A stretch of 64,000 nucleotides of DNA from Sinohyriopsis cumingii (taxonomy: Eukaryota > Mollusca > Bivalvia > Unionida > Unionidae), in assembly GCA_028554795.2 (NCBI GenBank), contig CM068835.1, positions 63,079,719 to 63,143,718 on the forward strand, read 5' to 3'. The position numbers and the translations under genes were made by a program. Shown piece after piece: positions 1 through 64,000 of the stretch (the stretch's first letter is position 1; the number at the start of each line of letters is the position of its first letter). A model generated the notes under the pieces. That model saw nothing but the letters and a program-made list of their open reading frames with translations, ran no database searches and was not told where the DNA came from.

Positions 1-295
1 TGGGTAATATACTCATCAATTTGATGACATTGTTTGATAATCTTAAAAGGTATGGTTAATATATTTTCAGTTTGATGACAGTGTTTGATAATCCGAAAAT
101 GTATGGGTAAAATGCCCTTCAATTTGATAAAATTGACTAATAACCGGAAAAAGTATGGGTAATATACCCATCAATTTATTAAAATTGTTTGATAATCTGA
201 TTTAATTTGGGTAATAAACCTATCAATTTAATGTAATTGTTTGATAATCTGAAAAAGGACGGGTAACTTACGCATCAATTTGCCGAAATCTAACT
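1..295. repeat. 52-bp minisatellite, about 5.6 units
   Basis: Six successive diverged units of about 52 bp each begin with TGGGTAATAT or a variant and contain a core like CATCAATTTGAT followed by TTTGATAATC. Units start near 1, 53, 104, 156, 208 and 260. The array is probably cut by the window edge, so its true length is unknown. The units differ at many positions, so this is an old array. No coding potential is seen. Confidence 0.85.
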
Positions 296-655
296 GATGA
301 GCATTAAATAAGATTCTGTCATAATATATTTTTTTGTTTTTCAACAAAATCAATTTTGAAATTATTATGTAATTTTTCATTTTCTGTTTTTTGATGAGAT
401 TTTTATTATTTCGAGTATTATGTTAAGCCATGAATTATAAAATCTAACTAATTGTCTTATTTTGAGCATGATTTTAGCCAATCAATTAGAAAATCCGTCT
501 GATATTCGTTATTTTAAGAATACTTTAACTGAAATCAGGACGAGAATGATTACAAAATAAGTTTTTGTTATAATATATTTTATTTCCCCTGATTATGGAG
601 GATTTAAAATATATCAATAACGTGAAGATCAATGATCGTACATACATATTCAAAT
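296..655. other. AT-rich stretch without features
   Basis: Poly-T and poly-A rich sequence between the minisatellite and the end of the minus-strand coding relic. I see no gene, RNA or repeat in it. Confidence 0.6.
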
Positions 656-1291
656 TTAAAATTTATCTTCGTATAGCAAGAAAACGTCCGGTTTGGTCCG
701 TAAGTTTGAAATGTATCCTTGATATAGCGGATTATAACCTCGCAAATAGACCGGATAACTAGGTTCTTGTACAATCAAATATCCAGGAGGTAATTGAGAC
801 GTAAATGTATATAAAATATATCCTTGCTGTTCCTGGTTGGATTTTTCAAGATCTATTTTATAGGTGCCATCAATTGTATCACATGCAAGATTGACTGCAA
901 CTGTTGATGTTTTATTAACAATTGATGATGAAATTTGACGACCGCTGCCGTATGAATCATATTTATGTTTGAGAATAGCTACTGGTGGGGCTATTTTTCT
1001 CCGTGATTCAAGTAATTTGAGAAAATATACATCGATGAGATCGCATACGGATTTTTATAGTTCGTCGTTATTAAATCCTGGTATTAAATATTGTAGCAGA
1101 TCTGCTTCAGTTATTTTGTAGTAATTGAGAAATATTTTTTTTAGTGTGGAATTAAATTCTTTATCTCCTATGGTTCGTCCACTTATTTTTTCATCATACA
1201 TTACTTCCTCAACTATAATGCAGATGACATCTGATGCAACGTAAATTGAATGTTGACTTGTTTCGATGATTTGTTGTTTTTCATCATCATT
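656..1291 (-). pseudogene. decayed minus-strand coding region of unknown family (C-terminal end)
   Basis: One minus-strand frame is open for 132 codons from 1054 down to a TAA at 656-658. Across a single stop (1055-1057) the same frame stays open for 78 more codons, to a stop at 1292-1294. In sequence this AT-rich that is unlikely by chance. The conceptual protein is soluble-looking and rich in Tyr, Pro and Asp near its end, with motifs such as QLPPGYLIVQEPSYP and VYLRGYNPLY. I do not recognise the family. It may be a transposon or integrated element protein, or an old host gene. No ATG opens the longer part, so it is a broken or partial sequence. Confidence 0.45.
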
Positions 1292-1294
1292 TTA

Positions 1295-2600
1295 GTATTG
1301 TGTGATACTGGAAAATAAATTTCGTAGATCACCAAGCACACCCGTGTGTTCAGCTTTAATGTCGTTAGAAAATCTTCTGACAAGTGTGTCTGCATTGATT
1401 ATTGGAAGATAAGTTTTGGTATCACAATCAAAATCATATACTGTTCTTTTTAATTTAGGAAGTTTTTACGATCAGATGTAGTAAAATAGAATCAGTAAGA
1501 GAAGGACCTTATCTATTTTCCAATAATATTCCATGAATATCTTTTTCGATATTCTGAAAGATTGATAAATATTTGTTTTGTCCGTGAAGAAATCATCCAA
1601 CTTTTATTCTGTTGATCCTTGACGAACAGGTGGTATGTCCAGCAATCATAACACACTTCGGAATAATGAATGATAAATATATGCAGCGTAATCGTACGAA
1701 AATATTTATATCGCAGCTGATAATGTTGATTTGTGAACAGTAATATCAATTTTGTATTCTTTTTCTAACATAGATTTAAGTTTGCTCTGAAATTCTTCGT
1801 TGATTTGTTCGATTTGCTAATCACCTGTAGGAATATCAACAACCTGCTAATCGGGGGTTCCATCTGGTTAATTTTTATTTGCAAATACCAGTGAATTATT
1901 TGCTTGCAACCCACAGAATGACATTGATCTAATATTCGACCAGATTTGATATAAACGTAATTGTGTTAGCCAATTTCTTTTGAAGAAATTGCAGTTGGAA
2001 TGTTGACGTTGAATTCAGGCCTGGTTGAGATTGCCGATAACATCGTTGTTTTTCACGGAGTTGTATTTACGACAATCTGCTCTAGTGATCGGTGTTGACA
2101 TTAGTTATAACCCCTGATTTTAAATCAAGATTTAAAGTCACGATTTTCTCAACCAGACATAGATTCTGTCGCAGTTATGGCCTCGTTATAAATCTTAGTC
2201 ATTTCTGTGAACTCATAATCTAATATTATTTCATCACTAAAACCTGGTGATTTTTAAGAAGATAATTTGGAGCATTCTTATGTCGCTGCATGCAACTTTG
2301 TTGTATACTCGTGTAGTTTTGTATTTGTACACAAATATATTTTTGCGATGTTTTTATGAACACCAGCAATTTTATTACTGCTGGTGATGTCATTGTTATT
2401 ATTGATAGCAAAACACCTGTTCCAGCGATAACAGCAGACGCCGAGTACACAATTATGTCAACGACAACTACATGTCTTCGATAGTTTTTACTTTTACTGT
2501 ATACTCGTCAACAATATATTTGAGATTTGGTTGCCATTCGCGTGCTTAATTTTATGAAGAACGTTGAAAGTCAGTTGGGGAGTTCGTTATCTTTTAAGTA
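1295..2600 (-). other. possible continuation of the decayed coding region
   Basis: Short minus-strand open stretches continue upstream of the relic, for example 1513-1749 (78 codons) and 2226-2450 (74 codons). They are in shifted frames, as expected for a degenerated coding sequence. Their products have no motif I recognise. It is not shown that they belong to the same gene. Otherwise the stretch is featureless AT-rich DNA. Confidence 0.25.
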
Positions 2601-2602
2601 GG

Positions 2603-2866
2603 TTGTTGTTGTTGTTGTTGTTATTGTTGTTGGGTTTGACACCATTTTGCAGCACACGATAGGCTATACATGGAAGCCAGTATTAATGATGGAGGAAGAA
2701 CCCGGGAAAACCCGGAAAAGTACCACCGACCCTCGAGAAGCTACTGGCAAGCTTTCTCACATACACACATTGGCCAAATCCGAGACTCGAACCTACGCAG
2801 ACAGAAGTGAGATGGCAGTGATCCGTAACGGAGAGCGCTTTAGACCACTCGGCCACTCGTGGCCAC
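2603..2866 (-). mobile_element. SINE family A (tRNA-Ser/Leu-like head, AAC tail), near full length
   Basis: On the minus strand the element starts near 2866 with a tRNA-like head. Box A is TGGCCGAGTGG (about 2843-2853) and box B is GGTTCGAGTCTC (about 2782-2793). The spacing suits a class II tRNA (Ser/Leu) with a long variable arm. The body carries blocks shared with the 46.2-kb copy, such as GGCAGTGATCCGT and GAACCCGGGAAAACC on the plus strand. The 3' end is an (AAC)n tail, seen on the plus strand as GTT repeats at 2603-2635. These boxes are the expected internal RNA polymerase III promoter. It sits inside the minus-strand coding relics, so it probably inserted after they decayed. Confidence 0.85.
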
Positions 2867-3212
2867 CAAGTAGTTGCAGTTTAGCGACTAATTATAGACA
2901 CCAATAATACAACGCGGTGATGTTTTCTTCTTCAGGCTCCACCACGAATATTGTCAAGTCGTTTTGATCCAACATAACTAACACCCGGGGACGTGGTTTT
3001 AAGAGTTACGATTGCGTCTGAGTAACATTTGCTATCTTTCTTGTATGAGCTATTTTCTCCTTGAGAATTTTTGTTTTCTTAATGTGACCGTTTGGTTCTT
3101 CTTTGGATTTTTTCGTGAGAGTATTTTTCTTTTAAGTACTGCTTGCTCATTAGGATGTAATTTCAAGAGGAACAAATGACAGCCCCCATAAAAGGATTTT
3201 GTCCCATATGCT
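2867..3212. other. unassigned stretch with short minus-strand open frames
   Basis: A 75-codon minus-strand frame (3050-3277) overlaps the end of the 101-codon ORF in another frame. It is rich in Lys/Arg near its end. This could be the frameshifted continuation of that ORF. No family is recognised. Confidence 0.25.
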
Positions 3213-3518
3213 TCAGGATAGCATGTTGTTAGATCTGTTTGTCGATTCTCGGATATAGCCATCTGCGACAAAGCCAATATATGTTGTTTGTAAAGAAGCG
3301 TTGGTTTTAGTAGGGATGTGAATGATGCCGTGAAGTAATTGACGTGCTATGATTAAAAGGCATTGTTCGAATTCTTTGATGCAGGCTTCCAAAACACGGG
3401 CACGCCTATTTGCATTTTTCTGAAGACTGAAGCCGTACAGGGCAAGAATCAGTTTGGCTGGAAGATCAGATGGTGAGGAAGTAATGTTGACAACTGTTGA
3501 AGAGAAACGATGTGTCAT
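3213..3518 (-). CDS. 101-codon ORF, unknown; probably a coding relic
   Basis: An ATG-initiated minus-strand ORF of 101 codons. The product is mixed in character, with a central run (LILALYGFSLQKNANRRARV) followed by a Cys/Leu-rich helix-like segment and a polar C-terminus. I do not recognise it. At its stop, open reading continues in a neighbouring frame down to 3050, so a frameshift is possible. It lies in the same orientation as relics at 0.7-1.3 kb and 4.1-4.6 kb, so all may be remnants of one multi-gene insertion or one old gene. It could still be chance. Confidence 0.3.
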   Translation of the reverse strand: MTHRFSSTVVNITSSPSDLPAKLILALYGFSLQKNANRRARVLEACIKEFEQCLLIIARQLLHGIIHIPTKTNASLQTTYIGFVADGYIRESTNRSNNMLS

Positions 3519-4127
3519 ATATTTTTATAATTTGTATACGTCTTTTAAATGATGGGTTTTCCTTCTAGGCGATGGTGGTGAAATAGATGATAGAAAACCT
3601 CATATTATTGGGAGTGGTGGGTTTAAACCCACGAGTAAAATAGACATTTGGTGTTTGGCATCGTCATATTACACTTGTGATTTATGCCTGGGAATTTTAA
3701 AGGAGACCACGGAAAGACAAGTGAGACTGATGTACGATGCGCATTACTTTCTTGAAGCCAATTCCGGGTAATGTAATGACACCGGCATCATAATGGTGCC
3801 CTTTGCCAGTAAACCAAATTTTAATGTCTTCTTCGCCTTCTCTCAACATTTATTCGAAGACAACCAAATGTGTTTGACTCGTTTCAGTCATGATCCTGAT
3901 GTCTTCGCGAGAAATGCCTTAGGCAAAGACGATGCATTCTGTTTGATTTTCTTTAAGTAGCATGCATGCCGATTACGATTCCTTGTAACACTATATGATT
4001 CATTGGGGTACACGATCTATCAAATATTCTGTTTATGTTTATGAGACGTTTGACAAATTAACTTGTGCCTGAACCGTTCAATACAGTAATCAGCATGTTA
4101 AAAATGATGGCAAAGATATAGTTACTC
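3519..4127. other. unassigned stretch between minus-strand relics
   Basis: No repeat or RNA is seen. Minus-strand frames have short open stretches (about 20-35 codons, one clearly hydrophobic near 4050-4120), but none is supportable as a gene. Confidence 0.4.
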
Positions 4128-4307
4128 TCAACTTTGACGATCTAACTTGTCACCAATAACTTTGAAAGTAGTGGTGAAGTAGGAAGATGCAGACATAGCG
4201 GGAGTGTTCATAATAACGTAGACGATAGGATAAATATTCTGCTTCCAGGACACGTTAACTAAGTTTTCGAACAAATTGTCAAAATATTTACAATCTAAAA
4301 ATTTCAT
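4128..4307 (-). CDS. 59-codon ORF, unknown; coding-like relic
   Basis: The minus-strand ATG at 4305-4307 opens 59 codons to a TGA at 4128-4130. The product looks protein-like rather than random, with alternating hydrophobic and polar residues and the motif YPIVYVIMNTPA in the middle. It is followed by a Ser/Thr-rich stretch. It lies 63 bp downstream of the 63-codon ORF on the same strand. A splice joining the two was tested and does not keep phase. The family is unknown. Confidence 0.3.
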   Translation of the reverse strand: MKFLDCKYFDNLFENLVNVSWKQNIYPIVYVIMNTPAMSASSYFTTTFKVIGDKLDRQS

Positions 4308-4370
4308 AAATACAAATAGCTATGTGCATAAATACATTACAAAGGACAATTACCAGATTACCAATTACCA

Positions 4371-4562
4371 CTAAGTCAATGTACAACTCACCCAAGAGAA
4401 GTGTAGTCCAGAATTTGTAGGGACGCTCTCAAATCCTAATTGAGTCTCCACACCGCCACGCACTGTCTCTAACGTTCCCTCGGGTATGTCGACCTTTTCG
4501 ATGGGAACGAAGATATTGTATAGAATATGGTTTTCTTCTGTGTCGAGTTCATACATTATCAC
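4371..4562 (-). CDS. 63-codon acidic ORF, unknown
   Basis: A minus-strand ORF from ATG at 4562 to TAG at 4371, acidic at its N-terminus (motif YELDTEENH) and followed by an amphipathic segment. Its GC content is higher than the surroundings. A GTGAGT near its 3' end could be a splice donor, but no phase-compatible acceptor was found. It could be the 5' end of the relic cluster that continues to lower coordinates. No family is recognised. Confidence 0.3.
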   Translation of the reverse strand: MIMYELDTEENHILYNIFVPIEKVDIPEGTLETVRGGVETQLGFESVPTNSGLHFSWVSCTLT

Positions 4563-6850
4563 TTATTCTAACACGGCATGAGATTAAATATAATGTTGAC
4601 TATAAGCACTTGGATCAAGGGCACACATGTTTGGCATAAGGAGCTAATTCTTGCTTCCAAACGTGACTTCCTAAATGCATCTAGTCACGTTCTAGTCAGC
4701 AAGTTACGCATACAAATTCGAAAGCATCAAAAGTCGATAAAACAATCTTCTCTTTCGGGAGATATTTATGAATGGCTGGTCATTATAAATGTTCAAAATA
4801 ATTAAAGCTTATATTGCCTGCGGGTACCACATTGAGACCACATTTTAAAATGTCTGTACCGTAAAGTATGCAAGTGTTCTTTAATAGAGAGACTAACTTC
4901 TGGACAGTGTCGACGACAAGAATGTCTATTACACCTGTAATGTAAATTGTCTAAACATATATACCCGGCTGAACGTTTTCTTGAGCAAGGCATGTGTCAT
5001 TTCTTTGGTTAGCTGGACTTGTGAATATAATAACAAATACAAGTAGAAATGGATGTTTATAAAACCCAATATGTGGATATATCTAAATAATACTTCGTTC
5101 TTGTTGCCTCCCTATATGTTAGACTTTTAAACTGGCCTAGCGTTTTATACTGAGCGTAGTGCCCTTGTATCAGTGATACAAGTTCAAAGTTAAATGTCAT
5201 AGGTAAACAAATGCATGCATTGCACGTTGTCTTGAAACGCAGAGATGATTGATAATACAAAAATTAGAAAAATTGTCTAAGTGTGTATTCTTGCGGAAAA
5301 GATATTTGGCCAGTAGGGCATTAGTTACTTTGAAATACTCGACATGCCGTATATATTTACTTATATAATAAGCCCAGCGGCATACTGCACTGTTTCATAG
5401 TTGAAAATGCATACTGCGCAAGCAGATCTGTCTGTGCAGCTTGTTAGGCGTAATCAGTAAAACAAAATATATACAGCCAATCTGAATAGCACATTATGCT
5501 ACAGCATATTGGGAGAGTTGTTGTTTGTAGCTTGACACAACTTATAAGCGAGTGTACAAAGTAACAATGAGTTCAGTATATGTCTGTACATATTTCCATC
5601 TTTACAGCCGTACATACAGTAGACAAATCAAACTTGATGGAAACTCCATGTTTCGATGGTTGACGTTAATTCATCCAAGCTGTTGCCTTCACAGACCGGG
5701 CATAGTAGTTATCATGGCTGAACATATTGTGGCTCGTAGTAGACAGATTACATTGTATTACCTTTTAGTTGCAGCAATATAACACTGTACCAGCAGATCA
5801 CATGGACAATTCAAGCCCAGCCTCTGTTTTGTAGGTCCACACTAAATATAATAATAAGAAGTTGACCTAAATCCATATTGACTAACTTGACCACTTGATT
5901 GTATCATGTGTACACTTAAGTAAAGAAAAAGGCATTAAAGAAAGTATAGTATGACTCAGATTAATTAGTCTTGAGTCTGTGTAACGGTGTTCAGATGGGC
6001 AGCCAGCAATGTGAGAAACTTTTGAAAATATGGCCTCTGGTACTGGGGTTATAAGACCCAAAAACACGCTAAACTTCACAACTTGTTCATGTGGAAAGAT
6101 AATTCATGTCAGGTTCTATGTATTAGATTGTAGGGCAAGAAAGATGTCATATACTTCCTCTCATGCGGATACTGGTACACAGTGTTACGATGCAAATGTT
6201 GATAACAGTTGTTGAATATAATTGTTCTCTCATGATGTAGCTACCATTCAGAGAATTATTTTGTTGGTGATCATAAATGTGACTGACATAAAACAGTTAG
6301 ATACCAATGAGGATATCCTTGATTTGATTATATAATATTTAAAACATTAGGGAAGGAAAAGATGAGGAAATTTATCTCCAGCAACTGTAACATTATCATT
6401 AAAGGGATAAAATCTTGAGTGGCACATTACAAGATGAAATAATTATCAAAATAAAACGCGAATCTTGTTCGATGCATATTGTGCAAAATGACAGAAATCA
6501 TTGTAAATCCCAGTATGTGGGATACCATAAGGATGGAAATTAGCAATTCAGGCCATCAGATATAACACATTCAAAGACTGTTAATTAATGGCTTCAGTCC
6601 TCTTGAATGAGATTTAGACAAGCTCTTCGAACGAACTTCCATTGCTCTAAACCATTAACTTTGATGACAGTGGCTTTCCAGCTTCTTTTGTTTGCACACA
6701 TGTTTGCAATTACGTTTGTTTAATTACAAAGGACATGCTATGTACAAGAGGTTGATCAACAGGGATGTATGTTTTAGCTAAGGATTTTTTTATTTACACC
6801 ACGTCATGGACAGGATAATCACAAAACTGAACACCTTGTATTTTCTGCAT
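4563..6850. other. non-coding AT-rich stretch
   Basis: Only short overlapping ORFs (61-76 codons) on both strands, without motifs, paired splice sites or family resemblance. No repeat structure is evident by eye. Confidence 0.5.
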
Positions 6851-6852
<2 letters not shown>

Positions 6853-6885
<33 letters not shown>

Positions 6886-6886
6886 A
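6853..6886. repeat. (AAT)n microsatellite
   Basis: About eleven near-perfect AAT/ATA triplets, followed by a short mirror-like ATTATTGTTATTGCTATTG segment. Confidence 0.85.
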
Positions 6887-7164
6887 AATTATTATTGTTA
6901 TTGCTATTGTAACTGATTAGATTCGTCCAAGCATTTAAGAGAAAAAGACCTAGACACGTGATAGCGTTAGGGAACTTATTATTCTAATTTTCTATATTGC
7001 TGAATTTCCTTGTCTTTAAAATCCCTACCGGGAATTTATCGTTGTATAATAAGTTTCAGAAACCGTAGGTCATAATTTTAAGGATCATAGAAACTGCATG
7101 TTCATAATCTGATAACTTTTCATTCAAATTTAAATCATCAATCCATTAATATGCCCTTCAGAAA

Positions 7165-7760
7165 AAGATATGGGCATCGATCAACGCTTAGAAATTACAT
7201 TGCTCAGCCATTAATTTTACAACTGCGTTGCACTTTCAAAAACAGAACAATACTCTCTTGGAAGCTTCATTTTTTCTTCTATTGATTCACAGCATTTCAG
7301 TGAGTTGGACAAAAATATTTGATTCACGAAATTTAGTTGAAATGGTACAACCTATAACAGTGGGAAATAATAATTCACATAACAATGTCCATAAAATCAT
7401 GCATATATGTTCTGTCAGACAAAGAAGAGGTGCTGGTTTTATTCCTATGGATTGGGTTGAAATAAATAAAGATGTCACTAGAAAAATACATATTATTGAT
7501 TTGTCAAAATAATATATGTCCACAGGGTGTCAAAACTGGTTAAGAATGTATATCGAAGGTGGAATAATCTTTTAAATCTTCGTCAAAAGTTGAATATTTC
7601 AAGGACGTCATGAAAGTAATGAAAGTCATTTCAATATCAACTTGTAATGATGACACCTGAGTTAGGGTAAACCTTGTTTTCATATGAAAATATTTAACTT
7701 TGATATTTTACCTTATCAGAATTAAGCAAAACGTTCAAAATTGAATGTATTCGTGCAAGA
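7165..7760. repeat. unclassified dispersed repeat, copy 1
   Basis: This ~600-bp segment is collinear with 15265-15830. Shared blocks include ACATTGCTCAGCCA, ACAACTGCGTTG, AATAATTCACATAACAATGT, GGTGGAATA-TCTTTTAAAT and CAATATCAACTTGT. The similarity is patchy with indels, so both copies are old. A 94-codon plus-strand ORF lies inside (7228-7512). The second copy has a shorter frame in the equivalent place (15377-15559) with a related GTA/AAT-rich core, so a once-coding origin is possible. No terminal repeats are obvious. It could be an unclassified transposon or a segmental duplication. Confidence 0.7.
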
Positions 7761-8287
7761 AAAAAACAACAATAAATGGTTTAAGAACAGAATGAGCTCT
7801 TGATGAAAGCGTTCCATATGGATATAAATCTTGTCTTTTATCAACACACCATTACCATTACATGTAACGACCGTATGGTCACAAACTTAATATAACAGTC
7901 GAAAAATTAAGAACTTTGCACCGTGACTGAACAGTTCAATGACATATTATTATCACGTAACATATCTAGATACAATAAAATGCACGTTTGCATACTTCTG
8001 TCAGGAACACAATATGTGTGAGTGACTCAGAAATAGGAATCAAACTGAACATATATTTTCTTATATATTCCATATTTTGCGACTGGACCCTATGTGAAAA
8101 CATACATTATTGATTTACGACGAACTAAATATATCCCAACGACAATTCGCAAACAATAGCCAATCCTCATAATGCTTCTCTAAATTTCAATATATTATCC
8201 GTCATTGAGAATATATTCCGTATGCGCCATTTCAAGTCTTAATATTTCACAAAAAACATGCATTTTCCGATGAATAAATCATTTTCA
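7761..8287. other. non-coding AT-rich stretch
   Basis: Nothing supportable is seen between the dispersed repeat and the composite microsatellite. Confidence 0.55.
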
Positions 8288-8945
8288 TGTATGTATGTAT
8301 GTATGTATGTATGTATGTATCTATGTATGTATCTATGTATGCATGCATGCATGTATGTACGTACGTACGTATGTACGTATGTATGCATGCATGTCTGTCT
8401 GTCTGTCTGTCTGTATGTTTGTAATGTATGTCTGTCTGTATGTATGTCTGTATGTGTACATGTGTGTGTTTATGCGTGTGTGTATGTGTGTGTATGTATG
8501 TGTATGTGTGTATGTGTATGTGTATGTGTGTATGTGTGTGTATGTTGTGTGTATGTGTGTGCATGTGTGTATGTATATGTCTGCGTTTTTATGTATGCAT
8601 ATCTATATATCTATATATTTCTATCTATCTATTTATCTATGTATGTATCTATGTATCTATGTATATATATAGGTATATATGTATGTATATATATATATTT
8701 GTATCTATCGATGTATCTATATATGCATCTATCTATGTATTCATCTATGTATTTATATATTTATCGATCGTTGGTTGGTTGGTTAGTTGGTTCGTTCGTT
8801 GATTCTTTGTTTGGTTGATGGTTGGGTCGTTGGTTGGTTGGTTGGCTGGTTGGTTGGTTGGTTGGTTGGTTGTTTGGTTCATTCGTTCGTTCGTTCGTTC
8901 GTTCCTTCGTTAGTTCGTTTGGTCGTTAGTTCGTTCGTTCGTAAG
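8288..8945. repeat. composite tetranucleotide microsatellite, about 650 bp
   Basis: A continuous chain of simple repeats with changing unit: (GTAT)n from 8288, then (GCAT)/(GTAC), (GTCT)n near 8392-8412, mixed (GTGTAT)/(GT) at 8450-8580, and (TCTA)/(TATC) at 8590-8765. It ends with (GGTT)n at 8768-8880 and (GTTC)n to 8945. Long ORFs cross it in several frames only because no stop codon arises in these units. They encode Met-Tyr-Val-Cys or Trp-Leu-Val-Gly runs and are not genes. Confidence 0.95.
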
Positions 8946-10700
8946 CGTATCATACAATTATATCCTGGATCTTATAAAGTAACTAAATCAAGAAGAATAT
9001 ATTGTTTTAGTAAAGATGTGCCCCATTAAACTGGGTCATTTTGCATGACTACTTTTGTTTTCTAAAGTAACTAGGTATTTTTTAATAATATAATAACAAT
9101 ATCGTGAATATTCCACTATCGTACCATTTCTTAGAGAAGACATTCATTTCGCATTGTTCCTAGGTTAAGAAAATATTCTACTTGTAGTCATAAATCTTGG
9201 ATCTGGAAGAAAATGCAGCTTCATACAATTCATCGAAAACGTTCCCATGCCTCTATTGCTGGGCAACGATTGAAGTATTGTGAAAGCCTTATTATTTTTA
9301 TATTCAATATTGCTTAATCTCAAATGCCGCCTTCATTTGCAAAAAGTCCTATATTACAGATCATCTACATATTGCTGAATCGTGAAAATTAATCATCCAA
9401 AACAGCTTTGCGTCAAATTAAAAGTAGTTAAAATGGGAATTTCATCAAGTTACTATTCATGTCGCCTCTTCACAGTTACGAATTAATGCGATGTAAATCG
9501 GTGACTTATGTGATTTAACCGATTTCATTCGAAATCTGGAAACATGATTTGATCCCTTCACCTGTGTAAGGATGCAAATTTATGTCGATCTGTGAAGAAC
9601 ACATGAACTTGGGGACAGGAAACAATTAATTAGACTTATGCTTGTTAAATTGATATAATGTAATGATGTATAATGTCTGTGTCGGGAGTGAAAGTGATTC
9701 TTAATTAAGCCTTCGTTTACTAAACCGTTAGACGGCTATAAAAGGGAATGTTAACTTCGATTTTATATCGGAACTGTCAGAAACTTAGTTTTTCCAGATT
9801 TGTTGTTTGGAATTATATAAGTCATGCTGACCGCAATTTCTGCGGATAATTTTAAAAGGCGGCAAATATATTTAATCCTGATTGATTACGCTAAATAAGG
9901 GGTTAAATTCCCCTCATCGAAAAGTTCTAGTAAGTCTGCAATTTTTCTGCAAGAGCGAAAACATAAGGAACTCAAAGACTGAATTTAAAATAAATTATTT
10001 CGTAATACATTGGTCAAATGGACTGGATGACTGGAAAGTTAACGGACACAATTTGGTGGTAGTTGCGAACATAGCTTGAAAACACAATGTATTTGCGTCA
10101 CTTTTATGTAATTCGTTCATACCAATGTAATGATATGCTTGAATTTAATTTTCTATATTTGCATGAATTTATTTATTTCAATTTGTATATCAATAGTCTC
10201 TATATAAGTGTAACTGTGTTGAGTTCATGTATTTGAGTTCGTACAATGATCTTTATATAAGTTGAATTTTGTCGTCTTGATTATTATAGGAATCTAAGAA
10301 TTTTATGCATTATTTTAGTTGATATGAGTTGAGAGATTCCATTTGAAATTAAAGATCTTAAATGATTTAATGTATGTTAAAGACTTGAATGTGTGTAATC
10401 GCTGAAAATAACGTAGTTATCGTTAAATGAATTTCATTCAATCATTTATGTAATTGAGACGAAAATAGAACTGTTATATCTCGTGTAATGTTAATGGAAT
10501 CAGTGATGAAATAGCTATTAGGAAGTACATTAACCTTGTAAAACTAGTTTTGTTTATGGTCTGCCATGTTTAGCTTGACCAGATAGTCTTTGGACTGTGT
10601 GAATTCCGATAGAACGATATCTGACATAACGAGAGGTGAATAATGATTCGTTTCCATTGGGACAACTGATAGAAGATGTAGGCTGCTTCTCTGTTTATTT
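8946..10700. other. non-coding AT-rich stretch
   Basis: Only short ORFs without recognisable motifs, and no repeat or RNA evident. Confidence 0.5.
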
Positions 10701-10710
10701 TGAATGGGTA

Positions 10711-10780
10711 AGTATCTCCACGGGCGTATCCACGGACGTATCCACGAACATATCCACTAAAGTATCCATGTGCCTACTTA
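10711..10780. repeat. 12-bp tandem repeat, about 5 units
   Basis: Units of the form GGCGTATCCACG recur every 12 bp with substitutions, decaying into looser TATCCA/TATCTA spacing up to about 10830. In one plus-strand frame they read as (x-Val/Ile-Ser-Thr)n, but that frame is not otherwise gene-like. Confidence 0.6.
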
Positions 10781-11229
10781 TCCAAATATCAATGTATCTA
10801 CGTACTTACCTATCCACCTACCCAAAACAAAGTTTGAGGGTCGAATCGAGGCCAGACAGTAGGTAGGGCGGACAAGAGAAAAAGCGAAAGGACCTACACG
10901 AACCGGAATGGAATAAGCATATTATGAAGTTGTACAAGGCAATGACTTCGATCGTTGACTCGATTATATGATGAACTAATTCTATCATTGAAAACAGATC
11001 GGCTATTTATATAAATATATTTGTGTCTAAAATTCGGTGAAAGATTTATTTCAGATAGAAGTGAATCTTCATAATGTACTGTATTTTCCCAGTTGTTTAT
11101 GTAATTGATTAAATTTTGGTTTTCCCATGTACGGGGGCTTGTGTCATTCTGTTCGATGTATCTGCTCAGACCTCTATTTATTCCATTTATAATTTCACTC
11201 TTTATTGTAATATTTACTCGATCCGGGCA
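10781..11229 (-). other. unassigned stretch with a 155-codon minus ORF
   Basis: A minus-strand ORF (10894-11361) runs through this stretch and overlaps the block at 11255-11320 that is shared with 12790-12860. The product shows no recognisable domain. Because part of it lies in repeat sequence flanking the gypsy relic, it may be a fortuitous frame across LTR or leader DNA. Confidence 0.3.
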
Positions 11230-11254
11230 ATAATACAGAGAGCGATCACCCTCG

Positions 11255-11320
11255 AGATAACGATAGCCAAAAAAAAGCGAAAACCTTGTAAGAAGACACA
11301 ACCTCACAACACCAACTTCA
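11255..11320. repeat. block shared with 12790-12860 flanking a gypsy relic
   Basis: The core ACCTTGTAAGAAG followed by ACAACCTCACAACACCA is found here and again at 12816-12850 on the same strand, with weaker similarity on the left. The two blocks bracket the gag/integrase relic. They are candidates for LTR or leader remnants, but neither complete LTR boundaries nor a target-site duplication could be defined. Confidence 0.5.
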
Positions 11321-11939
11321 GTAGCGACAATTACAAAGTGGGCGCTTTTCCCGGAGATCACAACATTTTACACGAGTAAAGAGTTTGAACAAATATAGAA
11401 TATAATAGGTATATAAAGTGTAATAATTTCAATAGTACGTATCAATAAATAGTGATCAGAGTGAATCGACTCATTGTCTGCTTATTTGCTTTTATATTAG
11501 GTGCATGTCATTTACTTTGCATTTCTTTTCATGTCGTATGAAAATATTGTAAGAGATTGAGCGAAATTCCTTGCATATTATAAATTTGTCAAATAAAGTG
11601 AAGAATTACCTTTGCATTTTCTTGAGGGATGATATATTCAGGTCAACACCGCAGTAGGAATTATGCCTTGAGTGTAGAAGCGTTACGCTAAAATTAGTGA
11701 GACATTCCAGCTGTGTATTGCCCGTTTATTAATTGTTGGTGCGAGGGATAGTTTGGTTTAATTGAGTACGCTATACTAGAAACAGGATAATAACGTGTTG
11801 GGCTATTTTCGAGTATGGCAGTACAACTTTAGTGTAGTCAAAGGACATGATACTTGTGTCACCTTACAAGTAGAACCGGATAGCGGCAGACAGGAAATCA
11901 ATTAGATAAATTAAGTCGGCTGGTAAGGAGAATTGTATT

Positions 11940-12795
11940 GGAAGGGTCCCAGTTAGCTGAATTTGTTGAATGTAGTTATTGAGAACACAACGAGCAACTA
12001 GCCGCGGAACGAGAGAAATACAGACGAGTAGCTGAACGAGAGAAAGACAGACAGGTAGCTGAGCGTAACCGAGAGCTCGAACTAGCCAGACTACAGGCCA
12101 AATATAAATTTAGGATCGCGAAGATATGGTAGCCATGGATAGGCTGAGGATCGAAGCAGAGTCCAGAAGAGATGAATACCTGAATGAACGTTCGGGACCC
12201 ACGAGTAGGCGATCTGATGACAGATGACCAACAAAGTTCACCATGTCAATGTTCAACGACAATGTATATTATTGACAACTTTTTGACGCAGTTCGAAAAG
12301 AAGGCACTGGTTCGTCAGCTATCCAATGACCAGTTAGTTATCATGACAAGAGCCCGAGGAAGTGTGAACAACACAGCATTATATTGTTGGTGGAAGAGGT
12401 TTCTACATTCATTCAGGAGGATCTCCGCTACACAAGGGGACGTCAAGTTAAATATTACAATAAGAGGTCGAAGGAACGTCACTTCGAGGTGGGTGAAAAG
12501 GTGTTGTGTTTGCTGTTGTTATAACACAACAAACTTCAAGACTCATGGAGGGGACCATTCGTAGATATGGAGAGAAAGGGTGGGCAGAACGTCCGTATCC
12601 GGGTAGGAGACAAGAAGCTGTACTATGTAAATCTCCTGAAATGTTACCGTAAAAGAGCGACACCCACAGAGTTCCTGGCTGCTACATTTGTGACTGAAGA
12701 ACCCGACAACGGACGAGATGCAGAGCTACTCCCTAGTTCTCCTTTGACAAGGGAGAAACCTACGTCGACGTTGTCCTTGACGGGTCGTTAACGTA
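11940..12795 (+). pseudogene. internally deleted Ty3/gypsy retrotransposon: gag joined to integrase C-terminus
   Basis: The left part (about 11971-12135) encodes a charged coiled coil of the kind found in gypsy gag proteins, for example VAEREKDRQVAERNRELELA. It continues in shifted frames with a gag-like IDNFLTQFEKKALVRQL segment near 12260-12320. From about 12390 it changes to the end of an integrase. The stretch EEVSTFIQEDLRYTRGRQ is followed by HFEVGEKVL, WRGPFV and, after a gap, VRIRVGDKKLYYVNLLKCY. These are typical GPY/F-domain motifs of gypsy integrases. Protease, reverse transcriptase, RNase H and the integrase core are missing, so an internal deletion joined the two ends. Stops and frameshifts show it is dead. 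Confidence 0.8.
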
Positions 12796-12860
12796 AGAGA
12801 AACGCAAGATAGCGATAACCTTGTAAGAAGGTACAACCTCACAACACCACCACCATTAGC
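12790..12860. repeat. second copy of the block flanking the gypsy relic
   Basis: Matches 11255-11320 through ACCTTGTAAGAAGG and ACAACCTCACAACACCA. It lies immediately after the integrase-derived stop codon, where the 3' LTR or its preceding spacer would be expected. Confidence 0.5.
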
Positions 12861-13572
12861 AACCTCTACTACCTGTATAAACATAAGAAGCCAACACTAC
12901 GCTATATTGCGTACGGTAGTTGATCCTTATGTGATACGCTATACTCCTCAATTTGATAAAACACGTTACTCGGCCTAGAATTTACTAGCATCGGTATTTT
13001 TAATGCCATAAAAGACGTACATGAGTTTTTATAAGTCCATATGAAACAGAAATCGGCAAAAGTTTGGACAATCTTTAGCTAAAATTCGCTCTTCAATATA
13101 TCTCAGCACCCCATCTGATCATCGATATGTAAATCAGTCTTTTCATTATCTACATACGCATTTTCCTCTACGATCTGATTAAAAACGAGCAACTGCCCCT
13201 CGTTCCCACTCGAATCAATTTATAAGCAACGTGCGAATGATTTTGTTATTCAAATATTTACTAACGGAACATTTTGAACACGTATCATTACTATTGGAGC
13301 AATCCGGAAAACGAAATGAATTATGAACGATTTTTTTTAACTAAAATAAGGTTTATCACATCTTAATTCTAAAATGTTTAGTTCAACAACGGTTAAAGCT
13401 AACATCTTGAATATTTTAAATAAAGGCTTATGTCAAATACATTCCTTTCAACAAATTTGGTAGAGTAGAAGAATGATTAATTTTATGAAAAAATTGCCTG
13501 CACAACACATCGACATGGATCGTTCAGAAATTAGCCAACACGCCATCACAATCTCAAAAATAGAGATAAGGG
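12861..13572. other. non-coding stretch
   Basis: No ORF of note, repeat or RNA seen. Confidence 0.5.
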
Positions 13573-13818
13573 TCACCCACCAGCAATGATCTTTGGACAG
13601 GGAAGAACTTGCTCATTGACCAATGACATATTGATTATAATTTCATTACCGGGTTGAAGGTTCACAGAGAGGTAAATCATTAAAACGTAGCAATCTTTGT
13701 TTCCGGGAGAGATGTTCATTATCACGCTAAGCTCGACAAAAATAAGTACAATAATACTAGATACCGATATAATATGTACTGGCAGAATAACAAATGATAC
13801 AAATAAGACATTGTTCAA
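13573..13818 (-). CDS. 81-codon ORF with hydrophobic N-terminus, possible exon, unknown
   Basis: A minus-strand ORF whose first ~35 residues are strongly hydrophobic, like a signal anchor. The rest contains NISPGNKDCY, YLSVNLQPGNEIIINMSL and VLPCPKIIAGG. Near its 3' end is a GTGGGT that could be a weak splice donor. The spacing of a hydrophobic strand, a P-x-GN turn, an I-N-M strand and a Leu-Pro-Cys-Pro motif faintly recalls exon 2 of the GM2-activator-like gene at 45.6 kb. That resemblance is by eye only and may be chance. Confidence 0.25.
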   Translation of the reverse strand: MNNVLFVSFVILPVHIISVSSIIVLIFVELSVIMNISPGNKDCYVLMIYLSVNLQPGNEIIINMSLVNEQVLPCPKIIAGG

Positions 13819-15264
13819 GAGGGCATGATACTTAAATAAAGGCTTGCTTTAGGACAACGGTTGTGACTATTTGAATCAAACCAAAACGTCAAATATAATT
13901 GTACATCTCGGAGAAAAATATAATGCTAAACAGAGTTAAATGAAATAAAATCACGTACAGTAATTGTGTATTCTTATTGTGTTGGGGTGAGTTTTGATGA
14001 AACTAAAGTTTATTTTAGTATTGCTACTTGATGTGAACTGCGCATTCAATCACCATGAACAGCATTAAGTTTTAAATGTGTGATAATACTACTACTATCA
14101 CTACTACTAACAGTAATGCCGCCACAAGATGTACATTTCTATAATCTACATGAAAAAGAGAAGTCAGTTCAACATTTTAATTTTTCTTTAATTCTGTTCT
14201 CTGGTGGAAGTTATTTATGTGGTTTAAATGAAAGAAAGAGCATATCCCAGCTACAAACTATAACCAATTATGCAAACCAAACGGGTCGTGTAAGGCATTT
14301 TAATGACGAGCATGACAGGTCACTGTAAGAATGTGGGGATTCCGCTCGCTGAAGAGGTAGAATGTTAAGTTTACTCCTGGTCGTGATTGAACAATAACCG
14401 TTCTAATCTGATTTACCCGGTAATTAAAATTAGGATTAGCCATTGCCAGATGTGTGTCAGCCACATGATTTTCTTAACAATAGCGCCTTTGATAAATATG
14501 TTTAATTAAACCTGGACCGTTGCAACAATGACTACTTCAACAATGAATCAAAATAAAACATTTCTGCCAATGCAGCTAAAGAACATCTTGCATTAAAATT
14601 GCCTGACATGAATACATATGAGGATACATTAAGCGCATTATGCATAATTGCCGGAATATGTGCAGAATTAGCATATAATTTATTTCCTCTCAAGAAAGGG
14701 AAAGACATATATCCATTAATTATCAGCCGTACTTATAAAGTTAACTAGATTATATATAACATTGCATTTTGCATAATGGCTATTACAATTGATATACATT
14801 TATGATATGAAATTAAAATATGTTCCATGAACGATTTGATGTTCTAAGGAAGCTAAAAACTTCTAAATATAAAAATGGAAATATCATTAATATCCCCACA
14901 ATTTAAACTTTCCAGATGAAAACACATTCGGTTTACATTGTCAGAAGGTGCAGAGAAAAAGCTGTTCTGGGTATAAAAACGTGGCTATGGACGATTCGAT
15001 TGCGCTATTATATTCATTGTAGCCTATATGTCTATGTTACTAGTGAATACTCGATAGAGCATTGGAATTTTATTGTTCTGATATTCTTTATTTCAGATGA
15101 TCTTTGACTCCAAAATCCATTCTTTTCAACCTATATTCTCTTGATTGAACGAGTTATGCCGTTTGTATCTTTGAATCATCAGCTTCAAAAAATGCGGGTT
15201 CGCATGAGTTGCATGTACCTAATCGAATCACGTTCCATTCAGATATACCCATCAAAACCAACGG
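13819..15264. other. non-coding AT-rich stretch
   Basis: Short ORFs only (82 and 63 codons), with no recognisable motif and no repeat structure seen. Confidence 0.5.
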
Positions 15265-15830
15265 CAGCAATCATTCGTTAGAATATACATTGCTCAGCCA
15301 CTATTTTCACAACTGCGTTGAACTTACACATAGAGGTCAATACCCTCAACGTAGCATAGTTATTTTGATTTATTAGTTGTCCGCATTGAGCAAAGTGAGA
15401 CAAAACATATTTCAGTCAGTAAATTTTGTTGAAATTGTAGAACAGATAACCACCGTGTGCAAGAATAATTCACATAACAATGTCTATAACATCATCCATA
15501 TTTATATGACGGACAAGGAAGATATGTTGGTTTTTTTCACTAGTATGGGTTTGGAATGAATGAAGAGGTCACACTAATCTTACATATCATTGATTGGTCA
15601 CATGATTATATATGCCAAAAATATTTTATCATGGATATCAAAGGTGGAATAGTCTTTTAAATGTATGCATGGAAGAGCTGAATATTTGGAAGAAGTCATG
15701 AAAGCCATTGCAATATCAACTTGTGATGAAACGACGTAAGGAAGTTCTTTCATGCATATGAAAATATATAGCTTTGAGGTATGGGCGTGTTACCTAATCA
15801 GAAGAATATAAAAGCTTTAGAAATTCAATG
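15265..15830. repeat. unclassified dispersed repeat, copy 2
   Basis: Collinear with 7165-7760, as described there, beginning near ACATTGCTCAGCCA and ending near a CATATGAAAATAT block and an AATCAGAA block. It has the same orientation as copy 1 and lies 8.1 kb away. Confidence 0.7.
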
Positions 15831-16065
15831 CATTTACACAGTTAATACATTATGGTCTTAAACTAAATAACAGGAAAGAGATATTGAAAACTGAAAGGCT
15901 TTGAAATGCTAAGTTAATATTTTGTCTCTAAAATATAAAGTGATAATTTACGATGCACAAACAATATTTTGAAATAAATCCCAAATAATCTTAAACGGTC
16001 CTTCTCAAGTTCATATGTAAAGAGTTCCAAACGAACTCAAGTTGTTATCATACTGAATTGCAATT

Positions 16066-16175
16066 TTGTTGTTTGTGTTGCTATTGTTCTTGTTGTTGCT
16101 GTTGTTGTGGGTTTTAGGGTCATTTTCCAGCACATGATATATTAGACATGGTGGAGGCGGAGCCTGGGAAAACCA
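16066..16175 (-). mobile_element. SINE family A, 3'-end fragment
   Basis: The degenerate (GTT)n run at 16066-16110 is followed by GGTCATTTTCCAGCACATGAT and GGAGCCTGGGAAAACC, matching the tail-proximal part of the copies at 2.6 and 46.2 kb. The tRNA-like head is absent, so this is a 5'-truncated minus-strand insertion. Confidence 0.7.
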
Positions 16176-19100
16176 TTCTCAATGTCTGATGACCCGATAA
16201 ACTGGAATGTAGCATAGTATTAAATATATTACTGCATCACAAGGCAATGATAAAATCAAAAATGTCCTTGACTTAATTCAAGATAATCCAAACGTAATCA
16301 TCTTGTCCCAAAGTACTGAACACTTTGTAATTCTAGTGAAAAGGTTAAATAAATCCTCCCAAATCTTAACGCAGCCATTAATAAAGCTCACTCCTACACA
16401 TTTTAAAATGACAATTAGCAATTGCGTTTGCTTCTCTCTTACATACAAAACCTAAGGTAAACTACGATGACACGGGTAAGGGTCAAAAGTGATTCCTAGA
16501 ACATTTACAGTTGTCAGCAAGAGCAATAATTTCCACGAGAGAAAATTACGTCCAAGTCAGATACAAGTAAACATGTTTTGTTTCAAGCAATGACGATACT
16601 AAAAGAGATAAATAAATATTAGCTATGTAATATAGTGTTTACAAATTAGCATTAGGTTTGTCAAGTAGGCTATAAACTATATTACCTAGGTCAGTCACAC
16701 AATACTAATCTGCATAAGAAATAATCATTGAGAAAAGCCAACACAGAATACAAGAAAAGGTAAGATCTCTAAACTTTAGCTATGTTTTAGATATTTTCTC
16801 AAATATACATATGATTACAATTTCAATGGCGCAATCTCTGTTTCGATATTGTTAGCAAAAGTAAGGCTGTGTGATCATTAAAACAAATCAAAGAAGGAGC
16901 TGCAGAAATACACTCTTGTAAGTGTTGAAAAGGAAATATCACAGGTAAATATTATTTTAGAAATATTGAATAGTTTAATTGGTGCTTTATGTTTAAGAAA
17001 ACATAACGCACCGGGTTATCGACACCATTTTTGCTCTTCTTGGATCAAGTTTACACCAATCTCTATATCACTTGCATCAGCATATATTTTAAAAGATTGT
17101 TATTTGGAGCTCAATACACAACTGCACTACTAAATATGGCTTTGAATTAACAAAATATTGTCAGTTGTTAGATGAAGGAAACTTTGTTTCCATGCTTTGC
17201 AAATTCGTCAGGGGTCCGCATATATGGAAACGGTGAAGAACTAATTTTTTCCAATAGCAACGAAATATATCCAACACTGTCTTTTACTGATTTTACTGAT
17301 AGGTACAGGGAATTCAAAGGTGGTCAAGGCCATATATTCTGTAACTTTACACTTTTCCACATTCTGTCCTGAATTTGATTAAAAACATTACATTCATTGT
17401 CCAATTTGCATCACTGATTGGATCAAGAAATTCCCGAATTGTTTCCAAGTGACTTAGTATGTCTCATTGTAAAACAAAAAACTTCATTCATGGAAGAGTC
17501 ACATTTATCGATCTCTTATGTTATCATGTACACTAATCGAATAAAATTTGAAGGTGTACCTTTATAACCGAATGAAATCAGTTTATATTGGTAATCAAAT
17601 CCATGGATTTATGAATGCTAACATGCTGTTTGCCCTTTCCGTGAGTGAAATTTGATATAATCATTTCAATAGGTCAAAGTTGGTGACATATATATGGTAT
17701 GTTCAATATTTTAAAGTGAAGACATCGATTCTTCGCATTAGAAATGTATCTGTTTTGTTATCAATGTTTACGTATCAATGGTCTTTACTCATGGGAACTA
17801 TATTCTTTCGGCATTATAATACATTGCCAACAAAATTTACTTTTAGTTGGGTCTGTGGAAACATTCTTCAGTAAATACTAAAAGTTTGTTTCAATTATTA
17901 TAACTTGACACGATTCATCCTGTAGCGATGCTGACGCAGATGTGTCTTATCTACCATTTAGTTATACAAAAGTTGCCACAGTTGGAATTCATTGTTATGC
18001 TAGACAAATGCAATTAAATTGACTGAATGATTATCAGAATTATCTCTATCAAAATACCAATATAATTTTTTTATTGCAACAATGTTTCGTGACTCCTACG
18101 TGTGTTAATGGTAGTATTTCAGTCCGTTACGTAAACTTCAACTCTATAAGAATCATAGTACTTATCCTGAAGAGATTGTGAGTTATGTGCAAGATATTTA
18201 AGAACTATTGCGGCAGATTGAAAACTGTCCGTCACTTATCAATTTCCTTTTTATATGAGTAGAGTGAAAGTTAGACCTTTCTATTTCGCAAGCCTCTGAC
18301 AACTTCTATTTGAAACCAGAGTTCAAGAAGATTAATTTATAAATATTCAAAACAGATTCAAATAGACCAAGACATAATGATTCTTGAACTGATTCTCTAA
18401 TAGCAAACAACAGTAAGAAAAAACAACTTCCCTCCCATCCTTTGCTTTTACCAAATCAACATAACCAAATCATATTTTTCACAGTTTGGTGAAATATTCC
18501 TATAAGTCCGTTGATTTCATGGAAGATACGCAAAATACGTAAACTGTTGGATGCCTAATTAAAGCATGACTGACTAGAAAAATCAAAACATAAGATTTGA
18601 CCCTTTTTTGGATGGGAACTATTCTGGAAGGGAAACGATGTAAAAAGAACTGTATCAAAGCTTTTACTATGGCCTTATGCTTTATATTCCTCGAAGGAGA
18701 TGTCTTTGAACATTACAGTCAACATATACACAAGCACATGCAGATAAGTCTAAGGTATAATCTGATTAACTTTCCACTCCAGTGGACAAGTTTGACATGC
18801 TTTTCCATATTCAAAAGCGTCACCATTAACTGTTGACCAATGGAGAACATTTTTATTCCTACCTATGTTTGCCATTATTTTGAAAGCTTTCATTCCTAAC
18901 CATGCATAACAGGCTAATATTTTTCAAGTTAATATAATATATGTAGTATTGACAACGCAGATTGTTTCCTAACGTCTTTTAAACTGAATTTAATTTCTGT
19001 GTAGTTCTTACTGATAAAGATCTGTACAGGTTTGTTTAAATATAACGAAACGAGTTTCTCATCGGCCACACCCTGACAAACTCAAACGTATCCTATTACA

Positions 19101-19186
19101 TAAGAAAACAGTAGATGCCCGATATTATTCACCCAATAGTCACATGTTTGCCCTTTGCCTATTCTATGTTATAGCTTTGTTTATCA
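16176..19186. other. non-coding AT-rich stretch
   Basis: Three kilobases with only short motif-free ORFs (60-79 codons). No repeats, splice-bounded exons or RNAs could be supported. Confidence 0.5.
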
Positions 19187-19399
19187 TCAGTCATCTTTAA
19201 TAATTTGAATCATTATTTGCATCAGCATTCTACCCAGTTCATTATATTTCAAAGCGTTTGATGTGGCTTGTTTTATACCAAGAATATATTTGCAAAATGA
19301 TGTATGTACAGCATCAATACGAAATGCTTTGTAGACAGCCCAGAGTTCCGACCCATAATTCAAAATTGGTGCTAAAATAAATACGGGAACGTGAATCAA
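19187..19399 (-). pseudogene. LINE reverse-transcriptase C-terminal fragment
   Basis: A 70-codon minus-strand frame reads APILNYGSELWAVYKAF, then DAVHTSFCKYILGIKQAT and ALKYNELGRM. The pattern I-L-x-Y-G-S-E-x-W, a V-H-x-x-F-C-K-Y-x-L-G block and an E-L-G-R block is characteristic of the region after the polymerase core in several non-LTR retrotransposon ORF2 proteins. No catalytic motifs are present and both ends are truncated. The clade cannot be settled from this piece. Confidence 0.7.
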
Positions 19400-20253
19400 T
19401 AGGCATTGCTAGCGGTTAAATTGTGTTACCGATACGCCTTGTTTGATCACGATTGAGCCATACGTTCATATCAGAAACATTTCAAGTCCGTATTTCCAAA
19501 TCTCTCTGTGTATCGGTGATATAATTTCTATGACTGGATTTCAAACGTGTAATGTTTTTGGGTGGCCTCACCGATAAGCCCATACTAAGGCATGGGTTTC
19601 TATTACTATTAGGCTTAGTGATAGTGTTAGTACTTTTTGAACATTCTATCAGGTTACATAACTGGATGACGTGTCTTGCTTGTGCCATTAATACTAAATA
19701 TCTGCCACCCATTCCCTCCCCATCCCAAACTATAACACAGCAAAATCACATAACGATGTGATGTGTTTGTAATATAACAATATGTATTAGTATGTTTCCT
19801 TTTCACCGTTGTATTGATTAGGACCTTGACATAAATAGCCACGGCATGTTGATATAAAGAAAGATAGTATTATTCTTTGATCAGGTCCTTGGTCTTTTGT
19901 AGTGCAGGCACTACTCTTCTAACTCTGCTGCGACTATATTACTTGACCTGCACTTGATCCAGCAGATGTCCACCATAGCATCTGCTGCTTTCCATACTGT
20001 TTTAGTCTTCCTAAGTTAACCTTCTGTCATTATTCTTCTCTGGCTAACGATAGGTTTAACACTGAAATGACTTGATTTGAATCAAAGTTGTTCGCGCCCA
20101 TATTCCACAGGCATGGCGACTCCCAAGTTCCGTGTGTATGATCTCACCAAGTCATTTGGTGGCGTAGACCATATCATATAAAATCGGCCCACACACACGT
20201 CTATTACCATGTTCGAGAGCGACAAGGAAACAATAATTTGTCTGTAAGGCACC
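19400..20253. other. non-coding stretch
   Basis: Overlapping short ORFs on both strands without motifs. Nothing supportable. Confidence 0.5.
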
Positions 20254-20417
20254 AGATTTCGACCTGAACCTATCTTCAACGCCAAAGAAGAATTAACTGC
20301 CAAGTCATGACAAGCTGCATGACTCGCGTTTTCCCAGATTTCGACCTGAACCCCTCATCAACGCCAAAGAAGAATTAACGGCCTCTTCATGACATTCTGC
20401 ATGACTCGCGTTGTCCC
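20254..20417. repeat. 82-bp direct tandem duplication, two units
   Basis: Two adjacent 82-bp units (20254-20335 and 20336-20417) both begin AGATTTCGACCTGAACC, both contain CAACGCCAAAGAAGAATTAA and both end CTGCATGACTCGCGTT. They differ at roughly ten positions. Confidence 0.9.
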
Positions 20418-21062
20418 TATTGCCTATTCTGGTAAGCCATAATCGTACATAGAGCCCAGATATGCAGTTGTAATTTTTTCTACCTGATCATGAGTTTGAA
20501 TATCATGTATTAAGAGCAATTTCAATATCCGAATAAGTAATCAGTGTATTGATTAGCAGCCTTTGGGTCATTGAGAAAATTAACTGTCACAGAATAAGGC
20601 AAAGAAATAACTTGGTTTTCTCTTAAAACAATTAGACTATTTCTCGTTGTACATGCGTACAACGTTATATAGGGTGAATATGTTTTTCCAGGTAAGCGAC
20701 TGTATATCAGGTACCTAGCCACAGATTGCTTGTGTCAGGTATCATGACTAACATGAGGTGCACGGGTATTCTACCCCGACTTGTACTCACTCTCCTATGG
20801 ATTTAAGTAAGACGAATCACGAAAAACCACACTGGTCACACTGGTCATTTTTGGATCACGTCAAGGAGTAGACACTCTCCTTTATTCTCCAGCCATAGGG
20901 GTAAGTGTTAAATTTACATTCTATTTATTTGATAGGCGAAGCTTATTCGGTTTGTACTGTATTATCGCGTAATAATGATTATTACAACGTAGATTTTTAA
21001 AAGTAATATCATATATATAGAAATTATGCATAAACTATTATGTCCCATTTGGTTTTATTATA
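20418..21062. other. non-coding stretch
   Basis: No gene or repeat seen. Confidence 0.5.
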
Positions 21063-21235
21063 GCTGCGTATGTGAATCTGTAGCTGCGTCTGTGCGTCTG
21101 TGTGTCTGTGTTGGCAGTAGCTGTGTCTGTGTTGGAAGCTGTTTCTGTATTGGAAGATGATTCTGACTGTGTTCGTAGCTGACTGTTATAGTAGCTGACT
21201 ATTATGGTAGCTGACCGTGTCTGTAGCCGTGAATG
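21063..21235. repeat. degenerate GTAGCTG/GTGTCTGT repeat region
   Basis: Irregular recurrences of GTAGCTG alternate with CTGTGTTGGAAG and GTGTCTGT over about 170 bp. The period is not regular enough to define a unit. Confidence 0.5.
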
Positions 21236-21340
21236 TATATGAAATGTTATTGTGAATATAACTAGAGCGGTCCGAAGCTATACGAAGCAGTTTAAGGTTT
21301 CTTGGAGTCATCTGGAGCTTCCAGAACAACGCTGTCTGTC

Positions 21341-21476
21341 GTGATAAGATTATTGTGAATCTTAGTCGTGATAAGATTATTGTGAATCTTAGTCGTGATA
21401 AGATTATTGTGAATCTTAGTCGTGATAAGATTATTGTGAATCTTAGTCATGATAAGATTATTTTGAATCTTTAGGT
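21341..21476. repeat. 27-bp tandem repeat, five units
   Basis: Units of 27 bp start at 21341, 21368, 21395, 21422 and 21449. Four are identical and the fifth has three changes. Each unit contains AAGATTATTGTGAATCTT, an inverted repeat with AAGATT and AATCTT arms around a 6-nt loop. On the minus strand the array is open and reads (KIHNNLITT)n, which I attribute to the repeat rather than a gene. Confidence 0.95.
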
Positions 21477-24400
21477 GTGTCAAAGATTATTTCAAAGACT
21501 ATTTTTGAATCTTTATAATTTTGTTATTGTTGAACAACGTACTGTTTAAGGGGTAAGTGCAGCACATGAGGGTTCTTGGACCTGCACTTCATTTCATTCA
21601 ATATTTGTTTTGTTTATTTTCAATTGTATTTTTACATCATATATTTATCATTATTAACACATTCATAAATTTCCATCTTTCTTACATTGTGTTTGGCTTG
21701 TTCATTTCGTCCAAAAACCCACTCGGTTACAATTCTGCGACATTAACCACGATTCATTTTCTTAATTTCATCATGTCGAATTCTTTCATATGTTAATGCT
21801 TGTGTTGTTGTGGCTGCTGATATTGATGATGTTGTGGCTATTGTTCATGTTGATATGGGATTTTGTAGTCCTTGATAATGATACACCTATAATTAGGCTG
21901 AGGTCCAGGCAGACATATGGAATTCCTTCTTCCTGGGCCTGGTTGATACGTGACAAATATCCTGATGATTTTGGACAGTACACTTCCTCTCTAGGCTCAC
22001 CGGAACTTTAACACATTCAAGTGTTTAAGAATTTGTACATAAATGAATATAAGTGAATTCACTCTTTATGTTGTTCTAACTACACATAATTATGTATCGT
22101 TACTGCATCATACAATAATGCAGTCATAAATAGTTTTTAAAAACATTAGAACATTTCAGTCCTAAACAAGGTCAGACAGAATCAATATAGCACGACCTTT
22201 ACCAGTTATTGCTAATACTGTATTATTTTCTTTGTTTTCAACCGTTGTTATTTACAGAATATTACCTCAAATATAACCTTCAATAGCAGAAACAGTTTTA
22301 TATTTTACATACTTAATTTTAAAATCAGAAGACCGTCTTCACCAAAACTTACCTTCATGGCAGTTTTTGACTAGCCAGGTTAGTACTAATTCTATTGGGA
22401 TCCTCCTCCTTGAGTTATCTCTTCCATCATATATCGTACTTGATCCAAGCATAGCGATAAGGTTTCTCTGTATACGCTCCCTGATATTGGAATGTTTTGT
22501 TCTTCTTGCAAGGAAAGACGGGCCGTATTCCACTATTCTTGTCGTAGCAACGATGATACCCGTTTTAAAGAGAAATTACCTTCTTCAGTTATGTGACATT
22601 TAACCTCATATGATCCCATATTGACCATTCACCCAATATTTGAGCAATGTTCCATATTACTATGATATTACAAACAGATTTATTCTCAGATACTACATAC
22701 CTACGATATTACATATCAGCATATAACAGAAGATAAGGATTATGAAATGAAACTTGTTATTCATAAAAAAAATATATTCTATGATTATACAGTTGCAAAT
22801 GCTTACATTTATGTATTAAAAATACCAGGACAGAAATCTAACCAGAAGGATTCATATATGCTAGCAGTATTACATGAAAACACAAATCGTTTATGATGTC
22901 TTTAGACCATTGCTACAAAACCATATGTTCCGTTTGTTTGGCAAACCTGATGCGAAGGCAGATAAAATATACTTAACAGTGCAAAAAGAAATCATCAGAT
23001 AGTCTTCCAGTCCAAAAGCTTCATCATATGAATAATTGCCATTCTATTAAACTATACTCAGATTAGAATTTCCTGATTGTATAGGATGAACAATACTTTT
23101 CATTTCAGGTTCCTATCTTTTTTCCAACTGAAGCTGATCTGAAACAGACATGCGGGCCCCAATAATGAACTTCTTCTGTCACATCAAACATGTAGTGTAG
23201 TTTATAATATGCTCATTTTTCCGTTTACTTTACATTGTCAGAATCGATCAATATTTTGCGATATTGCGCACGTTCAGATTGCATTCACACGCATAAAGGA
23301 ACTACTTGTACTGTAAACAACAATAGACACAGACACCATAACTTTTGTAAACTTTAGTAGGCGCTTTACGTTTTGGTTGATTAAGTTTGTTTCTGAATGA
23401 ATTAAAGCAGATGTTTCGTGAACTGCCACATTCCAACTGTTTTGGCACATTCCGCGTTAACGTTATGATACACTGTTTCGGATTTAGGTTAGCTATACAG
23501 TTGAGCTTAGAAAGGGCACTTACAAATAACATACAAGTGACAAGGGATACACTGTCTTCTTTAGCTGGTAATAAGAATGGCAAAAATATATACTTACAGT
23601 TTAAAATCTTGAATTTCCTCAAAATATACGTTCTTAGTTCTGCAAATGTGAATAACATGAGCCATGTCATAGGCTCTCAATCTTGATTACACATTTCGAA
23701 ATTGTACTGTAATTTCGAATATAAGGGCAATTTCATCCGCCTTACTGCATTCAAAATAAAATAAGCATTACATTCCATAGCATCATTTTGATATTTAAAG
23801 TTAAAAGACTTCATATTTTCTGCACATTCAATAACGAAAACAGAAACACATTTGCAGACTTCAACGAGCTTCTCCGTCGCTTCTTCAATCAGATGTATTT
23901 ATTGTGGAATGGTCACATATAAATCCAGTCCATAAATTTCGTAGAATCTACACAAATACCAAATTCTATTCATTCCAGATCAAACGAAAAATGTGTTGGA
24001 ATGCGCATTCATTCACAATATTACTCCAAATTTCAATTTTAACCAGACACGCCATTTTCGTTCGAAAGTTACTACGAGCGCGTCACTAAGTTAAAATGTA
24101 TCTGGGCGGAGTTATGTGTTGTAATAATGGTGTTGTTGTGAACTGATGAATCTGCAGTGTATTTTGGTAATATAATTAAGCATTAGGTAGAATAAGAAAA
24201 TGAGCTTATAATAAACAGGTAACTGCATTTGTATGGGAAAATATGAACTCGTCTTGCCGGAAGGATATACTGCACTCCCAGGTTCGTGCAGTTATCTCGT
24301 TTTTATGTTCACATACAATTGCAGTAACCTATATATATATATATATATAATGATGTACATATATATGTGGATGAAAATAATTAACTGGAGTCACACCAAA

Positions 24401-25305
24401 CATTTAGTTCTGTATATATGATGCAAAATACTTGAAAAATGCATTTTCAAATTTTAATTTCACTGTTTAACTACTTCTCCCTTCCTATCTCATTTCCTCC
24501 ATCCCCCCTCTCTCTCTTTATTTCTCTCTCTCCATTGCTCTCTCTCCATCAACACCTAAATTATTTATCATGACTGTGATCAGGACTAATTCTGTCAAAC
24601 TTTAGTATTGGAAAAATAAAAGGCCACTGAAAATGAAAAGCTACATAACCTCAGACTTGAAACCTTTTCAGTTGTTGACTTGTTCACTTTGAAGTAAATT
24701 TGCTGAATGACAAGTTGTGTGTTTTATTGTATTGTCCATGGGCGTCGTATTTTATAAATTTTTTCAACACTATTGCCTCTATCATGCTGAGAAAATCAAA
24801 AGTTGGTGCCTATTCCAAAGATACAATAAGGCAGCTAATATTACAAATTTACTTTCTGTGAAAACAAATGTTGAGAACTGTTAATGTTTAGAAGAAATGT
24901 ATTCAATACCCTAACTTGTAAAAGCACATACAATAGTTTCTCTATATAACGAACACATATCCATTCAGAGAAATGAGCATATATGAACAAGGATATTCCA
25001 CGCATGACAATGAAATATAACATTCACAATGAGATTCTTTGAATTATCTTCATTGCAACATATTAGAGGGTTTTTAAAAAGCTATTACAAATTTTTGTTT
25101 AAGTATACTGACCCATTGTCATATAAGCTATTAATATCAGTTCCAATGATTTATATACCAGACACGTGTGGGTCACTGCAAACATACATGCATTTTTCTT
25201 CCTATAGATACAGTTATCAGTTATATTAACAAAGCAAATTATTTCAGTATTTTGTTTAAATTGTATTTGTCATAAGTGCCTGAACCATTAACAAAGTGGG
25301 TAGCG
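21477..25305. other. non-coding AT-rich stretch
   Basis: Contains short ORFs on both strands and a small (TA)n at about 24331-24350. A pyrimidine-rich tract of about 70 nt lies at 24479-24550. A minus-strand 122-codon frame at 23302-23670 is Cys-containing but unrecognised. No gene or larger repeat could be supported. Confidence 0.45.
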
Positions 25306-26031
25306 TCATATTATATTTGATTTAATTTATATTTAATTTAATTGTATTGTTTGTAAGTTTAAAATCTTTTTATTTTTTAATTTTATATGCTAAAGTAATA
25401 TAATTTTGTTTACTAAGATATTCGATATTTTCCAGAAAATTCAGTTTGATCTGAATCTTGTCATAAATACCTAATAATAGAAACACTGTTTCTTGTTTAA
25501 CTTAGTTTCCGACCTTGATTCGGAAATCACTGAGACATGTAAACAGCTTTCTAATTTTATTTTATTTTCTTAGCGAAATAATTGTTTTCTATAATGGAAG
25601 TACTTGGAGTACGTGATTCTAGATTGTAAAAGATTAATTATTTTCCTGAAAATATTTAGTGCTCATACTGAATTCTTGGGCAAAGACATTTCTCTAAATT
25701 GTATACAGAAATTCAAACACCGGAATAGAATTGTTTGTCAATCAACAAATAAATGTAGACATAACAGCACAATACTGACTACAGTATACGTCATCGCCTT
25801 CCATTTTAGATTTTTCGTCGGGATTCGAAATCAAATTTTATTAGAACATTTCATTACTAAGACTTTTAAAATTTAATTCGTGAATTATTCTTGTAACCGA
25901 TTTTAAAACCTTAAGTTCTAATTGTTTCATTTTTACATTATTTTGTCCAGGGAAATAAATTATTTGAACTGTTTTTCAAAGCTTTTTGCTTTCACTCTTT
26001 CTATGATTTTGTTAATTTGAACCTAAACACA
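25306..26031 (+). repeat. 5' LTR of the Gmr1-like element
   Basis: Aligns by eye with 30083-30983 through blocks such as TAATTTTGTTTACTA, GATATTTTCCAG, GAAATCACTGAGACA, GTACGTGATT, CAACAGCACAATACTGAC and TACGTCATCGCCTTC (some with one or two mismatches). It ends near AACACA. Compared with the 3' LTR it lacks about 175 bp near 25628, so it carries an internal deletion. The exact first base is uncertain. Confidence 0.75.
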
Positions 26032-26394
26032 TAATTGAGGCAACGTCCTTGGATTTTGTAATTTTGGGTAAAAAATTTCAGAAAACGTTGTTTTTTGAAA
26101 TTTGAATTCCCATTGATTTTGCCAACTTTAGTGAAATCGGCAAGCGTTTTCTAAAATGTCCTGAAAAGTGGAACTCTTTCTTTCAAGCTTTACTCAGGTT
26201 CAGACCTTATCAATAATGATGAATTAACATGATATTTCTGAGGCAAAGGCTTCCTTATCGAATCAAGAAATAAAAAATATTCCGGTCCAGTACTAGGCAG
26301 AAAAGAATGTTTTGGACAAAAGTGCTATTGTTTCTATCAATAAGTCTGTATCAGACTCTGACATAAAATAAAGGAATTGTAATTAAAATACAAA

Positions 26395-27075
26395 ATGGAA
26401 TTTGAGTTCAGGAAGCTGGAACTTCAGAAAGACAAAGAAGAAAAACAAGTGCAGTTGCAATTGTAGAAAGAGAAAGAACAAATGAAATTGAAAATAAGAG
26501 AAAGAGCAAACGCATTTACAATAGGAAGAAAGAAAGGGTGACAAGTTCAGTTACAAAAGGAAACAAATACAGTTACAGTAAGAGGACATCTATTTACAAT
26601 CGGAGAAAAAAAGGAAATGCATTTACAATCAGAAAAAAGTGGCGAGAGAGACAGATTCGGATGGAAAGTGAGAGGAAAGTGAGAGAATATCAATGTAGAA
26701 TAAAAGAATTAGATCTGGCAAAGGAAAAACACTCTGTCTGGTGTTTTATGAAATATCAATTTAGTACCTCCTTTTTTAAAAGAAGCCGTAGACGTATAAT
26801 GTCCTTATTTTGAAAACGAATTGCTCAGAGTGGCCAAGATAGTACTGGACTCTATTATTGCAATGTTTACTCACTGGTAGAGCTCGTGATATTTACATTT
26901 CACTGTCACTAGAGCAGAGTGCTGACAATGATGTAGTAAAGGATTATATCTTGATGGGTTATGAAACAGTCCCTGAGGCTTATCGGCGAAAATTCAGAAA
27001 CTATAAAAAGAAGCTGAACTAACTTATCTCAAATTTCTATGGGGGTAAACAAAGCAATTTGATAGGTGGCGCTCT
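26395..27075 (+). pseudogene. gag of the Gmr1-like element
   Basis: Starts at the ATG at 26395 with a charged coiled-coil frame (MEFEFRKLELQKDKEEKQVQ). Further on it shows degenerate gag capsid-like pieces: FENELLRVAKIVLDS, a run equivalent to arginine-aspartate-isoleucine-tyrosine motifs near 26880-26920, and YETVPEAYRRKFRNYKKEAE near 26960-27015. Several frameshifts and stops are present. Confidence 0.7.
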
Positions 27076-27539
27076 TCTAAAAAGGTTAATAATGATTACT
27101 AATTACCAGACAACTCATACTGGTTAACGAGTTCAAGAACTGTGTCCATAGTGGCATTATGATTTATCACGATGAGCATAAGGTCGAAACGTTGGAAAAT
27201 GCTGCTCGTGCCGCTCTCGAGTATGCTTTGGCTCATAATGTTTCTTTTGTAAAAAAATACTTTCTCTCAACAGTCTTTTAGCTAAATAGTATTTCAGCCT
27301 AATACAAGCCCTTGTAAATATAAAACTCGCACAACTTTTAAAAATCAAGCTTAGGAGAAGATGTTTGTCTCTTCCAACATGTACGTATTGCAAGATTTGA
27401 CAGGTTATTTTCGATTGATACAAATTGAAACCTAGGCATCAGAATTAAGACAGAATTATTCCAAATGCTGTTATTTCTAAGAGGTCATGATCCCAGACAT
27501 GTATTAAAAGCAATCATGTGTTAGGTCTAATAAACCCCA

Positions 27540-27855
27540 GTCTGCTTTTATTGTGGAGAATTATGAAACTCGAACGGCTCTATATCACTCTTAGTTAATT
27601 CGGTCAATCCTATTACTATTAGCATAGTAAGAGGCACAGGAGCTTCTCAAAGTCTTTTATTGTCAGGTACTTTGCCTTTTTCGGATTAGTCTTCTTCTAA
27701 TGAGAGTGTTCTTATTCAGGGAATAGAGTGTGGCTTTGTTAATCTTCTTCTCATTATTGTAAATTTTTCATCAGACTTAGTCTTAGGACCTGTGACTGTC
27801 GGAACAGTGCCGGTTGTACCTGTTGAGGGCCTTCATTTATTACCAAATTGTGCTT
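27540..27855 (+). pseudogene. zinc knuckle and retropepsin protease remnant
   Basis: A VCFYCGE fragment near 27541 looks like the start of a CCHC knuckle, truncated by a stop. From 27608 the frame reads PITISIVRGTGASQSLLLSG and later IQGIECGF and VLGPVTVG, which is the order of a gypsy retropepsin. The catalytic triplet Asp-Thr-Gly is changed to Gly-Thr-Gly (GGC at 27633-27635), so the protease could not work even if translated. Confidence 0.7.
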
Positions 27856-28017
27856 AATCCACTTGTAACTGACAAGCCTTGTTTTGGATCAGAAAGTCAG
27901 ACCCATTTACAAAGAATTCCCTAATTTATTCCCACTTATGCAGTTACATGAGCTATGGCAAAGAAAGCTCTTGAGAATGATTTGATAAGGAATGCATTCC
28001 GTTAGCTGACACATGTA

Positions 28018-28975
28018 TTGGTCAGGCTTTTGATGATGGATCAATCAGAAGGTAAAGAACACAGTGATCCTCTTTTACCTACTCATTCTCTGTATTCTAA
28101 TGAGGGTGGCAAACGACAAATATATGTTATCAAACAGGAAAAAGATCCTGAGATGTCTTGTTTGTTTCGATGGGCAGTTAGTGAACCTGAAGCCACTGAA
28201 ATCACTGTCTGTTATATCATTCAAAATAGAACATCTCTAATAAAACTTGGTTACCTTCTGAGATACCTGTTGCAGATGATTGGTCAGTGAACTATCAAAT
28301 TGTAGTTCCAAAACCTTACAGACAGGAAATAGTTAGTCTGGCCCATGAAACTCCCTTCGCTGGTCATTTATGGATTAATAAGAATTATCATACTATCTTG
28401 ACTCACTTCCCTTGGACAAAAATCAAAAGTGATATTGGTCAATAATGTAGATCTTGTCATACTTGTCAAATGGTACAAAAACCCAATCAGAAGATACCTT
28501 AGTCACATCTGTAACCTATTCCTGCATTTGACGAAGCATTTATTAGAACTATGATATATTGTGTTGGTCCTTTACCAAGTCAGGTAACCAATAATTGCTG
28601 ACCAAAATATGTGCATCAACAAGGTTTATATAGGCGATTCGTTTGAGGAATATTAAATATAACACCATAGTCTAAACGTTAATAAAATGATTTTGCTCAA
28701 TTTGGCCTTCCCAATTCTGTCCAATCAAGTGACGGGTCAAATTTTAGGTCTGAAACTTTCCAGCTATTTATGCTTAAATTTGGCATTCATCAATTCAAGT
28801 CAAAAGTGAAATTATAGTTTAACAGAACTTCAATCGAGAGAACGTTTGAGTATGGTAATAGAATACTGTCTCTCTTGCTAATTCCTCAAAAATTTCTTCA
28901 TATTATATATTACGGCCCTTACAAAGTTAAGAAGAAAACGAATGAGTTAAATTATAATGTTGTTGCTGCTGGAAT
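28018..28975 (+). pseudogene. integrase remnant upstream of RT
   Basis: The H2C2 zinc-binding part is clear. The segment LAHETPFAGH supplies the two His and CRSCHTCQ the Cys pair (28338-28470), interrupted by a stop. The core start is MIYCVGPLP, with Tyr where the first catalytic Asp belongs (TAT at 28557-28559). A NSVQSSDGSNF block near 28715-28750 carries the region of the second Asp. The middle of the core, with the Glu, is deleted. A C-terminal YYGPYKVKKKTNELNYNV block (about 28905-28960) resembles the chromo/GPY-type tail. Upstream, a 90-codon open frame (28018-28290) is the usual spacer before integrase. Confidence 0.75.
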
Positions 28976-29169
28976 CTAAATAAATTATAGGAGTACCAGT
29001 ATATTAAAAGAGATAGACAAGTTAAGATTCAATCAATGTAGGTATACCTGTCCTACTCATTGAAGATTTAAGTGAAGGAATATCTTCGGATTCGACCGAT
29101 ATTGGAGGGACTAATCTTTAGAATTCAGAAATTATGAAAGATCTGCACCAGAAACTTTCACATTTGCTA

Positions 29170-29500
29170 GAGTCAGAAGGAATGAACGTAAACAGTTATT
29201 AGTTGAATATGAGCACTTATTTCCAGATATTCTTACAAGAACAAATTTCTTTTCCATGGCGTGTAAATCGAAAATCCCAACCTGTGACACAGCACACGTA
29301 CAGGATGAACCCTCTCAAATAGGAACACTTGGAAAACGAAATTATGTATTTGCTGGAGAAGGATTTTATCAAGCCCTGTAAATGTGACTGGAGTTCACCA
29401 TGCATACTTGCTCCAAAATCAGATAAAACTTTCCGTATGGACGCTGATTATAGGAAGATGAATAGTATGACAAAAACAAAGTCGTTTCTTTTAGACTGAA
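29170..29500 (+). pseudogene. reverse transcriptase N-terminal remnant
   Basis: Reads LVEYEHLFPDI, then after a frameshift HTYRMNPLK, LLEKDFIKPCKCDWSSPCIL and KSDKTFRMDADYRKMNSMTK. This is the fingers region of a gypsy RT, just before catalytic motif A. The palm with its YxDD box is absent, because sequence jumps directly to the connection before RNase H at about 29535. Confidence 0.8.
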
Positions 29501-29581
29501 AACTATCAGTAGACTTTTACCATGTTAAAAACAATGCTTAAAAGCGCACCGGTTCTTTCAGCTTCAAAGTTCAGCCAATGA

Positions 29582-29964
29582 TTTAAATTGTATGTTGATG
29601 CAAGTGGTGTTAGTGTCGAAGCAGGTTTGATTCAAGAAGACAAAAATGGTATTGAACATCCAGTGTACTATATTTCTAAGCAATTAAATAAGCACCCAAA
29701 TTATTATTCAACAATCAAGAAGGAATGTTTGGCTTTGATATTGCCATTACAACATGCTGAAGTTTATATTAGTTTAGCTCCTTTCTCGCCTATTGTGTTC
29801 AGTGACCACAACACCCTTACATTTATCGGAAAAATGAAGAACAAAAATGAAAATCAAAGACTACTATCTAAATGTGGATTTTGTTGTTACAGGAATATGA
29901 GGATGGTATCAGGCACATCAGGGGTAAAGATTATTAAGAAGCAGATGCACTTTCCCGTGTATAA
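29582..29964 (+). pseudogene. RNase H remnant of the Gmr1-like element
   Basis: An open frame begins FKLYVDASG and continues GLIQEDKNGIEHPVYYISK, YYSTIKKECLALILPLQHAE and VFSDHNTLTFIGKM. The usual RNase H acidic residues are visible: Asp at 29597-29599, Glu at 29723-29725 and Asp at 29804-29806. After a frameshift near 29860 it ends with the characteristic ADALSRV and a TAA at 29962-29964, the end of the polyprotein. This is the best preserved part of the element. Confidence 0.85.
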
Positions 29965-30082
29965 CAATGTATTATTTCTTCTGCACTGTGTGTAATTTAT
30001 GTTTTTTTAAAAACTCATCTATAATCAATCTATGGTATAAAAAGAAATATAATTAAATCTTTCTTTTTCTTTATGGCAAAAG

Positions 30083-30983
30083 TGTTACTTATATTTGACT
30101 TAAAGTATACTTGATTAAATTTAATTATTTGTACGTGTTAAATCTTTTATTTTGAATTTCATTACATGTCAAATTAATGTAATTTTGTTTACTAGGAATG
30201 TGATATTTTCCAGCAAATTCAGTATGACCGGAATCTTTTCATAAATACATAACAATAGAAAGACTGTTTCCAATTTTCACTTAGTTCCCGACTTTGATTC
30301 AGAAATCACTGAGACAAGTAAAAAACTTTCTATTATTAAGTTATTCTCGGAGTAAAATAATTGGATTTTATCATGATCACACTGAGAGTACGTGATTGTA
30401 GATTGTAAACAAACGTTATGTCATAATTCTGGGTTTTCCGAAATTGCGCAGTAGTTAGATATAATAGTGATGTTTAAAGAGGTTTTCTTATTTGGGTTTT
30501 TACCTTGGACACTAGAGAAGTGTGTTTGTTCGTGACCAGTTTGGAGTTTTATTGTAACTTTTATTCATATTATTTGGATTCTAAAAGATTAATTATTTCT
30601 CCAGGAAATATTCGACATTTATCTAAATTTTATTACGATATTCAAACATTGGAATATTATTGTTTGTGAATCAACAAAGAACTGTAGACTCAACAGCACA
30701 ATACTGACAACAGTCTACGTCATCGCCTTCTATTTTGAACTTTTCATCTGGATTATAACTCAGATTTCATTATAACGTTTCATTATTAGGACTGCTAAAA
30801 TTTAATTCGTGGATTATTCTTTGATTAGTTTTGTATTTGATTCTAAAAACCGTAAATTCTTAATTTTTTAATTTTTTACATTGTTCTTGTTTCCAGGGAA
30901 ATACATTATTTATTAAATTGTTCATAGCTTGTTGTTTTCACTCTTACTGTGATACTGTTTATGAAAGGCTAGAACGTAACACA
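30083..30983 (+). repeat. 3' LTR of the Gmr1-like element
   Basis: Counterpart of the 5' LTR, beginning near TGTTACTTATATTTGA and ending near AACACA. It is about 175 bp longer because it keeps 30409-30585, which is missing from the 5' copy. TAAA flanks both sides of the extra segment, consistent with a microhomology deletion in the 5' LTR. Confidence 0.75.
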
Positions 30984-32589
30984 ATAGTAGATGGGAGGAT
31001 GGTGGTAGCAAGGATTGCACGTGGGACATACCCGGCAGTTATAAATGGGAATCTGCATAGAGAAATCACATTGGAACATGAAACAAACTTTTAAAGATAA
31101 AAGGATCACTTGTCCTCATAGTACAGATTTACCAGTAGTAACATATGTAGGGGATGTAGTGGGTAGGGACAAATAGATCCGAATGCTAGTTTAGTCAGCA
31201 CAGCATAGCATACTGGTCTTATAAAGAAAAATATATAATGGGGACTCAACCTGAATGTACATTTTGTAAAATAAACGTTATTAGCAATTTATTAGTTACA
31301 TTATTGGTTTCATTCGTACGACATTTGTAGCAACCACAACAAATACATTAAAATGTTACATGTAAAGTGTAAATATTGCCTTCCTCACCTAACAGCCGAC
31401 ACCTTTGAACTAGATAATCTTCTTTCACATATGTATAAGGCAAAAGGAATAGTCCATGCATTGATGTGAAGCATGTTGATGTAGTGGCGAATGGTACTGC
31501 TTTCTTGGGTACATTGTATGCTACAGTTGATAGTAGCTTTGAAGCTGAAAACATACAACACAATTTGTATTTGTAATCTAATTTCTAATGTAAACCGCTT
31601 TCCTTGTGCTGTGTAAGGCAGATCAATGATTACAAATGTAGTAATTAATGTTAGTAATAGTAGAGTTTGGTAACAAACGTAAAATTGATTCACATAAATG
31701 CAACTGTTTTCATCGCAAAACGATATCTAATAACTTATCAATGGTTACCTGCAAGACCTTATACACTGGTATCACTATAACATTATTTCCTATCATGACT
31801 AGAGGTCAATTCATAATTGGAGGGAGAGAGATTGAGAGAGAGGCCATACTGAGAGCTTTTTTATATGTATATTAGTTATCTAACGTAATGTTTAGAACTG
31901 AACACACGAAGGTAATGTACATATGTAGAAATGATACTTATGAATATATGGTTATAGTGAAACTCATACGGATAATGTAAGCTTATTTACTAATATAAAC
32001 TTTTTAAAATAATTTTAGATGCAAAATGTAATCATAATATAGTTCTAAAAAATTTTACTCAGTTGTGATTGTTTAGTGATCTACACAATAATTGTTAACA
32101 AAATTTCCAGACCAAATGTATCGACCGCGATGGACTTAAAAAAGGGTAGTTCGGTGTCAGACTCGCAAAAGAAAGTTCATATTGGATCGAACTATTAACT
32201 GTGAAGGGGAATCAAGTTACATTCGCGTGAACAAGAAGTCGCGGGCATGTATATTCTTTACTTGTATTGAATATCAACTAAGAATGAGTATCATCTTTAT
32301 TTTTAACTTTCACATGTGACATTTCTTCACAATTATTATTTAGCATGATCATAAATATATCTATAAAAATCTGAATTGACAGCCTCGTTTCTCTTGTCTT
32401 TTACGTGTATGAAGAAAGATGTTTGCATGAAATATATAGTATGAACAAATTGAAAAAAGGCACGATATAAAATGCATGGAGATATATGAAATTACATTAA
32501 CGTTTTCAGATGTATTAGCTAATACATATATGACTAAGGTTGACATGTATCTGTCCCCTGCGACAGTCTCTGTTCCAAATAAAAGAATC
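30984..32589. other. non-coding stretch
   Basis: Short ORFs at 31348-31875 on both strands and at 32361-32639 on the minus strand carry no motif. No repeat seen apart from a GAGAGA-rich spot near 31820-31845. Confidence 0.5.
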
Positions 32590-32810
32590 CACAGGAATGT
32601 AATTGTAAAGATTTTAAAATGTGAGAAAGAAATCCTCACTTTGCTCCTTTAGTGACCACTTTATAAATGGTGGTCATATCTTCATCGTTAAGACGTCTGC
32701 ATGCAAGGTCTAAAGGTGAGAGTTCGTACATCGTTCAGCGCATCTCTGGTTTTTTGACTGGTCATTATTCTTACTTTTGTTAAGGAGTATTTTATCAAAC
32801 TGATACAGAT
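32590..32810. repeat. upstream duplicate of the GM2A-like promoter-proximal block
   Basis: Matches 35365-35560 over about 200 bp. A central block beginning ATGCAAGGTCTAAAGGTGAG and ending GTTCAGCGCAT (32701-32743) is identical over 43 bp. Flanks such as AATGTAATTG, AAAATGTGA, TTTGTTAAGGA and AAACTGATAC are similar but diverged. It marks the start of a tandem duplication of the GM2A-like locus, or an insertion of a shared repeat. The central block has a weak tRNA-like look (GAGTTCGTAC resembling box B). Confidence 0.7.
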
Positions 32811-33842
32811 TAAACAGGATCCAATCTGTAACAGACGACAACAAGATCACTTGATCGGTATAATGTTCGCAGACGATCACGTGACTGATAATTTAATGCC
32901 TAGCAGTGGGGTGAATGCATGAGGCAACGAACTTCTAAAGCTCTTTACCAAACGTCACAGAGAACAATTCTGGTTTGGTGTTACCTTTATTTGACCCTCT
33001 CTCGCAAGCCGATAGTGCCCTTTTTCTGATCACTGTCGCATACATTTTAGCACGATGTGAATATTTCATTTGAGTGTTAATAGCTCTATGAAATGCACTG
33101 AGTGCCTCGTATTAATGGATATTTACACCTGTAAATGTGCTAGAAAACATATACCTATAATTTGGTATGCATAAGAACGTCATGTAAATTCTTTACCAGG
33201 AGTTTAATATTAGAGCCAAATAAATGGGTTTATGATCATCAAGTATTTGTGGAAACTCAAGCTGATTTAGGAAGAGTAGGTCCGTAACTAATAACATTTG
33301 TACATTACATGGATTGATAACTAGATGTCTTAATTAATGAACAAATTTGCTTTGAACTTTTGTTGTTTTTAATAATTTGCCTGATTTTGTTTTAAGGGTT
33401 AGTATAAATTAGTGATGTGGAATCATTACTAAATTATACATTCAATGTATGACAATGTCCAAAGTGGTGTGAGATGCAATACTAACTTACCTGAAGAATT
33501 TCTATATGTAATTGATGTGCGGCAATGAGTTTAACTTTTCCATGTTTATTAAAGGCTTTGATGAATTATGCTACAGCTGTTTATGATTTTATGCACAGAT
33601 GATTTAGTTACATCCTCATAATTAAAAAGGTTATGCATAAGGGCCTAAGACTTCTTAGTGGATATTAGGATAAGTGGGATCTTTACATTTATGCGTGGAA
33701 AAGAAACAGTTTATTTGTCCATAGGAAAAGATGAATAACAGATTATACCGTATTCTGATGAACAAATTTAGAGTGATAGGGTGCAAATACATTTCATAAT
33801 GTTGTGCTTAAAATTGATTTTGCATATAATGATTCTTAGACA
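32811..33842. other. non-coding stretch within the duplicated upstream segment
   Basis: No ORF or repeat of note. Confidence 0.45.
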
Positions 33843-33905
33843 CTTTCTAGGCAAATGGCTGCTTGTGACCGAATCATTTATTCTGAAAGTTGCAAGTCGA
33901 ATATG
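33843..33905 (+). pseudogene. decayed copy of the GM2A-like first exon
   Basis: The segment around 33852-33900 aligns with the end of the intact first exon (35690-35740). Both carry TGGCTGCTTGTGAC, then a GAATCA/GATTCA block, TCTGA and AAGTC after the splice site. In this copy the donor GTAAGTC is CAAGTC, so it cannot splice there, and the upstream signal-peptide part is not recognisable. It indicates an ancient duplication of the locus followed by loss. Confidence 0.65.
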
Positions 33906-35364
33906 TTAACATTGACTTCATTGTACCTTTGTGTATGATAGATTGATTAACATCATGATGATTCTGGATGTGGTGTTGAACATGTTTTCTACAATATATA
34001 CTTATTTCAGAAGACTGCATAAGATACGATATGATTATGTGCAAGTAGACACTATGTTTTTGTATTATATGTTGTTGTCTTATAAATTATCGTAGTAAAG
34101 AAACATTACAAATAAGCCGCGTTCACAATAAACGTTCATGTTGTATTAGATTAAATCGATTCCTTATTTTGACGATTGCTATATTTAGCTTTTGCCCTTG
34201 CAGCTTCATTAGCCATTAAATACGCGTGTGTTAAAAAAATAACCTGTAATCTAACTCATCATAAATTACCTAACCTACTATGCGTGTAATTTAAAATACA
34301 TCAGCTACTTAAAGTAAAGCAATTTGATTGTAGGATAAACATTCAATGAATTATTTTATGAATGATGCTTGATTTTCGCCTTTGGTGCTCAGTAGTCAAA
34401 TCAGGCGCTGACTGTATAGTTATTCAATTCGAGTTATAAAGCAATGAAACTATTTTCAAGTTTCTATGCCTCAAGTCGTCCACAGACCTTTAAGCTGAAT
34501 GGGTTCTTCAAAAATGATATAAGCAACTTGCTACATTTACAACTTTTAAAATGAAGATAATTCAAAGATATTTAACTCTGAGTCAATTTTGGGAAAATAT
34601 GATGCTCTATTGCCTGTCAGCTTCCAATTTTGTCGCCCCGTCAGCTGGAATGATATCCACCTTATACCTTAAATATGTTTACAATATAGAGTGGAGAGCT
34701 TGAGTTCAGCACAACGTTTGTACGGAAAACTAAGTTTTTAAAAACTGAATTCCCCCAACCACCTACTTCCAACCACATATCCAGGTAATATGACAATGTA
34801 GTGGTGTCCTTCACATCAGAGCTAATACAGCTGCGGTCTAGGACGTAAGCTACTGACAGGCCAAGCATGTCTTGTCAGTATACATTCATTTCAAAGATTA
34901 TGGTCTATACGAATTTGCTTTTAATAAAAACATCACATTTAAAAGTACTAAATGATTGAAGTGAACAATATTAGAAGAGATTCCAGGCAGATGGTTGAAT
35001 ACAAAATCATCTCTTTTGATAATGAAGGCGTTAACGAATTGGCTTGACGCAATCATACATTATCATCAATGTTCTAGCTGTTTAAAAACCAGCATGTGAC
35101 AAAGTCAGGAAACCTTTATATTGATACGTTTGTTTTTGACAGAATGATTGTCTCGAAAAATAATCCTAGCTTTCAAGCACTATATGGATATGATTCATAA
35201 TGTATTAATATTTTCAAATTAAAAGTTCAGTTTAATTTAATTTAATAAGGTATGGAGATATCTTTCATATATGTTAATAATCGCAAGCAAATGCTTTAAT
35301 ATTCTACATGTCTTGATAACATATATCAAAGTATGATGAACTCAGTCTCACGAAATAAATGTAA
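33906..35364. other. non-coding stretch, partly duplicated downstream
   Basis: A block at 34391-34460 (ATCAGG, then CTGTATA-TTATTCA and a TCGAG motif) resembles 37360-37425. Another at 34725-34760 (AAACTAAG-TTTTAAAAACTGAATT) resembles 39108-39140. These matches are short and diverged. No gene is seen. Confidence 0.4.
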
Positions 35365-35560
35365 TTGCAAATATTGTAAAATGTGAAGGAAAAAATCAGG
35401 ACTTCGCTCCTTCAGCGACCAATTTATCATTGGTGGCCGTGTCATAATCGATAACAAGTCTGTATGCAAGGTCTAAAGGTGAGAGTTCGTACATCGTTCA
35501 GCGCATGTTTGTTTTTCTGAAAGGTCTTTATTGTAACTATTGTTAAGGATTAAACTGATA
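35365..35560. repeat. promoter-proximal block of the GM2A-like gene, duplicated at 32.6 kb
   Basis: The exact 43-bp core is at 35464-35506. It lies about 90-130 bp upstream of the TATA box. The surrounding sequence has diverged strongly between copies while the core has not. That fits either selective constraint or recent conversion. Confidence 0.7.
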
Positions 35561-35590
35561 CCTGAAGGAAGTGGCTAATATATTTTTCAC

Positions 35591-35628
35591 TATATAAGAA
35601 GGTCACATTTAAAGCAGTTTTTCACTAA
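35591..35628 (+). promoter_or_regulatory. core promoter of the GM2A-like gene (TATA box and initiator-like site)
   Basis: TATATAAG at 35591-35598 is a good TATA box. About 31 bp downstream TTCACTAAG (35621-35629) fits a pyrimidine-rich initiator, giving a short 5' UTR before the ATG at 35649. The spacing is normal for animal TATA promoters. Confidence 0.6.
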
Positions 35629-35648
35629 GCCGCAGTCTGTCCTGAATA

Positions 35649-35727
35649 ATGTATCCTAAGTCGGTTCTAATTGCCACGTCACTGGCTCTATTGGCTGCTT
35701 GTGACGGATTCAGCTACTCTGAGTGTG
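35649..35727 (+). CDS. GM2-activator-like protein, exon 1 (signal peptide)
   Basis: ATG at 35649 opens 26 codons plus one base before a strong donor (GTAAGT at 35728). The peptide begins MYPKSVLIATSLALLAA and has a basic residue, a hydrophobic core and small residues before a likely cleavage site near CDG, a classical secretory signal. It then reads FSYSEC, comparable to the start of mature GM2 activator, where an aromatic-Ser-x-x-Cys segment carries the first disulfide cysteine. The phase (1) matches the next exon at 45628. A TATA box lies 58 bp upstream. The family comprises secreted or lysosomal lipid-binding proteins that lift glycolipids for degradation; the molluscan role is not known from sequence. 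Confidence 0.75.
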
Positions 35728-38700
35728 GTAAGTCAATAATTACTACCGTGCACGCTTTGTTGAAATTGTAATTAGATTTACTTTTGGTTGTGAATATGTA
35801 CCATCTTGCGTCGAAATGTCAGATTATAAGGCTAAGCATTATTGATATATGTTTTTGTTTTAATTTGAATACCTTGTAGGTTTTACAACAAAAATCCACT
35901 TTAAAACTTTAAATTTGTTTACAGGAAAAGAAACAAAAAATTCTGAGTTAAATTTCGGCAATTATTGTTACGTATTTTCTACCAGTAATTATAATGGTTT
36001 TCACACAGCAGTAGTACTCACAACAGTAGTACTCAGCAATACTGACAATACAGTTTGCTTCTGAATAGTCTGGATTCATAATAGAAGCATGTTAATTGGA
36101 TGTTAATTGTAGCAAGTCCAGGGTTCTTAGAATTACTTGATTTAATCACCCTACTTTAGACAATTAAGGAAGATACGCTATGACTATTTCCAAATATGTA
36201 TACATCTTGCTTTATTCTAAATCAATTTAATGAATACACTTTAAGTGAAAGGAATAAAAAAAGCAGAGTAACATATCAAATTAATTTCATTCAAAAGAAC
36301 GTTCCTATTTTATTATCACATTATGCCTCTTCCACATTGATATTCTAACTGTATACGTTCCATATTAGTTTGTTTTGTGAGCTTGTTACTTTTACTTCTT
36401 ACTTTTTGCAACTTCATTAACTAACGTATACAAATAGTCATATGTTCTAATATATTTTATAAGACAATCCTCTAAAAATGTTTTAGTATATACTTCAGAG
36501 TGAAATATTGAGACTTATTAACGAACTATTGTCATATGTTTTATTCCCTATTTTTCTCATGTGAAGAAAATATCCTTATAATTTCACAGTGAAAGTATAA
36601 GAGCTCTGTTCATGTTATGTGATGGGTCATTCTGTGTGCGTACACAACTTGTACCTGCCCCCCAAAAAACGAGTTCTTTGTCAGCTTGAACAATTAAATA
36701 TAAATAGGCATACATTTTAATCAAGGTCATTAACTTTTGATAAAAAAATTTGGCACGACAATTTTCGAGTCTCTTTGAAGTTATTTCCCCTGGCATCTTT
36801 AATAATAATGATAAACTCGCTGCAATACATTTCTGAATAGTACTGAAATTGTTTTAAAATGTGTTAAATAATTTACAAAATTGCAAATATGAAAATATAT
36901 TGCCACGTATTTGGTCAACAGAATCCTACCGCTTTCTTAAGTCAGTTTTATTTTTATTATCAGCCATTGAAAATGAGGTGAATTTTAATAAAGGGTGGAG
37001 GTTGGGATGGTATGCCCAAGAGTGAATTTAATATTGTAAAGAAAAATGCGTGAGCAAATTTGGTATATAATAAGGAGGAAGTCTCCCCTTTATACGTGAA
37101 ATACCGGATATATTTCCTGTTATGTACCAAAAATAATATGTTTTAGCTCGTGGCTTCGTTCATCTTTGCAATATCATTTTTTGGTACCACACGATAAAAT
37201 ATATCAAGTACTAAAAATATCTTCTTTATAAATGATAATTCGTTTTCTGTTTTACAACGTATCTAGTATAATTTACAATCCTTTATCTCATAATAAAAAG
37301 TCAGTATATTATGTTAAAATAAATTGAACAGATGGAGTTTGAAAGTTATTGTCTAATGGTAACATCAGGAAACTATCTGTATAATTATTCAGCTCGAGTA
37401 TAATTAAGATACAATCAAATTTCTCATATAAAATTTTTTGTTGTTGATATTACAGACTCTTATTAATTGCTTTGACACATATTTATATTAATGATTATGT
37501 TAATGTCCTTGATATTTTATTAAACAGCGTGTGGCAACATTACAATCTTGAACCTTTTATTGACATGACTGTTTTGGTGTGGATCGTTTTCTAAGTTCAT
37601 AGTCCTAATTTGTCCACAATTATATTTATGATTCATAATATATCAGCCAGTTTGAATTAAAAAATGTAATTTCATTTTAATTAACTTAATAAAGTATGGT
37701 AAATTCTGAATATATTTTATCGATGTCATCATTTCTTGCATACGAACTTGCAAGAACATGTTTAAAAATATATGATCTTCGTATTGACAGTCGAAATTTC
37801 TAAAAGTAAGTTTCGTTATTCTTACAGTAACTAACATAAGATATAATATGTTCCATAAATATAAAATATTAAAAAGGTCTACTACTTTACAAAATGTACA
37901 AGAATAACTAGATGCATGTTGTGTTATTAGAATTGTTAAATGCATGCATTCGACAGTACCTTTTGCTGACTAAAACTAACCAAATGATACATAGTCTAAG
38001 CAATAATCTCCGTTTTGAAATGACATTTTGATGGAAATGTGTTTGTGAAAGGTTGTGCCAAAGAAGATCTGCATTGACCGAGGCATTTGCTCATTTGTGA
38101 TCAATTTAACACTGGTGGTCATAACGTAATACAAAACACATATGCATATAAGGCTAATTGGATGCAAACTTTCGGAGCATTATTGTATTTTTGTGTTTCC
38201 GAAATGTACTTATGGTGAAATTCATGAAATAATATTCATATACGTTGGACAGTTGTATACGTACAGAGTTAATATATTTGCAAGCAAAGTGTAATTAAAT
38301 GCCGTATCCTGATGTATGGAAGTACGATTGTTTCCATGTTTTGTTGATAATACTGAACTGTGAATTGTTTTCGTTTATGAATGTAATTCTTTTAAACTTA
38401 AGAAACGTTTATTGTTTTATGTTGAATTGACAATCTATTTCTATATCGTTACTAAGTACGCTTCACATTTAGCAGAATATACGCCCTTTAGTTCAATAGC
38501 CTGTCACGTGACAGTGCAAAATCAGCTTAGTGGGGCAAACTGGATATTCATGTGACAATTGGAAAGTGCCTAATATGGTTCTAAAATTTTAGACATACTA
38601 TGAAAACAAGTTGGGTACCAGTTTTGCCTACGTTATTTTTCTTACTCTCGACCTCCAAAATAATCCACATCCATCGGCTTAATAACATGCCACATAATGT

Positions 38701-40841
38701 GGTATGTGACATGTATAGTCAGTCGTTCTTTTTTTTTGCATAGAAGCTGACACGTGTTTAACAAAACAAACGTAGTGTCTTTACTATAAGTCAAAATATC
38801 AACTAAGTTGCATATATAATAAAATACTATGTTTTTGTTTTCGTTTCATTCTTCAAAGATATCGTATGTTCTTGCAACCTTAGCAAACATGTATAACGCT
38901 ATTACGGAACATCCTGCAACAATATTGAACTTTAACATGTGATCGCTTACGGTTATGCTCGTCGTATATTTATTAATTATTAGGTCTGATTTGGAAATTA
39001 AATGATTTTCCATTATTCATCAACATTAACATTCATCAGGTAAAATTATGTAATGGAATATTTTACCAAATATAATGACCATTTCGGATAGAGCGTACTG
39101 TTTTATAAAGAAACTAGGCTTTTAAAGACTGAATTTGCCTCAAAATATTTATGCTAAGCGTAAAGATATTTATAATATATTATTTTAATTTAGTTATACG
39201 GATATTTTGAAATATTGCTTAAAGAAACATGTTGTTTCTTGTATCATTTATCGATCTGCACTTCAAGTGAAAACAATGGATTACAGTTTCTTGATGTTTT
39301 TCCACAAACGTCGAATTTCTTTTTTAAGAATGATTTTGTAAAAGATGTTTTAGGTAACATCCTGACTTTTTATCATGAACTTCTTTTAAAGCGAATATAT
39401 TTTAATTTCTTTTTACAAACCATATATCATCACCCCACGTTGTAGAGTGAATACATTCCTTATTTTGTAACGGTATCATACATTTTCCTACATCGCCTTT
39501 TATAATTTGCAATTTGTAGAACATCTGTAGCACAAAAGTGCAATGCACCTCTGTTTCATACGTAATATTATTACATATTCAATCAGAAAAATCCCTGCTA
39601 TACCAAGTTGTGTTTCTTAGTTCATCTAGAGTTGGAGCATGGATTATATCATCTTTATAGCTATTGTAACAGGCATTCCAATCGTTGTTTTATTTTTACA
39701 CGTATTGTATCACATAAATATAAAAAACATCATCTTCTAAAGTTTCATCCTTAAAGTGTGTAATATATTAAGACTAAACATTTTCTCAACTACCAACAAA
39801 AAAAAATACGTCCATTTGTGAATATTATGATAAAATTTATCTTTGAATTTCTTGACCACTACGCTATTTCACATTGCTCTTAGCCATATCCTTTAAACGG
39901 TTACTTTATTGGCGTAGGTTTAATCCACTTCTGTCACAATCTGGAGTACTTGCATCTAGTTTTGTGTTGTCAGGTTGTACATTTAAATAAATCAGAAAGT
40001 TTCCATAGATATAACGGTATTTTTTATATCTCAAATAGTTTTTGAGCATCTCATCTCTTCGACAATGATTTAACCCCAATATATAAGGTTTCTTATGCAC
40101 CTTGCAGCGATTATGAGCCGCCATCAAGAACTATTTGCCGCTCATCTGCAAATTAGCTTGTATTGATTTTCTTTTAATGAGTAGTTGTTTTGATCACCTG
40201 TTTCAAAATCTATACATAAACAATAAAACTGTATGGCAAAGTCTGTTCACCTTCACTACTGCGTCTTCTTAAGTTGAGTAAATCAGAATGTGACGAAATT
40301 TTGTGACATAATTAAGAAACAATTGTATTTTTTATCTATTTATTCAAGACAATAACAAATAATCGACGTGTTTTGCTAATAAGATCTAGGAATATCAAAA
40401 GAAAATATCCGTCTGGGTGTATTAAACTGTATAGTTTCAGAGAAGATATCATAACTAATTATTACAGCTTTACCTGTACATTGATCATGTCTATGTCATG
40501 TTTCCAGTAATACTCAAACTATATAGAAATGCAGGAAGATGCCATATTATATACAACTTTCATTAGAGACACCGATGTCTATTTCATTACGCTAATGGAG
40601 AACTTATCAGGTTTGGGAAATATTTCCCTAATTTGTATCAAATGGGAGCGCTCCTGTCCTGTATCAATAATGTAACGATCTCAAAATAGAGCATCGAATA
40701 TACATTGAAACAAAGAAGGAAATTTCATTCCATACTAGACCTTTGTATGTTTTGCATAGTTAAAAACAAATTTGACAGTGTTCTCAGGTACATTTCATTC
40801 TATAGATAGCGCATTTATATCGTCACAGATTACAGTTTAGA

Positions 40842-41175
40842 CCACTCCAGTGGCCGAGTGGTTTGAGCGTCCGCCTCGGCTGTGGGAGGTCATAGGTTTG
40901 ATCCCAGGTCCAGTCATACAAAAGACTTACAAAAATGGTACTAACAGCTGCCTCGCTTGGCACTCAGCATTAAGGGGTTAGTGTTAGGACTGGTCGGTCT
41001 GGTGTCAGGATAATGTGACTGGGTGGGATATCATGCTACATGTCTGCGGTATGATGCCCCAGTGCTATACATCACTATAAACTGTCACACTGCAGACATC
41101 GTAGCGATATGACTGAAAGATTGTTAAAGCTACGTTAACAATCCAAATCACACACATACACACACACATACAATA
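40842..41175 (+). mobile_element. SINE family B (tRNA-like head), full length
   Basis: The plus-strand head contains TGGCCGAGTGGTTTGAGCG (box A, about 40852) and GGTTTGATCCC (box B, about 40897), with a GTCCGCCTCGG anticodon-arm-like region between. The body has GACTTACAAAAATGGTACTA, GTTAGTGTTAGGACTGGTC and ACTGCAGACATCGTAGCGAT. The tail ends ATGACTGAAAGATTGTTAAA then ACGTTAAC and an ACACAC-rich end. Two reverse-oriented copies are at 46.6 and 54.8 kb. The conserved 3' motif resembles the tail domains of widespread metazoan SINEs; the subfamily is not assigned. Confidence 0.85.
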
Positions 41176-41414
41176 TTGTTATTTCTCTGCTGCATCAAAT
41201 TCTCGTTTCACTGATTCATTAAATGTGTTCAGACTCTTCTTTGCTTCCTTTATTTGTTGTATTGTCGTTCTCCATTCTCTGCTTACCCTTTGGTAAGATT
41301 CATTTTCCACTATCCTCATGAAGTTCGGCTCTCTATGTCGAACTCCTCACAATACTGCAGCCTGCAGCAGTACGTTGTGGTTTATTTTTTCCTTTATATT
41401 TTCGAATGCTTTTG

Positions 41415-41610
41415 TCATCCCATCTATTCAATATGCTTTAGCATCCCATCTATGTAATATCCTTTTATCATCCCATATATTTAATATGTTTATTATCATC
41501 ACATCTATTTAATATGTTTAGTATCATCCCTTCTATTTAATATGCTTTATCATCCCATCTATTTAATATGTTTATTATCACCCATATATTTAATATGTTA
41601 TTATCTTTTA
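41415..41610. repeat. 27-31-bp minisatellite, about seven units
   Basis: Repeats of CATCCCATCTATTTAATATG plus 7-11 more bases (TTTATTAT or CTTTA) with substitutions. No coding meaning; two ORFs over it come from the repeat. Confidence 0.85.
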
Positions 41611-42695
41611 AATATGATTTAAATTCCAATCTATATAATATGTAATTACTATTACGAATTATAGTGCATCGAGTTTCTTTATATCTATATGGTTATGTCT
41701 TCTTGTCCTGCTGTGATAAGTTTACTGATTTATATTTGGACTAGAGATGATAGATGCGAGTAAAAGCCATGATGTGGCTGAATCTTCTTATTCCTCATTG
41801 CTGCCATTGAAACAAACGTGCCTTTCTTTGATCGCATTTTGTTCTTTAATATTTGAATTCTGATCACTTTATCAGCCTGAGCATTTAATGCCTATACTGT
41901 CCACAAAAAAACAACGTGAACGTACTTGTTATTGTGACACTGTTCAATTATTCATAAACTTTAATATTTGCTTGATAACACACGAGTCTCAAATATGTTC
42001 TTAAATCAATATCTACTTTGATACTTTGATAATTTTTAAGATTTTGGCGAAACGATGCAAAATTAGCATTGGGATATTTTCTTGTTCTGGTGGTTTGTCT
42101 TCAAGTGCGCGAGGCTGTACTCGGCGTATTGTGGACGATTGACATATTGATGGTATTTATCCAGAAAGCTCAAAGAATAGTCAGTTTACATCCCCACAAT
42201 GTCAACAAAATTACAAATAAATTTAATAGACATGGTACAATTCATTCGCGGCCCATTTGTATGATGGTCGCGATTGCTCATATTTTTTTATATTAACATT
42301 TAAAAAAGAAATGTACATCTATTATTAAACCGTGATTTGTTATGCATTATTTTCACTATTGAAGAAAATGTAGGAAAGCCATAGTTACTACTTTAATGTA
42401 GTTGATAAGTTATCGTATCTGCAGCTGTATGAATATGTACAGAGTTCACCCTCTTAGATGTACAGTTGCATGTGTCTCATTGTTAGTCACAAATGCTGCG
42501 CAAGTTTTCCGGAAAAAATTGTAGTCTGGTCGACGCAAAGTATCCATCCTGCAAATTTCCGGATGCTATGTTATTTCGAAGCAGCAACTTTGTCAGCCAA
42601 AAGCCAATAATAATACTGCAACAACACTAGTGATTTAATATTTGTAGTTTACATCTCCGTTTGCAAAATAATAAATCCTCGTGATTATTTGTTTC
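41611..42695. other. intronic stretch without supportable features
   Basis: A 75-codon ORF (42069-42296) has a hydrophobic start but no recognisable pattern. Confidence 0.45.
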
Positions 42696-42956
42696 ATGAT
42701 GGCGATATGCACAGTGATGTCATGTGTAATTTGGCAGTTAGTAGGTATTACAATCATGTTGATCCTTTCTCTTGGTACTTCATGGTATCAGGGAACAGTT
42801 TCCAAAATTGATACTTTTCATGTATTAGGTGCTTGGGATATATGTTTTTGTGCAAGATTGCAGCATAGATTTAGGTCGCTGAATTGCATACCGAAAGATC
42901 TTACAAATGGTTATAGGAAAAAAGCTACACTTTATTATGAAATTAGAAACTCTTGA
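42696..42956 (+). CDS. possible claudin/PMP22-like tetraspan exon or fragment
   Basis: From the ATG at 42696 (an in-frame open stretch also precedes it) the frame encodes a hydrophobic first helix with VIWQLVGITIMLILSLGTSW. After it come a GAWDICFCARL motif, a second Cys (SLNC) and IPKDLTNGYRK. The arrangement TM1, W, G-x-W-x-x-C, C and P-x-D-L resembles the first transmembrane helix and first extracellular loop of claudin/PMP22-family proteins. The length (87 codons) would be about one exon. No good donor follows the expected exon end and no further exons were found, so it may be a pseudo-exon or coincidence. It lies in the intron of the GM2A-like gene, same strand. Confidence 0.35.
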   Translation: MMAICTVMSCVIWQLVGITIMLILSLGTSWYQGTVSKIDTFHVLGAWDICFCARLQHRFRSLNCIPKDLTNGYRKKATLYYEIRNS

Positions 42957-45627
42957 ATATGTGGTAATTAGGGAATAGTAACATTATGTAGGATTCGCAC
43001 AGTTTTCAACCCTTAGCCAATAGCGGCTTTATGTCTCAAGATGCATGGATCGATAAGAGAAACAACGAACCCATGTCAACCTAGCTCTGTTTATTTCCTT
43101 TCAGTCCTGATGTTAACCAATCAACAGGCTGCTTTCATCCATGTCTTATACTACTACTACTACAACTACAACAACTACTACTACTGCCTCTACTATTGAT
43201 AATAATAATAATGATAATAATAATATTTAGTTTCATCAATATATGCTTCAGTTGGATTATTTTTATTCAGTAACTATACAATAATATTAGCAAGATGGTG
43301 AAGCTATTGGGAGCCATATATGCCCTATACATTTTATTCTAATGTTTACTCTTAATTTAATAGCATCTGACTTAAAAACTTAATTCAAGTCACACGTCAT
43401 GAAAGACCTGTAGTTCCGTACTCCCTAAAACGACTAGAAATAGAATAGAAAATGGAGGCAGATAAAAAGCTGCAGATAACCGTGCTACCAGAGGAAATAC
43501 ATTATATTGGGTAACAACATATACAAGGATTACCTTAGCTCATATACTTGTATTGTACTGTCTAGGTTCTTTAACCAATGGGTTGAATTTAGACGATATA
43601 AGTTATTTATGAAATAATGAGAATTAGTACACGAGAATACAAAGTTTTTCATATTAAATATTGACAGTCAGACGAACATATACAAATTAGGTGAAGGGAT
43701 GTGATGTCAAAAGAGGTCAAATTAAATTCAATTTAGTAGTTTTCTGTTTTGGAGGAAAGTTAATGGCGTGCTCTTACAGCAAAAGGTTTAGTCATTGGCC
43801 TATATCTTGAGATTCACTACATGTACGTCTTACAAATTATATTTATTAAAAATAGCCATGAATACCGACAGTCACATTTTAAGCACTCTAGTCTATAAGC
43901 ACATACATACATAGTTACGGCCCACGCAAACCATATTCCTGCCAGTTAATTGATTTTCTGTGTGAAAATTCATTTTCTTAAATTGCGTATTCACACATTG
44001 ATGACCAATATAATGTACTTTATTTCCCGCTAGTACTAATTTGTACTTCTTTTTTCTGCAGCAGTGTTCTAATTTCAAGTTTACTTTTGAAAATGATTTC
44101 ATGCCTATCGTATTTTCTCCTGGAAGTAGTTGTGAATGACGAATAGCGTCCCATTTATCTGTCCTAATTTAAAATAAATGATGATTATCAAAAGTTACAT
44201 TGTCATCTATTTTGTATATCAGGATGAAAATTTGCACAGTTTTAAGGCATGTACTTCCACTTGAGCGAGCAAGAATGATTATAGATAAAATGCTTGCTGA
44301 AATGTACCATTCTTTAGTAGTCTTAATAATGCCCATCAGATATTATGAAATTGAAGCTAGTTGATATATTCAGATTCCTAACCATATAATTCTGGGTTCA
44401 TTAAGACAGTTACCCTGAACATTATTCTGACTCAATCTAATAAATCAACAAGAAATATTAAAACTGCATTTTTGTCATAGCATTGACAATATTATCTGAA
44501 GAACGTACATGACCACATTCCTAAGAATGTCTCAAAGAACTAAGAACTGACACATTCTTGGGGTGGAGTTTGCAGTCTCAAATCATGCGTGAAACGATGG
44601 CCCTCGCTGCAGTAGCAGAGGCATTGCTACATTGCACGGCGCTTGGGTGTTAGATATTCTAATCTTGTGGACTAGAAAACAACTAATTTTGACCAAAACA
44701 GTCGTTATTTTGTCCACATAATTTCAGTTCAAAGGTTATGGGAAACAAGATATAATTCTTAAACTAAAGACAAGGACTTACTTAGTAGTATATTGTTGCA
44801 TTTAAGAATATTTAAGGTCTATATTAAAACCGTTGTTAACAATATAAACATTCAGGTCTTTTTATTTTTGTAGACACTATTTGATTACTTGGTCACGTTA
44901 TTATAATATTAATGGTGTTAAATAATTCTTCCTATGTTTTACGACTGTAGGGAGAATTAGAACCTTGGCAATTCGTTTTAATACACATTGCTAGAGAAAA
45001 TCGGTTTCATTTTCAATGATCTTACCTCGACCAGAATATAATACACTTTATTAAGCTTTAAATCGCAAAAGCAAATTATGTTAGGATGTAAACATGTATA
45101 AGTATGGAGGATAAGTAATAAAACATATGTTGAGTATTTAGTAAAGTATTAACTTAGTGACAACTAAAGGAATTATATATACATGCAGTGTACAGATCAA
45201 ATTAAAATTAATTATAACAATCCTAAATGCAGTTACGCATAATTACGTAAATATTTGTAACTTTCAAAATTATCATGTAAAACGTTTACCATAGCTGAAG
45301 TAGTCCAATTACTAATTAATTTATGCCATAACATAATACTGTTGCATTTACCAAACGATTTTTAATTATTGATGAATGCAAACTATGTTCTGTTTTGCTA
45401 GAGATCCACTTCTTGGAAACAACTGGTTTCTTTATGTGCAATCTGCACAAGAGGTTTTCTTCAAGAAACAATATTGGTTTTCAGATATTGTTTAATACTT
45501 GTAATCCAATATATATCATTTACAGAGATTATGTATGGACGTTTTAAGTACAAACCTACTAATGCTTACAACTGACCCATACGTTTATGATTTTGAAGCA
45601 ATTGTCATCTTTCAATGTGTTTTCCAG
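42957..45627. other. intronic AT-rich stretch
   Basis: Contains (ACT)n and (AAT)n triplet runs at 43147-43228. Otherwise only a 69-codon motif-free minus ORF. Confidence 0.5.
43147..43228. repeat. (ACT)n and (AAT)n microsatellites
   Basis: An ACT/ACA triplet run of about 45 bp is followed by a GATAATAATAATAATGATAA run. Confidence 0.8.
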
Positions 45628-45829
45628 GGAATGTTGCAAACCCCATTTTACACATAGATTCCGTAGCAATCAGTCCGACAAATGTGAAAATCCTTGGAAC
45701 TCTCAACCTAACCTTCCAGGTCACAGTATTCAGGCCAATCACGGGGAATCTTAGCGTTGACATTAACATGAAGAAATCCACGTGGCTCATTGACCTTCCT
45801 ATACCTTGTCTATCCGAGATAGGGAGCTG
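45628..45829 (+). CDS. GM2-activator-like protein, exon 2
   Basis: A 202-bp exon between a TTTTCCAG acceptor and a GTAAGTG donor. With phase 1 from exon 1 it reads GNVANPILHIDSVAISPTNV, then NLTFQVTVF, NLSVDINMKKSTWL and LPIPCLSEIGS, leaving TG at the end to be completed as Cys or Trp. Alignment in mind with GM2 activator (beta strands, then W-x-x-x-x-PC-x-x-x-IGSC) places the conserved Trp-Leu, Pro-Cys and Ile-Gly-Ser-Cys features in order. NLT is a possible N-glycosylation site. The remaining exons, with the cysteine-rich half, were not found downstream. They may lie beyond the window, be too diverged, or be lost. Confidence 0.8.
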
Positions 45830-45942
45830 GTAAGTGTGAGATCAAAAGCTTGTTTGTACTCACAAGTTACAGAAGAATAAAACAAAAAAATGAAGAAAAA
45901 GAGAACTGAACCAGAAGCAAATCATGTTGTCCTAGGGACAGT

Positions 45943-45944
<2 letters not shown>

Positions 45945-46029
<85 letters not shown>
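45945..46029. repeat. (TA)n microsatellite, about 85 bp
   Basis: An uninterrupted AT dinucleotide run, 115 bp downstream of the GM2A-like exon 2. Confidence 0.95.
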
Positions 46030-46032
<3 letters not shown>

Positions 46033-46175
46033 AGGTTATGAGGTAATATATTTCGTGCGTATAGCTTACAATATGTTTTCCGGCTTCCTCACGACATTTT
46101 CACAAGTATAACAAAGAATAAAACCCGTTGAATTTATAATGCAAGAACGGGACGAGTTTTGTAAAGTTTTTGTTT

Positions 46176-46430
46176 TTGTTGTTGTTGTTATAGGGTTTAA
46201 CGCCATTTTTCAGCACAAGATAGGCTATATATGGCGGCCAGTATTAATGGTGGAGGAAGAACCCGGGAAAACCTCTCAAAGAACCACCGACCCACGAGAA
46301 GCTACCGCAAGCTTTTTCACATATCCACATTGGCCGAGCCTGAGACTCGAACCCACGCAGACAGAGGTGAGATGGCAGTGATCCGTGACGGACAGCGCTT
46401 TAGACCACTCGGCCACTCGGGGCCCCGTTT
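46176..46430 (-). mobile_element. SINE family A, full-length copy
   Basis: On the minus strand it starts near 46430 with GGCCCCGAGTGGCCGAGTGG (box A) and has GGGTTCGAGTCTCAGG (box B) near 46345. It ends with (AAC)n at 46176-46190. The body matches the 2.6-kb copy closely, for example GGAGGAAGAACCCGGGAAAA on the plus strand. It is the less decayed of the two complete copies. Confidence 0.88.
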
Positions 46431-46614
46431 TGTAAAGTGAGTGTCAGTCCATGAATACTGTGTTCAGTGCTCATATCACAACTTTTACATACAATGTATT
46501 ATTGACATTGCATATGACGTCATGTTAGACAGCCACCGTTTTGCTCCTTTGTCAGATTTCACTTGAGATTTAATTTCTGTTATTTTAGTGCCGAATGTAT
46601 AACAAAAAGGTTGT

Positions 46615-46890
46615 ACGTATGACTTGAATTTTAACGTATGTTCAACAATTGTTCAGTCAAATTGCTACGGTGTCTGCAGTATGGTAATTAAAAGTGATGT
46701 CTAGCACTGAGGCATCATGATGCACACATGTAGCATCCTGTCCCACCCAGTCATAGTATACTGATGCCAGACCGACCAGTCCTAACACTAACCTGTAAAT
46801 GATGAGCGCCAAGCGAGGCATATGCTAGTACCATTTCGTAAGTCTTTGGTATTATTCGACCGGGGTTGGAAGCTGCGACCTCCCGCATCA
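46615..46890 (-). mobile_element. SINE family B, head-truncated copy
   Basis: Reverse-oriented relative to the 40.8-kb copy. The plus strand shows GCTACGGTGTCTGCAGTATG, AGTCCTAACACTAACCTGTA and ACTTACGAAATGGTA reversed equivalents. At the head side it breaks off near CGACCTCCCGCATCAGAGG, so box B and the anticodon arm are present but box A is missing. Confidence 0.8.
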
Positions 46891-47858
46891 GAGGAGAATA
46901 CAAAGAGGGTACGTTTACTAAACATTTACTTAACAAATAGTTGATTAGCTAACCTAAGAATAACATTTCGTTATATCCTTTTGGTTTTGCACTTAAGTAA
47001 ATAAACCTTGGATACATTGTCCAAGTTAATTGCCAGTTTAGAAACTTTGCGTCCATTTGTCATACTCTTTAATACGTTGAACATCGCCATCTTCCTGCTC
47101 TTTTAGATTGGTTATTCAGTATTCTGCAACCTGTATGTCATATATACGGCCTGGCCCTTCTAAGATGGGGCAACATGTGCGCTACAACGCTACTTCCGAC
47201 GACAAGTAAGGAAATGATCCTTGTATAGTCGCATCGTCAAAAATTTCATTTGTAGCAAGTGGAAGTAAGTTACAAAATCTCACAAAACTAAACGTACTGG
47301 ACAAAAAATGATCGTGTTAGGGAAATAATCGAGATGACAGAATATATGATAAAGAACAGTGCACAACTGGTGCCAAACCAACCCAAGTGCTTGTCAAATG
47401 CATTTATTTTAATTACAAACTCAATGGTGAAAGTTGGCTCAAAAACAAAAAATAATGCAATTTCTAACATTCAGAATACCCAGAGAAATACTAGATCTCG
47501 GATGAAATATTACAACCAGGATGTCGAATTTTGTGAGTGATGCAAATAATTAATTTGCTGACCTACTAACGCCTTCGATTAGAATCAGTTTTATAGCCTA
47601 TCTAGAATTGCCAGCATTAAAATGTTACAGCACTCAAGATCATTCAACTTTTATTTTGTCATTAAATTTACCAGTAAAGACATGACGATTTTGTACAGTA
47701 CTCTGATTTTTGTGTTTTTGTTGTGTTATGTTTTCATTTGTGTAATTGTTATTTTGTGGCTTTTGCTCCTGAACAAGGAAGCGATAGATTGTAAAAGCGA
47801 TTTGCTTGGTTTCGCATCAGTTTTGCACTGTGGTTTCCTAGTTTATCGGTCATACATG

Positions 47859-47861
<3 letters not shown>
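46891..47861. other. non-coding stretch downstream of the GM2A-like exons
   Basis: Searched for a third GM2A-like exon. The best acceptor (TTTTAG at 47100-47105) would create a stop with the phase-2 donor. Overlapping short ORFs only. Confidence 0.45.

Positions 47862-47895
<34 letters not shown>
47862..47895. repeat. (TA)n microsatellite
   Basis: About 17 AT dinucleotides. Confidence 0.9.
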
Positions 47896-47898
<3 letters not shown>

Positions 47899-48136
47899 GT
47901 TTTAGGTGCGTTGTGGGCAGTCATCCCGAAAGTGGGTTTACGGGAAGGACATGATATAGTTTACATTTCAAATCAAAATATATATACATAGGTTGTATTT
48001 CTTACATAGTAATTATGTATATGTTGAAATTAAGTATATATACCTATGTTCTAGTCCTATTCATGTTTTCGGTTCGTGGGCAGATATATAAATTTCATGG
48101 GCAGTTTTGACCTTTAGGTTGAAGTTGACAAAGTAA

Positions 48137-48256
48137 CTGCCCAAAAATACGTTCACGAAGAACAAACATATAGCATTCTGCCCGCGAACACGCCCACGGG
48201 AACAATATATAGCGTACTGCCCACAAATACGTTCACAAGTAACAAATATATAGCAT
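48137..48256. repeat. about 40-bp tandem repeat, three units
   Basis: Three consecutive units share CTGCCC, AATACGTTCAC (or a variant) and AACAAATATATAGCAT. The middle unit differs most. An extra GGGCAG on the left (about 48070-48105) and at 47918 suggests a wider decayed array. Confidence 0.75.
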
Positions 48257-50124
48257 GACTTTCCGGTGTGCGCGCGCAAAATGGTTGTCAAGACACGACG
48301 ATAAACATTAATCTATTAAAGCATCCTTTGCAATGGCCAGCATACATGAGGGTCGTTTTTCACAGCTTGTTTGAAATAAATGGATGATTATATATCCAGT
48401 GTAACAACTTGTCTTGGCAGCTTATGGATGCTAACGTTTGACATTTATTGTGAAGATGATTGTTCACTGCTTGTTGATGAATTCGTAGCTTCTGTTAATC
48501 GGTGCAATAGCTCAATTTAACTGTCATACACTGATATGTTTAAGTCTGCTTGCACAGTTAACTATGCAGAGTTATGGAAATATAACAAATTGGTTTTAAT
48601 AACTTTCAGAGTTTGTTTTACTATTACTCAATATTTGTTTCAAGTACTATAAAGGCTGTGATAGGTTGGGTGGCTGAGATTACAAATCAGGCCCTTCTCA
48701 ATTGGGGTGGGGGGGGCGGGGGGGGGATTACTACCCATTATGAATATTACTGGTCCTGGATGTCCATCCTGATATTTATGACATATAGGTTCAACATCTT
48801 ACTGCCAGCAGAAATGGTGTTCTGTAGTATTTTTCCCAGTCAATAGTTCATGAATATATTATGTCATGTACTATGTTTGTTTAATTCTCTCATCTCAGTT
48901 CTGACTTTACCATTGAATGCTATAATGTTCCTAGGCATGCGGTATTCTTGGTTATTAAAATTATATATATACACAGATAACTGAAGGTGAGTTCTCATTA
49001 TTCCCTAACAATTGTAATTAGTGGGGCTGTAGCAATTGATGGTCTGAGAATTCAAGTTAACTGGTTCAAAACTTGGGAAAACAACAAAGTGTTTTCTTCC
49101 TTTGACAGGCATCATAAAGTTTTGCATCTTTGTCTCTCTGATGACTGTGGTACACAAGTTACAAACTTTGCCTTAGAATGATCCTGATTTTTGATACTTG
49201 TTACTGAATGGGGTGGTGGGGAAGTAACAAAATTATTAAAGGTGGAATGTATGCAAACCATGCTGGAAATAGATATGTGCCAGCAACTACAACATGTAAG
49301 CTTCAATCAATTTGGAAACTATAAGCTTTATCCTGTAAATATTAACAGTTCACACCCTGTATAAAAGATGATTTTGTGTTTGATTAACTGGAACTGTTAA
49401 TTTATTATGTTAAGGAATTTATTGTTTTAACCCTAGTAAATGTAACATAATTAGGTCAAAAGTTCCAGTTTGTTTATTGTTTCCAAAGTTGATTATTGTA
49501 ACTTGAAGAACCTGTTTCTAAGTGTTAAATGAAACGAAAGAGATACTGTTTACTCAAGTGATATAAAATAAAAGTTTAAAATGAACTGAAAGAAATATTG
49601 TTTATTCAAGTGATACAAAATAAATGTAAAAGTGTATATTCATTAAGAAGTGTATTATCAATTGCAAATAAATGAAGATTTATCTTATTTTGTTCTTTAC
49701 TTGTGTACAAAATTATACCTGGATTGGGCAATAATTACTTGGACTCCATTTGGAAAAGAAAAATCTATATGTTCTAAATACCTAATTTTCATATCATAAT
49801 GCTCTTTTAATGGATGATTATGCTTTTCAGCTGACGTTACCATATTGCCAAGTGAACTAATAGTATGGCCTTCGGTGTGGCCCACTAATCATATTTGTAA
49901 ATGAATTATGCATACAATAGAGAAATAGCTCTTAAAATATCTTATGAGTTGAATAATGTGTGTACACAAATAAACATGAAGCAAATCTTTGAACTTGTAT
50001 GCCACACATGCAAGCGAATTGGTGGTTTTCATATGTAACTTGTGTACTCTTATGGCTTTTGTCTGTATTACTTTTAGCCATTTCTATTCACACACCAGAA
50101 CACAACCTTTTTTGTCTGATTCAG
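48257..50124. other. non-coding stretch with a poly-G tract
   Basis: Contains a G-rich run at 48704-48727. A duplicated AT-rich block AACTGAAAGAAATATTGTTTA / AACGAAAGAGATACTGTTTA followed by TCAAGTGATA lies at about 49535-49625. Short ORFs have no recognisable motif. Confidence 0.5.
48704..48727 (+). repeat. poly-G tract, quadruplex-prone
   Basis: GGGGTGGGGGGGGCGGGGGG: three or more G-runs separated by single bases, in an otherwise AT-rich region. It could form a G-quadruplex on the plus strand or simply be a slippage tract. Confidence 0.8.
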
Positions 50125-50210
50125 GTGCTAATGCAAAACTTATTTCAGCTGTAACTGAAGTATACAGAATTTTTCCTGATGCTGAGGCCTACTGTGTAGA
50201 CAGTATAGCT
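50125..50210 (+). CDS. candidate 86-bp internal exon, unknown gene
   Basis: A pyrimidine-rich acceptor (TTTTTTGTCTGATTCAG) precedes 50125 and a consensus GTAAGTC donor follows 50210. Entering at phase 1 and leaving at phase 0 it encodes 28 residues, ANAKLISAVTEVYRIFPDAE followed by AYCVDSIA. This looks like a genuine protein segment (an amphipathic helix then a short strand). No partner exons were identified and I do not recognise the protein. Confidence 0.35.
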
Positions 50211-51388
50211 GTAAGTCATCAAATCAAATGGAAGACAAAAGTGTGCAGTTGAAGAAAATGATATGTACCCAGTACCATTTAGAGTTATCTTAAAGAAAAG
50301 TCACAATGCACACTGATACAAGTGGTTTTAGAAAATGCATTTGTTCCACATACATTTTAACTTAACCCAAAAGTTCAGCCTCTTGCCTAAAATTCAATCA
50401 GATGTATGCATTTATTTCATAAAACACAAAGATATAATGAACCAAATCATTTTCATTATTGAGTTAGGGTAGTAGGCTATGTTAAAGAGTGCAATCACTT
50501 TATCGATTTTTTTTTCCATTACATTTTTATTTATTATAAAATGACATTTCTTAGTGGAGTGCTAGCAACTGTAACTTGAGGAATATTTTGCACATGCTGG
50601 CCTAAGTGTCATGAATATACTGTGCTACATTTTTCTTTATTAGGTATAAAACTATCATGAGACTTGCTTGATTAAATCCTGAATTTGTCAGTTACACTTA
50701 CAAGTCCACTGGTAGAATTTAAAATCTGTGACAGTTTGGGAACTTGTTTTGTTGTAACTACAAATCACTTTGCCTTCATAGTCAATGAATTCAAGCCATT
50801 GATAACTGTCAAACCATTGTGACTGAAAATGTGATTGTCTCTTAGTTGTGTCCTATTTGATAATTTTGCTGCCACAGAGTCTGGATTATGTCTCTGAAGA
50901 AATAGTTCATCTAGACTCTGTTGCAGTCTTACATTTTATATGTTCAATTTAATAAATTTTCTTTCTTTGAATCATTCGTATGTCATAACTTGCAAAAATA
51001 GTTTAGTTAACAATATTTATTCTAACAGAAAAGATCACCTCACTTGACAAATCATCCTACTAAAGTGATCATGGCATACACTTTATCTTTGAAATTCAAA
51101 TATTGCCCACTCGTTAATTAATATAATATTGCACACTGAAGGTGATCATATGTATCATCAGTTTTAAAAAATAAAGACATAATACTATCATTTAATCACT
51201 GCATACAGGAAACAGACACTTGTGTCTGCAAAGTGCCTTTCATTGGATTACTTTGGTTTATTAAAACCAAACAGTGATCCACTCAGGATTTTCTAGGGTA
51301 GATACAGAGAATATATTATGGTCATTCAGAACACTATCAATACATCAGACCAGATTGTTTTTATTATAATTTAAGCAAAATAACTTAC
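50211..51388. other. non-coding stretch
   Basis: No repeat or exon candidate with both splice sites was seen. Confidence 0.45.
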
Positions 51389-51465
51389 TAAGTCGGATGG
51401 TGATAGGTTATGTGGAATTTGCATTGAATCATCTGATCCCAGAAGATTTGATACAACGTCACTGG
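51389..51465 (-). CDS. candidate 77-bp internal exon, unknown gene
   Basis: On the minus strand an acceptor-like TGATTACCATAG precedes 51465 and a GTAAGT donor follows 51389. The open phase encodes SDVVSNLLGSDDSMQIPHNL and then SPSDL, an acidic, serine-rich segment like a regulatory linker. It might belong to a minus-strand gene such as the DUF4806 gene's neighbour, but no connection is shown. Confidence 0.3.
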
Positions 51466-52289
51466 CTATGGTAATCATCAAGTGCAGTTGCACGGCACCA
51501 TAAGACTTATCAAGATACCATAAGCTAGAAAGATGAAGAAAAAGAAAAACAATGACCCAAAGACAAATCCTGCAAAGTGTGTGCAAAAATGATTCCACAG
51601 ATTATAGATGAAAACTTTACTATATTTAGCTTCAAGATATTAATAAATTCGGATTACTTCCTCCAGTCTGCTACAGTAATTCATGCCCATTGCACTCACA
51701 AATAGTTCACAGTCCTTGCAGTATTTTGTGTGGGCCACAATATTTTAATTGATGCAGCTGATGCTCCATTCTTCAGTTCAGTGTTGATTCAAACATATCA
51801 ATGTCCCTTTGGGATGTGTGCATAAATAAAGATAAATAAAGAATGCTTGTCCCTTCATTACCACACTTGTTGAATTTATCCTGTCTCTCTGAAAACTGTA
51901 CCATGTGAGAAAGAATTTTATAAACAAACTGGACATAAGCATTGCTAGACATATACTCAGACCTGAGACTGCATAAAAGACTGCTTACTTGTGAGGCATT
52001 ATCAGTGCTTGGGCTTAAGGTAATAACTTGCTATATGTTTGGTAAGGCAAAATAAGGGGTGTTATGACTTAAATTGAAACTGTGAAAAAGCAAAAGGTTC
52101 AGATGCAATAAACTTTTGTTTTTCCTCATTTGTTATATTACAGTGCCATGAAAGGTCTTGTCTTTTATCTTTTTAATCTCTTGCCAATTTTAAGTCATCG
52201 TCACTAACCAAGTCTCTAAATCAATTCTTGGCATATTTAGCTAAAATGGTGTCTACTGTTCCATTACATCATTGATTGTTTAGCTTGCT
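51466..52289. other. stretch with weak minus-strand coding character
   Basis: Around 51800-51990 the minus strand has an open run with NAYVQFVYKILSHMVQFSER and other peptide-like pieces in shifted frames. It may be a remnant of a gene or transposon. I cannot assign it. Confidence 0.25.
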
Positions 52290-52480
52290 TGTATGGAGCT
52301 TAACACCATTTTTCAGGACATCATAGGCTTTACATGGCAGCCAGCATAGTTTTTGGAGGAAATCAACACACATAACGCTACTGGCAAGCTTTCTCATATA
52401 CACACATTGGTTGGACTAGAGAGAGTTGATTAGTTTGAGTGATGTGTATGCCTAGACCATTCTATAACCCAGGGCCCCAT
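52290..52480 (-). mobile_element. SINE family A, degenerate copy
   Basis: Shares TTAACACCATTTTTCAG, ATAGGC, ACATGGCAGCCAGCATA, CTACTGGCAAGCTTTCTCA and ATACACACATTGG with the 2.6-kb copy on the plus strand. The tRNA-like head is eroded (GGGCCCC near 52472), and no (GTT)n run remains. Confidence 0.75.
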
Positions 52481-52919
52481 GATTGAATACAGCTTAAAGA
52501 AATTAACCCTAATTCAAAATCCTTGTTGCATTTAAATCATAACACCCACCATGCAAAGTGACACATGTCTCAAGATTTTCCAATTTGTATATGTTTTGCA
52601 ACTTTTAATTCTGAGTTGATGCATGTGGATGTGGAAATTCAGTTACTGAATACTTAGCTACTTATATAAGAAGCTCTCACATTGGTAAAAGCATGCAGTT
52701 GGGATTTTATTTGCAAGAGGGCAATTAATTGTTCAAAATACTGTTTTAGCTAACTACATATGTGAAGGGTTGATGTATAAAAAAGAGGATCAAGAAATCC
52801 TAACTGGTGAAGATAATTGTATCCAAACTTGGTAGAAAGCGAGAAGGCCTTTTAATTTTGTACAGCAGTTTCATTAAGGAACCAACTATAACACCATTAT
52901 AAGTCTATGAGCAAAAACC
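52481..52919. other. non-coding stretch
   Basis: No feature supportable. Confidence 0.45.
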
Positions 52920-53390
52920 ACATTTAGGACCAACTAGACATCAAAACCAAATGGATAGTTCCATTTACAGCCAACTAGACATCATATAGGTCATATAGTG
53001 AAAGCACAATGTCAAAATGACCAGCCATCTAGGAGAAGTAGCAAGGAAAGGGTTTTCCAGATGCCCATTAAAACAGCTATATTGGAGGTTAGATTGGCAC
53101 TATTTTCATTTACGTCCAACTAGACATAAGAAGTCTTTCACTGATATAACAATTCATTCAGGAGAAGTAGTGATAACAAGATTTTCAGGATGGCCACATT
53201 GGTGGCCTTATAGGATGTCTGTACAGCACCATAATTCTCATTCAGGACCTGCTAGACATCAACATAAGTATTTTGTACACATGTTGACACACTGACACAA
53301 TTATCCATTCAGAAGTAGCGATAAAAAGTTTCTTAATATGGCCACTGTGGCAACCACATTGTATGTGTGAGTGGCACCATCTTGTTTTTT
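52920..53390. repeat. degenerate ~137-bp tandem repeat, about three units
   Basis: The motif CAACTAGACAT (CTGCTAGACAT in one unit) recurs at about 52931, 52978, 53114 and 53256. Each of the later units is followed by a CATTCAGGAGAAGTAGTGAT-type block and then by TTTTCAGGATGGCCACATTGG or a variant. Spacing between the last three is 136-142 bp. A 92-codon ORF at 53017-53295 is an artefact of the array. Confidence 0.7.
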
Positions 53391-54839
53391 CTTCCAGATA
53401 TTTTCACACAAATATCATATTTAAAGATAACATGAATTCATACAAGATCTGGTCGGTTTATTTCATAACAGATTTTTCCCCCACATTAACATAATCTTTT
53501 GAGAACATTTATACATTATAGTTCTAGAAAGTTTTCATGCTGCCAGAAACTATTAAAATCACAGCAGAAAGTGTTATGTTATATCTTTATTCAGCACTGA
53601 AAAATATTTATGAACTCTTAAAGTTTTTTCCCCTATATTAATTTAATGAAGATTTTCAGACTATAACCTTTCCATTGGATTTATTTTTTCAAACATGGCA
53701 TAAAAAGTATGTTATAGTAACCAATTTTTACATTGCCTTCACCATCGCAGAAATCTCTATTATCAATTTCCTAGTAAAGAGGCAAATATGTCATTGTTCA
53801 AACAAACATTTTTATTGTGTTTCCTTTGACCTAAATATATATGTACTTGCTGTTACTCTAAACGAAGGCTGGTGACCCAGTTGATAACATAAGGATTTCA
53901 AAACAAGTGTGAGGAAATGAGAAACATGGCCAAAGAAAATGCATAGCAAGGTTCTACTTTGTATTTATTATGTACTTCTAACCAGCAGGGACAGGGGTAA
54001 ACAAACCTCGTAAAATGCCGATCTGAGCCTTGTATCCACCAGACGGGTTGGGGTGAACTGACCTTTTGGGGGTTTTAAGGATCAGTCTTTAAAATTAAGG
54101 CCTTAAAAATGTTGAGATCTTATATTAAAAATGACAATTTGAGCCTTGCAGATTCATGTCCACAGGTGCCCAAATAAAAAGGGGGGGTGCAAGGGGCAAG
54201 CTTGTTGATGTGTTATAAAATAACTGACTTATCATTGGTGTGCTGACAGGTGATGTGTAATTAAATCACTTTTGTAATATTAATAATAAGTGAGTCTGCA
54301 CTATGGAATTTCATGCAACTAAACTAGCTCAACAACTAGAGGCAATTAAGAAATATATCCACGTTCGTGATTCTGTCAAATGGCAGATACAACAGCATCA
54401 GGAAGCTCAAGTGGCATTTACAGAAGGTAAAGAGCAGTTATACTTGTTATCTTTTTAGGGATGTGTTTGGATTTTGCCTTCAAGCTGGAGCAGTCAATGG
54501 ATATATAATAAATCGCCATGGTCGGAATTTACCCCAAGATGGAGTAATCGATGGGTAAAGTCTTATCCAAAGTCAGGGTTTTATTCAAGCTTCAGGTGCA
54601 AGTTTTTGTGCATGTCCATGCCCTTGCATAAAACACAGTTACACGTTTTTTTATATAGATATTTTTCAGTTGTAGACAGGAATAGTAAGTATTTGCGAGT
54701 GTTTGAAATGAATGAGTTCATTATGAATCGAGTGGCACTACATTTCAAAAGCAAAATTGGATTGAAATGCAAGAACTGTAGTACGGAATTAGTGTCGGTT
54801 CTGGATCGTAGAATGGAATTGTGTGTGTGTGATTGGATT
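53391..54839. other. non-coding stretch with unassigned ORFs
   Basis: Holds a 126-codon plus-strand ORF (54474-54854) and a 63-codon ORF (54367-54558) in another frame. Neither has a recognisable domain, and the longer one runs into the neighbouring SINE. A two-exon reading was considered and rejected because its intron would be 32 bp. Confidence 0.4.
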
Positions 54840-55136
54840 TTTAACGTAGCTTGAATAATTTTTCAGTCATATTGCTACGATGTCTGCAGTGTGGCAGTTT
54901 ATAGTGATGTATAGCACTGGGGCATCATGCTGCAAACATGTAGTATGATGTTGCACCCAGTCACATTATCCTGACACCAGGCCGATCAGTCCTAACACTA
55001 ACCTCTTAATGCTGAGCGTCTAGCGAGGCAGCTGTTAATACCACTTTTGTAAGTCTTTGGTATGACTTGGCCGGGTTTTGAACCCATGACCTCCCGCTTC
55101 TGAGGCGGATGCTCTAACCACTAGGACATCGGAGCA
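54840..55136 (-). mobile_element. SINE family B, full-length reverse copy
   Basis: The minus-strand head starts near 55136 with GTCCTAGTGGTTAGAGCATC, CCGCCTCAGAAGCGGGAGGT and GGGTTCAAAACCCGG, a clear tRNA-like fold. The tail side at 54840-54900 shows AACGTAGCTTGAATAATTTT and GCTACGATGTCTGCAGTGTG on the plus strand. Its head is the best preserved of the three copies and supports a tRNA origin. Confidence 0.85.
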
Positions 55137-55139
55137 GTC

Positions 55140-55400
55140 AAATTGGAATTATAACAATTACAATGGAAGCAATTTGTATTATGCTTGTTGGTGCAATCCT
55201 CATTGATGGCTGTCAGTGACATCATCATGGGAATGTGTAACAGCCACATTTTGTAAGAACAAGGTGTAGTTGGTGAACAATACAGACACTTTTCTGCCAT
55301 TTCCACTGGCTTCAGATCGTATAATCTTCCCTCATTTTCCTCCATTTCCATGTATTTGGCCATGAAAGCAATGAAGACCTAGAGAGATTTAATAAAATTT
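55140..55400 (-). CDS. exon-like minus-strand segment, unknown
   Basis: Behind a TCTCTCTAG acceptor-like site near 55382 the minus strand reads VFIAFMAKYMEMEENEGRLY and then DLKPVEMAEKCLYCSPTTPC. This looks protein-like, but no clear donor follows and the frame runs into the SINE. A ~35-bp block (GGCTGTC, then ATCATCATGG and GTGTAACAG) recurs at 55447-55495, so part of it is locally duplicated. It could be an exon of a gene disrupted by the SINE. Confidence 0.3.
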
Positions 55401-56042
55401 GTAATTGAACTTGCTTTCATAATAGTCTGTGGGAGGGGTCCTCTTCCAGGCTGTCGGTGTCATCATCATGGAGAGGTGTAACAGAGCTAACAGTTACATG
55501 TTGAAATAACATTGCCATAAGATTGTGGCAATGTCATATAATGCTGTGGCAATGTGATTTGGTGAACTTGCTGGAATGCTGTATAATGTTATTAAAAAAA
55601 ACTTCCTACAACATACTCACAACATATAAAACCTATATGCAAATCTGATGAAAGCTGCTTGTGTTTCTGAAACACATATTCCATACTGGTGGCAAGAATG
55701 TCCAAATCTACATTACAAAAATGAAAACATTACCATCCATCTAGGAATTGCAAATTTATGAAATCCTCTTGTTGGATAGTTTTGCTAACAGGCTTTACAG
55801 CAGGGCCTTCCATTAGATTTAAATGTGGCAGGTAAGTTGACAAAGTAGGGTGAGGGGTCGGGAAGACCTACCCCAATGGGGATAATTCATTTTTTTTTTT
55901 TAAAGTAGCATGGTGTAAGGTAAAAGTAGATGGGCTGATAAGGAATCCACTGAATTTACAGACTAAAGGTTCAGAGATTTGTTTTTAAGAGAAAAATGAA
56001 AGAAGGAAACAATACAACAGATATTTTAATATGACTTTAATG
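55401..56042. other. non-coding stretch downstream of the DUF4806 gene
   Basis: Contains the second copy of the 35-bp block (55447-55495) and a small palindromic CATTGCCA/TGGCAATG motif near 55510-55535. No gene is seen. Confidence 0.45.
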
Positions 56043-56048
56043 TTTATT
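56043..56048 (-). terminator. poly(A) signal of the DUF4806-type gene
   Basis: AATAAA on the minus strand, 63 bp after the TAA of the last exon (56112-56114). Cleavage is expected about 15-25 bp further, near 56020-56030. Confidence 0.65.
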
Positions 56049-56132
56049 TTCTAGATTTAATTAAGATTATGAATTAGAATCAGTCTCCAACTCCACTGTA
56101 AAGTTTATCTATTACTTCTTCTGCTCAGGCAC
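56043..56132 (-). CDS. DUF4806-type gene, terminal exon
   Basis: The acceptor TTTAATTTGCAG ends at 56133. The exon, in phase 0, encodes VPEQKK and a TAA (coding part 56112-56132), followed by a short 3' UTR with a poly(A) signal. It continues exactly in phase from the previous exon's donor at 56580. Confidence 0.65.
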
Positions 56133-56580
56133 CTGCAAATTAAAGCAAAATTGTAATGCTTAAATAAAGTCATATCATCTCAGCACTACTTATATATTCA
56201 GAAGTCATGTTAATCAGCATTATAAAAATGTATGAAATTTTCTTCACTGCACTTGTGCTTCCCTTAATATCGTTAAGCCAAGATATAAGATAACTTTGCA
56301 CTTGTCATTTCTGGCAAGTGGATAGTGCAATCAATTTGCGCAAAGATGAATTTATTTTGTCCAAATATTTCATGTGAATAAAAATTCCAAATGGAGGCAC
56401 TTGTCCGATCAGACAAGATGTATGTATATTGTAGTTAGCTGTACTCTAGTTCTGATAGTCCTGGGCAATAGGATAAGCTGATTTTGTTATCAGTTTAGAA
56501 ATGCATCCGCTTTGCAAATACTATGCTTTAAAAGACGAAATTGAATCCAATATTGATGAAATAAGAGTCATTTGGATTAC

Positions 56581-56687
56581 CTTGTTTTTTATCATTCTGC
56601 GTTGGTTGGATGCATATTTGAGGGTCTCTGATATGGCCTCTTCCATTCCATTTGCCTTTGCTTTGCCATTATTCTTCAAGCAGGCTT
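56581..56687 (-). CDS. DUF4806-type gene, exon with the domain's C-terminal helix
   Basis: A 107-bp exon between TTACTCTTGCAG and a GTAATC donor, phase 1 in and phase 0 out. It encodes ACLKNNGKAKANGMEEAISE followed by TLKYASNQRRMIKNK. This fits the end of DUF4806, where an acidic E-I/A-I-x-x-x-L-K-x-A helix and a basic tail follow. No lesion is visible in this exon. Confidence 0.75.
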
Positions 56688-56883
56688 CTGCAAGAGTAAT
56701 ACAATGTTTTAAAATAAGTTTCACAACAAAGGATGCATTGCATTTTTCTAAATGCCAGCAATAATCAATGGAATATTTTTAAAACATGTACTTTGAAATG
56801 TGGTCTCAAGTTACTTTATCAATTCATTTAAAAATCTCTGGCAAGTCACATGAAAAACACAATTTAAATCAAGCCATACTTAC

Positions 56884-57041
56884 CTATCAAAACCTAACAT
56901 ATCACAAGCTCTTGAAATGCTTTTTTCCCTTTACGTCCCTTTGGACTATACTCTGGCCAGTCTTCTTGTTCCAAGCTTTTTTATCATCCTGCAGACACTA
57001 TCCCCAATTGTAAACCTGCCAAGGGAGCTCAAGTAGCATAT
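56884..57041 (-). CDS. DUF4806-type gene, central domain exon (frame-disrupted)
   Basis: A 158-bp exon from acceptor TTTTCAG to donor GTAAGTATGG. The first part reads ICYLSSLGRFTIGDSVCRMI and KKLGTRRLAR. The end reads YSPKGRKGKKAFQELVIC and, after a TAG, VLI in a frame shifted by one. Together these cover the Y-L-S-x-L-G-G...GRKGKKAF core of DUF4806. The length needed for phase continuity is 157 or 160, so one indel (near the LAR/YSP junction, about 56937) is certain relative to the family. The TAG in place of a likely Lys codon is a second lesion. Splice sites are intact. Confidence 0.75.
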
Positions 57042-57545
57042 CTGAAAATAATAATAATAATAATAATAATATTAGTATTTTTTGATTTTGATATTATTAT
57101 TAGTAGTAGTATTTCATGATTGATGTGACAAAATATGCTTGTATATGGTTATTTTTGCCATGGTTTTGCAAGCAAATTTATTTTCTCTAACTTGAGAAAA
57201 ATTTGATAACATTAACTACGCAACACAATGTACTAACAGCAATTATAAACCAAATTAACCACCGTGAATCTATTAACTTCATAAATGACATTCACTCAAG
57301 GATGGAATTAAAATAGCCACATAATATGTAATAGTATATGTAGTAAAATACCTGTTACATGTTCATCTCTAAACATGTTTTGGCCTACATCCATAAGACA
57401 AAACAGCTGATCACTACATGTTCACCCCAACCCCAAAAATAATTATACAGGCGCCGCAGAACTTGCATAATGCATATTGAGGTTCACAATAGCAAATAAA
57501 GGTTATAACAGTTTTTTTTAAATAGAAAATAAGGCCCCAATTTAC

Positions 57546-57734
57546 CATCTTCTTGGAGAGCTTGGGATTCTCCTCCAACCTCTGGCAAAGGCCCTCTAGT
57601 TCCTCCACTGAATCACATGGCATTGCAAGAATTTCTTCTCTATATTCTGTGTCTGGGCCTTGTTTATGAACTTGGAGGGCCAGCTGCTCCAACAAATTCT
57701 CAACATTTGTGTCCAGTTTCATAAGTACATTGAA
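57546..57734 (-). CDS. DUF4806-type gene, exon starting the domain
   Basis: A 189-bp exon, phase 0 at both ends, between GATTTCCAG and a GTAAAT donor. It encodes FNVLMKLDTNVENLLEQLAL, a coiled-coil-like helix, and later the start of DUF4806: SVEELEGLCQRLEENPKLSK. In this family a short coiled coil often precedes the domain. The domain occurs in many animal proteins of unknown function, often in expanded families. No enzymatic role is known to me. Confidence 0.75.
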
Positions 57735-58603
57735 CTGGAAATCTGTAAGAGATTTGTGATGAAATTAGTTTTGAAAGATCAAGATCATTATTATAAACTC
57801 CTTATAAAGATCTGTACAGTGAACATGGGTTTAACAATGAAAAATATTTATGGAATGAAATACATGGTTTTTGTACAGTTTATTTGAAAATAAATAAAAC
57901 TTTTCCCTATAATCCTTTATGTTTTTATTCCCTGGATATGTTGTTTCACTGCTGGTGTCTGTAAAGTCTGCATTCAATGTAGATGGTTTAAGCGTCTGAC
58001 TTAAGAAAACAATGGTATACATAAGAAAGGAAAATAAAAAAAAACCAATGGAATGATGAACAGTCGACACATCAATGAAAAACAATTCATTGTTTATTTG
58101 CACAGATAAGTCTTGAACAGTATGTTTTATGACCTATAATTTAATTAATTAACATCTCACAATGTTCTGAAATAACAGTATCTAAGCTACAAGAGCTTGT
58201 GCTTTCATGTCATAATCTTCCATTTCCCAAACAAATTTTGATGTTGACTCAATGTATATGACCATAGCATTGAACACTAACATTCAAAATGTCTACAAGA
58301 TGACAAAACTATTATCAAGTGAAGTGACAACAAACCAATGAGTTTTCCGTGCATTGAACATAAGCATTTTTAAATGCTACAAAATGTGTTTTTAGTGTAC
58401 TGCCACAAATTACCCAACATTCTGTCAAACATAAAACAGTTCTACTACCTTAGATGGGAATTAAATTCACGAATACAGTGTATAATTGACTTACTCGTAC
58501 TTAGTGAGCTGTAAATGAAATAAGAGATTATATAAAAGTCAACACCTGTAGTATTTGTTTCATTATTCTATAATGTACATTTTTTTCCATCCTCAATACT
58601 TAC

Positions 58604-58693
58604 TACTTGCAGAGGAACTGGCAGAGAGAAATCTTTATATTCTCCACTCCAGAGTGGATGGGGATGGTGATGGTGTTGTCCTTCTGGATGCAG
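58604..58693 (-). CDS. DUF4806-type gene, His/Pro-rich linker exon
   Basis: A 90-bp exon with phase 0 at both ends (acceptor CATTTAG, donor GTAAGT) reads LHPEGQHHHHPHPLWSGEYK and DFSLPVPLQV. A low-complexity linker between an N-terminal part and the coiled coil is plausible. Support comes mainly from the two splice sites and the phase fit with both neighbours. Confidence 0.55.
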
Positions 58694-59031
58694 CTAAATG
58701 TATAAAAATAATCACTAGTCCTTAATTGCAGTAAAAAAGAAACAAAGAAATCAGACTGGATTGTTTGGCATCTAAACAAAATGCATACTGGTTGCAATGA
58801 CCACTGTATATAAGGCAGTGATACAATATATCACAAAATGCATTCTTTTTTAACAAAACATCTAATCTCATATATACAGCATCATGAGTAAGTAAGTACT
58901 CTTAAACACATCTTATTAAACAGACAGAAAAATGATGAAATTTATACATACTTTTGATAAGGAATTTCCAATTGTGGCATGGTATAAAAGCAACTGATAA
59001 AAAGAGACCAGATAAACTAAATAGCACATAC

Positions 59032-59157
59032 CAGCAGGATAAGAGGAAATCTTGGAGTCTGCAAAATACTCTCCATTTCAGGAGGTTTTGGATGAGATGG
59101 CTGACCAGAAAGGTTTCCACTTGAGTTTTCATCTTTTTTTCAGTTCTTCATTTTCAT
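59032..59157 (-). CDS. DUF4806-type gene, upstream exon (frame-disrupted)
   Basis: A 126-bp exon between TTTCAG and a GTATGT donor. It reads DENEELKK up to a run of seven A and then, one base shifted, DENSSGNLSGQPSHPKPPEM and ESILQTPRFPLILL, leaving in phase 0 for the next exon. With one A fewer it would be open throughout, so a homopolymer indel (mutation or assembly error) is the likely cause. It is a Ser/Pro-rich linker. The gene's start lies further upstream and was not found. Confidence 0.55.
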
Positions 59158-59607
59158 CTGAAATATCAATAAGAACTTGTAAATACTGTATGAGTCCTTG
59201 AATACACTGACTCCTTGTGACATACAGGGTTTGCAGAACAATCGCTAGCAATATTCACCACTTTTAAATCCAGCTGGTGAATTTTCACCATGAAATGCAT
59301 CCAAATGCAGTGAATAATCCTGGATCAAAGACAAAATAGTGTACAGAAATGTGCAATAAATTAGTCAAGCTCCAGACAAAACAAAGATATGATTTATCTC
59401 TGATTCATAATGACTTTTCTTGTGCTACACATTTTACCAATGCAAATTACATTGAATTTTGTAAATTAAATGGTACAATTAAGATATGTATGTCAAAAGA
59501 TTACTAATCTTCAGCTTTCCAATTAATGCTAAACACAAGTATCAAGTCATGTATTTAGTCTTTCACCACCAATAAATGCATTCTTAAGTAATCATCCTAG
59601 AGTGCAC
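59158..59607. other. non-coding stretch, probably intron
   Basis: Between the most upstream DUF4806-gene exon seen and the LINE. No feature supportable. Confidence 0.45.
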
Positions 59608-61110
59608 CAAAGTCATGTGAACTTGATCCAATTCCAACATTACTGCTGCTTCAGTGCTTAGATCCAGTATTGCCTTCACTAACTGATGTTATTAATACCT
59701 CTCTCTCATCAGCATAATTTCCATCATTTTTCAAAACTCCCATTGTAAAACCTCTGCTGAAGAAACTAACACTACACCATAACGATTTAAAGAAATACTG
59801 CCCGGTTTCTAATCTCCAATTCATAAAAAAAATCTTAGAAAAGGTTGTTCGATCCCAGCTTGTATCTTGTCTGAATTCAAACAGTCTTTTTAGCAATGTA
59901 CAATCTGCATATCGCCCTTGCCACAGGACACACATTGTGTCTGCAAATAGATTACACTCCAGCCCAGCTGATCTATGTTGTGGTGTTCCACAGGGGTCTG
60001 GTCTTGGACCTGTTCTCTACATTCTATACACTCAGCTACTCTCAAGTGTCATAGATCATCATCCAGTGTCTCACCAATTGTACACTGATGACACCCAAAT
60101 ATACAAATCTATCCACCCAAATGAAGTTGATGCTACCATCCAAGGTGTAGAGATGTGCATTTCTGATGTGAAATCATGGATGACTTGTAAAAAGCTGCAG
60201 ATGAATGATGATAAAACTGATGCCATTCTGATCACAACACAAAGACTTTCTCATTCACATCCTTTACCTCACACAATAAATATCAGCAACATCAATATTA
60301 AATTCACACAATCAGTACAAAACCTAGGTGTTACTCTGGACAGTACTCTCACATTGCACCAACATGTCATGAACATATGCAAGGCTGCATATCTTGAGCT
60401 GAGACGCATCAGCTCCATTCTCATATCTTTCAGTTGATGCCACTAAAACACTTGTGTGTTCATTACTACTTTCAAGACTGGACTATGGAAACTCAATTCT
60501 GTCTGGTTCATCTTAATATCTACTGCAGAGACTTCAAAAAGTTCAAAACATAGCTGCTTGGATCATACTTAGAGTACCACAATCAGAGCACACCTCCCCA
60601 CTGCTCTGTACCCAACACTGGCTATCCATTTGATCCAGAATCAAACACAAAATTTGTTCTCTGTGCTACGTTTCACTGACAGACTCTAGTCCAACATACC
60701 TATCCGACCTCACCTATGTGTACACACCAGCAAGATACTTACATTCCTCTTCCGACAATCATATACTCATTATTCTCACTATGAAAACAAAGTCATATGG
60801 ACAGCATTCTTTTGCATACCTGGGCCCAGCAACATGGAATGAATTGCCCACTGAATTTAGACACAAAGACTCGGTGATACCATTCAAGACTGCTCTCAAA
60901 ACTACTTATTCTGACTGCAAAAACAAACTTAAAGACTTAATAATGTTAACTACCTTAAATATTCTCAGCATGTTTTTTATGTTTTCTAATTTCATGGTGT
61001 TTGTTTTTGTAATCATAACATTGTGTATGTTTTTATGTTGTCGAATGTTGCAAAGCGCTTAGAACTTCTAAAGATTAGGCGCTATACAAAGTCCTCATTA
61101 TTATTATTAT
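59608..61110 (+). mobile_element. CR1/L2-like LINE, 5'-truncated with internal deletion
   Basis: The plus-strand RT begins KSCELDPIPTLLLLQCLDPV and continues KKYCPVSNLQFIKKILEKVV, then NVQSAYRPCHRTHIV. It jumps directly to LHSSPADLCCGVPQGSGLGP. About 70 residues expected between, including catalytic motif A, are missing. The polymerase box reads LYTDDTQIY where Y-A-D-D is usual. A 166-codon open frame (59937-60437) covers this and VQNLGVTLDSTLTLHQHVMN; later pieces such as SYGQHSFAYLGPATWNELPT are frameshifted. The 3' end is GGCGCTATACAAAGTCCTC followed by (ATT)n, a typical short-repeat tail of such LINEs. The endonuclease is absent. Confidence 0.85.
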
Positions 61111-62114
61111 TATATTTAGCTTGGATGAATATTTTTAAAATCAGTGGCCATAACTAAAACAATGGGATTTTGTTTTCTGATCATAAAAGTATGTTGGACA
61201 CCATCCATGATGTACAATGCTGTCTGACATTTCTATGCACCTAAGGTTTCCATCTCAAATATTAAAGCAAAATGCATACCAAATTTGACAGATTGATGAA
61301 AATAAAATAAAGCAATGCTTACCATTTGAAAAGAGGCAACTGTCACTAGAATATTCTATTCAAAATGATATTAATTTTGGACACAGGGATACCACCCCCA
61401 TGTTTTCCTGACTCGTGATGTGTCGGCCTATTCTGTGCACAGCTTTGAAAAGATGTAATGTTTATCCATCGAGCTATAGAAATGAAATACATTTACTGTA
61501 GACTGTTTCTGTCAGCAGTTAAGTTGAGTAATTAGGTCAGGTTTATAGCTAGTTTACAAAATTCAATGTAGAATGCCAATAAATGACAAGATATATTTTT
61601 GCAAACTAAAGTGATCTTGAAAAAAGATTAGCAAAGTTTAACATTTTATAAAAAATAAGCTATTATGTGGAAGAGAAACAGCAATGAAATACGATGCAAT
61701 GTGTTTACATCTTGCTGATGGGGGAAAATTACTAAAGAATTTAGAAACAGACTATATGCTGGGGAATTTTTTGAGAATTTATGTTCTGGCGACAAGTTTA
61801 CATATTGGGTAGCAGATGATTTTGCATGTGTGGGACAACTTCTTGCAAAATTAGAAACTTGGATTAAAATGCAGTATTGTTTTAAGGTATACATTACCAT
61901 ATTTTATATAATGTATTGTATGATTCTAAAAGATGCATAGTTAATCAGAATTTCTGGGTTACAGATTCAAGAAGGTCATGGAGTGGGTCTACATGTTGAC
62001 TAATAAATTACTATTTGATCCCCTAGGTGATATTTCAATTCTAAATTAAAACCAATAATACTTAATGTATAACCAAAAATGCGACAACCTGGTGGAGAGG
62101 CGAAAATGGATATA
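61111..62114. other. non-coding stretch
   Basis: The plus strand of 61650-61890 has a faintly peptide-like run and the minus strand an 84-codon ORF there, but nothing recognisable. Confidence 0.4.
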
Positions 62115-62555
62115 AAAAACTTCCATATAGCCTCAGCAAATTTAAACTGAATAAATAGGGAAAAAATAATTAAACTAAACAACAAGACAAATTATGATAT
62201 GATTTTCATACAAGAAACACATAATAAGTTGACTAAAGAACTAATAACTTTATGTGAGGAAAAATTAAATGGGGTTATAATTGTGAATGATTATAAGGAG
62301 ATGTAAGGGGAGGGGTAGCTACTTTTATCAAGAATAAAATGGGAGTAACTTGGGAGCAAAAAAACAAGGGAAACTTTTTTGCAGGAAGATTGATACATAT
62401 TGTGATAGAGGACACTCATTTTATAAATGTATAAATACCTGCTAATAAAAACAAAAAGCAACAATTCATTGAAAACCTGTTTAAATATGTAGAAACAATT
62501 TCAATGCCCCCCCCCCCCAATCTGTGTTGATATTGATGGAAATATTGTGGATCTG
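62115..62555 (+). pseudogene. LINE APE-type endonuclease N-terminal relic
   Basis: Plus-strand pieces in order: FHIASANLN, KLNNKTNYDMIFIQETHNKL, VATFIKNKMG, GRLIHIVIEDTHFINV and KKQQFIENLFKYVETISMP. The order (SANLN, QE-T-H, GRL/I-x-I-x-x, N-V-Y, then a position for G-D-F-N after a poly-C run) is that of apurinic-like endonucleases at the start of LINE ORF2. The catalytic Glu of QETH is kept; stops and the poly-C tract break the rest. It has no RT behind it, so it is a separate fragment from the LINE at 59.6 kb. Confidence 0.75.
62507..62518. repeat. poly-C tract
   Basis: Twelve C in a row within the endonuclease relic, at the point where the frame is lost; a slippage-prone site. Confidence 0.9.
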
Positions 62556-63109
62556 ATGTGCAATCTTACTGCATGCAAATCTTTCCAAAAAGCACCTATG
62601 TACTGTTTAGACACCGGTATTTGGTAACAGCCATATCTAGCGCAAAATTCAAAATGGTCATAGGACAGAAGGTTGAGTAGCTACAATGTCATAGCCTCAA
62701 TGTCTCCACGAAGTAGGGGTAGTAATATTTGTGCTAGGGTTGTGCTATTCCATGTCGATTTACAAGTAACCAAACAGGATTTGATTTGGAAATATTTTTC
62801 GCAAAAAGATCTCTTCTGCCAATGGTAGCTCAATGGCTGGGAGAAATACTGGCAAGTCAGATGTGTATAAAATGTACAGCAATGTGTGCAGATAAAATTG
62901 TCAAAAATTTTTGCAGGTTTTAATTAAAGGGCTATATCAGCCTTGAAAGTGCCAGAAATTATCATTATAGATGTGGCTTGAGTCTACATGTTTTCAGTTA
63001 ACAAAAACAGAGTATCAAAGTTAGTAACTGGCATCCTTGATAATTTGACTAACAACTATTTTTAATTAACCATTTCAGATTTATAAATATATACTCAATA
63101 GTAGTGAAG
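62556..63109. other. non-coding stretch
   Basis: No ORF, repeat or RNA evident. Confidence 0.45.
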
Positions 63110-63380
63110 TGGGACGATATAGCGTCAATGGGACTTACCATTAAAAACCACCCTGCGACGATATAGCGTCAATGGGAAATTTAACATTACGGAAACCCCT
63201 GGGACGATATAGCGTCAAGGGGAATTTAACATGGGAATATGGGACTGTTTAGCGTCAAGGGGAATTGAACAGGGTGGGACTGTACAGCGTCAAGGGGAAT
63301 TTAACATGGGCAAAAAAAAAAAAAAAAAAAAAAATCTTGGGCCTGCTGAGCATCAAGGGGAAATGGAACAGGGTCGGGAC
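63110..63380. repeat. GATATAGCGTCAA tandem array, six to seven units
   Basis: The core GGGACGATATAGCGTCAATGGGA and variants recur near 63111, 63152, 63202, 63241, 63276 and, weaker, 63338. Spacing is irregular, about 35-60 bp. The later units change to GGGACTGTTTAGCGTCAAG and GGGACTGTACAGCGTCAAGG, then GGGCCTGCTGAGCATCAAGG. Each is followed by GGGAATTTAACATGGG or a variant. The array is interrupted by a 23-nt poly-A at 63312-63334. It is unlike any other repeat in the window. Confidence 0.85.
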
Positions 63381-63402
63381 CCTATTTTAATAAGGTCCCG
63401 AC
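63373..63402. repeat. strong hairpin at the end of the tandem array
   Basis: GTCGGGACC and GGTCCCGAC form a perfect 9-bp GC-rich stem, extended by four A-T pairs after one mismatch, closing on a TT loop. It carries the GGGAC motif of the adjacent array on both strands, so it may have arisen by inversion of an array unit. Confidence 0.8.
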
Positions 63403-63510
63403 CTGATGGGTCTATGGAAATGGAACATGCGAAAATTGAAACAGGGAGGGGTCTCTATTTTTTATTTTTTTTAAAACAAAAAAGAAAAGGGTAGGCAATG
63501 AAAGTCAAGA

Positions 63511-63546
63511 TCTTTTCGAGACCTATGAGTGGCCCTGAAAAGGGCC
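63511..63546 (-). promoter_or_regulatory. histone-type mRNA 3' stem-loop with downstream purine-rich element
   Basis: On the minus strand 63546-63531 reads GGCCCTTTTCAGGGCC. This is a 6-bp stem with a TTTC loop, flanked by CAAA on the 5' side and ACTCA on the 3' side. It matches the metazoan replication-dependent histone stem-loop at every consensus position. Thirteen bases further on the minus strand is GAAAAGA (63517-63511), like the U7-binding histone downstream element. In histone genes SLBP binds the loop and cleavage occurs between the two elements, giving mRNA without poly(A). Here the preceding ORF, ending 18 bases upstream, is not a histone I recognise. Confidence 0.75.
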
Positions 63547-63564
63547 TTTGGGTTTCTTCTTCTT

Positions 63565-63891
63565 CTAACTCTTCCACTTCTTGAACCATCTCCTAACTTT
63601 TACCAATATTCCTGTCATCTTCTTCTTTATTTCTGACTCAGGCATCCAGTCAGGATGACCTATCGCTCGGAATTTCTCCTGTATTCTTATCCAGTTATTG
63701 TTGAGTTTCTCAAAGCTTTCTTTTCTCTTTCTATTTTCTTCTTCTTTTCTTTCCTTAGACCACCTTTCTTTGATGTTCTTTACTCTTCCGTCAGCACTTT
63801 CCTCATTACTTCTTCCGTTTTTGTCAACTGGTCGAACCCCCATTTTACGTATCGCCACTCCATCCAATACAATATTTTTTCTAGGAAGCAC
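63565..63891 (-). CDS. Lys/Arg/Glu-rich ORF of unknown family ending next to a histone-type stem-loop
   Basis: A 108-codon minus-strand frame. The part from about 63790 down is strongly coding-like, with a charged helix (KNIKERWSKERKEEENRKRK), then a Trp-containing segment (IRIQEKFRAIGHPDWMPESE) and a basic end (VRRWFKKWKS) with a TAG. The upstream part overlaps another open frame (63780-63992), and one of the two must be the true frame there. The likely reading is the upstream frame followed by a shift into this one near 63785. It is not a histone. Its stop lies 18 bases from the stem-loop, as for a histone mRNA. It could be a transposon protein, a domesticated gene, or a relic inserted beside a lost histone gene. 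Confidence 0.5.
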   Translation of the reverse strand: MLPRKNIVLDGVAIRKMGVRPVDKNGRSNEESADGRVKNIKERWSKERKEEENRKRKESFEKLNNNWIRIQEKFRAIGHPDWMPESEIKKKMTGILVKVRRWFKKWKS

Positions 63892-64000
63892 CCGACTTGG
63901 ATGACATGGTCCAGTGCTTCCTTCAAACTTCCCACTCTGACATAAGGTGGGTCAGTAAATCCTCTTGACTTGTTGACTTCTTCTTCTATCATCCCTGCGA
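63780..64000 (-). CDS. upstream frame of the unknown minus-strand gene, open to the window edge
   Basis: Open from the window end; the first ATG in the window is at 63992. It reads NKSRGFTDPPYVRVGSLKEA, LDHVIQVGCFLEKILYWMEW and QLTKTEEVMRKVLTEE and ends at TAA 63780-63782. The sequence is natural-looking, with hydrophobic and aromatic residues at helix-like spacing, and overlaps the next frame by 112 bp. A frameshift between the two (mutation, assembly error or, less likely, programmed) would give one protein of at least 140 residues. No family is recognised. Confidence 0.45.
   Translation of the reverse strand, partial: AGMIEEEVNKSRGFTDPPYVRVGSLKEALDHVIQVGCFLEKILYWMEWRYVKWGFDQLTKTEEVMRKVLTEE

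Follow-up and report, generated by a model that had tools for sequence, protein, structure and literature searches.

Introduction

An account from 2009 (PMC2781718), in the part available, presents the histone stem-loop as a feature of histone mRNAs alone and states that no other genes had been connected with SLBP. Mavericks, in turn, have been reported to carry an (AGT)2 end motif and to be flanked by perfect 6-bp target-site duplications (TSDs), according to the portion of PMC8097293 that was accessible. Much is known about Polintons and about histone 3′ ends separately; their combination is new as far as the literature searched extends. In that literature, which excluded preprints and most subscription papers and which included accessible portions of PMC2781718, PMC4046053, PMC8363768, PMC2836005, PMC7805220 and PMC8097293, no report of histone-type ends in transposons or Polintons was found. 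The accessible text of PMC8097293 contains none of the words histone, stem-loop and polyadenyl, and that of PMC8363768 contains histone once and polyadenyl never.

The window analyzed here is the whole 64,000-nt stretch of DNA, and coordinates without a prefix are window positions; L-numbers denote sampled loci of the host genome. At the window end, a histone-type stem-loop (SL) was found in a mobile element that shares its (AGT)2 ends, perfect 6-bp TSD and long TIRs with the Polinton/Maverick group, which includes vertebrate Mavericks (PMC8097293) and adintoviruses (PMC8363768). Unlike known members of that group, the element has five accessory genes that each end in a histone-type SL followed by a purine element.

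A histone-type 3′ end behind a non-histone ORF

The first-pass annotation of the window had noted, on the minus strand, a perfect histone SL at 63546–63531, a GAAAAGA element 13 nt downstream and, 18 nt upstream, the stop codon of a Lys/Arg/Glu-rich ORF. All three were recovered. The intact 16-nt SL GGCCCTTTTCAGGGCC (63531–63546, minus strand) is flanked by CCAAA and ACTCA, the purine downstream element GAAAAGA (core CTCGAAAAGA) occupies 63511–63517 (minus strand), 13 nt past the stem, and the TAG stop that ends 18 nt ahead of the stem closes a 92-aa ORF (63843–63565) that we describe as Lys/Glu-rich. The Infernal comparison with RF00032 that had been proposed at the same time gave a full-length minus-strand match covering 63551–63506, with 37.1 bits (gathering 34) and an E-value of 3.2e-07, and this was the sole Rfam match at gathering level in the window. 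Since GAAAAGA on its own is frequent in the window (19 occurrences, both strands), only its position is telling. Shuffling showed a chance origin of the SL and the upstream frame to be unlikely: the single occurrence of GGYYCTTTYHAGRRCC in the window was matched by none in 60 dinucleotide shuffles of it, and when the 452-nt ORF stretch was shuffled 5,000 times, a frame of at least 128 aa appeared in 5 shuffles and an ATG frame of at least 92 aa in 20.

The 92-aa ORF (63565–63843, minus strand; 92 aa from the ATG, 128 aa from stop to stop) is the 3′ part of a Lys/Glu-rich end gene, here called family KE. Its 5′ part lies in another frame (63780–63998, minus strand) and continues past the window to L010:1188, so that the gene is divided over two overlapping frames in the window copy; a single open frame is present in L011 (202 aa) and L012 (187 aa). 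Single-sequence structure prediction of the 92-aa ORF gave two long helices with a mean pLDDT of 77, and one viral match, at E 7.8, was obtained when this model was used in a structure search. Sequence searches of Pfam and PDB with the ORFs of the window gave no lead on the KE gene, and no relatives emerged from an IMG/VR short-peptide search for which the two window frames served as queries along with the capsid-type ORF and PolB (see below). IMG/VR searches for the SL returned 0, 1 and 6 contigs, every one of which was judged to be a chance match.

The stem-loop lies in a Polinton/Maverick copy

Positions 63100–64000 belong to a copy of 6,727 bp with an internal deletion, of which they make up the left part; its entire extent is G000:C12:63142818–63149544 (L010:119–6845). 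The copy is bordered by the 6-bp TSD CTCAAT, the left one at 63094–63099 and the right one past the window at L010:6846–6851. Its TIRs measure about 460 bp and are 93% identical by BLAST (L010:121–574 versus 6391–6843); the left TIR (63100–63555) begins with AGTAGTGAAGTGGG, giving an AGTAGT end, and the SL sits at its inner edge. Subterminal tandem repeats with units of about 35–46 bp fill 63110–63310 within the TIR, and related units were recognized by eye to about 63420. A near-palindrome, GACGCTATATCGTC, is present in this array (63110–63420), and different units occupy the same place in other copies.

Beyond the window end, the copy retains truncated PolB pieces, recognized by DNA similarity, and two BIR ORFs. 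PolB was identified in a sister copy (L013:3379–6486; PF03175, E 1.2e-35) and an rve integrase in a sister piece (L109:536–1072; PF00665, E 6.2e-15). Based on these sequence features, namely the AGTAGT ends, the 6-bp duplication, the TIRs, and the PolB and integrase of sister copies, the element is a Polinton/Maverick. Further ORFs in L012 and L014, which we take to be capsid-type and protease-type genes, gave a Peptidase_C5 match below the cut-off (E 0.092) in Pfam, with no match for the capsid ORFs. The presence of PolB (PF03175) and the rve integrase, the occurrence of decayed copies and, among the matches listed, paired ends 17–20 kb apart are likewise features shared with Polintons/Mavericks, and the presumed capsid-type ORFs may be a further one. 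Both ends were read in five copies: the left end is AGTAGTGAA in all five, the right end is AGTAGTGAA in three and a one-base variant in two, and all five are surrounded by a perfect 6-bp target duplication.

BIR domains (PF00653, E 2.3e-21 and 5.1e-8) lie beside PolB at L010:3108–4266 (minus strand), past the window end, and an ORF resembling the BIR ORF by DNA similarity follows PolB in L013 (6474–7001). These ORFs are likely a captured anti-apoptosis (inhibitor-of-apoptosis) gene. The phrase 'inhibitor of apoptosis' is absent from the accessible text of PMC8097293.

Two accounts of the histone-type signals had been offered in the first-pass annotation, the first being that a mobile element uses them and the second that an element had inserted into and replaced a histone gene. 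The second account, and with it a histone-gene relic, was rejected: the SL is contained in the TIR of the element itself, other SLs are found far into its interior, and none of 36 element loci matched host H1, H2A, H2B, H3 or H4 in tblastn at E 0.01. The first gains support, at the level of sequence, from the thousands of SL copies, the covariation, the exactness of the spacing and the fact that the genes upstream are those of the element, all of which are described below.

Five accessory gene families end in stem-loops

A search of the host genome (2.9 Gb, 1,138 contigs) found 8,395 exact copies (4,177 + 4,218) of the SL 23-mer and 19,173 (9,475 + 9,698) of a variant with an A-U pair, AGCCCTTTTCAGGGCT; the reversed patterns gave 0 in both cases. 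Both types together amount to at least 27,568 exact copies, compared with at least 150 scored histone matches in the same genome, and the thousands of copies rule out a lone odd gene. Covariance search with RF00032 gave 22 matches in 14 of the 15 loci scanned. Among the matches listed, the SL 23-mer forms many outward-facing pairs about 17–20 kb or about 1.1 kb apart, and the A-U variant is often found in same-strand pairs about 0.8 kb apart. The pairs at about 1.1 kb were first read as divergent H2A/H2B genes and are actually the CPLC and KLIA genes of the element.

In the sampled copies, five small accessory families, KE, CPLC, KLIA, QQ1 and QQ2, were each found to have an SL of their own, with the stop usually 18–33 nt before the SL, a mostly ACYCA flank and GAAAAGA 13 nt on. 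Sampling was concentrated on the first 17 Mb of contig C1, to which 20 PolB-anchored places were added, none of them on C1. A set of 51 SLs of the class GGYY..RRCC was drawn from 34 of the 36 element loci, L005 and L015 being dropped for overlap with L004. At 43 of these 51 sites, a family open frame ends 11–65 nt before the stem (KLIA 15, CPLC 14, KE 10, and 4 for KE2, another type of gene that occupies the KE end); the search for further copies that the first-pass annotation had called for thus found open frames of the element's families, and not histone genes, ahead of the SL. Four of the other eight sites match a family by tblastn (L054, L055, L064, and L014, from which the query itself had been cut), and at the last four, namely L050, L053, L065 and one L006 site at the locus edge, no upstream gene was recognized. 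The SLs of L050, L053 and L065 have a deviating purine-element context (TGCCTCGAAAAG), and these loci probably represent another subfamily or decayed genes. The KLIA gene (L016:568–1139, minus strand) consists of two overlapping frames in some copies and of a single frame of about 200 aa in others.

QQ1 and QQ2, near the capsid side, were found by a relaxed search and end in the A-U variant, in which the outer G-C pair is replaced on both sides; their purine element lies mostly 13–14 nt on, and the stem is broken in one QQ2 copy (L011). Two SL sites are located at the TIR inner edges, so the outermost gene at either end reads outward into the SL.

In all five copies with both ends read, the inverted repeat extends just beyond the SL at either end. 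This placement would also suit a hairpin that works at the DNA level, for example when the TIR is recognized or during packaging or protein-primed replication, and merely resembles a histone 3′ end, and TIR hairpins are common in Polinton-like elements. We consider such a role unlikely, since it leaves unexplained that the KLIA, QQ1 and QQ2 SLs, three of the five types, lie outside the TIR, just behind a stop and on the coding strand, and since the asymmetric parts (the loop UUUC, the AC-rich flank and the purine element at 13 nt), for which a DNA hairpin would have no use, are kept and histone-like. The sheer number of exact copies is in line with another proposal, a decoy, in which tens of thousands of SL transcripts would soak up SLBP or U7 and disturb the host histone supply as their main function. 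The SLs stand behind conserved open genes at mRNA-like distances and not in non-coding arrays, which makes a decoy extremely improbable. The SL is probably the functional 3′ end of one of the Polinton/Maverick element's own genes.

Conservation of the stem-loops and of the genes ahead of them

A sample independent of the SL was obtained by hand-picking 20 copies from the 150 matches scored for a query with the N-terminal part of PolB. At the KLIA place, 14 of the 20 copies have a perfect 16-nt SL, five have one mismatch and one, a fragment, has none, so that 19/20 are within one mismatch. At the CPLC place, 12 copies have a perfect SL, three have one mismatch and one has two (16/20 within two mismatches); of the remaining places, three are without an SL, and L107 has only a KLIA-type site with one mismatch. 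Among the 40 PolB-anchored stretches, ten SLs are altered, of which five retain all pairs and five break one, indicating that copies decay. In the set of 51 sites, GAAAAG lies exactly 13 nt after the stem at 48, and its position had played no part in their selection.

Column identity at the CPLC end (16 rows, the four copies without a CPLC site being dropped) was.980 in the SL and.994 in CTCGAAAAGA; the intervening spacer reached.762, the sequence upstream of the SL.895 and the sequence downstream of CTCGAAAAGA.639. The contrast was weak at the KLIA end (19 rows, L073 dropped), with.984 in the SL,.968 in CTCGAAAAGA,.895 in the spacer,.963 upstream and.854 further downstream. Covariation was measured in 22 SLs (17 from the element and 5 from the host) that were chosen to include paired variants. 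Three of the six pairs changed on both sides, and the score was.260 compared with.149 ±.017 in shuffles (0/500 as high), all slid controls being well below the true register; known broken stems were excluded from this set, so the 126/126 paired cells say little. The main compensated change is the A-U outer pair with its 19,173 exact copies.

The ratio dN/dS was estimated by a simple Nei-Gojobori method on matched parts, after pairs with fewer than 50 codons, a dS of up to 0.02 or an undefined distance had been dropped. Median values were.16 for KE (10 ORFs, 29 pairs),.19 for CPLC (13 ORFs, 78 pairs),.16 for QQ1 (5 ORFs, 10 pairs),.10 for KE2 (3 ORFs, 3 pairs) and.62 for KLIA (13 ORFs, 64 pairs, 15 of them at or above 1). 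These ratios point to strong purifying selection in four of the five ORF sets tested (KE, CPLC, QQ1 and KE2) and to weak selection in KLIA. Synonymous sites of KE are near saturation, with a median dS of 1.68 among sites that had been picked by exact SL match.

These data bear on whether the SLs are passive relics, that is, histone 3′ ends once captured by the element and copied without present function. Capture would fit the QQ-type cassette (AAAC before the stem, TCTAGAAAAGA), which is the closest to the host histone cassette, and the many decayed copies, with a broken pair in half of the altered SLs of the anchored set, agree with loss of function. We nevertheless regard a passive relic as very unlikely in view of the two-sided compensated changes, the finding that at the CPLC end both the SL and the purine element are conserved although the spacer separating them varies, and the persistence of the same SL, by which the KE sites were picked, behind KE genes that have approached synonymous saturation.

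Comparison with the host histone genes

The host histone genes are arranged in tandem repeats of about 8.27 kb, as judged from the best 150 of 662 candidates scored. One unit contains five SLs, behind H3, H4, H2B, H2A and H1; in the unit that was read, L048 (G000:C14:13098500–13108499), all five genes are on one strand, and the repeats are scattered over many small contigs. The host stem is GGCCCU..AGGGCC in H3, H4, H2B and H2A and GGUCCU..AGGACC in H1, and the distance from the stem to GAAAAG is 13 nt in H3, H4 and H2B and greater by one base in H2A and H1.

The accessory genes share with metazoan replication-dependent histone genes an RF00032 SL, with the same stem as host H3, H4, H2A and H2B, and short open frames with the stop near the stem, and they resemble host H3, H4 and H2B in the purine element at 13 nt. 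Unlike histone genes, they are mobile and virus-like and encode proteins unrelated to histones, and there are partial differences in the bases next to GAAAAGA and in either the 5′ flank (CCAAA) or the first pair (A-U). The 3′ end of the element is thus very close to that of the host histone genes, with differences in the flanks and beside the purine core.

Searches of the host for U7 snRNA (RF00066) and SLBP (PF15247) gave no match, and as the same searches matched no control genome either, nothing follows from these blanks. A pattern search for U7 gave 18 candidates, compared with 11 for the reversed control, none of them convincing.

Two putative classes of element mRNA

The core genes were searched for the same signal. 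No SL was found within 515 nt behind the PolB ORF, within 600 nt behind the protease-type ORF (two copies) or within 600 nt behind the BIR ORF, and L109, a 5.5-kb piece with the integrase, contained none at up to 3 mismatches. The capsid-type ORF adjoins the protease-type ORF directly downstream. AATAAA/ATTAAA occurs about 108 nt after the protease-type ORF in both copies checked, which fits poly(A) ends there, and is absent from the 515 nt behind PolB. The core genes (PolB, capsid-type, protease-type and BIR) probably use poly(A) ends or read through.

The best reading of the accessory genes is that they would be expressed in the SLBP/U7 manner, as poly(A)-less, S-phase-linked transcripts. 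Cleavage of histone mRNAs takes place about 5 nt downstream of the stem. By the same route, host SLBP would bind the stem of the accessory mRNA, the host U7 snRNP would pair with the purine element (CUCGAAAAGAGAU), and the pre-mRNA would be cut about 5 nt after the stem. The resulting poly(A)-less mRNAs would be stable, and their translation would fall mainly in S phase, at a time when the element depends on replication machinery and free nucleotides. Such a program is proposed because a DNA element that copies itself profits from replicating cells, and two transcript classes could let it separate S-phase accessory functions from the rest.

We consider it likely that the element has two mRNA classes, in which core genes have ordinary ends and the five accessory genes use the host's replication-dependent histone pathway, so that part of its expression would coincide with S phase; in that case, its regular use of this pathway would have no known precedent among mobile elements and viruses. 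The combined data suggest that the histone mRNA pathway, which the cell links to DNA replication, has been exploited by a genomic parasite. With its high copy number and five such genes, the element may serve as a natural experiment on what the SL is capable of outside histones, and the histone-type ends would offer a reason for accessory genes to be S-phase genes. If this holds true, non-poly(A) RNA libraries of the host should contain element mRNAs that poly(A) libraries miss, and these missed mRNAs would bias estimates of Polinton activity.

Other features of the window and the genome

Remains of a non-LTR retrotransposon reverse transcriptase are present in the window at 59718–61062 (plus strand; RVT_1, E 2.2e-12), with a short TAA-type repeat near the end. 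On contig C8, PolB copies recur every ~93 kb across G000:C8:55900539–56273225 (55.90, 55.99, 56.09, 56.18 and 56.27 Mb), a spacing that points to tandem segmental duplication of a region in which the element lies.
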